IMG/VR virus record: IMGVR_UViG_3300042924_004362
Coordinates: 1 to 32,345 of that record
Strand: one strand, 5' to 3'
Source of the DNA: a virus
Length of the DNA: 32,345 nt
The notes under the pieces are model-generated. The model had not been told where the DNA came from. It searched no databases and saw only the letters and a program-made list of their open reading frames with translations. Position 1 is the first letter of the stretch; the number at the start of each line of letters is the position of its first letter. Position numbers and translations under genes: made by a program. This document shows, one piece after another, positions 1-32,345 of this stretch.

Positions 1-403
1 CATCAAAGAATTGTTTGTAAAATTCCTTCAAGAAGGGAGTTGAAACCATTAGGTAATCAGCATACATAAAAGCCTTTTCAACTGATTCCTTTACCTTTGT
101 TTTCCCGAAGTGCTCCGATGCTGGGTTGGCAAGGTTTACCTCATGTAATAAATCGTCGTGGTCTAAAATAATCTTCTTCCCCATTTTCCTTGCCTCGGCT
201 ATCATTGATAACATACCGTCACCGTTGGGACGTTGAAAAAGTAAAACGTCGACGTCAATAAAATCGTACCATTTTACCGTTTCAGGATTCAAGTACTTCA
301 CCGTTAAATTTTTCATTTGCGAACGAAGCCGCTGGAATGGATTAACGGAACGGTAATAGTCAGTCGTTGGGCTACTCAGGTTTACAACTATGCCTAATCT
401 CAT
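1..403 (-). CDS. Glycosyltransferase-like protein, 3' end cut by window
   Basis: About 134 N-terminal residues are visible, starting MRLGIVVNLSSPTTDYYR at the ATG at 403-401. They show a Rossmann-like opening strand, a YYRSVNPFQRL stretch typical of GT-B enzymes that find a sugar acceptor, then FIDVDVLLFQRP, and KKIILDHDDLLHEV followed by YADYLMVSTPFL. This order (strand, 'D-x-DD' loop, 'A-D-x-x-x-V-S-T-x-x-L' step) is what I know from phage and bacterial family-4-like glycosyltransferases. The C-terminal half with the nucleotide-sugar site lies beyond the left edge. It would modify DNA, virion proteins or host surface sugars; nothing here decides which. The ATG overlaps the stop of the next gene upstream (ATGA, 400-403), so the two are translationally coupled. 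The family call is reasonably firm; the substrate is unknown. Confidence 0.65.
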   Translation of the reverse strand, partial: MRLGIVVNLSSPTTDYYRSVNPFQRLRSQMKNLTVKYLNPETVKWYDFIDVDVLLFQRPNGDGMLSMIAEARKMGKKIILDHDDLLHEVNLANPASEHFGKTKVKESVEKAFMYADYLMVSTPFLKEFYKQFFD

Positions 404-573
404 TTCTTTTGTTTTTCGTAGGTGTCTAAAAGAATATGTAAGACTTGTTCCATCGAGTGACGGACTTTAGTTTCCTTCCAGAGATTGAATTGTAAATCAA
501 GTAACTTGTTCCTTATTTTTTCATCGCGATACGAGACGCTAAAAACTGATGACATCCCTTTATTAACATTCAT
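400..573 (-). CDS. Small phage protein, 57 aa, possible RHH-like regulator
   Basis: A 57-residue ORF opens with MNVNKGMSSVFSVSYRDE and ends LHILLDTYEKQKK. It has an ATGA overlap with the glycosyltransferase downstream and an 11-nt overlap with the gene upstream, so it sits in a tightly packed leftward operon, which supports it as real. The pattern (a short strand FSVSYRDE, then two amphipathic helices, RNKLLDLQFNLWKETK and MEQVLHILLDTYEK) resembles a ribbon-helix-helix DNA-binding protein, but the key residues are not diagnostic. A second start, MSSVFSVS, lies six codons in. I regard the gene as likely and the fold as a guess. Confidence 0.6.
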   Translation of the reverse strand: MNVNKGMSSVFSVSYRDEKIRNKLLDLQFNLWKETKVRHSMEQVLHILLDTYEKQKK

Positions 574-784
574 TTTTTTGCTCTTTTAATTTGTAATAAC
601 GTTCCATTTGGTATTTATTCACCCTCTCTTTGTTTGCTTGATACCATGCCTGGTTTTTAATCCTTTTCTCAGCCTTCTTTTCAGCTGATTGATTTTTGTG
701 ATAAAGTCTAAAATATTCCTTTTGTTTTTTCTTCTGGTAATCGGTCATATTTTCCCGATATTGCTTTTGATACTCAGGTGTCAT
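563..784 (-). CDS. Lys/Tyr-rich small protein, member of a dispersed three-copy family
   Basis: 73 residues, almost entirely K, E, Q, Y, R and N. It contains NMTDYQKKKQKEY near the N-terminus and ANKERVNKYQMERYYKLKEQ near the C-terminus. These two blocks recur in the proteins at 10539-10790 and 10783-11040 on the other strand (NMSDYQKEKRR and KNIEKIKAYQAEYRKKQ), so the three are paralogues. Similar 'YREKNKEKIKEY' runs are known from many large phages, often next to HNH or endonuclease VII domains, but no such domain is present here. The protein should be a highly charged helix, perhaps nucleic-acid-associated. It lies 2 nt from the SSB gene and overlaps the following gene by 11 nt. Function unknown. 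Confidence 0.65.
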   Translation of the reverse strand: MTPEYQKQYRENMTDYQKKKQKEYFRLYHKNQSAEKKAEKRIKNQAWYQANKERVNKYQMERYYKLKEQKNEC

Positions 785-786
785 AG

Positions 787-1164
787 CTAAAAAGGAAAGT
801 CTGATTCAGGTTTAAAAGTCGTTGCCTCCGATACCTTTGGGTTCTCAGCCCCCGTTGGCTTGCCTCCAAATTCAAGGGAATTAACCATGCAACGAATAAC
901 CGCCGCCGCTTCCCCGTTTTTCATATAAGCATTCACGCCGCCTGATCCTTCCACGACTACAAATGTACCTTTGATAATGTGAGGCGCCAACTTAACACCA
1001 CGCTCACCCCAAATTGAGCAAGTAACCCAGATTGTTTTCTCCGATGGTGTTGGGCCATATACCTTTTCCGTGTGTGCAACGGAGAAAGAACAAACGGTAT
1101 TATCGCCAACGTTCTTTACTTCGGCATCAGCACCAACGCGACCACTTATTACTAATTTTATCAT
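787..1164 (-). CDS. ssb: Single-stranded DNA-binding protein
   Basis: 125 residues with an OB-fold of the bacterial/phage SSB type: MIKLVISGRVGADAEV, then VCSFSVAHTEK, then the core TIWVTCSIWGERGVKLAPHI followed by KGTFVVVEGSG and a second strand pair. The C-terminus is an acidic linker ending ESDFPF, matching the (D)DxPF tip through which SSBs recruit partner proteins. It binds ssDNA during phage replication and recombination. A longer in-frame ORF reaches 1392 but runs through the divergent promoter and the tRNA-like element. The ATG at 1164-1162 begins exactly at the conserved domain and lies about 14-20 nt after the expected transcription start, so I use it. It is the first gene of the leftward operon. 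A second OB-like protein is at 7835-8293. Confidence 0.92.
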   Translation of the reverse strand: MIKLVISGRVGADAEVKNVGDNTVCSFSVAHTEKVYGPTPSEKTIWVTCSIWGERGVKLAPHIIKGTFVVVEGSGGVNAYMKNGEAAAVIRCMVNSLEFGGKPTGAENPKVSEATTFKPESDFPF

Positions 1165-1182
1165 AATCTTATTTTCTTTATG

Positions 1183-1190
1183 CAAAGATA
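1183..1190 (-). promoter_or_regulatory. Leftward Bacteroidetes-type promoter (-7 box) for ssb operon
   Basis: On the minus strand these bases read TATCTTTG, a full match to the Bacteroidetes TAnnTTTG -7 box. The box lies 18 nt upstream of the ssb ATG. No clear TTTG is present at the -33 distance, only AT-rich sequence, so the upstream half is weak. It is divergent from the promoter at 1216-1244. Confidence 0.6.
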
Positions 1191-1215
1191 AGTTTATTTT
1201 TTTAATAAAATAAAA

Positions 1216-1244
1216 TTTGTTTTTAAGTAAATTTATTATCTTTG
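1216..1244 (+). promoter_or_regulatory. Rightward Bacteroidetes-type promoter
   Basis: TTTG at 1216-1219, a 17-bp spacer, then TATCTTTG at 1237-1244: both boxes of the Bacteroidetes primary-sigma promoter (TTTG / TAnnTTTG). The expected start, about 5 nt downstream, is 1249, exactly the first base of the tRNA-like element's acceptor stem. The promoter before the RNA at 4819 has the same spacing. It should drive the tRNA-like elements and probably the gene at 1582. Confidence 0.75.
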
Positions 1245-1247
1245 TGG

Positions 1248-1341
1248 TGCAAGGTGGCGAAATGGTAAACGCAAGGACAGCGTAATTGCTTATAAAATGG
1301 TTTCCGAAAAAGTTGTGGGTTCGATTCCTACCCTTGCCACA
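1248..1341 (+). tRNA. tRNA-Leu-like element 1, anticodon arm not canonical
   Basis: The 5' part, GCAAGG TGGCGAAATGGTAAACGC, is a clear tRNA-Leu start: acceptor strand, T8-G9, D-stem GCG/CGC and a D-loop with GG. The 3' part is a clear T-arm, GTGGG-TTCGATT-CCTAC (1315-1331), followed by CCTTGC (1332-1337), which pairs six bases with GCAAGG (1249-1254). The total of about 92 nt fits a class II tRNA with a long variable arm. I cannot fold a proper anticodon arm in 1273-1314: the 5+7+5 frame gives loop AGCGTAA without U33 and a mispaired stem. No clean CCA end is encoded (CCACAA follows). It may be a decayed tRNA, a tRNA with an insertion, or a tRNA mimic. Confidence 0.45.
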
Positions 1342-1398
1342 AATGTTGTTCCCTTGAGAAAGGAAGATTGCGGAGATGAACAGTAAGCTCACAACACA

Positions 1399-1415
1399 GA
1401 GGGGTTCTCTCCCTC
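1399..1415 (+). other. Small hairpin between the two tRNA-like elements
   Basis: GAGGG and CCCTC pair across a 7-nt loop, GTTCTCT. The size (5 bp, 7 nt) matches a T-arm, but the loop lacks the TTCGA signature. A TTGAG (1354-1358)/CTCAA (1413-1417) pairing could close a 64-nt structure around it, competing with part of the hairpin. No convincing third tRNA can be folded. It may be a processing hairpin or a tRNA remnant. Confidence 0.3.
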
Positions 1416-1422
1416 AAATTTA

Positions 1423-1563
1423 GCAAGGTGGCGGAATGTAAACGCATCAACTTAAAAGAGAGGATTTGGCAATGTTGGTTAGTGGCTAAACACCTTGTTT
1501 AAGAAGATAAAATAAACCACACCAACTAAAAGGTTTATGCTGGTATCGAGTCCAGCCCTTGCA
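1423..1563 (+). tRNA. tRNA-Leu(UAA)-like element 2 with insertion in the anticodon arm
   Basis: It starts GCAAGGTGGCGGAATG and ends with a T-arm (GCTGG / CCAGC, 1539-1556) plus CCTTGC (1557-1562), which pairs with GCAAGG (1423-1428). The 5' half continues into ATCAA then CTTAAAA, the standard tRNA-Leu(UAA) anticodon loop. The 3' partner of ATCAA (1446-1450) is not adjacent. TTGGT, which pairs over five bases, lies at 1475-1479 after 17 extra nucleotides (1458-1474). A 59-nt region follows before the T-arm, with its own pairings: GTGG 1482-1485/CCAC 1517-1520 and TAAAC 1487-1491/GTTTA 1497-1501. ACCAAC (1521-1526) can also capture GTTGGT, competing with the anticodon stem. At about 141 nt it is far longer than a tRNA and too short for a known group I intron. 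The D-loop is also short. Confidence 0.4.
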
Positions 1564-1581
1564 CAATTCAAAACAAAGTAA

Positions 1582-2334
1582 ATGGTAACTAAATTAATTA
1601 AGGATTTAGAAGATAACAAAACTAACGCTTTAATTATTGGGAGCGGATCATCTTTAGATTACTTGCCTTATGCAGATATTATAAATATTTTTAAAAAGAA
1701 TAGTGTTATTATATGTTTGAATGATACCTATTTATTGAAAGATATGTATTTTGATTATGCCATAAATCACCATACCGTTAAAGACCTTGATGATAATTTT
1801 CATGAAAGAATGATAAAAGACATTTATCAATATCCTTATAAATTTGTTTTATCAAATTATGATTGCAATGACATTAACCGAGGTGCTACATTTTACGAAG
1901 GCCCTTATTATAAATACGATGGTTTGCCAGTTTGCGAAAGTGCCCAAGTTTTTGTAAAGCCATTAATTGAAAAGATGGATAATTATTTGTTTGTTGGAGG
2001 TACTATTCTTTTAGATGCCATTGGCTTAGCTTATCACTTAGGCGCAAAGAATATATTTACAATGGGTGTTGATGGAGGAACAATAAATGGATATGCTTAT
2101 TGCAAACAATATAGAGAAATATGGGGTGAGGATCAATATTTTGTCACTGGGCACAGCCATCGTACAATGGCATCTCTACAAAGTTTCATGGAATGGGCAA
2201 CGCCTAAAGGATGGAACTTTGTAAATTTAAGCCAAAGAATGGGCAACGCTTTTCCAGTACCAAGCAATGAAGAAGTTGAATATCATAAGCAAGGTTTTAG
2301 CTACAAAGTAATTGAGGATTATCCACAATTTTAA
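1582..2334 (+). CDS. MptE/DUF115-like Rossmann protein
   Basis: 250 residues. A Rossmann-type glycine loop sits at residues 16-25 (NALIIGSGSSLDYL), followed by a strand ending in ICLNDTYLL and the FDYAINHH step. Residues 138-166 read VGGTILLDAIGLAYHLGAKN then IFTMGVDGG. This layout, with 'VGGS-x-x-L-x-A-I-x-L-A-Y-x-x-G-A-K' before 'G-V-D', is what I know from DUF115/MptE-like proteins (motility accessory and 6-hydroxymethylpterin pyrophosphokinase-like folds) and some sialyltransferase-like enzymes, which occur in phages near sugar-modifying genes. A glycan or nucleotide-sugar role would fit the glycosyltransferase at the left edge, but I cannot tell which reaction it performs. It is AT-rich like the genes up to 4795. 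It lies 18 nt after the second tRNA-like element and probably shares its transcript. Confidence 0.6.
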   Translation: MVTKLIKDLEDNKTNALIIGSGSSLDYLPYADIINIFKKNSVIICLNDTYLLKDMYFDYAINHHTVKDLDDNFHERMIKDIYQYPYKFVLSNYDCNDINRGATFYEGPYYKYDGLPVCESAQVFVKPLIEKMDNYLFVGGTILLDAIGLAYHLGAKNIFTMGVDGGTINGYAYCKQYREIWGEDQYFVTGHSHRTMASLQSFMEWATPKGWNFVNLSQRMGNAFPVPSNEEVEYHKQGFSYKVIEDYPQF

Positions 2335-2345
2335 AACTTGCTTTG

Positions 2346-2393
2346 AGTTCCTGAGGGATGCGTATGAAGTGACCAGCTGGGGACTTTTATTTG
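2346..2393 (+). terminator. Weak terminator candidate after the MptE-like gene
   Basis: AGTTCC (2346-2351) can pair with GGGACT (2380-2385) with one G-T pair, then TTTTATTTG follows. The loop is 28 nt and may be structured. It fits a terminator between 2334 and 2417, but the stem is short and the U-tract interrupted. Confidence 0.3.
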
Positions 2394-2416
2394 TAAAAAA
2401 GTAAAAAACAAATTAT

Positions 2417-2647
2417 ATGAAGATTAAAATTTACATTATAAATGATAATATGAATTTGCCAAACAGAGATTTGGAAAAAATAAACAATTATTTTGAAAAC
2501 AACTTATTTGAAATAACATTTATGCCGCAAATTGGAATGAAAATTGATTTAGATGATTTTTATACTGATGATGTTATTGACGTTCTTGGATATAGTAAAA
2601 TTACTGATATAATTATTTTAAGAGATTACATTGAATTACATTGTTAA
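2417..2647 (+). CDS. Hypothetical protein, 76 aa
   Basis: Starts MKIKIYIINDNMNLPNRD and ends IIILRDYIELHC. Predicted as a small alpha/beta protein with a first strand, a central helix (LEKINNYFENN), a strand ITFMPQIGMKIDLDDF and a final strand pair (DIIILRDYIELH). It is acidic and has no motif I recognise. Codon use is very AT-rich, as in the neighbouring methyltransferase and nuclease genes, and unlike the more GC-balanced genes after 4926. An A-rich leader precedes the ATG. The promoter-like element for the downstream RNA starts 11 nt after its stop. Confidence 0.55.
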   Translation: MKIKIYIINDNMNLPNRDLEKINNYFENNLFEITFMPQIGMKIDLDDFYTDDVIDVLGYSKITDIIILRDYIELHC

Positions 2648-2658
2648 TTTTTATAAGA

Positions 2659-2686
2659 ATGTAAAGGAAATTTAGTATATTTACAT
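2659..2686 (+). promoter_or_regulatory. Inverted-repeat promoter element before RNA A
   Basis: ATGTAAAGG and TATTTACAT form arms around a 10-bp centre; seven outer bases (ATGTAAA/TTTACAT) match exactly. The same 9+10+9 design, with perfect arms, is at 12601-12628. TATATTTA (2676-2683) fits the TAnnTTTA -7 box, and the start expected about 5 nt later is 2688, the first base of RNA A. No TTTG is found at the -33 position, so an activator site is a possible substitute. Confidence 0.5.
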
Positions 2687-2687
2687 A

Positions 2688-2786
2688 TCCTTTGGAACGG
2701 AGTAGACAACGTCCCAAAGGAGCTTGAAGCAAATCTTTGTTTCACCTTTGCCCCGATAGATGTCTACCTATTGGGGCATTTTTTTT
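2688..2786 (+). ncRNA. Structured RNA A: two hairpins with a kissing-loop pairing
   Basis: Hairpin 1 is TCCTTTGG (2688-2695) with CCAAAGGA (2714-2721), extended by ACG/CGT, leaving loop GAGTAGACAA. The linker 2722-2748 ends in TTTGTTTCACCTT. Hairpin 2 (2749-2778) is an 11-bp terminator stem with loop ATGTCTAC (2760-2767), then eight T. GTAGACA (2702-2708) in loop 1 is complementary over all 7 bases to TGTCTAC (2761-2767) in loop 2. The same layout with different pairing sequences is found at 4819-4915, so the kissing interaction covaries. The U-tract ends 13 nt before the methyltransferase ATG. It may act as a 5' attenuator or as a free RNA of about 99 nt. Confidence 0.7.
2749..2786 (+). terminator. 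Intrinsic terminator, 3' part of RNA A
   Basis: TGCCCCGATAG pairs with CTATTGGGGCA (one G-T pair) around an 8-nt loop, followed by eight T. It is the strongest terminator in the left half and lies directly in front of the methyltransferase gene, so it would block read-through unless relieved. Confidence 0.85.
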
Positions 2787-2799
2787 GTAAAAAATTACT

Positions 2800-4167
2800 A
2801 TGAAAATTAATATTGATGAAATCAAAATCATTAATAGAAAGAGAAACGCTGGAGATGTTAGCCAGTTATGTGCTTCTATTAATGAAATCGGATTATTGCA
2901 GCCAGTTACTGTAACTTCCGACTTTAAACTTATTGCAGGATTGCATAGGATAACAGCTTGTAAATTACTTGGATGGAAGGATATTGAAGTAAATGTCGTT
3001 GACTACGATAGTAATTTATTAAGTGAACTTGCTGAGATTGATGAAAACCTTATTAGGAATGAATTAACCGTACTTGATAAAAGCATTCAAACAAATCGTA
3101 GGAAAGAAATATACGAAATATTGCATCCAGAAACTAAACATGGTGGAGATAGGAAATCAAGTGGCACAGAATGCCACTTGATAATAAATAAAACTGAAAG
3201 TTTTGTAGAGCAAACCGCAAAAGCAACTAATCAATCCGAAAGAAAAATTAGAAAAGACGCAAGGATAGGTAAAATACTAAAACCTTTAGAACATTTAATT
3301 ACAGGAACAAAATTTGAAGACAATCTTAAAGAACTTGATGAACTTGTAAAGATTGCAGACGATAAAAAAGGAGAGGGTATTGAAGTAGCAAAACAAGTGT
3401 CATTAATTGCTATTGAAAATAAAAAATATAAAATATCTGATGCTTACAAACATTATAAGAAAAATATAGAACAACAAAAAATTCAAGCATTAAGAGAGGA
3501 TTCAAAAAATACATTTACAGAACCTTTAAAAGTAAAACAAGGCGAATGGTTTGAATTAGGCAAACATAAGATTTATTGCGGAAGTAATTTGGATGATAAT
3601 TTTATCAATAATTTACCTAATTGTTCCTTTGCTTTTGCTGACCCTCCTTATAATGCAAATGTTGACGAATGGGATTCAGGATTTACATGGAATCAAGATT
3701 ATTTACAAAATTATGCAAAAGTTGTGGCGGTAACTCCAGGGGGATGGCAAGCAAACAAATTGTATCAAGATAGTAAAATGAATTATATATGGGAATTAGC
3801 TTGCTGGATTAAAAACGGAATGACCCACGGAAAATGTGGATATTCAAACTGGATAAAAATAGCAATATTTGCTAAAGAACAAAATAAACCTAAAATATCT
3901 CAAGACTTTAAGGACATTACAATTAAAACAAGTGAAACTACCGAGACAAGCCATAAAGGTAGAAAGCCATATCCTTTAATGGAATGGTTGATAGATATGT
4001 TTACCGAAGTTGAAGATATAGTAATTGATCCTTTTTTAGGAAGCGGTACAACTCTTCTGCAGTGCGAAAAAATGGGAAGAGTTTGTTATGCGGCTGAAAT
4101 GAATGTTGATTATTGTAATGACATTGTAGAAAGATTTAACAATTTAAAAAATAAAGCAAATGACTAA
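2800..4167 (+). CDS. ParB-domain / adenine-N6 DNA methyltransferase fusion
   Basis: 455 residues in three parts. Residues 1-95 are a ParB/Srx-like domain, with 'GLLQPVTV' and the signature AGLHRITACKLLGWKDIEV. A basic linker around 105-235 contains a helix-turn-helix-like stretch (FVEQTAKATNQSERKIRKDA). Residues 245-450 are a Rossmann methyltransferase: motif IV DPPY at 281-284 comes before the SAM-binding motif I, DPFLGSGTT at 410-418. That order marks the beta class, and DPPY suggests adenine N6. It would methylate the phage's or host's DNA at a site I cannot predict. ParB-methyltransferase fusions are common in phages, usually as lone enzymes; here the stop overlaps the start of a nuclease gene by 8 nt. 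It is very AT-rich, and a strong terminator hairpin ends 13 nt before the ATG. Confidence 0.88.
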   Translation: MKINIDEIKIINRKRNAGDVSQLCASINEIGLLQPVTVTSDFKLIAGLHRITACKLLGWKDIEVNVVDYDSNLLSELAEIDENLIRNELTVLDKSIQTNRRKEIYEILHPETKHGGDRKSSGTECHLIINKTESFVEQTAKATNQSERKIRKDARIGKILKPLEHLITGTKFEDNLKELDELVKIADDKKGEGIEVAKQVSLIAIENKKYKISDAYKHYKKNIEQQKIQALREDSKNTFTEPLKVKQGEWFELGKHKIYCGSNLDDNFINNLPNCSFAFADPPYNANVDEWDSGFTWNQDYLQNYAKVVAVTPGGWQANKLYQDSKMNYIWELACWIKNGMTHGKCGYSNWIKIAIFAKEQNKPKISQDFKDITIKTSETTETSHKGRKPYPLMEWLIDMFTEVEDIVIDPFLGSGTTLLQCEKMGRVCYAAEMNVDYCNDIVERFNNLKNKAND

Positions 4168-4795
4168 TTTTTCAAAAAGAACCGAAAAGGGAACTGTTTT
4201 AATGAATGAATTAAAATTCAAGCTAATAAAAGACAAAGTAAATTTTTATGAGACAGGAGCCGAAAACTTTAAAAAGTCAAATAAAAATATTGTTAATGAT
4301 ATAAGAAAAAACAATGATTTAACCTCAAATTTTATTAGATACTTTCCTGACCTTACAATAATATTAAACGAGGCTTATTTAATAGAGGTAAAATATAGTA
4401 GCGGTATTGAAAAAAGTTGTTATGAAAATTTAATTAGCCTTGAAAATAATGGTTACAATATTTTTATTTATAGGCAAGACCTTTGTTTTTGCAAACCATC
4501 TGAATTAGCGTTTAAGTTAATGGAGCAATACGATACAATATCAAAGATTAATATACCAGTTGATGATTTTATATGGAGAAATCCAACTAAATTATCTGCA
4601 AAGGATTATAAAATTTATATTGATGCTTATAAAAACCAGCCTACAAGTGGTAATATTTTTGCATATTTTAATTACGATAAAATGAAAATGAATGTAATAC
4701 CTTATGAAACCTTTATTAAAAAAGGAAGGCAAATATTAAGTAATATTGATAATGATATTATTGTGCCAGATAAACAAAATTTTAATTTGTTTTAA
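4160..4795 (+). CDS. PD-(D/E)XK nuclease-like protein, possible restriction partner
   Basis: 211 residues. The catalytic signature is readable: P63-D64 (RYFPDLTIILN), then E76-V77-K78 (YLIEVKYSSG), with the spacing of PD-x(11)-(D/E)xK enzymes. After it comes a helix, then NGYNIFIYRQDL, the strand often following the core. The rest is not recognisable. It overlaps the methyltransferase by 8 nt and ends the AT-rich cassette, so the simple reading is a two-gene modification/restriction system or an exclusion device against other phages. A role in processing methylated DNA, or as a resolvase-like nuclease, is also possible. A second start (MNELKFK) lies 14 codons in. The nuclease fold is fairly likely; the restriction role is inferred from the neighbour only. 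Confidence 0.6.
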   Translation: MTNFSKRTEKGTVLMNELKFKLIKDKVNFYETGAENFKKSNKNIVNDIRKNNDLTSNFIRYFPDLTIILNEAYLIEVKYSSGIEKSCYENLISLENNGYNIFIYRQDLCFCKPSELAFKLMEQYDTISKINIPVDDFIWRNPTKLSAKDYKIYIDAYKNQPTSGNIFAYFNYDKMKMNVIPYETFIKKGRQILSNIDNDIIVPDKQNFNLF

Positions 4796-4814
4796 AATAA
4801 ATTCCTTATCTTTA
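4786..4814 (+). promoter_or_regulatory. Promoter for RNA B
   Basis: TTTG (4786-4789), a 17-bp spacer, TATCTTTA (4807-4814). Spacing is identical to the promoter at 1216-1244. The expected start, about 5 nt downstream, falls at 4819, the first base of RNA B's hairpin 1. It overlaps the last codons of the nuclease gene. Confidence 0.65.
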
Positions 4815-4818
4815 ATCA

Positions 4819-4915
4819 TTCTTTTGAACGGGGTGAAGGTCATTCAAAAGAACTTCGGGACAATATCCGCATTGTTTCAACTAACCCAGTACCCCTTCAC
4901 GTGCTGGGTTTTTTT
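4819..4915 (+). ncRNA. Structured RNA B: second copy of the kissing-loop RNA
   Basis: Hairpin 1 is TTCTTTTGAA (4819-4828) with TTCAAAAGAA (4843-4852). Loop 1 contains CGGGGTGAAGG. The linker 4853-4882 includes CAAT...ATTG and TTGTTTCA, also found in RNA A. Hairpin 2 is AACCCAGTAC (4883-4892) with GTGCTGGGTT (4901-4910), loop CCCTTCAC (4893-4900), then five more T. GTGAAGG (4833-4839) is fully complementary to CCTTCAC (4894-4900), the last 7 of the 8 loop bases, the same register as in RNA A. The U-tract ends 10 nt before the ATG of the replication-initiator-like gene. Shared primary sequence is limited to GAACGG(A/G)GT, the linker end and the T-run. Confidence 0.7.
4883..4915 (+). terminator. 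Intrinsic terminator, 3' part of RNA B
   Basis: A 10-bp stem (one T-G pair) with an 8-nt loop and a run of seven T, two of them inside the stem. It would end transcripts of the methyltransferase/nuclease cassette as well as RNA B. Confidence 0.85.
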
Positions 4916-4925
4916 ATAAATACTT

Positions 4926-5888
4926 ATGAACAAGTTAAACAACAAAATCAAAGATAATTTTACTATTATCCCTAATGACATTATACGAAACAAAAGCCTA
5001 AGCGACCGCGCTCGTTTTATCTTTTGCTACATGGCTTCCATGCCTGATGACTGGAAATTTTACCAGGGCGTAATGGCGAAGGAACTGGGGTACACAAAGG
5101 ACACACTCAGGAAATACATTGAAGAACTTTTGGAAACAGGGTATTTGGACAGGGAACAAAGAAGGGAGGTTGGAAAATTTGATAGTTATGATTATACCTT
5201 AAATTTTTCACCGTGTACTAAAAAAGCCGACACGGGAAAATACCGCGACGGTAAAAATCCGACACGGGAAAAGTCGTCACTAATAAATAAAGACTTAGAA
5301 CAAAGAAAGACTATTATAAATATAAACTTAGACAAAGAGTTTGAAAACGAGTTTTCGACCTTCGAAAAAATTACAATTGATGATTCTCAAAGTTCCAAAG
5401 TAAATCCGTTTACCGTGATTTCTAAGTTGCAAAGTGAAAAAGAAAGAAAAATTGTTGCGCCGCAAAAAGAAAGAAAAGCCGACGCCGAGCCAAAAGCCGA
5501 GCGGAAGCCCAACCCGACATACGAAGCTTTTGTCGTGTTCTGCCAAACCTTTGAACAGTTATCAGGGGCGGCTTACCCGACGGATCAAAAGGGGCATTAT
5601 ATCATGAGCCCCAAAGATGCTGGAGGCATGGTATATCTTTTACGGTGGCTTGAAAAAGTTGATAGGAATAACGACACAAATGAGGCGTTAAAAGTATTTT
5701 TACAAGCCGCCTGGAGTCTGCCTGACAAATGGTTGAAAGCTAATTTTACCCCACCCATTTTATACGGACAGGCAAACAAAGTTTACACGGCTTACCAAAC
5801 GTCTTCCCCAGCGGCAAAGAAAAAGGCGTATGACGATGAAGTGGACAGGCTTTTAGCTGAGGCGATGAAGAAATATCAAACACAATAA
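4926..5888 (+). CDS. Replication-initiator-like protein with N-terminal helix-turn-helix
   Basis: 320 residues. Residues 10-95 read as the winged-helix domain common at the N-terminus of phage replication organisers: FTIIPNDIIRNKSLSDRARF, then YMASMPDDWKFYQGVMAKEL, then DTLRKYIEELLETGYLDREQ and a wing. A long polar, charged linker follows (about 105-200, rich in K, E and A). The C-terminal 110 residues (PTYEAFVVFCQTFEQLSGAA and on to the end) form a helical domain unknown to me. The set-up resembles DnaD-like or replication-initiator proteins that bind the phage origin and bring in the helicase. The next gene may be its partner. It starts 10 nt after the terminator of RNA B, so RNA B could control replication. 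The HTH is firm; the replication role is by analogy. Confidence 0.6.
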   Translation: MNKLNNKIKDNFTIIPNDIIRNKSLSDRARFIFCYMASMPDDWKFYQGVMAKELGYTKDTLRKYIEELLETGYLDREQRREVGKFDSYDYTLNFSPCTKKADTGKYRDGKNPTREKSSLINKDLEQRKTIININLDKEFENEFSTFEKITIDDSQSSKVNPFTVISKLQSEKERKIVAPQKERKADAEPKAERKPNPTYEAFVVFCQTFEQLSGAAYPTDQKGHYIMSPKDAGGMVYLLRWLEKVDRNNDTNEALKVFLQAAWSLPDKWLKANFTPPILYGQANKVYTAYQTSSPAAKKKAYDDEVDRLLAEAMKKYQTQ

Positions 5889-5900
5889 AAACCAACCTAC

Positions 5901-6635
5901 ATGAATTTACCAGCCATTGCAATGACAATCGAGGAAAAGATACAGGATATTCAACTTGTTATCGACAATCGAGAAAAGAGATTATTTAAAACAGGCATCA
6001 TTGAAAGCCTGCCCAAAATTAACGAGGTTGTTAAAAACATCCTTCCCCTGTACGGCATTGATGCAAGTCCAGAACACTTGGTTGAGGTGACGCAGTTCAT
6101 CACCACTTACAAATTAATAGCGGTTGATGAAATTAAACTGGCCTTTGAAAAGTTTGCACGACAGGAATTGAAAATTGATGACCACAAACTTTACGGCAAA
6201 GTTGACTTGGCTGCTATTGGGCGAATCCTTACCGCTTATATCAACTGGCGGCAAAAGGTTTATTTTACCGTGGATATGGAAGATGAAAAGAAAAGGGCAA
6301 AGATACAGGAAGAACAAAGACAGGTTGAGGCAAAGCGCAAGTTTTACGCAGAATTTCCCGAAATGTTAAGCGGCTTTAAAGGTGAATCATACGAAGATGT
6401 ACCAGCGTATTGGTACGACGCCGCAATGGAGGCTGGCCTCATTGGTTACGCCGAAGGGGAAAAACGAGCCATTTGGGAAGAGGCTCAGGAAATTGCAAAG
6501 AAACAAAAGATACAAGCAGACAGTTACATTGATTTTAAAACCCAGTTGCATCGGGCGGCTGAGGAAAGCAAGAAGAGGGCGGTTATCATAGCGCAAAAGT
6601 TGGCGGTCTGGAGGATCGTGTTAAATAAGGCATAA
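5901..6635 (+). CDS. Hypothetical protein, 244 aa, possible replication partner
   Basis: Predicted almost wholly helical. Residues 25-95 form a compact domain (SLPKINEVVKNILPLYGID followed by FARQELKI). A conserved-looking stretch GKVDLAAIGRILTAYINWR comes next, then a long highly charged helix (120-150, KKRAKIQEEQRQVEAKRKF) and a C-terminal region with AYWYDAAMEAGLIGYAEGEK. The 'DL-x-x-IG-x-IL-x-A-Y' plus charged coiled coil is a pattern I associate with Bacteroidetes phage replication modules, placed after the HTH initiator, but I cannot name a family. It starts 12 nt after the previous stop. An alternative start MTIEEKIQD lies seven codons in. A strong terminator follows, so it closes the 4926-6635 unit. 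Confidence 0.6.
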   Translation: MNLPAIAMTIEEKIQDIQLVIDNREKRLFKTGIIESLPKINEVVKNILPLYGIDASPEHLVEVTQFITTYKLIAVDEIKLAFEKFARQELKIDDHKLYGKVDLAAIGRILTAYINWRQKVYFTVDMEDEKKRAKIQEEQRQVEAKRKFYAEFPEMLSGFKGESYEDVPAYWYDAAMEAGLIGYAEGEKRAIWEEAQEIAKKQKIQADSYIDFKTQLHRAAEESKKRAVIIAQKLAVWRIVLNKA

Positions 6636-6660
6636 TTTTTCATGCAATCTGGTTTTCATG

Positions 6661-6692
6661 GTGGGGTATAGAAATTATACCTCACTTTTTTT
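6661..6692 (+). terminator. Intrinsic terminator after the replication genes
   Basis: GTGGGGTATA pairs with TATACCTCAC (one G-T pair) around GAAAT, followed by seven T. It separates the 4926-6635 pair from the promoter element at 6702. Confidence 0.9.
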
Positions 6693-6701
6693 AAAATAAT
6701 G

Positions 6702-6751
6702 TTGTAAATATTTTTTTATATAAATAATTATAATTAAATTTACATATTGAA
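6702..6751 (+). promoter_or_regulatory. 50-bp upstream element, copy 1
   Basis: Begins TTGTAAATAT and ends TTTACATATTGAA, with the same 50-bp ungapped spacing as the copies at 11386 and 12585. TAAATTTA at 6735-6742 fits a TAnnTTTA -7 box, placing the start near 6747 with a short A-rich leader before the ATG at 6772. TGTAAAT and ATTTACA are inverted repeats of each other, so a dimeric regulator could bind. No TTTG -33 box is present at the usual spacing. Confidence 0.6.
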
Positions 6752-6771
6752 AATAACAAAAACAACCAATC

Positions 6772-6954
6772 ATGAAAAAGCAAATGACAATTAGAGAAAT
6801 TTTAAGATTATTGTATGATAGCAAAAAATATGCTGTCGTTGGTTCTGAAGAAATGAGAAACCAACAATGCAGAGATTTTTTATCATACATGAATAATCCT
6901 GACAAAATTTACAATGTTATTGACGAAGGTTCTCACCTTCTTATCTGGAACTAA
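6772..6954 (+). CDS. Small hypothetical protein, 60 aa
   Basis: Begins MKKQMTIREILRLLYDSKKY and ends VIDEGSHLLIWN. The first half is an amphipathic helix; the second has a CRDFLSYMNNPDK stretch and a final strand. No known domain. It is the first gene behind the 50-bp element at 6702 and carries the leader AAAACAACCAATC before the ATG, shared with the next two genes. This leader stands in for a Shine-Dalgarno sequence. Probably a small phage regulator or anti-host protein, but that is only a guess from size and position. Confidence 0.6.
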   Translation: MKKQMTIREILRLLYDSKKYAVVGSEEMRNQQCRDFLSYMNNPDKIYNVIDEGSHLLIWN

Positions 6955-6977
6955 TTATTTTTATAAAACAACCAATT

Positions 6978-7232
6978 ATGAGTATTACAAAATTTACCGT
7001 CAAATGTGCCCTTAACAAAAAACTTGGTCACTTTGTCCACGTTATTTTTTCCCACGGCTTTGGTCTTTATGGACAAACAAAGCCGCATTCCCCTGAGGAT
7101 AACATTGAGATTCATAGCTGGGTATTTGAGCCTGAGGACATTGATTTAGAAAAATATCCAATAATTAACCGTTTTAACCTCATGCCCCTTGTTTCTGAAA
7201 ACGAAATGGAATGGGTAATCATTAATAATTAA
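6978..7232 (+). CDS. Hypothetical protein, 84 aa
   Basis: A beta-rich small protein: KFTVKCALNKKLGHFVHVIF, then HGFGLYGQTKPHSPEDNIE, then WVFEPEDIDLEKYP. His and aromatic residues are frequent. I do not recognise the family. It is preceded by the exact leader AAAACAACCAATTATG, identical to that of the gene at 7256, and sits 23 nt after the previous stop in the same rightward operon. Confidence 0.6.
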   Translation: MSITKFTVKCALNKKLGHFVHVIFSHGFGLYGQTKPHSPEDNIEIHSWVFEPEDIDLEKYPIINRFNLMPLVSENEMEWVIINN

Positions 7233-7255
7233 AAACCAATTTAAAACAACCAATT

Positions 7256-7606
7256 ATGGACACTTTACCAACAACACTTACAGACAACGCATTGACCAGG
7301 TATTACGAACTTCGCATTAAATACCTTGAAGGCGAAAAAGAACGCTTGCAGAATGAAGCAAGATTTGATTACCTCATTACTTTGGATTTTTGGATTTACG
7401 CGCAACGAATGATTGAAAGTTATGTAATATTTCACAAGGAAGCACCACATGAATATTATCATGATGTGCTTAAAACAATATTGAAAAATTTAGAATCGCA
7501 CAACGAAAAGGCTGAGGATACCTCAATAAATCGCTTAAGACTTGAGGTTATAACCAGATGCAATGAAGCAATTGCAAAATGCGAACAAATCACAGCAGCA
7601 AGATGA
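7256..7606 (+). CDS. Hypothetical helical protein, 116 aa
   Basis: A helical protein: RYYELRIKYLEGEKERLQNE is a strong coiled-coil-like segment, followed by an aromatic helix (LDFWIYAQRMIESYVIF) and a C-terminal helix (RLRLEVITRCNEAIAKCEQI). No catalytic motif. It has the exact leader AAAACAACCAATTATG. Its stop overlaps the start of the next gene (ATGA, 7603-7606). Confidence 0.6.
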   Translation: MDTLPTTLTDNALTRYYELRIKYLEGEKERLQNEARFDYLITLDFWIYAQRMIESYVIFHKEAPHEYYHDVLKTILKNLESHNEKAEDTSINRLRLEVITRCNEAIAKCEQITAAR

Positions 7607-7860
7607 AAATACAAGACTTTGCGTTAAACGCCTCATTAACCGTTTGCCCTTCTCACATTGTTGAGCCTGATCACCTGAAAAAATGGTGGAGACAAAAAGG
7701 GGTTGGCGAACTTGAAAAATGGTTTGTCTCAGGAAACTCCATTCACTACAATGATGAAATAGACTGGAAAAAAATAAGCAACCATAAAAAACAAATGTGG
7801 TACGATTCTCAAAACTTTCAAATTCAAGCAGGAAATGAATATTCTAAAAGGCAAGGTTAA
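7603..7860 (+). CDS. Hypothetical protein, 85 aa
   Basis: Starts MKIQDFALNASLTVCPSHIV. The frame is open from 7579, but the ATG at 7603 overlaps the previous stop as ATGA and opens a sensible protein, so I prefer it. It is rich in W, K and H (LKKWWRQKGVGELEKWF and a later KKQMWYDSQNF), which may fit a small DNA-contacting or structural protein. No family recognised. It overlaps the OB-like gene by 26 nt. Confidence 0.55.
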   Translation: MKIQDFALNASLTVCPSHIVEPDHLKKWWRQKGVGELEKWFVSGNSIHYNDEIDWKKISNHKKQMWYDSQNFQIQAGNEYSKRQG

Positions 7861-8293
7861 ATACACGGCAGGCAAAGTTTTTGAAGGGCAATACGGGCCC
7901 TCAATCAACGCCGCCATTACATTGGATAATGGCACGGATATCCGCGTTTACGGGAAACCAGATGATAACAAGTTGATGGCTTTGAAGAAAGACGATGTCG
8001 TTACGATTATACACGACGGGAAATCTTACAAGGTGGCTTTTGATATGCTTACCGCAAACGAAATACCCGAAAAGGTACAAACACCCACGGAACAAACGAA
8101 CGTGCAGCAGGCGGCAAATGTAGCCCCTAAAACGAACGGGAAATTAACTGCGGAAGAAATAAGTGAAAAGGCTACTTTCATGACAGGTATTTACGCCGAC
8201 ATATTTCACCAGTTGCAAGCCTCAGGACTTGAGCCAGCGCAAGCCCAGCCAGCAGCCGCGACAATATTTATACAGATAGGAAAATTCTTTTAA
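7835..8293 (+). CDS. OB-fold-like protein, 152 aa
   Basis: Residues 1-68 look like a small beta-barrel: GKVKYTAGKVFEGQYGPSIN, then AAITLDNGTDIRVYGKPDDN, and DDVVTIIHDGKSYKV. This strand pattern with a 'G-x-I/V-x-x-G' start and a ring of basic residues is what one sees in OB-fold nucleic-acid binders, and similar genes are found beside nucleases in Bacteroidetes phages. Residues 75-110 are a Pro/Thr/Gln linker, and 110-152 form a helical tail (AEEISEKATFMTGIYADIF) that may bind a partner, much like the C-terminal part of an SSB. It could be an auxiliary ssDNA-binding or recombination mediator. The fold is inferred from pattern only. It overlaps the gene upstream by 26 nt. Confidence 0.5.
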   Translation: MNILKGKVKYTAGKVFEGQYGPSINAAITLDNGTDIRVYGKPDDNKLMALKKDDVVTIIHDGKSYKVAFDMLTANEIPEKVQTPTEQTNVQQAANVAPKTNGKLTAEEISEKATFMTGIYADIFHQLQASGLEPAQAQPAAATIFIQIGKFF

Positions 8294-8312
8294 TCTCATA
8301 TTGGTATGTTTG

Positions 8313-8336
8313 CCCCAGCCTGAAAAATGGCTGGGG
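8313..8336 (+). terminator. GC-rich hairpin without a U-tract
   Basis: CCCCAGCC and GGCTGGGG pair perfectly over 8 bp around an 8-nt loop (TGAAAAAT). Downstream is ATTTACCG, not a T-run, so it is a weak terminator, a pause site, or an mRNA stability/translation element for the gene at 8363. Confidence 0.45.
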
Positions 8337-8362
8337 ATTTACCGATACAAAAACAAAGTAAA

Positions 8363-8677
8363 ATGGAAAAACAAGAAGAAAAGGAATTAAATAACACTTT
8401 CCCAAAAGTTGTTGATGTTTATATTACAATGAAAAACGGTGATGAGGTACGCGTTTTTAAAAAGGCAGACGACGTACAAATGGAAAGCCAAGAACAAAAA
8501 GAAACGTCAATAGAATACTTTTACGATAAGGTTCTGATTGCCTCAGAGTTTTACGAAAGTGAATACAAAGCCATTGTCGATGCTTTGAATGAGGCTAAAA
8601 AAATGTATGCTGAGGAAATCATAAAAGCCTACAACAATGGCTGGGATGAGGCAGCTTTAATGTACCACAACTTTTAA
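8363..8677 (+). CDS. Hypothetical acidic protein, 104 aa
   Basis: Starts MEKQEEKELNNTFPKVVDVY, after a K/Q-rich A-rich leader. The open frame begins at 8327, but that ATG lies inside the hairpin at 8313-8336, so the ATG at 8363 is the better start. The body has a strand pair (YITMKNGDEVRVFKKADDV), then two helices (EYKAIVDALNEAKKMYAEEI and YNNGWDEAALMYHNF). No known domain. It lies 9 nt before the nuclease gene. Confidence 0.55.
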   Translation: MEKQEEKELNNTFPKVVDVYITMKNGDEVRVFKKADDVQMESQEQKETSIEYFYDKVLIASEFYESEYKAIVDALNEAKKMYAEEIIKAYNNGWDEAALMYHNF

Positions 8678-8686
8678 CAAATAACC

Positions 8687-9289
8687 ATGCTACTACCAAA
8701 ACCATATATCTCAGTCAGCCAAATAAACCTTTGGTACAGTGACCGCCAAAAGTATATCAACCGATATTTCCTTAACCTTCCCGAAGAGCCTTCTATTTAC
8801 ATGAATTTCGGAAAACAATTTGCCGAAGATACCGAGGCGTATATCAAAGATGGAATCATTATGGACACCTTTCCAGATTTTTACATTGAGAAAATACGCC
8901 CCATGAAAGGGCTTGAGGCTGAGAAGGAAATAAGCCTGAGTATTAACGATATTCAAGTCAAAGGTTTCATTGACGCGTGGGACGTTCATAATAACAGGGT
9001 AATTGACTTTAAAACATCAGGAAAGCCTTGGACAATGGACACGCTGAAAACAAGCCTTCAAATGAAAGTTTATTCCCTTGCAATGTTTGTCAACGGTGAC
9101 CAGATCCCTGAGTGTCAAATAAACTGGTTGGGAACAAGGAGAATGAAAAACGGTTTGATTTTTACAGGTGAAAGTTTTGAATTAAACCATACCTTTGAGA
9201 TGGACGAACTTTTAAAAGCGATTGTATTAATTGAGCAGACTTGCAAAGAGATAAGCGAATGTTATACAAGTTTCATAAATAAATATTAA
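8687..9289 (+). CDS. PD-(D/E)XK exonuclease, Cas4/RecB-like
   Basis: 200 residues. It starts with ISVSQINLWYSDRQKYINRY, the typical 'S-x-S-x-L-x-x-W' opening helix of PDDEXK_1 family nucleases. The active site is readable: E79/E81 in LEAEKEISLSI, D96 in KGFIDAWDV, then D107-x-K109 in VIDFKTSG, and Q125 with Y129 in LQMKVYSLAM, the helix that follows in RecB/Cas4-like enzymes. No cysteines flag an Fe-S cluster, unlike full Cas4. It would digest DNA ends, probably in replication or recombination together with the OB-like protein upstream and the RuvC-like resolvase further on. It is the second PD-(D/E)XK protein here; the other is 4160-4795. Its TAA shares one base with the next ATG. Confidence 0.8.
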   Translation: MLLPKPYISVSQINLWYSDRQKYINRYFLNLPEEPSIYMNFGKQFAEDTEAYIKDGIIMDTFPDFYIEKIRPMKGLEAEKEISLSINDIQVKGFIDAWDVHNNRVIDFKTSGKPWTMDTLKTSLQMKVYSLAMFVNGDQIPECQINWLGTRRMKNGLIFTGESFELNHTFEMDELLKAIVLIEQTCKEISECYTSFINKY

Positions 9290-9594
9290 TGAAAGAAGCA
9301 ATTCGACACAACGAAAACAAAATACGTTACGACCTTTGCCCAGCTATTGCGCAAAGGGAATATGCGAAGGTTTGGACTCAGGGACTTAAAAAATATCCTG
9401 AACGAAATTGGGAAAAAGGTTTTTCCTTCTCCGTGGTTATCGCTTCCGCTATGCGTCACCTTGAAGCCATGCGACTTGGTGAAATGATTGACGAAGAAAG
9501 TGGACTTTTACACTCCGCGCATTTAATGGCAAATGCCGCAATGTTGACAGAGTTTTATTTTACTCACCCTAAATTAAATGATTTAAAGAAATGA
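9289..9594 (+). CDS. DUF5664 dATP/dGTP pyrophosphohydrolase-like
   Basis: 101 residues, close to a known phage family. KIRYDLCPAIAQREYAKVWTQ is followed by GLKKYPERNWEKGFSFSVVI, then AMRHLEAMRLGEMIDEESG and LLHSAHLMANAAMLTEFY. The pattern 'K-x-R-Y-D-L ... G-x-x-K-Y-x-x-R-N-W ... R-H-x-x-A-x-x-x-G-E ... D-x-E-S-G-x-x-H-x-x-H' is what I know from DUF5664 and the MazG-like dATP/dGTP diphosphohydrolases. Such enzymes clear dNTPs, and some phages use them for modified genomes. With dCTP deaminase at 10003 it suggests altered nucleotide pools, but no PurZ-like or other base-modifying enzyme is in the window. It overlaps the next gene by 4 nt. Confidence 0.75.
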   Translation: MKEAIRHNENKIRYDLCPAIAQREYAKVWTQGLKKYPERNWEKGFSFSVVIASAMRHLEAMRLGEMIDEESGLLHSAHLMANAAMLTEFYFTHPKLNDLKK

Positions 9595-9800
9595 GCAAAC
9601 AAACGGCGGTTGAATGGTTAATTGAGGAAATGCATAAAAATATAGTATGGATTCCTGTACCTATGCAAGAAAAAGCCAAAGAAATGGAAAAGGAGCAAAG
9701 TCAAAATTATGCCATATTTGCTATAAGATGCGACAGGACTGAAATGAGAATATTGGAATTTAATGATTATATAAAACTTGAAGAAAACATAGAAAAATGA
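9591..9800 (+). CDS. Small TAVEW-family protein, copy 1
   Basis: 69 residues: MSKQTAVEWLIEEMHKNIVW, then MQEKAKEMEKEQSQN and a C-terminal acidic part. The first 36 nt match the next gene's first 36 nt with one difference, and the later MEKEQ block is also shared; the rest has diverged. 'TAVEWL' openings are familiar from small phage proteins of Bacteroidetes hosts, with no known role. It overlaps both neighbours by 4 nt. Confidence 0.65.
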   Translation: MSKQTAVEWLIEEMHKNIVWIPVPMQEKAKEMEKEQSQNYAIFAIRCDRTEMRILEFNDYIKLEENIEK

Positions 9801-10006
9801 GCAAACAAACGGCGGTTGAATGGGTAATTGAGCAATATATTAATAAAAATCGTGGAATTGAAGTATTTATGAAAGCGATACAAATGGAAAAGGAGCAAAT
9901 AATAGAGGCTCATTTACATGGTATGGATTTTATCCCTGTTGACCCAAATTATAAAGGAGATGCAGAAAATTATTACAACGAAACTTATAAAAAAGAAGAA
10001 AAATGA
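9797..10006 (+). CDS. Small TAVEW-family protein, copy 2
   Basis: 69 residues, the same length as the gene before it. It starts MSKQTAVEWVIEQYINKNRG and keeps IQMEKEQIIEAH, then diverges (MDFIPVDPNYKGDAENYYNE). It is a tandem paralogue. The near-identical 5' end beside a divergent body suggests recent gene conversion, or strong selection on the N-terminus or start region. It overlaps dcd by 4 nt. Confidence 0.65.
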   Translation: MSKQTAVEWVIEQYINKNRGIEVFMKAIQMEKEQIIEAHLHGMDFIPVDPNYKGDAENYYNETYKKEEK

Positions 10007-10536
10007 TTTTAACAGACAAAACTATTATTGACGAAATCGCCTTAAAAAACATCGTCATTGAGCCATTAATCGAGGCAAACATTGGTACAAATAGTGTTGA
10101 TTTAACGCTATCTAAAACTTTGTTGCTCTATACCGACCAGGTGTTGGATACAAGGAATAAAAACGATTATGCAGAAATTACTATTCCCGATGAAGGCATG
10201 ATTTTGCAGCCGGGCATTTTATACCTTGCATCAACTGTCGAATATACGGAGACACTTCGCCATGTTCCAATTATTCAAGGAAAGTCATCATTAGGAAGAC
10301 TTGGTTTATTTGTCCACATAACCGCAGGATTCGGTGATGTGAACTTTAAAGGACATTGGACTTTGGAACTTGCTTGCATTCAACCAGTAAAGATATACCC
10401 TGGCATGAAGATAGCCCAAATCTGCTACCATGACATTTCAGAAATGCCATACACCGATTATGCCTCTAAAGCCGATGCAAAGTATAAAAATCAGGGAAGT
10501 GATCCAGTTGCCTCAAAGAACTATTTAAACAAATAG
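10003..10536 (+). CDS. dcd: dCTP deaminase
   Basis: 177 residues. The key block reads VPIIQGKSSLGRLGLFVHIT followed by AGFGDVNFKGHWTLELACIQ. S95, R99 and E122 take the places of the catalytic Ser, Arg and Glu known from E. coli Dcd, at the same spacing. NSVDLTLSK near residue 30 and PGMKIAQICYHDIS near 135-148 are also typical. The enzyme is a homotrimer converting dCTP to dUTP (or dUMP in the bifunctional type), feeding thymidylate synthesis. It lies between nucleotide-pool and small unknown genes in the early operon, 4-nt coupled to the gene upstream. Length fits the family. Confidence 0.93.
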   Translation: MILTDKTIIDEIALKNIVIEPLIEANIGTNSVDLTLSKTLLLYTDQVLDTRNKNDYAEITIPDEGMILQPGILYLASTVEYTETLRHVPIIQGKSSLGRLGLFVHITAGFGDVNFKGHWTLELACIQPVKIYPGMKIAQICYHDISEMPYTDYASKADAKYKNQGSDPVASKNYLNK

Positions 10537-10538
10537 CC

Positions 10539-10790
10539 ATGACGGAAGAAGAAAGGGAAAAGCAAAGGAAATACGACCGCGATTATTACCGAAACATGCT
10601 TCCTTTTGTAAAGGAGAAAAGAAAAGAAGATGCAAGGAATAGGAATAGGGACAAATACTGGAAGTTAACAGATGAAGAAAGGCAGGCAAGGAAAGACAAA
10701 AGTCTTGCTTATTATTACGCGAATATCGAGACATTGAAAATCAAATCAAAAGCCTATCGAGAACGAAAATTAAAAAGTAAGTATGAGTGA
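10539..10790 (+). CDS. Lys/Arg/Tyr-rich small protein, family copy 2
   Basis: 83 residues, nearly all charged or Tyr: QRKYDRDYYRNMLPFVKEKR, then DKYWKLTDEERQARKDKSLA and YYYANIETLKIKSKAYRERK. Its C-terminal block aligns with the C-terminal blocks of the proteins at 10783 and 563 (minus strand). It is probably one or two long helices with high positive charge. No domain known beyond this repeat type. It overlaps the next paralogue by 8 nt. Confidence 0.65.
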   Translation: MTEEEREKQRKYDRDYYRNMLPFVKEKRKEDARNRNRDKYWKLTDEERQARKDKSLAYYYANIETLKIKSKAYRERKLKSKYE

Positions 10791-11040
10791 CGAGGAAAAA
10801 AAAGCACGGAAATCGGAGTATATGAAAAAATACTACCTAAACATGAGCGATTATCAAAAGGAAAAAAGGCGGTTGAAAAACCTTGAGAACAAAAAAAGGA
10901 GATACGAGGAGAATAAAATAAGCTGTAAGAATAAAAATTACGATAAATTCAAGGCTTATTATTATAAAAACATTGAAAAAATCAAGGCTTATCAAGCCGA
11001 ATATCGTAAAAAACAAAAAGCTAAAAAAGAATTATGCTAA
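10783..11040 (+). CDS. Lys/Arg/Tyr-rich small protein, family copy 3
   Basis: 85 residues: ARKSEYMKKYYLNMSDYQKE, a basic middle (RRLKNLENKKRRYEENK), then FKAYYYKNIEKIKAYQAEYR. NMSDYQKEKRR matches NMTDYQKKKQK in the minus-strand copy at 563-784, and both end near-identically (KKELC versus QKNEC). That makes these two the closest pair even though they lie 10 kb apart on opposite strands. It overlaps the following small gene by 7 nt. Confidence 0.65.
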   Translation: MSDEEKKARKSEYMKKYYLNMSDYQKEKRRLKNLENKKRRYEENKISCKNKNYDKFKAYYYKNIEKIKAYQAEYRKKQKAKKELC

Positions 11041-11162
11041 CTGAAAACGAAAAACAAAAATTAGGTAAAGACATTGCACTTATCATTGTGGCCGCTGGAG
11101 GGTTGCTAACCCTTGCTTTCGCCATTTACTTTATTGTTGACACGCTAAAAAAATGGTACTAA
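11034..11162 (+). CDS. Small membrane protein, 42 aa
   Basis: MLTENEKQKLGKDIALIIVA begins a 42-residue protein with one strong membrane helix (residues 14-35, IALIIVAAGGLLTLAFAIYF) and a short tail DTLKKWY. It is packed between neighbours: it starts 7 nt inside the previous gene, and its TAA shares a base with the next ATG. That packing supports it despite the size. It may be a small inner-membrane protein acting on the host envelope, or a holin/antiholin-like partner of the membrane-anchored glucosaminidase at 11721. The function is a guess. Confidence 0.6.
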   Translation: MLTENEKQKLGKDIALIIVAAGGLLTLAFAIYFIVDTLKKWY

Positions 11163-11308
11163 TGAAATTTGAAATAAAATACAATGACAGGCGAATGATT
11201 ATTGAGGCTGAAAATGCTGAAAAGGCGCTGGAACAATTTAAAGAACTAAAAATTGATGTTAAAAACTTTGAGATAAGCATTTCGAAGTTTGGCGAACAAA
11301 GGAGATAA
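11162..11308 (+). CDS. Small hypothetical protein, 48 aa
   Basis: MKFEIKYNDRRMIIEAENAE begins a 48-residue protein with a beta-beta-alpha-beta look (strand, strand, helix KALEQFKELK, strand KNFEISISKF). Its ATG shares a base with the previous stop (TAATG). No known family. A terminator follows after 36 nt, so it ends this operon. Confidence 0.55.
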   Translation: MKFEIKYNDRRMIIEAENAEKALEQFKELKIDVKNFEISISKFGEQRR

Positions 11309-11344
11309 ATGTGAAGTAGTAAGTTGTTAAAAGTGTTGTTTTTG

Positions 11345-11375
11345 TCCCGTATCTCATTGGTACGGGATTTTTTTT
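11345..11375 (+). terminator. Intrinsic terminator
   Basis: TCCCGTATC pairs with GGTACGGGA (one T-G pair) around TCATT, followed by eight T. It ends the long operon that starts at 6747 and precedes the second 50-bp element. Confidence 0.9.
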
Positions 11376-11385
11376 GTATTTATTT

Positions 11386-11435
11386 TTGTAAATATTATTA
11401 TTTGTAATTATTTATATATAAATTTACATATTGAA
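11386..11435 (+). promoter_or_regulatory. 50-bp upstream element, copy 2
   Basis: TTGTAAATAT at 11386-11395 and TTTACATATTGAA at 11423-11435, at exactly the spacing of copies 1 and 3. TAAATTTA (11419-11426) fits the -7 box. The start is expected near 11431 with a leader of about 24 nt, rich in A and ending ACAAACCAGA before the ATG at 11455. Confidence 0.6.
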
Positions 11436-11454
11436 AATAAAAAAACAAACCAGA

Positions 11455-11721
11455 ATGGAAAAGAACATTTACACCGTGATGTATTTCGGCAATGCCAAAA
11501 GGTATCAAGATTTAAACGAAGAAGTTGAAGCTTACTCTAAGCGGCACGCTGTTGAACAAGTTTATTCAAAGATGCGAAATGAAGATTATTTCCCTGAGGA
11601 TGAATTTTCGTGGTACGGACTTGTTCGCGACTGCGACGGCAATGTTATTGCTGAAGTAGGAAGCGAAAGCATCGAGTACGATGGAGGTTATTTTTATGCA
11701 GAACTAAAAATAGTTGAATAA
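11455..11721 (+). CDS. Hypothetical protein, 88 aa
   Basis: Begins MEKNIYTVMYFGNAKRYQDL and ends FYAELKIVE. The open frame starts at 11431, but that ATG falls in the promoter element, so I use the ATG at 11455. It is a small alpha/beta protein: a strand, helix EEVEAYSKRHAVEQVYSKM, an acidic loop (EDYFPEDEFSWYGLVRDCDG) and a C-terminal strand pair. No family recognised. The stop shares a base with the next ATG (TAATG). Confidence 0.6.
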   Translation: MEKNIYTVMYFGNAKRYQDLNEEVEAYSKRHAVEQVYSKMRNEDYFPEDEFSWYGLVRDCDGNVIAEVGSESIEYDGGYFYAELKIVE

Positions 11722-12566
11722 TGAAAGAGCCAATTATTGAGACATACGTCCCGCAGAACAAACGCCTTCCTTTCCAGATTGCTGGAGGCATTGGCGTTGC
11801 CTTTGTTGTTGGGTTGATTTATAGCCCAATTAACACCCAATACAATTATACTTCCTTTGTTCCTTTAATTCAAAGGGACACGGTTTACGTTCACAAAATA
11901 ACGTCGCTTACTATCCAGGGCAAAGATGAAAAAAAGGAAGTTGATGAAAGCGCCTACGGATCTCGAAGCTACGGCTGGGAAATTAGAAAGCTATCAGGCG
12001 AACAACTGAGGCAAACATTGGAAGGTAGAGGTTTTAGAAATTTAAAAGGAGTTGATAGGTCTAAATTACGTCGTATATACCTTGCTTATTGCTATGAAAG
12101 TATGCTGATGAATGTCCACGTTTTAACTGATTTTCCTGTAAGCATGATTTATTCTTTCTTTATTATTGAAGCAACTTCGCAAGGGGTTGAAACAGAGCTC
12201 TGGAGAAAGCATGCCAACGCTGGAGGGGTTAAGGCCCTTAAAGGTCATGACCATGTAACTTATAAAACACGGGAAGTTATAAGAGGCAAAAACAAGTACA
12301 TAATGGCTAAATTTATGAAAGCCGAATCAACCGAACAAGGTATGCAACTTTGGGCTGGTGTTTTGAACTCAGGAAGATACGCAGCCTGTAAAAAGGCAAA
12401 TTACAAGTTAAAAGGGATAAGGTTGTACGAAAGTATTTGTAAATGTGTTTACAAATCTGGTTACCATACCGATACTGATTACAAATTTAGAGCGTCATTA
12501 ATGGCGGAGTACTGGCAAATCAAACGGGATAACTTCCCTTTGAAGAAAGAATACAATGTTTTTTGA
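11721..12566 (+). CDS. Membrane-anchored glucosaminidase/lysozyme-like protein
   Basis: 281 residues. One membrane helix near the N-terminus (residues 18-35, FQIAGGIGVAFVVGLIY) follows a short cytoplasmic start, so the rest should face the periplasm. From about 137 it resembles the GH73/FlgJ-type glucosaminidase fold: FPVSMIYSFFIIEATSQGVE with E150 as the likely catalytic acid, then LWRKHANAGGVKAL, a FMKAESTEQGMQLWAGVLNS stretch, and YHTDTDYKFRASL near the end, matching the 'Y-x-T-D-x-x-Y' tail of the family. It would cut peptidoglycan glycan strands. Unlike the amidase at 14443 it lies in the rightward, presumably earlier unit, so a role in entry, superinfection exclusion or envelope remodelling is possible. 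Family likely, role open. Confidence 0.65.
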   Translation: MKEPIIETYVPQNKRLPFQIAGGIGVAFVVGLIYSPINTQYNYTSFVPLIQRDTVYVHKITSLTIQGKDEKKEVDESAYGSRSYGWEIRKLSGEQLRQTLEGRGFRNLKGVDRSKLRRIYLAYCYESMLMNVHVLTDFPVSMIYSFFIIEATSQGVETELWRKHANAGGVKALKGHDHVTYKTREVIRGKNKYIMAKFMKAESTEQGMQLWAGVLNSGRYAACKKANYKLKGIRLYESICKCVYKSGYHTDTDYKFRASLMAEYWQIKRDNFPLKKEYNVF

Positions 12567-12584
12567 ATTATTTTTCATTTATTT

Positions 12585-12634
12585 TTGTAAATATTTTTTT
12601 ATGTAAATAATTATATTTATATTTACATATCGAA
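12585..12634 (+). promoter_or_regulatory. 50-bp upstream element, copy 3
   Basis: TTGTAAATAT at 12585-12594 and TTTACATATCGAA at 12622-12634, spaced as in copies 1 and 2. It also contains a perfect inverted repeat, ATGTAAATA/TATTTACAT, with a 10-bp centre (12601-12628), the same design as the element at 2659. TATATTTA (12618-12625) fits the -7 box. Confidence 0.6.
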
Positions 12635-12648
12635 ACGAACGAAAAATA

Positions 12649-12669
12649 TTTCACCACTTAAAAAACAAA
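12649..12669 (+). repeat. 21-nt leader repeat, copy 1
   Basis: TTTCACCACTTAAAAAACAA plus one A. It is repeated exactly at 13049-13069. Each copy ends a few nt before an ATG (12674 and 13076). It behaves like a shared A-rich translation leader. Confidence 0.75.
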
Positions 12670-12673
12670 GATT

Positions 12674-13009
12674 ATGACAATTTTAGCAAAAACAAAAGAA
12701 AACAACGCAAAAGTAAAGGCACTTAAAAAAATAGCTGGAACTAAATGGACTGGAACAACTATTCATACAAATTTAGAAGCTTGTTTAACAGGATTAAATT
12801 TAGGTAGTACAAATTCAGGATGGTATAACCCAACATCTATAAGAATAGATGGATTAAATGGTATTTTTATGATAAATCAAGATGGTTCAATTTTTTGTGA
12901 AGCAAGGGTTATAAAAGAAGATGAAAAACAATTTAAAATTGAATACATGACTAATGATGCATGGAATGAGTTTGAAAATCTTTTTTGCAAATTCATAGAA
13001 GAAATTTAA
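12674..13009 (+). CDS. Hypothetical protein, 111 aa
   Basis: Begins MTILAKTKENNAKVKALKKI. The middle reads LEACLTGLNLGSTNSGWYNP, then IRIDGLNGIFMINQDGSIF, a beta-rich part, and the end is helical (WNEFENLFCKFIEEI). Codon use is much more AT-rich than in the neighbours, which suggests a recent arrival. It stands alone between the promoter element at 12585 and the terminator at 13023, so it is a one-gene unit. That pattern is common for phage morons. No family recognised. Confidence 0.6.
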   Translation: MTILAKTKENNAKVKALKKIAGTKWTGTTIHTNLEACLTGLNLGSTNSGWYNPTSIRIDGLNGIFMINQDGSIFCEARVIKEDEKQFKIEYMTNDAWNEFENLFCKFIEEI

Positions 13010-13022
13010 ATCAATCCTCACA

Positions 13023-13051
13023 GGGCAGTCCCCCAGCTGCCCGCCTTTTTT
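13023..13051 (+). terminator. Intrinsic terminator
   Basis: GGGCAG pairs with CTGCCC around TCCCCCAG, then GCC and six T. The stem is 6 bp of high GC. It ends the one-gene unit at 12674 and leads straight into the second leader repeat. Confidence 0.75.
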
Positions 13052-13069
13052 CACCACTTAAAAAACAAA
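13049..13069 (+). repeat. 21-nt leader repeat, copy 2
   Basis: Exact second copy of the 12649-12669 sequence, here overlapping the end of the terminator T-tract and followed by AAAC and the ATG at 13076. Confidence 0.75.
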
Positions 13070-13075
13070 AAACAA

Positions 13076-13612
13076 ATGGAAAAGAATTTCACTAATACTC
13101 AATTTCGATGGACTTTCGAAAGCATTAGCGACAACATTCCTACAATTATGCTTTTAACAATCATTCTTACCTACGGTATCAATGCGTATTTAACCGCCAT
13201 TTTTTTACCGATTGACTTTTGGCTCGCGATCATTGCAGCTAGTATCTTGCAACTTGGACGCTTTGCCGTCGTTTTCATGGACTTCTTGAATCCCACTAAG
13301 GGAAGAAGTACTTACCCACCTAAGATAGCCTTAGGCGCAACCGTTGTAGCTTTGGTTGAAGTGTTCTTCGGCTTACAGGAAAAGTATGAAGGCGGCGAAT
13401 TTATAACCATGTTTCTTTTTGTTGGCACAATCGTTGTTTTTGGATACCTTCTGGAAATCAACTTTGTTGACAAAGGAGTTGAGGCTTATGGCATTAACGC
13501 GCCAGAACCAATCAAACGACGCAAAAGAAAGCCAGTTGCAAAAAAAGTCACTGAAGATGCGCCAAAACAAGGTAACGGTTATGTAACTTCGTTTCAAACA
13601 ATAACACTTTGA
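13076..13612 (+). CDS. Polytopic membrane protein, 178 aa
   Basis: Four hydrophobic segments: residues about 21-42 (IPTIMLLTIILTYGINAYLT), 45-70 (with FWLAIIAASILQLGRFAVVF), 83-99 (IALGATVVALVEVFFGL) and 109-127 (FITMFLFVGTIVVFGYLLEI). A basic cytoplasmic tail (EPIKRRKRKPVAKKV) follows. No signal peptidase site. I do not know the family. It might be an envelope protein for superinfection immunity or a membrane anchor for replication. It begins 7 nt after the 21-nt leader repeat. Its stop overlaps the TTG start of the resolvase gene (TTGA), so the two are coupled. Confidence 0.6.
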   Translation: MEKNFTNTQFRWTFESISDNIPTIMLLTIILTYGINAYLTAIFLPIDFWLAIIAASILQLGRFAVVFMDFLNPTKGRSTYPPKIALGATVVALVEVFFGLQEKYEGGEFITMFLFVGTIVVFGYLLEINFVDKGVEAYGINAPEPIKRRKRKPVAKKVTEDAPKQGNGYVTSFQTITL

Positions 13613-14103
13613 GAACATATATAGGGGTTGACCCAGCAATAAGAATAAACGGAATGGCAGCGTGTTTTATTAATCCAGATAAAGAAGTTGAATTTAAAAA
13701 ATACAAAAGGTTTGTAGATTTTTTGGAAGACTCTTTTCACTGGCATAAAGATTATGAAAACGCTGTCGTTCTGGTGGAAGATTCCAGTCTCCAAAATGTA
13801 ACCTTTAATTCTTCCATTAACCGCGCAATCCTTTCCCGTATGTCCCGAAATGTAGGCATGAACCAAGCGGCTTCTCGAATTGCTTACGAATGGATTAAAG
13901 AAAATGGATGCGAAGCCTACAATATTAGCCCAGAACAAAAGGGCAAAAAATGGGGAAAGGAAATATTTATGAAAGTCTTTCAAAACGAAGGCTACAAATT
14001 TGAACCAAATTTTAAACCAGCAAAAATAAGTCAAGACGAAATTGATTGTTTTACCCTGGCATTACAAGCAAAAAATTACCAAAAACATGAAAAGAAACAT
14101 TGA
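13609..14103 (+). CDS. RuvC-like Holliday junction resolvase
   Basis: 164 residues with an RNase H fold: D8 in TYIGVDPAIRINGMA, E57-D58 in VVLVEDSS, and the pair D143-E144 with D146 in ISQDEIDCFTLAL. These acidic residues on a first strand, a fourth strand and a last helix are the metal-binding set of RuvC-type resolvases, and the length fits. It would cut four-way junctions before DNA packaging. The start is TTG (13609-13611), overlapping the previous stop as TTGA. No ATG exists before the first catalytic Asp, so TTG is almost forced; it may keep expression low. The next gene begins 17 nt before its end. Confidence 0.82.
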   Translation: MRTYIGVDPAIRINGMAACFINPDKEVEFKKYKRFVDFLEDSFHWHKDYENAVVLVEDSSLQNVTFNSSINRAILSRMSRNVGMNQAASRIAYEWIKENGCEAYNISPEQKGKKWGKEIFMKVFQNEGYKFEPNFKPAKISQDEIDCFTLALQAKNYQKHEKKH

Positions 14104-14374
14104 AATTATTGACGGGCTAAGTCCCGCAACATGGAAGGAAATTGAAAAGATAACCAAAAATTATCCTAAAGAAATTCGATTTGCTCAGGGCACTCAGGCA
14201 AAGATTGCCATGCTAAAATTTTACCTTGAACCAATACTTCCAGATGTTCCGCCACCGATTGAAAGAATGGATCAGGGTAGAATGTTAACCATAGCATACA
14301 GGATTTACAAGGAAGCCGACGGCGATGTGATAAAAGATTTATGTTTGAAAATTATAAACAAAGTTATAAATTAA
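14087..14374 (+). CDS. Hypothetical protein, 95 aa
   Basis: Starts MKRNIEIIDGLSPATWKEIE. The frame is open from 14042, but the ATG at 14087 gives a natural N-terminus and only a 17-nt overlap with the resolvase gene. Helical, with TKNYPKEIRFAQGTQAKIAM, then PDVPPPIERMDQGRMLTIAY and a C-terminal helix. No family recognised. It is the last gene of the rightward unit; a terminator follows at 14412. Confidence 0.6.
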   Translation: MKRNIEIIDGLSPATWKEIEKITKNYPKEIRFAQGTQAKIAMLKFYLEPILPDVPPPIERMDQGRMLTIAYRIYKEADGDVIKDLCLKIINKVIN

Positions 14375-14380
14375 GATATC

Positions 14381-14455
14381 GGTTACGTTTGTTTTTTAGT
14401 GTTGAAATTAGGGGGTGACATTTGCGTCGCCCCTTTTTCGTTTTAAAACGTAACC
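14381..14455. repeat. 10-bp inverted repeat around the convergent terminator
   Basis: GGTTACGTTT at 14381-14390 is an exact inverted match of AAACGTAACC at 14446-14455; the second copy lies in the last codons of the amidase. The pair encloses the terminator at 14412-14437 and could form an outer stem in transcripts from either side. Confidence 0.6.
14412..14437 (+). terminator. Intrinsic terminator at the convergence point
   Basis: GGGGTGAC pairs with GTCGCCCC (one T-G pair) around ATTTGC, followed by TTTTT. It ends the rightward operon. On the opposite strand no T-run follows, so it is not clearly bidirectional. Confidence 0.8.
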
Positions 14456-15102
14456 CCTTGCGTCTTTGCATAATCAACCACCGCACGGGCATGACAAAGA
14501 GCCAAGGTATTCTGGAAGGCTGGGTCGAACATCATTAAAGCGTCCTTGTAATTGGTAAAGAAGCCATTTTCCGATAACACGGCTGGCATATTCGTTTGGC
14601 TCAAAACAAGGAATTTAGCTTCTTTATCCTTATCACCATCAATAGTATCGCTTCGAAACAACCATTTTGGAAATGCCTCCTTCACCTCGTTAAAAAGGAA
14701 CTCGGCACAAATATCCGATTTTGTTTGTCCGATTGATGTAAATACTTCAAAGCCTCGTGCCGTCGATGATGCTGCGTTGCCGTGGATGCTAATATATAAC
14801 GAAGCCTCATAGTTCTGGGCGTTTATGTTTGCCTTTGCTACGCGCTTAAGAAGACTTATATCAATAATGGGGTCGTAAACATTAATAACCGACATTCCCC
14901 AATCCTTTAAATACTGCTCAATCTTTGCCGCGACTTCACGATTAAAAACGCCTTCAAAGAACCAGCCGTAACCATGGAACTTTGCGTTATTATGCTGGAA
15001 GCACTTTGAGGGATAGGTCGTATAATTAAAAGGTAACTTTTTCTTTGCATCGATGCCTCCATGACCAGCATCGAGAAAAACACAAAATTTACTTGCTTTC
15101 AT
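14443..15102 (-). CDS. N-acetylmuramoyl-L-alanine amidase (endolysin)
   Basis: 219 residues, an Amidase_3 domain over its whole length. Zinc ligands are H14 (VFLDAGHGG), E56 (GVFNREVAAK) and H107 (LYISIHGNAA), and the catalytic Glu is E178 (PAVLSENGFFTN). It cuts the bond between N-acetylmuramic acid and the peptide stem to lyse the host at the end of infection. There is no signal peptide, so it depends on the holin at 15482 to cross the membrane. It is the last gene of the leftward late operon. No separate wall-binding domain is present, which is usual for Gram-negative hosts. Confidence 0.9.
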   Translation of the reverse strand: MKASKFCVFLDAGHGGIDAKKKLPFNYTTYPSKCFQHNNAKFHGYGWFFEGVFNREVAAKIEQYLKDWGMSVINVYDPIIDISLLKRVAKANINAQNYEASLYISIHGNAASSTARGFEVFTSIGQTKSDICAEFLFNEVKEAFPKWLFRSDTIDGDKDKEAKFLVLSQTNMPAVLSENGFFTNYKDALMMFDPAFQNTLALCHARAVVDYAKTQGVTF

Positions 15103-15118
15103 ATTTTTACAATTTTAA

Positions 15119-15146
15119 AGGGAGGCATAAATCAATATACCTCCCT
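15119..15146 (-). terminator. Intercistronic hairpin before the amidase gene
   Basis: AGGGAGG and CCTCCCT pair over 7 bp around a 14-nt loop. On the minus strand TTTAAAATTG follows, a poor U-tract, so it is a weak terminator or an attenuator that lowers amidase expression. The amidase ATG is 16 nt further on. Confidence 0.45.
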
Positions 15147-15177
15147 GAAGCCGCATAAGGTAGCGAATCGTCTGCGC

Positions 15178-15471
15178 CTATAACTTAAATCCGATGAGCG
15201 CAAAAGCCGCACCAACGATTGATAATTTTGGAGGAAGTTTCACCTCTATCTCTTTGCCAGCACATTCGCGAGATGTCTCCTTGATTTTATCCCAAATGAT
15301 TTGAGCCAACTGAATATATTCCCGCCATGTAAATTTCACCTTATTACCTTCAAGATGAACATTTATCTCCGAGGCTAACTCAGCAAAGTTCATTGAGTAG
15401 CAAGCGACGTCACCCATTGGTGATTTTATTCCGTCTGCGTTTTTTAACGCTTCTTTTAAATTAGTCTGCAT
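15178..15471 (-). CDS. Hypothetical protein in the lysis cassette, 97 aa
   Basis: Begins MQTNLKEALKNADGIKSPMG and ends SIVGAAFALIGFKL. The C-terminal 20 residues are hydrophobic (SIVGAAFALIGFK) and may insert into the membrane; the rest is soluble and mixed charge. It lies between the holin and amidase genes, where spanins, antiholins and lysis regulators are often found. No lipobox or known motif is present, so the role is unassigned. It starts 10 nt after the holin stop. Confidence 0.6.
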   Translation of the reverse strand: MQTNLKEALKNADGIKSPMGDVACYSMNFAELASEINVHLEGNKVKFTWREYIQLAQIIWDKIKETSRECAGKEIEVKLPPKLSIVGAAFALIGFKL

Positions 15472-15481
15472 ATTATTTATT

Positions 15482-15886
15482 TTAACGTCTGAAAAATCTT
15501 AATATTAATGTTCCAATGTTTACACCAGTTATCGACTTGATATTTTCCGAGATGCTGTAAAGTTCTGTAAATGCTATCAAGAAGCTAACCGAATAAACGA
15601 TTTGCGAAGGTAAACCAAAGGTAACACTTGCGCCGTGAAAAATCATGATGCCAACAAAGTAAACAACCACCTTTTGCGATGTTCGATATAATCCTTTGCT
15701 CGTTATTGCCTCATTCCTTTTCCTTGCTGCGATGATCCCCGTGACCGTGTCTGCAAAAACAACAAAGATTGTAAAAATCAAGAAATGCTTTATCGGGAAA
15801 AAAAATGAAAAAAGAACTCCGCAACAAATGGAATAAATAATGCCGTCGTAGCCAAGTTTAAAGATGTTATAAATTATAGCCTTCAT
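15482..15886 (-). CDS. Holin, phage holin-4-like family
   Basis: 134 residues with three to four membrane segments: YDGIIYSICCGVLFSFFF, HFLIFTIFVVFADTVTGII, VVVYFVGIMIFHGASV and VYSVSFLIAFTELYS. The signature ADTVTGIIAARKRNEAITSK and the end ELYSISENIKSITGVNIG match what I know of the toxin-secretion/phage-lysis holin family (Phage_holin_4). It forms the membrane lesion that lets the amidase reach the wall. It overlaps the secreted protein gene upstream by 4 nt. Confidence 0.85.
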   Translation of the reverse strand: MKAIIYNIFKLGYDGIIYSICCGVLFSFFFPIKHFLIFTIFVVFADTVTGIIAARKRNEAITSKGLYRTSQKVVVYFVGIMIFHGASVTFGLPSQIVYSVSFLIAFTELYSISENIKSITGVNIGTLILRFFRR

Positions 15887-16485
15887 CGGTTTAATTGCTT
15901 TTGTTTCCTGAGAATTAATTTATTATCTAAATCTTTGAATGACTTTTCATTTGTTTTGTAAATAATAAATCTGTCACCCGTGTTTGGATAATTTGCAATG
16001 ATGCCATAACTATCAGCAACAGCAATAAAAGGCTTATTTATGCTTTCGCCAATCTTAATCCTTAATTCGTTATTCTTATTTACAAATATCTCAGCCCCAG
16101 CAAGAACCTTTGTCCCATTGGCAATGGCATTGTAATTGCCTGTCCAGAACGAAGCGTATAAATTCGAAAGGTAATTAAAAGCACTTTCCACCTTACCATT
16201 AACCATACTTTTATCAAGTTTATACAAGGCGTTTAAAAACTTATTACGGTTTTCGTAAATGTTAAAAGCATCGGTCATCTTCCGTGCCTCATCTACAACA
16301 TCGTTTAAAATGTAATAATAAATGGCTGAAGAATCCTCAAACAATTTTACTTGAACATCTTGATTTGTGTATACTTTTTTTACACTCCAAAGAGTATCGT
16401 CTGCAAAGATTTTAGAAATGATAACCGTATCCTGAGCAAAGACAAAGGAAGGAAATAAGGACAAAAGGATTAATATTTTTTTCAT
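15883..16485 (-). CDS. Secreted protein of unknown function, 200 aa
   Basis: A clear signal peptide, MKKILILLSLFPSFVFAQ, with cleavage expected after A17 in the typical Bacteroidetes 'FA|Q' context. The mature part is helical and mixed charge (DTLWSVKKVYTNQDVQVKLF, YYYILNDVVDEARKMTDAFN, then FLNALYKLDKSMVNGKVESA) and ends basic (KLILRKQKQLNR). Export by a phage-coded protein next to the holin suggests an envelope role, such as an o-spanin-like function or a lysis modulator. There is no lipobox cysteine, so a lipoprotein spanin is unlikely. I do not recognise the family. It is 7 nt from the fibre-like gene and 4-nt coupled to the holin. Confidence 0.7.
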   Translation of the reverse strand: MKKILILLSLFPSFVFAQDTVIISKIFADDTLWSVKKVYTNQDVQVKLFEDSSAIYYYILNDVVDEARKMTDAFNIYENRNKFLNALYKLDKSMVNGKVESAFNYLSNLYASFWTGNYNAIANGTKVLAGAEIFVNKNNELRIKIGESINKPFIAVADSYGIIANYPNTGDRFIIYKTNEKSFKDLDNKLILRKQKQLNR

Positions 16486-16492
16486 GTTTTGT

Positions 16493-18538
16493 TTATTTTA
16501 TTGCTAACCAATAGATTTTTACAGTTTTACTTGTTGCGGCAGTACCGTCTAAATTCCATGCTTGCACGGAAAAGGTTGTACTATTTCTTGCGTACACCTC
16601 AAACAAAAGCTTTCTTTCAAAGGAAGATTCTAATCCAGCCGATGTTATAATAATTGAAACAGGAGTAGCCCCAAGTCCATGAGTAACAGAAAAAGTTCCT
16701 TCGACTGAACTTGTCGATGCTTCCAAAGCACCCCTTGTCATTAAGCCTGTTTGCGCAACCGTGGTAACCTCACCAACTACATTACTTGCATCTTTGCCAA
16801 GTAAAGCCGTAGGCGTTGCTGTAACCGTTGCAATTTTTAACTCACCATTAACGTCAAGGGTCTTTGATGGCGTTCCAGTGCCAATGCCCACGCGATCTAA
16901 TCCAGCATCCACAAAAACCATGTTGGCATTTCCATTACTTTCAATGCGTGTATCAAAGTCCCCTGAGCCTTCATTTAATACCGTGGCATTGTTTACGGTA
17001 AGTGCGCCAGACAATGTCGTTGCGCCTGTAACACCAAATGTGCCACCGATTAAACTGTTTCCTGTTGCTCTAAATGTTCCCGTTAAATCTAAATTATAAG
17101 ATGGATTTGTATTAAAAATTCCAACGCCAACAATGCCTCCATCGTCAACACCTCTTAATCTAATATATTCAGAACCATTAGTTCCTAATGCCCCAGACAT
17201 TTCATTTATACCTCTGTTTACTATGCCTTGAAAATAAGCCCCTTGGTCAAATAAACCAGCATTATTGTTTGTTAATCTTAAAGTTACAGTTGCACCAGCT
17301 ATATTTTGAGAATGTGCAAAATGAACTTCTTGATTTCCGTCTCCACTTGTAAATAAAATAGGTGAACCTGCAATCGTATTACCAACTCCTAAATTAGTTG
17401 TAAATTTTCCCGTTGTTCCATTTAAAGCCCCCGTCAATGTTCCCCCAGTCAAAGGCAAATAAGTATTACTTGCAACACCTGAGCGCAAGTAATTTGTAAG
17501 CATTGAAGCCGTGTCGCTTACTAAAAGTGTTGGCGTTGTATCTCTCCATAATCCACCAGAATAATATAAAGAGGCCCTGTCAACTGGCGAGATTATTTGA
17601 ACGTCATGTAATTCATTTAAACTATAACCCGATGCTACACGAATGGCAATAGTACCATTATTTACATGAGAATTAATACAAAAGCCTATTGGCATATCAA
17701 GGTTAGGTGCAACTGGCTCAACATCTGTCCAAACACCTGCCACCGTTGGCGAAGGATAAAGGATAGCCCCAGCCGAAAAGGTATCAGTGTTGACTTGTCT
17801 TATTTTGCCAAATGAAATGACATACCCATCTTCACCGTTGCTTAAATCATGTGCGGTAATTCCTAATAAATACTTTGCATCTATTGTGCCATTAGCAATA
17901 AACTTTGCAACTGTTATTCTCCCACTTGCTCCCACCGTGCCATTAGCATAAACAAGGCTTCCTTTTGTAATCGTTGCGCCTGTTTGATTTTTAACAAGCC
18001 AAAAGTTTTTAAAGCCTATTTCATTTGGTACGTTGTCATTTAATCCAAGTACCACTGTAGCTAAATCGGAATCCCATCGCATTTTAGCCGTGTCCACGTT
18101 GTTTGTAGGTACGCTTACATTAAAAAATAATGAGTCAACAGGCTGCGTGAATGCAGAACCGCCACCCGTGCCAACTTGATTCCAAACGTTGGAAGAAAAA
18201 TCAAATGAGTATATTTTTAGGTTAACGGTGTCAAGGATAACCCAGGCGTTTTGATTTGATACAGGCTGAATGCTTGCTGTGTCGGAGATTGAACCACGCC
18301 AAACAAGGCCGTCCGCCGTAGTCTGGAAACCTAATCTTTGCTTATTGCCTGTATTTGGGTACTGAGCAAAAAGGGAAATGGATAGGAATAAAATAAGGAT
18401 TGAAGGCAATGTTTTTTTGCCCCCAATCCTCTTAATCAAATTACTACCCACTTTCAATAAAACCTCCTGAATTAAAATCTCACCTATTTTCCCCAACGTC
18501 TTTATAAAACGTCTTTCTTTTTTTGGTTTTTCCATCAT
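16493..18538 (-). CDS. Fibre-like structural protein with N-terminal signal-like segment
   Basis: 681 residues. Residues 1-42 are basic and helical, and 43-58 are hydrophobic (TLPSILILFLSISLFAQ), ending in a 'FA|Q' signal-peptidase-like site at 58/59. The mature part carries phage fibre features: a beta-rich domain with TGATITKGSLVYANGTVGAS, then repeated 'G-x-G-x-x-x-P-x-x-x-L-D-x-x-G' units (NTNPSYNLDLTGTFRATG, VGIGTGTPSKTLDVNGELKI) and a C-terminal receptor-binding-like beta sandwich. A virion fibre should not need export. Either the segment anchors it in the host membrane or it is secreted. An in-frame TTG at codon 34 (18439-18437) would give a textbook signal peptide. It overlaps the connector gene by 4 nt. 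Confidence 0.65.
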   Translation of the reverse strand: MMEKPKKERRFIKTLGKIGEILIQEVLLKVGSNLIKRIGGKKTLPSILILFLSISLFAQYPNTGNKQRLGFQTTADGLVWRGSISDTASIQPVSNQNAWVILDTVNLKIYSFDFSSNVWNQVGTGGGSAFTQPVDSLFFNVSVPTNNVDTAKMRWDSDLATVVLGLNDNVPNEIGFKNFWLVKNQTGATITKGSLVYANGTVGASGRITVAKFIANGTIDAKYLLGITAHDLSNGEDGYVISFGKIRQVNTDTFSAGAILYPSPTVAGVWTDVEPVAPNLDMPIGFCINSHVNNGTIAIRVASGYSLNELHDVQIISPVDRASLYYSGGLWRDTTPTLLVSDTASMLTNYLRSGVASNTYLPLTGGTLTGALNGTTGKFTTNLGVGNTIAGSPILFTSGDGNQEVHFAHSQNIAGATVTLRLTNNNAGLFDQGAYFQGIVNRGINEMSGALGTNGSEYIRLRGVDDGGIVGVGIFNTNPSYNLDLTGTFRATGNSLIGGTFGVTGATTLSGALTVNNATVLNEGSGDFDTRIESNGNANMVFVDAGLDRVGIGTGTPSKTLDVNGELKIATVTATPTALLGKDASNVVGEVTTVAQTGLMTRGALEASTSSVEGTFSVTHGLGATPVSIIITSAGLESSFERKLLFEVYARNSTTFSVQAWNLDGTAATSKTVKIYWLAIK

Positions 18539-19074
18539 AAAACAATCCCTAAGGTGTTATAAATGTCATTAATTTCTTCATCTTCTTCGCAAGTTGCCTC
18601 AGGGCAACCAATCGCACTTGGTATAAACGCGGTTAATGGCGTTGAATAATTGCAAAGTAAATCTTTAATCCTTTTCTTTTTTACCTCCAACCTTTGCAAT
18701 AAAGTATCTTGATAAAATTTCAAGCCTTCAACGCCGACATTTTGCCCGTATTCGTTATCCAAAGTATATAAACCATTTGTTCCAAGTTGCATAACCATGT
18801 AAGGCGCTGCCTCGTATAACACGGCATTGGCGCAAAAGGATTTTAATTGTTTATCCCAAATGTCCTGATAAGCCGTTGATGTAAACGCGGTACTTGTTCC
18901 CTTGTCTGCAACCATTGAATCATACAATGTAATGCCAATCGCTGGAACAATCCAACGGAACTCCGCATCTTGAATGTGTGGGCTAATAAGTGTTTTATCA
19001 AGCCTTATATCTGCTGGCGTTGGACGTGCAACCCCACCGCTAATAACTTCACTCGGTTGTATTAATTGGCTCAT
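18535..19074 (-). CDS. Head-tail connector/adaptor-like protein (DUF6712-type)
   Basis: 179 residues: MSQLIQPSEVISGGVARPTP, then HIQDAEFRWIVPAIGITLYD, then LYEAAPYMVMQLGTNGLYTL and LEVKKKRIKDLLCN. Helical proteins of this size with an 'I-x-x-A-E-x-x-x-I-x-P-x-I-G' start and a late 'C-x-x-x-C' (GCPEATCEEDE) are known beside portals in Bacteroidetes phages and usually called DUF6712 or connector proteins. It would sit between portal and tail tube. It overlaps the portal gene's 3' end by 26 nt and the fibre gene by 4 nt. Confidence 0.55.
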   Translation of the reverse strand: MSQLIQPSEVISGGVARPTPADIRLDKTLISPHIQDAEFRWIVPAIGITLYDSMVADKGTSTAFTSTAYQDIWDKQLKSFCANAVLYEAAPYMVMQLGTNGLYTLDNEYGQNVGVEGLKFYQDTLLQRLEVKKKRIKDLLCNYSTPLTAFIPSAIGCPEATCEEDEEINDIYNTLGIVL

Positions 19075-20476
19075 TCGTTGGGGTTGTTTGTTCTATTTCA
19101 ACGGGTGCGTAACCCAATATTTCTCTTTTTTCATTCAAAGAAAGGTTTTCTTCCACCTTGATTTCACCCATGAAAGACACGGGTAAAGTGTTGGAAATAC
19201 CAAACGAAACATCTGTGAATGCTGGATTATAAAGCCCAATTTCTTTTAAGAAAGGATTAATGATCTTTGAAAGCATTAGATTTTGACGCGGTTTAATAAC
19301 CGTATTTTGCAAGTACTCCATTTCCTGCCTTATCTGCTGATTGCTTCCAAGTTGTCCCGAAGTTGCAAAGCCCGCTAAAGACTTGCTCCATCTATTCGCA
19401 ACGACAATGGCTGAGGCTGCAAGGTTTTGAAGGTTTAAAAATTCGCCTTCATTTTCTTTTGATGTGGGTATAAAATTTGCCTTTAATTTCTCATCTCTAA
19501 GAACCTGAACAAATAATTTGTGATTATTGCCCATTCCTGTAAACTTTGACTCAATACCTTCAACAAGTTTTTTAGCCTCCGCTGGACTCATCGACCCAAA
19601 GAATTGTAAAATACCCGAAGGCATAAAGCCGTTTTCAAACTTGCTTGTATTAAAACGCTGGATCCTATATTCAATCTCAGCCCACATTTTCGCACCAATC
19701 CACTCAGGCAAACCGAAGTAAAAATAACCAGCCGCGTATTGCTTCACATGAATAATTGAACGCTCCGTCCCGTCTTCAAATTTCTTAAACTCAGGATAAA
19801 TCGGTACTTCCCGAAATCCTTCGCTTTCGTAAAATGTACCTTCGGTTGTCAATGGCACTTCTTCCCAGTTGTCGTAAATGCCAACGGAACGTATAATCTG
19901 GTCCGCTTCGGCTTTTCTTATACCAATGTTATAAACTGGAACATGATAAATATAAGTAAATGGCTCATTACCAACCTTACCCCGTACTATTTCCGCAAAG
20001 CAATTTCCAAAAGCATCGTAATCAAAAGCCAAAGAACCAAGTACCTCTTGTAAGTTTTGAGAATGCAAGTTAACTTGTCCGATAACTTCCTCAATCTCAT
20101 TTAAAGAATCATCAGTTATTACCTCACCCTTCATTGAGGTTGTGAGCAAGGTGTTAGATTTTCCTTTCATTGGAATAAAGCCGTCACCGACAACCATGTT
20201 AACTTTGTCCTCAATGATGCGCCTAAGCGTAGGGGAATTGTTAACAATAGCAATAAGACTTTTTAAAAAGTCGTCTTTCTGTGTAAAGAATCTAACCCAT
20301 TTAGCCCCTGTGAAATCAAGCCTTTCTCTGGAAGGCTCATTGAAAATATCTTCCACAACTAACATAGTATTGGAAGTATCCAAAGTGACTGATGCTAATA
20401 AAGGACTGTTATTTCTTTTTAAATTTCTATTAGCCCTGTTCGGTACTGCTTGAATTGTCTTCTTTATTTGGCTCAT
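19049..20476 (-). CDS. Portal protein
   Basis: 475 residues from the ATG at 20476 (MSQIKKTIQAVPNRANRNLK). The open frame reaches 20533, but that start would overlap the gene upstream by over 100 nt. Signs of a portal are GAKWVRFFTQKDDFLKSLI with a minor-hinge loop, a long 'wing' with KWVRF...NNSPTLRRIIEDK, then FDYDAFGNCFAEIVRG, VKQYAAGYFYFGLPEWIGAK, and the late stem-helix block QIRQEMEYLQNTVIKPRQNL. The family size fits. It forms the dodecameric ring through which DNA enters. Here it comes after the major capsid gene in transcription order, opposite to the usual order. It overlaps the connector gene by 26 nt. Confidence 0.78.
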   Translation of the reverse strand: MSQIKKTIQAVPNRANRNLKRNNSPLLASVTLDTSNTMLVVEDIFNEPSRERLDFTGAKWVRFFTQKDDFLKSLIAIVNNSPTLRRIIEDKVNMVVGDGFIPMKGKSNTLLTTSMKGEVITDDSLNEIEEVIGQVNLHSQNLQEVLGSLAFDYDAFGNCFAEIVRGKVGNEPFTYIYHVPVYNIGIRKAEADQIIRSVGIYDNWEEVPLTTEGTFYESEGFREVPIYPEFKKFEDGTERSIIHVKQYAAGYFYFGLPEWIGAKMWAEIEYRIQRFNTSKFENGFMPSGILQFFGSMSPAEAKKLVEGIESKFTGMGNNHKLFVQVLRDEKLKANFIPTSKENEGEFLNLQNLAASAIVVANRWSKSLAGFATSGQLGSNQQIRQEMEYLQNTVIKPRQNLMLSKIINPFLKEIGLYNPAFTDVSFGISNTLPVSFMGEIKVEENLSLNEKREILGYAPVEIEQTTPTNEPINTTE

Positions 20477-20654
20477 AGGTTTTTTTCTCAGGCGTGAAAA
20501 TGACGTGTTGGCTAACAGATTTGGGGTTGGCATTATACCAACCCCTTAATTCTGCCTGTGTAAAATTTCCGATAGCCTTCTTTAGTATTCCTGCCTTTCC
20601 CGTTGGATCATTTCCAACGTAAATCATTAGCTTACTTTTTTCGCGTACTATCAT
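20430..20654 (-). CDS. Hypothetical protein, 74 aa
   Basis: MIVREKSKLMIYVGNDPTGK, then a helix (AGILKKAIGNFTQAELRGWY) and an acidic polar tail rich in S, T and E. It lies between the tail-tube-like gene and the portal and overlaps the portal start by 47 nt. I do not recognise it; a small connector or assembly factor is possible from its place only. Confidence 0.5.
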   Translation of the reverse strand: MIVREKSKLMIYVGNDPTGKAGILKKAIGNFTQAELRGWYNANPKSVSQHVIFTPEKKTYEPNKEDNSSSTEQG

Positions 20655-20665
20655 GCTTTTGTATT

Positions 20666-21214
20666 TTAGTCAAGTGCGTTCATGACTGTTTCGCCATTAA
20701 CTATGAATCTTGCTTTGTTTGTGGTACGGCAAGTAATGGTTAAAGTTTCTTGATTTGAGTCAGTAAATAAAGCACCCGATAAACCTTCGGCGCTTGTCAG
20801 CCTTGCTGGTCTTTTCTTTGAGCCAATTACCTCAGCGCCCCAAATCCAATAGTTACCCGTATTTTCAACGTGTACACAAACTAAGCCGCAAGCCTGATTT
20901 GCCATGTCTTGAATCAAGTTTCTTAACTCTTGATCGCGGCAGTTTATAATACCTACTAAACTTTGTTCAATAGCCACCGACAAAGTGTCTGGGTCTTGAG
21001 TCACCGTTTCCGTGAATGCTCCTGAGTTGTCTCTAAATTCCACCTCGTAAAATACGGCGGCTGAGGAAGCCATTGTTATTGCCGTGGTTGCTCCCGATGC
21101 GTTATTGGTTATGCTTGTCACCTGATTGGCATTGGCAATGTAAAGTTTTCCAATACCACCAGCGCAAGTACCATCGACGCATTGATTTAACCATCCGCTT
21201 GTTATTGCACTCAT
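20666..21214 (-). CDS. Putative tail tube or structural protein, 182 aa
   Basis: A beta-rich protein: LYIANANQVTSITNNASGAT, then VFYEVEFRDNSGAFTETVTQ, the helix-like DQELRNLIQDMANQACGLVC, and the end RFIVNGETVMNALD. Four cysteines and strand-heavy sequence with a 'F-T-E-T-V-T-Q' hinge recall tail tube proteins, which in many siphophages are of this size. It follows the capsid gene (12-nt gap). A head decoration role is also possible. I rate 'virion structural' firm and 'tail tube' moderate. Confidence 0.5.
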   Translation of the reverse strand: MSAITSGWLNQCVDGTCAGGIGKLYIANANQVTSITNNASGATTAITMASSAAVFYEVEFRDNSGAFTETVTQDPDTLSVAIEQSLVGIINCRDQELRNLIQDMANQACGLVCVHVENTGNYWIWGAEVIGSKKRPARLTSAEGLSGALFTDSNQETLTITCRTTNKARFIVNGETVMNALD

Positions 21215-21226
21215 ATATATTTTAGA

Positions 21227-22210
21227 TTAGTAGCCTAAGCTGATTAATGAAGGGTGAATATAATTAACGCCCATTTTAAAACGAGCCTTAATATATACTT
21301 TTTCGTCTTTCTGGTCATACCAAAGTTCCAAAGCCGTTTCAGGGCTCAACACGTCGGTTGCAAGCACCTTGTTTTGTGGCGTTGTGTATTCCACATAGTG
21401 AGGCTTAGTTGTTCCCAAAGACGTTGCGATATCGTCCCAACGGAATTGAGGAATCACAGTTACGCCTCTAAAAGTGAATTGTTCAACACCGTTAATCAAC
21501 TGTAATAAACCGTAGTCACCGCCGCCGCCGTTCTCAATGTCTTCACGAAGTTGTGAATAAACACTTTGAGTAACATTGAACACCTTTTGGTTAGCTGGTA
21601 ATCCTTTCAGCTGCAAAGGAGCTTGGTCATATACCGCACGAAGGATTGCAAAGCCATCACCAGTCGCAAGGTCTGAACCTGAGCCTGTGTCAGTGCGTGG
21701 AACTAAATCATCCGCAACTAACTGAGGGTAATAAACCGTCCAAAATCCATCCAATGAATCGTAATTTGGATTATTGGAAGACTGGTCACCGAAGTAAGAA
21801 AGACGGGTAATGTCATTTCTTATCGCCTGTTGTGTACGGGTCAATAAAATGTTTTCAATCAAAGTTCCCGAAACATCTGGAAGCCTTGTTCCTGTTTTCA
21901 ATAACTCTTCAAAAACGGTGTCCTCAAATTCGTCCCAGCACATTTCAAGGTCAACCTTCATTTTTTCAACGTCGATTGTACGCTGATAAATGTCAACCGA
22001 GCCAACGGGGTTAAATCCGCAACCTGAGTATTTTCTTACAATGTTTTCCAACTGTTGTACGAATACCATTTTCTTTTTATTCGCGACGTTACCAAGTACA
22101 CGGAATTGTCCGCGTAAATCATCATCAAAAAAGACTGGTTCTAAAAATATATTATTTGCCTCCGTACCTCTGAAGGATACGTCTAATTGGCTTATTTCAA
22201 CTGATGCCAT
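21227..22210 (-). CDS. Major capsid protein, HK97-fold type
   Basis: 327 residues. It starts MASVEISQLDVSFRGTEANN and ends FKMGVNYIHPSLISLGY. The E-loop/P-domain pattern is seen in FDDDLRGQFRVLGNVANKKK, a long helix (DVEKMKVDLEMCWDEFEDTV), then a central part with LLTRTQQAIRNDITRLSYFG, and the A-domain end ETALELWYDQKDEKVYIKAR. The late 'I-K-A-R-F-K-x-G-V-x-Y' stretch is common to capsid proteins of Bacteroidetes phages. It builds the icosahedral shell together with the protease/scaffold protein upstream. Size and place fit. Confidence 0.82.
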   Translation of the reverse strand: MASVEISQLDVSFRGTEANNIFLEPVFFDDDLRGQFRVLGNVANKKKMVFVQQLENIVRKYSGCGFNPVGSVDIYQRTIDVEKMKVDLEMCWDEFEDTVFEELLKTGTRLPDVSGTLIENILLTRTQQAIRNDITRLSYFGDQSSNNPNYDSLDGFWTVYYPQLVADDLVPRTDTGSGSDLATGDGFAILRAVYDQAPLQLKGLPANQKVFNVTQSVYSQLREDIENGGGGDYGLLQLINGVEQFTFRGVTVIPQFRWDDIATSLGTTKPHYVEYTTPQNKVLATDVLSPETALELWYDQKDEKVYIKARFKMGVNYIHPSLISLGY

Positions 22211-22222
22211 TTGTTTTTAATT

Positions 22223-22687
22223 TTAAAGATTTGGATAAGAAATTGTTGCCGAAGTGTTGGTCATAACCAATGAATCTTCGATAACAAATGAAAACTCTGT
22301 TTTTAAACCCGCTGGGGTTGCCGTGGCGAATAATACCTTCCAATCATTACCTTTTACTAATGATGAAGTATTTATTTGTAAAATTGCCGTTGGTGCTGAG
22401 GATTGCCAATTTGAATAAGCCTCGTTACCTGATTCGTCAATTACATTAACCTTGTAAAAATCACTTGCACTTGTTACACCCGTCAAAGGTGCAAAGTTCA
22501 AACGAGCCCCCGCGGTTGATGTTCCATAAGTGAATGATACGGGAATCCTGTCCTCAAAGGTATCTATTCCGTATAACTGTTCCGCGTTTATCCCCTGAGC
22601 ATTTGCGTACGGGTTAGTGCGAGCAAGGTTTTTCTGACCTACATAAGTGTTTGAGTCTGAAAAGCCATTAACATTTGCTGTTGCCAT
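22223..22687 (-). CDS. Putative head-associated structural protein, 154 aa
   Basis: Begins MATANVNGFSDSNTYVGQKN and ends VMTNTSATISYPNL. It is beta-rich, low in charge, with AGARLNFAPLTGVTSASDFY and ILQINTSSLVKGNDWKVLFA; it looks like an immunoglobulin-like or jelly-roll decoration protein. It lies between protease/scaffold and major capsid, the usual place for a head decoration or head fibre gene. Its ATG shares a base with the previous stop at 22687. Exact role not shown. Confidence 0.55.
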   Translation of the reverse strand: MATANVNGFSDSNTYVGQKNLARTNPYANAQGINAEQLYGIDTFEDRIPVSFTYGTSTAGARLNFAPLTGVTSASDFYKVNVIDESGNEAYSNWQSSAPTAILQINTSSLVKGNDWKVLFATATPAGLKTEFSFVIEDSLVMTNTSATISYPNL

Positions 22688-24066
22688 TATCTTTGTGAAA
22701 TTTTAGATTGAACTAATGAAGCGAAAGAATCAAAGTGATTTGCCTTTGCTTTTGTTTGCTTTACCTTTTCATGCGCAGATCCGCCCGAGGGAAGTCCAAC
22801 GCCTTTTTTTACTTGCGCCCTAAGTGCTACAAGTTCATTGCCCAATGTTTCAAGAACCGATTCAATCTCATTAATCGAGTTCTTTTGTTCATCGCTCTTT
22901 TTGTACATTGATTCCATTTCTTCCTTTTGCTTAGTATGGATAGCGTCCATTTCTTCGGGACTCATTACGAAATACCCTAAATCTCTAAGCATTGTAATTG
23001 CCGTTTCAACTTCATCATTTTTCGGCTCTTCGGTTATTACCTCTTCTTCCGTCATAACATCTTCGACTTTTTCATCGACGGCGTTAAGCAGATTTTTAAT
23101 TTTTTCTAAAATGGAATTACCCATGTCATCATTTTTTTTATTGTTGGTTAATAATGCAGCTGGGACATTTAGAAATTTGTTAAGGCTATTTTGCAACGGT
23201 AATAAATCAATATTTTTTTCGCCAACTTTTACAATTTCATCAATGAAACCAAACTCTAAAGCTTCCTGGGCGGTCATCCATGTTTCAGCCGCCATCATTT
23301 CTGTAATCTTGTTTTCAAGGTCTTTCTGTTTCCCTTTACGCTTATAAACTGAGGCGGTATAAATGTCCAATAACTTTGCTTCCATCTTGTCTAATAATTC
23401 AGCCGTTGCCTCAAGTTCGTCGGCATTGCCCATTGTATAACTCCAAGGCCTGTGAATCATTAAAAAAGCGTTCTCAGTCATCTTTACTTTATCCGCAGAC
23501 AAAAGTACAACCGTTGCAATGCTTGCCACCAAGCCGATTCCTGTTGCCGTTGTTTCGTTTGGGTAATTGGCAATTAAATCAGCTATTCCCATTCCTTCGG
23601 TGACTGAGCCACCACCAGACGAAATAACCAAGTTAATCTCCTCACCCTTTGCGTCGTTAATTTTACTTCTTACTGAATTGTATGAATTAACAGATTCCGA
23701 AATTTCCCCTAAAATATCAATATTATATTTTGCCATCGCTTTACTTTCCTTTTCCCTTTTAATCTTTTTAAACTTTGCCTTAGCCCATGTTTTCATCGCA
23801 CTTCCACCCCAGGCATCAAACATTATTGAACCGCAAATCTCATTTCCATCTTCATCAAAGTATTTCCCCTGGTCATACGTTTCAGCCCTTGAAAGAAAAC
23901 TGTAAGTTCTTTGCACGGTGTCTTCGCTCAAGCCTTCGCCGTTTGCGATTTGGTTAGCCCTTAACCAGCCAACGCGAGTTCCACAGGAAGAACCGTTGTC
24001 CTTCTTATGATTTAACGCTTTCCTTGCGTTATTTTTTGCCGTGTCTGGATAATCAGCGTAAGTCAT
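22687..24066 (-). CDS. ClpP-type prohead protease fused to scaffold
   Basis: 459 residues in three parts. Residues 1-105 are a domain known from prohead-protease regions: TAKNNARKALNHKK, CGTRVGWLRANQIANGEGLS, and IMFDAWGGSAMKTWAKAKF. Residues 112-285 are a ClpP-like serine protease: SSGGGSVTEGMGIADL forms the oxyanion loop, S182 in GLVASIATVVLLSADK is the nucleophile, H205 in FLMIHRPW the base. The usual Asp position before MTAQEALEFGFIDEIV reads E261 by my alignment. Residues 300-459 are acidic coiled coil, typical of a capsid scaffold that is cleaved during maturation. It cuts the scaffold and perhaps the capsid N-terminus. It lies 9 nt after the 117-aa gene. Function call firm; the triad acid needs checking. 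Confidence 0.82.
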   Translation of the reverse strand: MTYADYPDTAKNNARKALNHKKDNGSSCGTRVGWLRANQIANGEGLSEDTVQRTYSFLSRAETYDQGKYFDEDGNEICGSIMFDAWGGSAMKTWAKAKFKKIKREKESKAMAKYNIDILGEISESVNSYNSVRSKINDAKGEEINLVISSGGGSVTEGMGIADLIANYPNETTATGIGLVASIATVVLLSADKVKMTENAFLMIHRPWSYTMGNADELEATAELLDKMEAKLLDIYTASVYKRKGKQKDLENKITEMMAAETWMTAQEALEFGFIDEIVKVGEKNIDLLPLQNSLNKFLNVPAALLTNNKKNDDMGNSILEKIKNLLNAVDEKVEDVMTEEEVITEEPKNDEVETAITMLRDLGYFVMSPEEMDAIHTKQKEEMESMYKKSDEQKNSINEIESVLETLGNELVALRAQVKKGVGLPSGGSAHEKVKQTKAKANHFDSFASLVQSKISQR

Positions 24067-24075
24067 GAGGTAAAT

Positions 24076-24429
24076 TTATTTATTATTATTTTTCTTATTC
24101 CTTTTTTTGCTGATTCCATAGCCAAACGACTCAGGGTGTTGTATCATATTATACACAGTTTTCTCACTTAATCCCGTTTGAATACTTATATCCATAATGG
24201 CATTCATCTTGCTTTCATTTTCAAACAAGGCGGCTGGGTACAATTCCATTACCATAAATTTTGCAATGGTTAAATCTTTTATAACATTGGTTTTGTAAAG
24301 AAAATCAATTAGTTTTTGATAACTTGGCTTAATGTCATCCTTTTCACATAAAGCCTTGAATTTATTCAAGATGCTTTCTTGAAATTCAATTAATAATTCC
24401 TTATCAATGTTATTTTTCTCATTGTTCAT
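24076..24429 (-). CDS. Hypothetical protein, 117 aa, possible winged helix
   Basis: Begins MNNEKNNIDKELLIEFQESI and ends GISKKRNKKNNNK. Helical throughout. The late stretch MDISIQTGLSEKTVYNMIQH looks like the recognition part of a helix-turn-helix, with a basic C-terminal tail. It overlaps the upstream gene by 11 nt. A DNA-binding role in the late operon (small terminase-like or regulator) can be imagined, but its position between tail and head genes gives no proof. Confidence 0.55.
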   Translation of the reverse strand: MNNEKNNIDKELLIEFQESILNKFKALCEKDDIKPSYQKLIDFLYKTNVIKDLTIAKFMVMELYPAALFENESKMNAIMDISIQTGLSEKTVYNMIQHPESFGYGISKKRNKKNNNK

Positions 24430-24682
24430 CTCTCCAAAATTGTACTATTTGCCTCATTTTACCCACTACCTTTGTCCGACACGCTGGGCAATTCCTTCTT
24501 TCAGGCTCGTAATGGTTTACAAAGTTGTTATAAATCTGAAATAAATAATCCATATCCGACGGGTCAATCGATAAAACCCTGTAAGTCCTGTCAACCGTTG
24601 CCATGACTTGCTCTTTATATTCCTGAGGTATGCGGCTTGCAAGTTCACCCCAAATAGAATTTCCTTTCATACAATTACACAT
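24419..24682 (-). CDS. Small cysteine-containing protein, 87 aa
   Basis: Begins MCNCMKGNSIWGELASRIPQ. It has C-x-C at the start and NCPACRTKVV later, so four cysteines could bind one zinc. The middle (SIDPSDMDYLFQIYNNFVNH) is helical. It lies directly after the tape measure gene (next base) and before the 117-aa gene, overlapping it by 11 nt. No family known to me. Confidence 0.6.
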   Translation of the reverse strand: MCNCMKGNSIWGELASRIPQEYKEQVMATVDRTYRVLSIDPSDMDYLFQIYNNFVNHYEPERRNCPACRTKVVGKMRQIVQFWRDEQ

Positions 24683-27600
24683 TTATAAAGTTGCTTTTAC
24701 TTTTAGTTTATTTCCCTCGGCAAGATCGCGCGCAATGTCATCCGAAACGACATAGGCTTGAAGCCTGTCAATGCGATTATTTATTGCGTCCGTCTTTGCC
24801 TCAATCACTTGTAAAAAGTTACTTAAATCATTGTTGCCTGATAAGGCTTGAATGGGTGCAGAAATTGGAGGAACTAAACCACCTTCGGCAAAACCTTTGA
24901 TACCAATCTTTCTAAACGTCGGAGATCCGCCAAGTAAACTTTGTTGGCGTTGATTCAATACAACCTCACCACGTTTAACGTAGGCAAGGACATTGTCTCC
25001 GTTTGAACGCGTGGGAATGTTTTGTTTACGGTTAATTCTTTCACCAGTTACGACGCCACCTTCCGCAAGGGGCTGGGCTATGATAGTCGCGGTTTGTATT
25101 CCAGCGAAAACACCAGCGGTAATGGCTGAACCAATAGTAAATGGGGGACCAGGCGGAACGGCTAAAGCACGGTTAACGGCTAAAGCACCCTGAATAATTG
25201 ATTGGGCAATGGCTATTTTCTTTTCAGCCTTAGCCGCTTTTAGTTGAAGTTCCTCGGCTTGCTTTGTTCTTGCGTCGAGTAATACTTTTTCTGCCTCAAT
25301 TTCTTTTAGTAACCTTTTCTTTTTTGATCCACTTGCTTTTTCCGCTTTCTGTTCAAGAAGTGTAATATTTTCCTCGGTCTTTTGTATTTCCTGATTTAAA
25401 ATATCAGCATCTTTTTTAAATCTTGCCTGTTGAATAGTGCTAAAGAAATCGGTAACTAATGAGGCGGCTTGCAAATAGGTTTCAATCCTTTTAGCCCTAT
25501 CTTCTAAATCCTGTTCTTCTTTTTCCTTTTGCTCTTTCCTAAATTCATCTGCATTTTTTGTCACCTCTTTAAAAACCTTTTGAATATCTTCAACCTCTTT
25601 CTTTAATAATTCTGGAGGCTTTGTAGTCAATGGCAATGTAGCAAGTTGTTCGGCGTTTTTTAAGTTATTTAGTAAATTACCCCTTGAGGCATCCGCTAAT
25701 ATTTGGTTTTGTTGTTCAACGGCATCTTTGATTTGATTATTAATTGCGTTTAATTTTACCGCCAATTCCTTTTGAGTTCCAGAACCAACCACGGCGTTGG
25801 AGAAGGCGCTTTGTAATTTACCACGCTCGTTTTCTAAGGCAGCGATTGAACCTTCGGTAAATGACTTAGCTATTGTTTCACCAGCTTTTGTTCCTGCTTT
25901 AGTTACAATAACATCAGGTTTAAATTTCCTTAATTGTTCATCAACTTTAGCAATTTCAACGTCTAACTTTTTAAATTCAGGGCTGCCAAATAATACAACC
26001 TTTCTTTGTTTTCTTAAATCAGATAACTTTTGTTCTAAACCTGCCTGAGTATTTAATGATGCGGCTGCCTGTGCTTTTGCGTTTTTTTCTTGTTCAATTA
26101 ACGCTTCTTTGTTTATTAAATTTATTTCCTTGTTTCCATCTTTTATCTGCTGATTAAAAACTTTAAAGAAAGAAAGGATTGAACCCTCAGGCTTTGTAAA
26201 TTCTGCGAAGGCTTTTTTATAAGCATTTAAACGGTTTGGCACTTGTTCAAAGTATCCAAGTATTCCAGACAAAACACTATTTAAAAATATCTTACCCTTT
26301 GCCGTTGCAATCTCAAATTCAACGCCTGTTGTTGCAAGGGTTGTGTTATATGCGACCTCGCTTATTTTTAATTGCTCATTAACTTTAAATAATTCTTCTT
26401 GTTGCTTTTGGTAAAGGTTGGTTGATAAGGTTACATCGTCCGTACTTTGTAAAACATCGCCCAATGTCAGTAAAAAATCTTTTCCAATATCTTCCCCTGG
26501 TCCGCCAAAAACATTAGCAATAACCGTTTGAAGCTGCGACCCTGCTATCCCTGTTTCTGTTATTTTATCGGTAACTAATCCAAAAGCCTGACCCGATGTT
26601 ACTGAACCGTTATTTATATTCTCAAATAACTGACTTGTAAATTCTTCGCCAAAAGCATTGGTTAAAGCATCCTTTGAACCCTTTGTTTGTTCTTGAATCC
26701 TTAATCCAAATTCCTTTACCGCGTCAAGTCCTTTGTCTGAAAATATACCTTCATTTGCCGATGCAATAGATACCCTTAAAAAATCTTCGGCACTTAATCC
26801 AGCATCTCGAAATTGAACAGAATATTGCTTTAAGCCGTCAAGAAATTGTCCCTGAGCGTCCGCACCTTTTCGGAATCCAATTTCAACCACGTCCAAAGCC
26901 TGAGCAAAAGAAATACCTAATGCTTTACTTGCACTATTAGCCGCCACAACAATGTCATCGACATTCTTACCGTATGTAACCGCTATCGCCTGACTTGTTG
27001 CGACAACGGCCTCAAGTTCATCGCCTGTTATTTGTGTAAAGTTGGTAACCTGAGCAGATAACTCCTTTGTAGCCCTTGCGGCTTCGATAAGACTTCCAAC
27101 AATTTCACTAATGGCTTGAAAAGCAGTTAAGGCAATACCAATACCACCAAGCCCCGTTGTCAAAGCGCCTGAGGACTTGCTTAAATTTGCAAAACCGTTT
27201 TGTATTCCACCGATGGCACCTGTTACCTGTCCTAATGTTCCGCTTAACTTAGGAAAAAAGTTTGATAAGGCTTCGGTATAACCGCCGACGTTCCTTTGAA
27301 ATTGTCCGACATTTGCATCAATGCCTTTTAATTTCTTATCTAATTGTCCAATGGAAACAATTAAATCCCTTGCCTCCTGACTTGATGCCTGTTCCGCTGC
27401 TGCTAAATCCTTGTATCTTTTTCGCTGGTCGTTTAATTCCTTTGATAAACGGCGGTAAGCCCCTTCGCTTTTGTCAATACCCGCGATTTCTTCCTTCCTT
27501 AACTTGATTTGTTCACGGGTAACATCATTGACAAGTGACTGAGCGGCTTTTAAATCAACTAACTTCTTTTCAAGTTTCTTGATTTCGTCAACGTCCGCTG

Positions 27601-27715
27601 TCTTTTTTAACTCGGCATTTATATCAGCGATTTGCCTTTTGAGTTGCGTTGCCGTTTCAATCGTTCCAGCAAGTCCTTCTATCTGGATTTTAAAACCTAT
27701 TACCTTTTCTGCCAT
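24683..27715 (-). CDS. Tail tape measure protein
   Basis: 1010 residues. The first 150 are heptad-like coiled coil (LKRQIADINAELKKTADVDE and on), then a glycine/alanine-rich hydrophobic part (GTLGQVTGAIGGIQNGFANL, TTGLGGIGIALTAFQAISEI), a domain with YGKNVDDIVVAANSASKALG, another long coiled coil (about 720-830), and near the end QPLAEGGVVTGERINRKQNI plus GGSPTFRKIGIKGFAEGGLV, the 'AEGG' motifs seen in tape measure C-termini. Its length sets tail length; about 1010 residues at roughly 1.5 A per residue fits a tail of about 150 nm, though that relation is only approximate. It ends in the middle of the leftward operon with head genes after it, which is unusual. Confidence 0.88.
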   Translation of the reverse strand: MAEKVIGFKIQIEGLAGTIETATQLKRQIADINAELKKTADVDEIKKLEKKLVDLKAAQSLVNDVTREQIKLRKEEIAGIDKSEGAYRRLSKELNDQRKRYKDLAAAEQASSQEARDLIVSIGQLDKKLKGIDANVGQFQRNVGGYTEALSNFFPKLSGTLGQVTGAIGGIQNGFANLSKSSGALTTGLGGIGIALTAFQAISEIVGSLIEAARATKELSAQVTNFTQITGDELEAVVATSQAIAVTYGKNVDDIVVAANSASKALGISFAQALDVVEIGFRKGADAQGQFLDGLKQYSVQFRDAGLSAEDFLRVSIASANEGIFSDKGLDAVKEFGLRIQEQTKGSKDALTNAFGEEFTSQLFENINNGSVTSGQAFGLVTDKITETGIAGSQLQTVIANVFGGPGEDIGKDFLLTLGDVLQSTDDVTLSTNLYQKQQEELFKVNEQLKISEVAYNTTLATTGVEFEIATAKGKIFLNSVLSGILGYFEQVPNRLNAYKKAFAEFTKPEGSILSFFKVFNQQIKDGNKEINLINKEALIEQEKNAKAQAAASLNTQAGLEQKLSDLRKQRKVVLFGSPEFKKLDVEIAKVDEQLRKFKPDVIVTKAGTKAGETIAKSFTEGSIAALENERGKLQSAFSNAVVGSGTQKELAVKLNAINNQIKDAVEQQNQILADASRGNLLNNLKNAEQLATLPLTTKPPELLKKEVEDIQKVFKEVTKNADEFRKEQKEKEEQDLEDRAKRIETYLQAASLVTDFFSTIQQARFKKDADILNQEIQKTEENITLLEQKAEKASGSKKKRLLKEIEAEKVLLDARTKQAEELQLKAAKAEKKIAIAQSIIQGALAVNRALAVPPGPPFTIGSAITAGVFAGIQTATIIAQPLAEGGVVTGERINRKQNIPTRSNGDNVLAYVKRGEVVLNQRQQSLLGGSPTFRKIGIKGFAEGGLVPPISAPIQALSGNNDLSNFLQVIEAKTDAINNRIDRLQAYVVSDDIARDLAEGNKLKVKATL

Positions 27716-27930
27716 TATATTTTTATTTTATTAATGACATCTTTGAGGTATGCCATATTAATAATATATTCATCGTTTTGCAAAACACCGCGTATCAAAT
27801 TCAAATGAATCATGGAAGCCTTTTGAGCAAGGTAAAACACGCGCCCCGTTTTCTCGATTTCATCATCGAGAATAAAGGAAGAATAAAATTCAAGAAATAC
27901 CTTTTTGCCTAATGCCTGTTTATCTTCCAT
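27715..27930 (-). CDS. Small protein before the tape measure gene, 71 aa
   Basis: Begins MEDKQALGKKVFLEFYSSFI; helical. It sits directly upstream of the tape measure gene (TAATG shared base), the usual place for a tail assembly chaperone. No overlapping frame or slippery site for a frameshifted second product is seen. The chaperone role is inferred from place only. Confidence 0.55.
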   Translation of the reverse strand: MEDKQALGKKVFLEFYSSFILDDEIEKTGRVFYLAQKASMIHLNLIRGVLQNDEYIINMAYLKDVINKIKI

Positions 27931-30365
27931 TATCCTTTTGTTACGCCGTTTACAACTACTTCATAATTTGCCCCGTCATAATGGGTATCAATGTTAATAC
28001 CAATGGTTGAGCCACCAATTATATATTGAACGGTTGGTATTAACTTTTGCCCGTTCATGAATACAAGTACATTTGCATTCGTGTTGCTCACCTGAGTAAT
28101 ACCCGAATTAGGCGCAAGTACCAAAACATTTGTCATTGAATTAAGGAATGGCGTATAAGATAATTGGATGTTCACCGTTGCTCCATTTGCTCCCACTAAG
28201 CCGCTGCCCGATCCTGTTACCGTTCCCGATTGAGGCGAAGCCCCAGCAAGTGTAATCGTGTTGACAACTTTTGTCAAATCGTTTGTATTAGGTTTTTCAT
28301 CGTATAATAAAACCGTTTTCGCTGGGCTATTGGATTTTGGATTGTACTCCAAGCTTTGAATTATAAAATTCGATGAACCAATGATTCCCTTGCGCCTAAA
28401 TGAAAGCTGTGTAATATCTTTTGGTTTCCATTTCGCAAATGTGGTATAAACCTTACCAAGTTCAATGCGCTTGTAAGTCTGCAAATGAAATGTTTTAAAA
28501 ACGCCTTGCATTACGTTTGTATAATTTGTAACCTCGTCCGAAAAGGATAGATTAAAATCTGCACCGCTTGGGTCATTGTAATTTACCATGAAGGCTGCAG
28601 GAAAATCAAAAGCCGAAGCCGCTGAACTTGTCTCATCGAACAAACGTACATAACCATCTAAGCCTCCACGTCTTCCAGCGTAATAAAGCAAACGAGGAGC
28701 AAGGTTGTAATTTGGTTCGGCGTCTGTCACCGTGTTATAATCGTCACCAAATACTAAAGGCATTTGTGCCCCGTATGTTCCACCCGATGTTATTTCGACA
28801 TCGTTAATGTGAATGGCTTTTGCGAAGAACTTTGTATAAATAAATTCAATACCATTTTCAAATCTATCCTGGGGGAAATTGTAACCGCCTGAGTAAATGT
28901 TTACCCCTCTTCTTTCTTCTTCCTTATTCGTAGTATCGTCATCCGTGGCATACGCAAGAACCTGACTTGATTTGTATCCGTCCAACACTTGAAAGTCTGA
29001 GCCATCAATGTCACGCGTATTTAAATCGTACTTGTTTGAGCCTTTAAAGAAGCCGTCAAAACTTGTAAGGCTTGCGGCTCCCGTGCTATTTGCCCGATAC
29101 CTTATCGTGTAATCATCTTTTGGGTATGCGTAAACCTGTCTATTTAATACGTCTGTTTCCCATGCAAGGTTGAAAACCGTGGTTAAATCTGCTATTATGT
29201 CTCGAACATACCATGAAATTGGAATAATGTATTGAATGTTTACCGTTTCCCCTGTTTCCAAGCCCTCTTTTTCAGCCACAACCGACAAAGAACCAGCGAT
29301 AGAAAGATTAAATGTAACGTTTTCGTACCTTAATCTAAGTTTCACGGTATCGGTTGCAACTAAATCACCAAGAAATTCAAGGAGAATTGAATCATTTAAA
29401 CTTGTTTCATTTGTCAAATCATAGGTTGAAACGTTGTTTCCGTTGACCTCAAAGAATAAAATGAGTTCCGCGAACTGGTTTATATCACCGATGGAAGCAG
29501 TTAAGGTAACATTTAACTCAGCCGCAATGTCATACAAGGCACTTATTGGAGCGGTATAAACGCCGCCTGTGTAATTGCCCCCTGTGTCAAAGTTCGGTGA
29601 CGTTGTTTCATCGGTGAATGCAATGTCAACCGTCCCATAATCACCAGCCGAATAAACAAAACTTGAAGGCGTTGGATTGGAAGCCCTGAGGTTTACAAAG
29701 TCCTTTATGTAATCAGCATCAAGGTTAAGACCCATTGGAATAATCAAACGGTTAAAAGGATCCGTCTTAAAAATGCTATTTAACTGATAACCTTTGTTTG
29801 CAAAAGCTTTTTCCAATATTTGCCAAATGAAAATGGCAGGGCTTAACTCATTGTATAAAATGTATGTTTCGTTTTCCCACGCTTTCCATTTCATCAGGAT
29901 AAAACAATACTCAGCCGTCACAGGATTGTAACTTGCCTTAACCGTTGTTTCACTTACCTCGATTGTACTCCAGCCTAAATCCCTTACCAATATATTTCCT
30001 ACGTCGGAAAACCAATCTGCATTGTTTCCAATCAATGAAACTTTGAAATTGGAGGCAACAAAACCTGAATTAATTGCCTGTAAATCTGCTCCTTCAAGCC
30101 TTGCTTTTCCTGTAAGAATCGGCACGCCATCGGCTTCTAATCTTGCAGATAATAACTTGTAAGCATTGGTTACAATAGCTCCAGCATCGGTTATATTTTG
30201 AAATATGTTTACGTTTGTCTTTGTTGCTGGTAACGTCACATTTCTTTTAGAATGCGCACCCGATATGTTTCCAAGTTCAATATTCTCGATTGAATAATCA
30301 ATGGTAACATTAACCTCGTTTTGATTCAAATCAACCTCCTGTCCACCGATGAATAATTTTATCAT
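27930..30365 (-). CDS. Large tail/baseplate protein, 811 aa
   Basis: Begins MIKLFIGGQEVDLNQNEVNV, then DYSIENIELGNISGAHSKRN and VTLPATKTNVNIFQNITDAG. This 'S-K-R-x-V-x-L-P-A-T-K-x-N-x-x-I-F' opening is common in large tail or baseplate proteins of Bacteroidetes phages. The body is strand-rich with a NTRDIDGSDFQVLDGYKSSQ segment, and the C-terminus is a Gly/Ser-rich linker followed by a beta-sandwich (LNSMTNVLVLAPNSGITQVS), which may be a sugar or receptor-binding module. It is one of the longest genes after the tape measure. The start ATG overlaps the upstream gene's stop by 4 nt. The tail role is well supported by context; the exact part is not. Confidence 0.65.
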   Translation of the reverse strand: MIKLFIGGQEVDLNQNEVNVTIDYSIENIELGNISGAHSKRNVTLPATKTNVNIFQNITDAGAIVTNAYKLLSARLEADGVPILTGKARLEGADLQAINSGFVASNFKVSLIGNNADWFSDVGNILVRDLGWSTIEVSETTVKASYNPVTAEYCFILMKWKAWENETYILYNELSPAIFIWQILEKAFANKGYQLNSIFKTDPFNRLIIPMGLNLDADYIKDFVNLRASNPTPSSFVYSAGDYGTVDIAFTDETTSPNFDTGGNYTGGVYTAPISALYDIAAELNVTLTASIGDINQFAELILFFEVNGNNVSTYDLTNETSLNDSILLEFLGDLVATDTVKLRLRYENVTFNLSIAGSLSVVAEKEGLETGETVNIQYIIPISWYVRDIIADLTTVFNLAWETDVLNRQVYAYPKDDYTIRYRANSTGAASLTSFDGFFKGSNKYDLNTRDIDGSDFQVLDGYKSSQVLAYATDDDTTNKEEERRGVNIYSGGYNFPQDRFENGIEFIYTKFFAKAIHINDVEITSGGTYGAQMPLVFGDDYNTVTDAEPNYNLAPRLLYYAGRRGGLDGYVRLFDETSSAASAFDFPAAFMVNYNDPSGADFNLSFSDEVTNYTNVMQGVFKTFHLQTYKRIELGKVYTTFAKWKPKDITQLSFRRKGIIGSSNFIIQSLEYNPKSNSPAKTVLLYDEKPNTNDLTKVVNTITLAGASPQSGTVTGSGSGLVGANGATVNIQLSYTPFLNSMTNVLVLAPNSGITQVSNTNANVLVFMNGQKLIPTVQYIIGGSTIGINIDTHYDGANYEVVVNGVTKG

Positions 30366-31570
30366 AGCTGGGCGGTTGGTTTATTTGGGTAGGTAATTTC
30401 AAAGTTAACTTCGATATCCGTTGCCCTGTTATTATCAGTCAATGTTTCCGCGTTGGAAATGGTCACATTGACATACTTACCATTCTCAATGATGTACACC
30501 TCAGGGGAATAAAACATTGATGAAATGTAAACCGCGTCTTCATGAGGAATATTGCATTTAACTTGCTTTCTTTTGTTTACCCTTTGATTTGTCTTGATGA
30601 TTGTTTTATCATAACTGTTTGCCCGTGGCGATGCTGCCACGTTCCACGGTTGCGAAATATTGATTATGTCCGCATTGGCATTTTGCAAGTCAACAATTAA
30701 TCCACGGAACTGATAACTTTCTGCACCGCCATATTTCCCGAACCAATGCAAATCAATGTTATCATTGCAATTAGGTTCAATGTTTACTTGAATCTTTTCA
30801 GAAAGTCGTGAATACGAACCAGTGTAATTACCCACGCTAACCTCGTAAAACGAATAAGCGCTGGAATGAGTGGGGAAGTTGCCGCTATGAAAAACAGCAC
30901 TGCTCCCAAATACATTAGCGACACCAATAGAAAGAGAATATAAGTCATTGTTTGCGGTTGAGTTTACAAAATCTACAATCGTCACGGCTGAACTTCCAGA
31001 CTTAGTCCAAAATTCAAATTGAGCTGCGTTTATACCTTTACCAATAAATGAAAGAAATATATTCCCGTCATCATTGCATCGCCTGTCTTGGTTATTCGTG
31101 GTAAGGAATCGAAAAGGATTTGCCGACGGTGAATAAAAGTCACTTAGATTAAAGTCGTTTTCATCGCCGTAAAACTGGGAAGGAATCACAAAGCCTGTTG
31201 AACTGAATTGACTTGCGGTTGAGGTAACAAGGAAACCAGCACTACTTACCGTTTGGTTTTTTGAAACGCAAAACACGGACTTTATAACATCGGTGTTCGT
31301 TGTCAATGAATAAGTATCAAGTGTTCCAAAGAAACTTGTCTTTGCCCCTGTCAATGGTGCAACATCGGAATAAAGGAAACTTTGAACATTGGTATCAAAG
31401 ACCGCGCTACTTCCACTTGTTCCCGTCTGAGCCGCTAAAAAAGATCCTGCAAGGCTTCCACCAACGTAAACATCGACTTGTTGCTGAACAACCGCCGACG
31501 GCTCAATGCTTCGATAAGATACAGGATAAAGAAGGCTGCTTAAAATGTCTGGGTTTATCGTGTAACTCAT
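30362..31570 (-). CDS. Putative tail structural protein, 402 aa
   Basis: Begins MSYTINPDILSSLLYPVSYR. Low-charge, strand-rich, with many S, T, N and G residues (TSFFGTLDTYSLTTNTDVIK, YDKTIIKTNQRVNKRKQVKC). Near the end EVYIIENGKYVNVTISNAET and ATDIEVNFEITYP form a compact beta domain. Genes of this kind between the gp10-like gene and the baseplate protein in Bacteroidetes phages encode virion parts, most likely distal tail. No known motif. It overlaps both neighbours by 4 nt. Confidence 0.55.
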   Translation of the reverse strand: MSYTINPDILSSLLYPVSYRSIEPSAVVQQQVDVYVGGSLAGSFLAAQTGTSGSSAVFDTNVQSFLYSDVAPLTGAKTSFFGTLDTYSLTTNTDVIKSVFCVSKNQTVSSAGFLVTSTASQFSSTGFVIPSQFYGDENDFNLSDFYSPSANPFRFLTTNNQDRRCNDDGNIFLSFIGKGINAAQFEFWTKSGSSAVTIVDFVNSTANNDLYSLSIGVANVFGSSAVFHSGNFPTHSSAYSFYEVSVGNYTGSYSRLSEKIQVNIEPNCNDNIDLHWFGKYGGAESYQFRGLIVDLQNANADIINISQPWNVAASPRANSYDKTIIKTNQRVNKRKQVKCNIPHEDAVYISSMFYSPEVYIIENGKYVNVTISNAETLTDNNRATDIEVNFEITYPNKPTAQL

Positions 31571-32097
31571 CTGTTAAGAATTGATTTGTAATAACTTTCA
31601 ATCGTTGTCTCCACGCTAAAGGTAATGGCATTCTCGATTAATTCAATAAACTTTGCACTATTTTTGTCCAAAGCCTGTTCGATGAAGCCCGTCCGTTTAC
31701 CTGTTTTGGAATACTTAATGACGCTATTTTTCGTAGGCATTCCCTCCTTTTTATGCTTACTTGCGATGGCGAATGCAATGCCTTTAGATTCCTTTTCACT
31801 TTTACCCATTCTCTGTTGAACATATTTCATTAAGCCTTTAATGTATTCACTTTCTTTTCTTCCGCTTCCAGGGTAATAAGGTATTCGATTTGCAGGCACA
31901 CCTTGATTATTTATTGCCATGTAATCAGGAACAAAGCCCTCAATTATCAAAGTATTAATTTCCATCCTTACCATTGTTTCCATTTGTTTCACGGCTGAGC
32001 CTGTTAACTCATGCCCCTGTAGCCGCCATTCATTGGCAACCACGGAAATGGCTAACACGCTTATTTCATCCGCTAACTTTTGTAAAGATGCTTCCAT
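31567..32097 (-). CDS. HK97 gp10-like tail completion protein
   Basis: 176 residues: MEASLQKLADEISVLAISVV, then a helix (KQMETMVRMEINTLIIEG), a basic patch (KSEKESKGIAFAIASKHKKE), TKNSVIKYSKTGKRTGFIEQ and a final amphipathic helix (AITFSVETTIESYYKSILN). Short basic proteins with an N-terminal helix pair, a 'P-x-x-T/S-G-x-L/K' middle and C-terminal helices are what I know as gp10/neck completion proteins. The fit is moderate. The gene overlaps the 402-aa gene by 4 nt. Confidence 0.45.
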   Translation of the reverse strand: MEASLQKLADEISVLAISVVANEWRLQGHELTGSAVKQMETMVRMEINTLIIEGFVPDYMAINNQGVPANRIPYYPGSGRKESEYIKGLMKYVQQRMGKSEKESKGIAFAIASKHKKEGMPTKNSVIKYSKTGKRTGFIEQALDKNSAKFIELIENAITFSVETTIESYYKSILNR

Positions 32098-32135
32098 GAT
32101 AAAAGGTAAGGTAACTTTTTCAAGCTACCACGTTT

Positions 32136-32345
32136 TTAATTAACCGTCAAAACCAATGCACCAGCGTTAAATTTAACCTCATCACCCGTTGCGATAACCT
32201 TTGACGCGGCTAAAGCACCGTAAAATAACATATTACCCGATGCACTTGCATCGAAAACAGCTACATGGCTTGCAGTTGCCGCACTTGAAGCACTTGAGGT
32301 AATGGTAATCGCTGTCGTATTTGCTAACGATGCAACGCCACTTGT
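32136..32345 (-). CDS. Virion-associated protein, 5' part cut by window
   Basis: Sixty-nine C-terminal residues are visible, ending SASGNMLFYGALAASKVIAT and GDEVKFNAGALVLTVN before TAA at 32138-32136. The pattern 'A-x-x-V-A-V-F-D-A ... L-x-Y-G-A-L ... V-x-x-G-D-x-V-x-F-x-A-G-A-L-x-L' is familiar from the C-terminal beta domain of small phage structural proteins placed beside the neck genes. Function beyond structural cannot be told from this part. Confidence 0.6.
   Translation of the reverse strand, partial: TSGVASLANTTAITITSSASSAATASHVAVFDASASGNMLFYGALAASKVIATGDEVKFNAGALVLTVN

Follow-up and report, generated by a model that had tools for sequence, protein, structure and literature searches.

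Phages that probably infect Bacteroidota carry short leader RNAs located between a predicted promoter and early genes, mostly replication genes, in which the loop of the first hairpin is complementary to the loop of a predicted intrinsic terminator; the matching letters differ from copy to copy while the match is kept. We consider, with moderate confidence and in the absence of transcript data, that these RNAs are transcription attenuators of early replication operons in which the loop-loop contact sets terminator read-through. The structure is well supported by covariation, whereas the function, the direction of the effect, and cis rather than trans action are inferred. The RNAs were first noticed as two copies in an IMG/VR virus record (IMGVR_UViG_3300042924_004362), the whole 32,345-base stretch of which was analyzed and is called the window below (Table 1).

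Table 1. Positions in the window of the two RNAs, their predicted promoter boxes and the genes that they lead.
Copy	Feature	Position	Strand	Sequence or description	Basis
1	whole RNA	2688-2786			
1	promoter -7 box	2676-2683	+	TATATTTA (Bacteroidota type TAnnTTTG)	sequence; box position in relatives
1	hairpin 1	2688-2721	+	loop holds GTAGACA (2702-2708)	fold, covariation
1	hairpin 2	2725-2744	+	arms TGAAGCAA/TTGTTTCA, sequence-conserved	fold, alignment
1	terminator hairpin and U-run	2749-2778 and 2779-2786	+	11 bp; loop ATGTCTAC (2760-2767); TGTCTAC (2761-2767) pairs with 2702-2708	sequence, fold, terminator call
1	gene led by the RNA	2800-4167 (ATG at 2800)	+	ParB-like N-terminal region fused to a DNA methyltransferase	Pfam/PHROGs
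2	whole RNA	4819-4915			
2	promoter -7 box	4807-4814	+	TATCTTTA	sequence; box position in relatives
2	hairpin 1	4819-4852	+	loop holds GTGAAGG (4833-4839)	fold, covariation
2	hairpin 2	4857-4878	+	arms GGGACAAT/ATTGTTTC	fold
2	terminator hairpin and U-run	4883-4910 and to 4915	+	10 bp; loop CCCTTCAC (4893-4900); CCTTCAC (4894-4900) pairs with 4833-4839	sequence, fold, terminator call
2	gene led by the RNA	4926-5888 (ATG at 4926)	+	replication initiator (HTH_36; PHROG replication initiation protein)	Pfam/PHROGs

We first reexamined the preliminary description, which had reported two RNAs with a 5' hairpin, a linker ending TTGTTTCA and a terminator hairpin, and confirmed its coordinates, hairpins, exact 7/7 loop complementarity, promoter box spacing and distances to the start codons. 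The folds of the two copies were more stable than those of dinucleotide shuffles (z = -6.0 and -3.4). One correction was necessary: the supposed linker holds a third hairpin (hairpin 2), of which TTGTTTCA is the 3' arm, and its arms GAAnCAA and TTGTTTCA are the most conserved sequence in the RNA. The central claim, an unnamed kissing-loop RNA with covarying loops, was strongly supported. A search against Rfam 15 found only a tRNA in the window, the best sub-threshold hit reached 22.6 bits against a cut-off of 100, and no family was found in 12 relatives. A blastn search of the RNAs in named phages gave chance hits only.

Searching IMG/VR with the replication protein gave 67 loci. A scanner for a hairpin followed by a terminator with a complementary loop found 87 hits in 1.64 Mb of loci against 8 in Markov-shuffled controls, and each preselected RNA was followed by an ORF start. 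When aligned, 42 distinct RNAs showed the three stems and the kissing helix with many double changes, and sliding or shuffling the partners removed the signal. Because these RNAs had been selected for loop matching, we built a covariance model from the nested stems only, ignoring the loop pairing, and searched again. Of 81 distinct sequences of this family (family I), 80 keep at least 7 contiguous complementary loop bases and the other has 6, through about 20 distinct heptamers, whereas exchanging loops between RNAs gave a match in 8%. Importantly, 27 of the 81 had not been preselected for loop pairing, and all 27 keep it. These sequences are related (effective number about 39), and the counts are not independent events. 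Some of the 35-bit model hits on the minus strand are opposite-strand images of one RNA, and apparent same-code duplicates were found to be the same artefact. The test of homologues for loss of loop complementarity, proposed in the preliminary description, was passed. The only family I RNA with a broken kissing pair (GTGGACA against CGTCCAC; locus L169, 11739-11832) lies in a genome whose other leader (locus L051, 1234-1327, same contig, IMGVR_UViG_3300027971_000095) has GTGGACG/CGTCCAC, so its terminator loop matches the other leader's hairpin perfectly; this may be a code in transition or cross-talk.

We next examined the position of the RNAs. All 94 distinct copies tested have a TAnnTTT[GAC] box 3–6 nt before hairpin 1 (background 3.9%) and an ORF start 10–24 nt after the start of the U-run (background 22%), although the -33 element is weakly conserved (13/94 with TTG) and promoters and terminators are consensus calls. 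Of 56 loci of the replication-initiator gene, 53 carry a copy within 2.2 kb upstream on the same strand; of the three exceptions, L065 has a diverged version directly upstream and the other two are distant relatives. Other led genes are ParB-like/methyltransferases, HNH enzymes, a helicase-nuclease and unknowns. Of the three hypotheses offered in the preliminary description, this arrangement fits leader attenuators. Stand-alone phage sRNAs of about 100 nt with targets elsewhere, lying near a gene only because phage genomes are compact, would also have their own promoter box and terminator, but this view is disfavoured and appears very unlikely, since every copy is followed at once by a start codon with no room for another promoter. 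In addition, loop codes and their complements are not enriched elsewhere in the phage (36 seen vs 32.7 expected; 23 vs 25.8). RNAs that multimerise through the loops, as phi29 pRNA does, or that serve as replication primers would be compatible with the location of many copies near replication genes. However, records carry one or two copies with different loops, in front of varied early genes including HNH endonucleases, and each ends in a terminator directly before an ORF; a single RNA per genome serving the packaging motor is therefore not what we observed. A pRNA-like multimer has no support and we regard this possibility as highly improbable, although dimerisation through the loops cannot be excluded.

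Looking upstream of distant ParB-like genes, we found the same layout on another chassis (family II), in which hairpin 1 is short and the terminator has a basal stem, an internal loop and an apical loop with the 7–8 nt complement. RNAalifold on the alignment of this family chose the kissing helix unaided as its structure; that model was accordingly not used for testing, and a kissing-free model was built instead. It found 28 distinct members, all 28 complementary, with about 15 loop codes, including two codes not in the training set. Further single chassis at other loci (L065, L141, L414, L423, L436, L443/L451, L449, L450, L482 and L505) follow the same rule, and several precede replication initiators, a primosomal-like protein or a primase/helicase. 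Those at L065 (5756-5863), L141 (7214-7320), L451 (2863-2985), L482 (minus strand) and L505 (258-380) are unrelated in sequence, have matches of 7 to 10 bases, and probably indicate more families of the same kind. The common element is therefore the layout rather than a sequence family.

On the basis of these results, the best explanation appears to be as follows. Transcription starts 3–6 nt after the box, so that hairpin 1 forms at the very 5' end; about 28 nt further on, the polymerase makes the terminator, then the U-run and then the start codon. The start codon follows the terminator so closely that there is no room for another promoter, so the gene needs read-through. The contact, formed in cis as the terminator loop leaves the polymerase, would set how often this happens, and we think that it most likely slows terminator nucleation and so favours read-through. 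In 78–84-nt transcripts of the two copies, before the terminator's 3' arm is out, the minimum-energy fold pairs the loop complement with hairpin 1's loop; with a polymerase footprint of about 14 nt, this stage falls near the U-run. This favours a kinetic antiterminator, but the timing was reasoned rather than simulated, and kissing is compatible with a formed terminator stem, so it could equally help termination. The distance from hairpin 1 to the terminator is nearly constant (28 nt, sd 1.9), which suits an intramolecular contact, and the lack of enrichment of loop codes elsewhere in the same phages argues for cis action. Alternatively, the contact may stabilise the terminator or make the 5' end resistant to decay, so that the leader mainly sets a low constant expression level or mRNA stability without regulation. 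The strong folds and the start of hairpin 1 within a few nt of the inferred transcription start are consistent with this view, but we consider it unlikely because a plain terminator or 5' hairpin would do this without a strictly maintained, diversified loop match in several unrelated chassis.

Another possibility, which we consider rather unlikely, is a self-complementary feedback RNA acting in trans: the terminated leader would accumulate with gene copy number, and its loops would kiss those of nascent leaders of the same code, competing with the cis contact and shutting down the replication operon, giving copy-number or incompatibility control without an antisense gene. The position before replication genes is in line with this, and loop codes vary while a chassis stays almost constant; for example, the replication-gene leader carries GTGAAGG, GTGCAAG or GTGATAG with 2–4 other differences, and entropy is higher in the loops than in the stems. 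No two copies in one phage share a code, but this absence is not significant (0 seen, 1.3 expected, P = 0.25), and drift with compensation could explain the code changes. Hosts with such elements were not found: neither model gave a hit in 395 genomes sampled from the phylum of one genome (G050), taken as Bacteroidota because its locus L216 is titled a Chitinophagaceae MAG, although this large search used stricter filters and had no positive control. No copy was found by scanner or model in the four cultured Flavobacteriia phages examined. In its broadest and equally doubtful form, this view would mean a widespread, modular control system of phages of Bacteroidota in which each early operon carries its own loop code and the attenuated leader recognises copies of itself in cis and in trans, giving operon-specific and phage-specific feedback on replication, and incompatibility between phages that share a code, without any antisense gene or protein.

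Among known systems, the pT181-type antisense attenuators of plasmid rep genes (PMC4878617) likewise have a promoter, a 5' sensing hairpin with a specificity loop and an intrinsic terminator before a replication gene; their specificity depends on kissing loops, and orthogonal loop variants can be made. In pT181, however, an antiterminator sequence sequesters the terminator stem and a separate antisense RNA provides the kissing partner, whereas here the partner is the terminator's own loop. Mutual information ranked the nested stems and the kissing pairs first and showed no rival antiterminator pairing of the terminator arms, and antisense TAnnTTTG boxes are rarer than background (6/101 vs 16%; other promoter types were not covered), so a pT181-type antisense RNA is not indicated. 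The put RNA of phage HK022 (PMC9378689) shares with the proposed attenuators that phage RNA hairpins made at the start of early transcripts suppress termination in cis without a protein; put is described as acting on RNA polymerase at terminators in general and, to our knowledge, no diversified loop pairing with a terminator is part of it. We found no description of the present layout in the literature collection searched. If the loop rule controls termination, it is a simple new way to build an attenuator, with dozens of natural orthogonal codes, and would show how uncultured phages of an important phylum time their replication genes.

All relatives are metagenomic, and the assignment to phages of Bacteroidota is indirect: the only close relative of the replication gene in the genome collection is a contig binned with a Chitinophagaceae MAG, and the promoter boxes are of the Bacteroidota kind. 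In the window, structural and lysis genes lie on the other strand, to the right. A phage tRNA-Tyr gene (1248-1340) lies on the strand opposite the long reading frame of an SSB-like protein (787-1392, minus), whose GTG start is probably annotated too far upstream. Many leaders (at loci L007, L024, L030, L041, L042, L048, L051 and L054) precede genes related to 'KEIQLTQGKVAIVDD', which look like HNH homing endonucleases, and the same loop code occurs before unrelated genes, as if leader and gene were swapped as cassettes.
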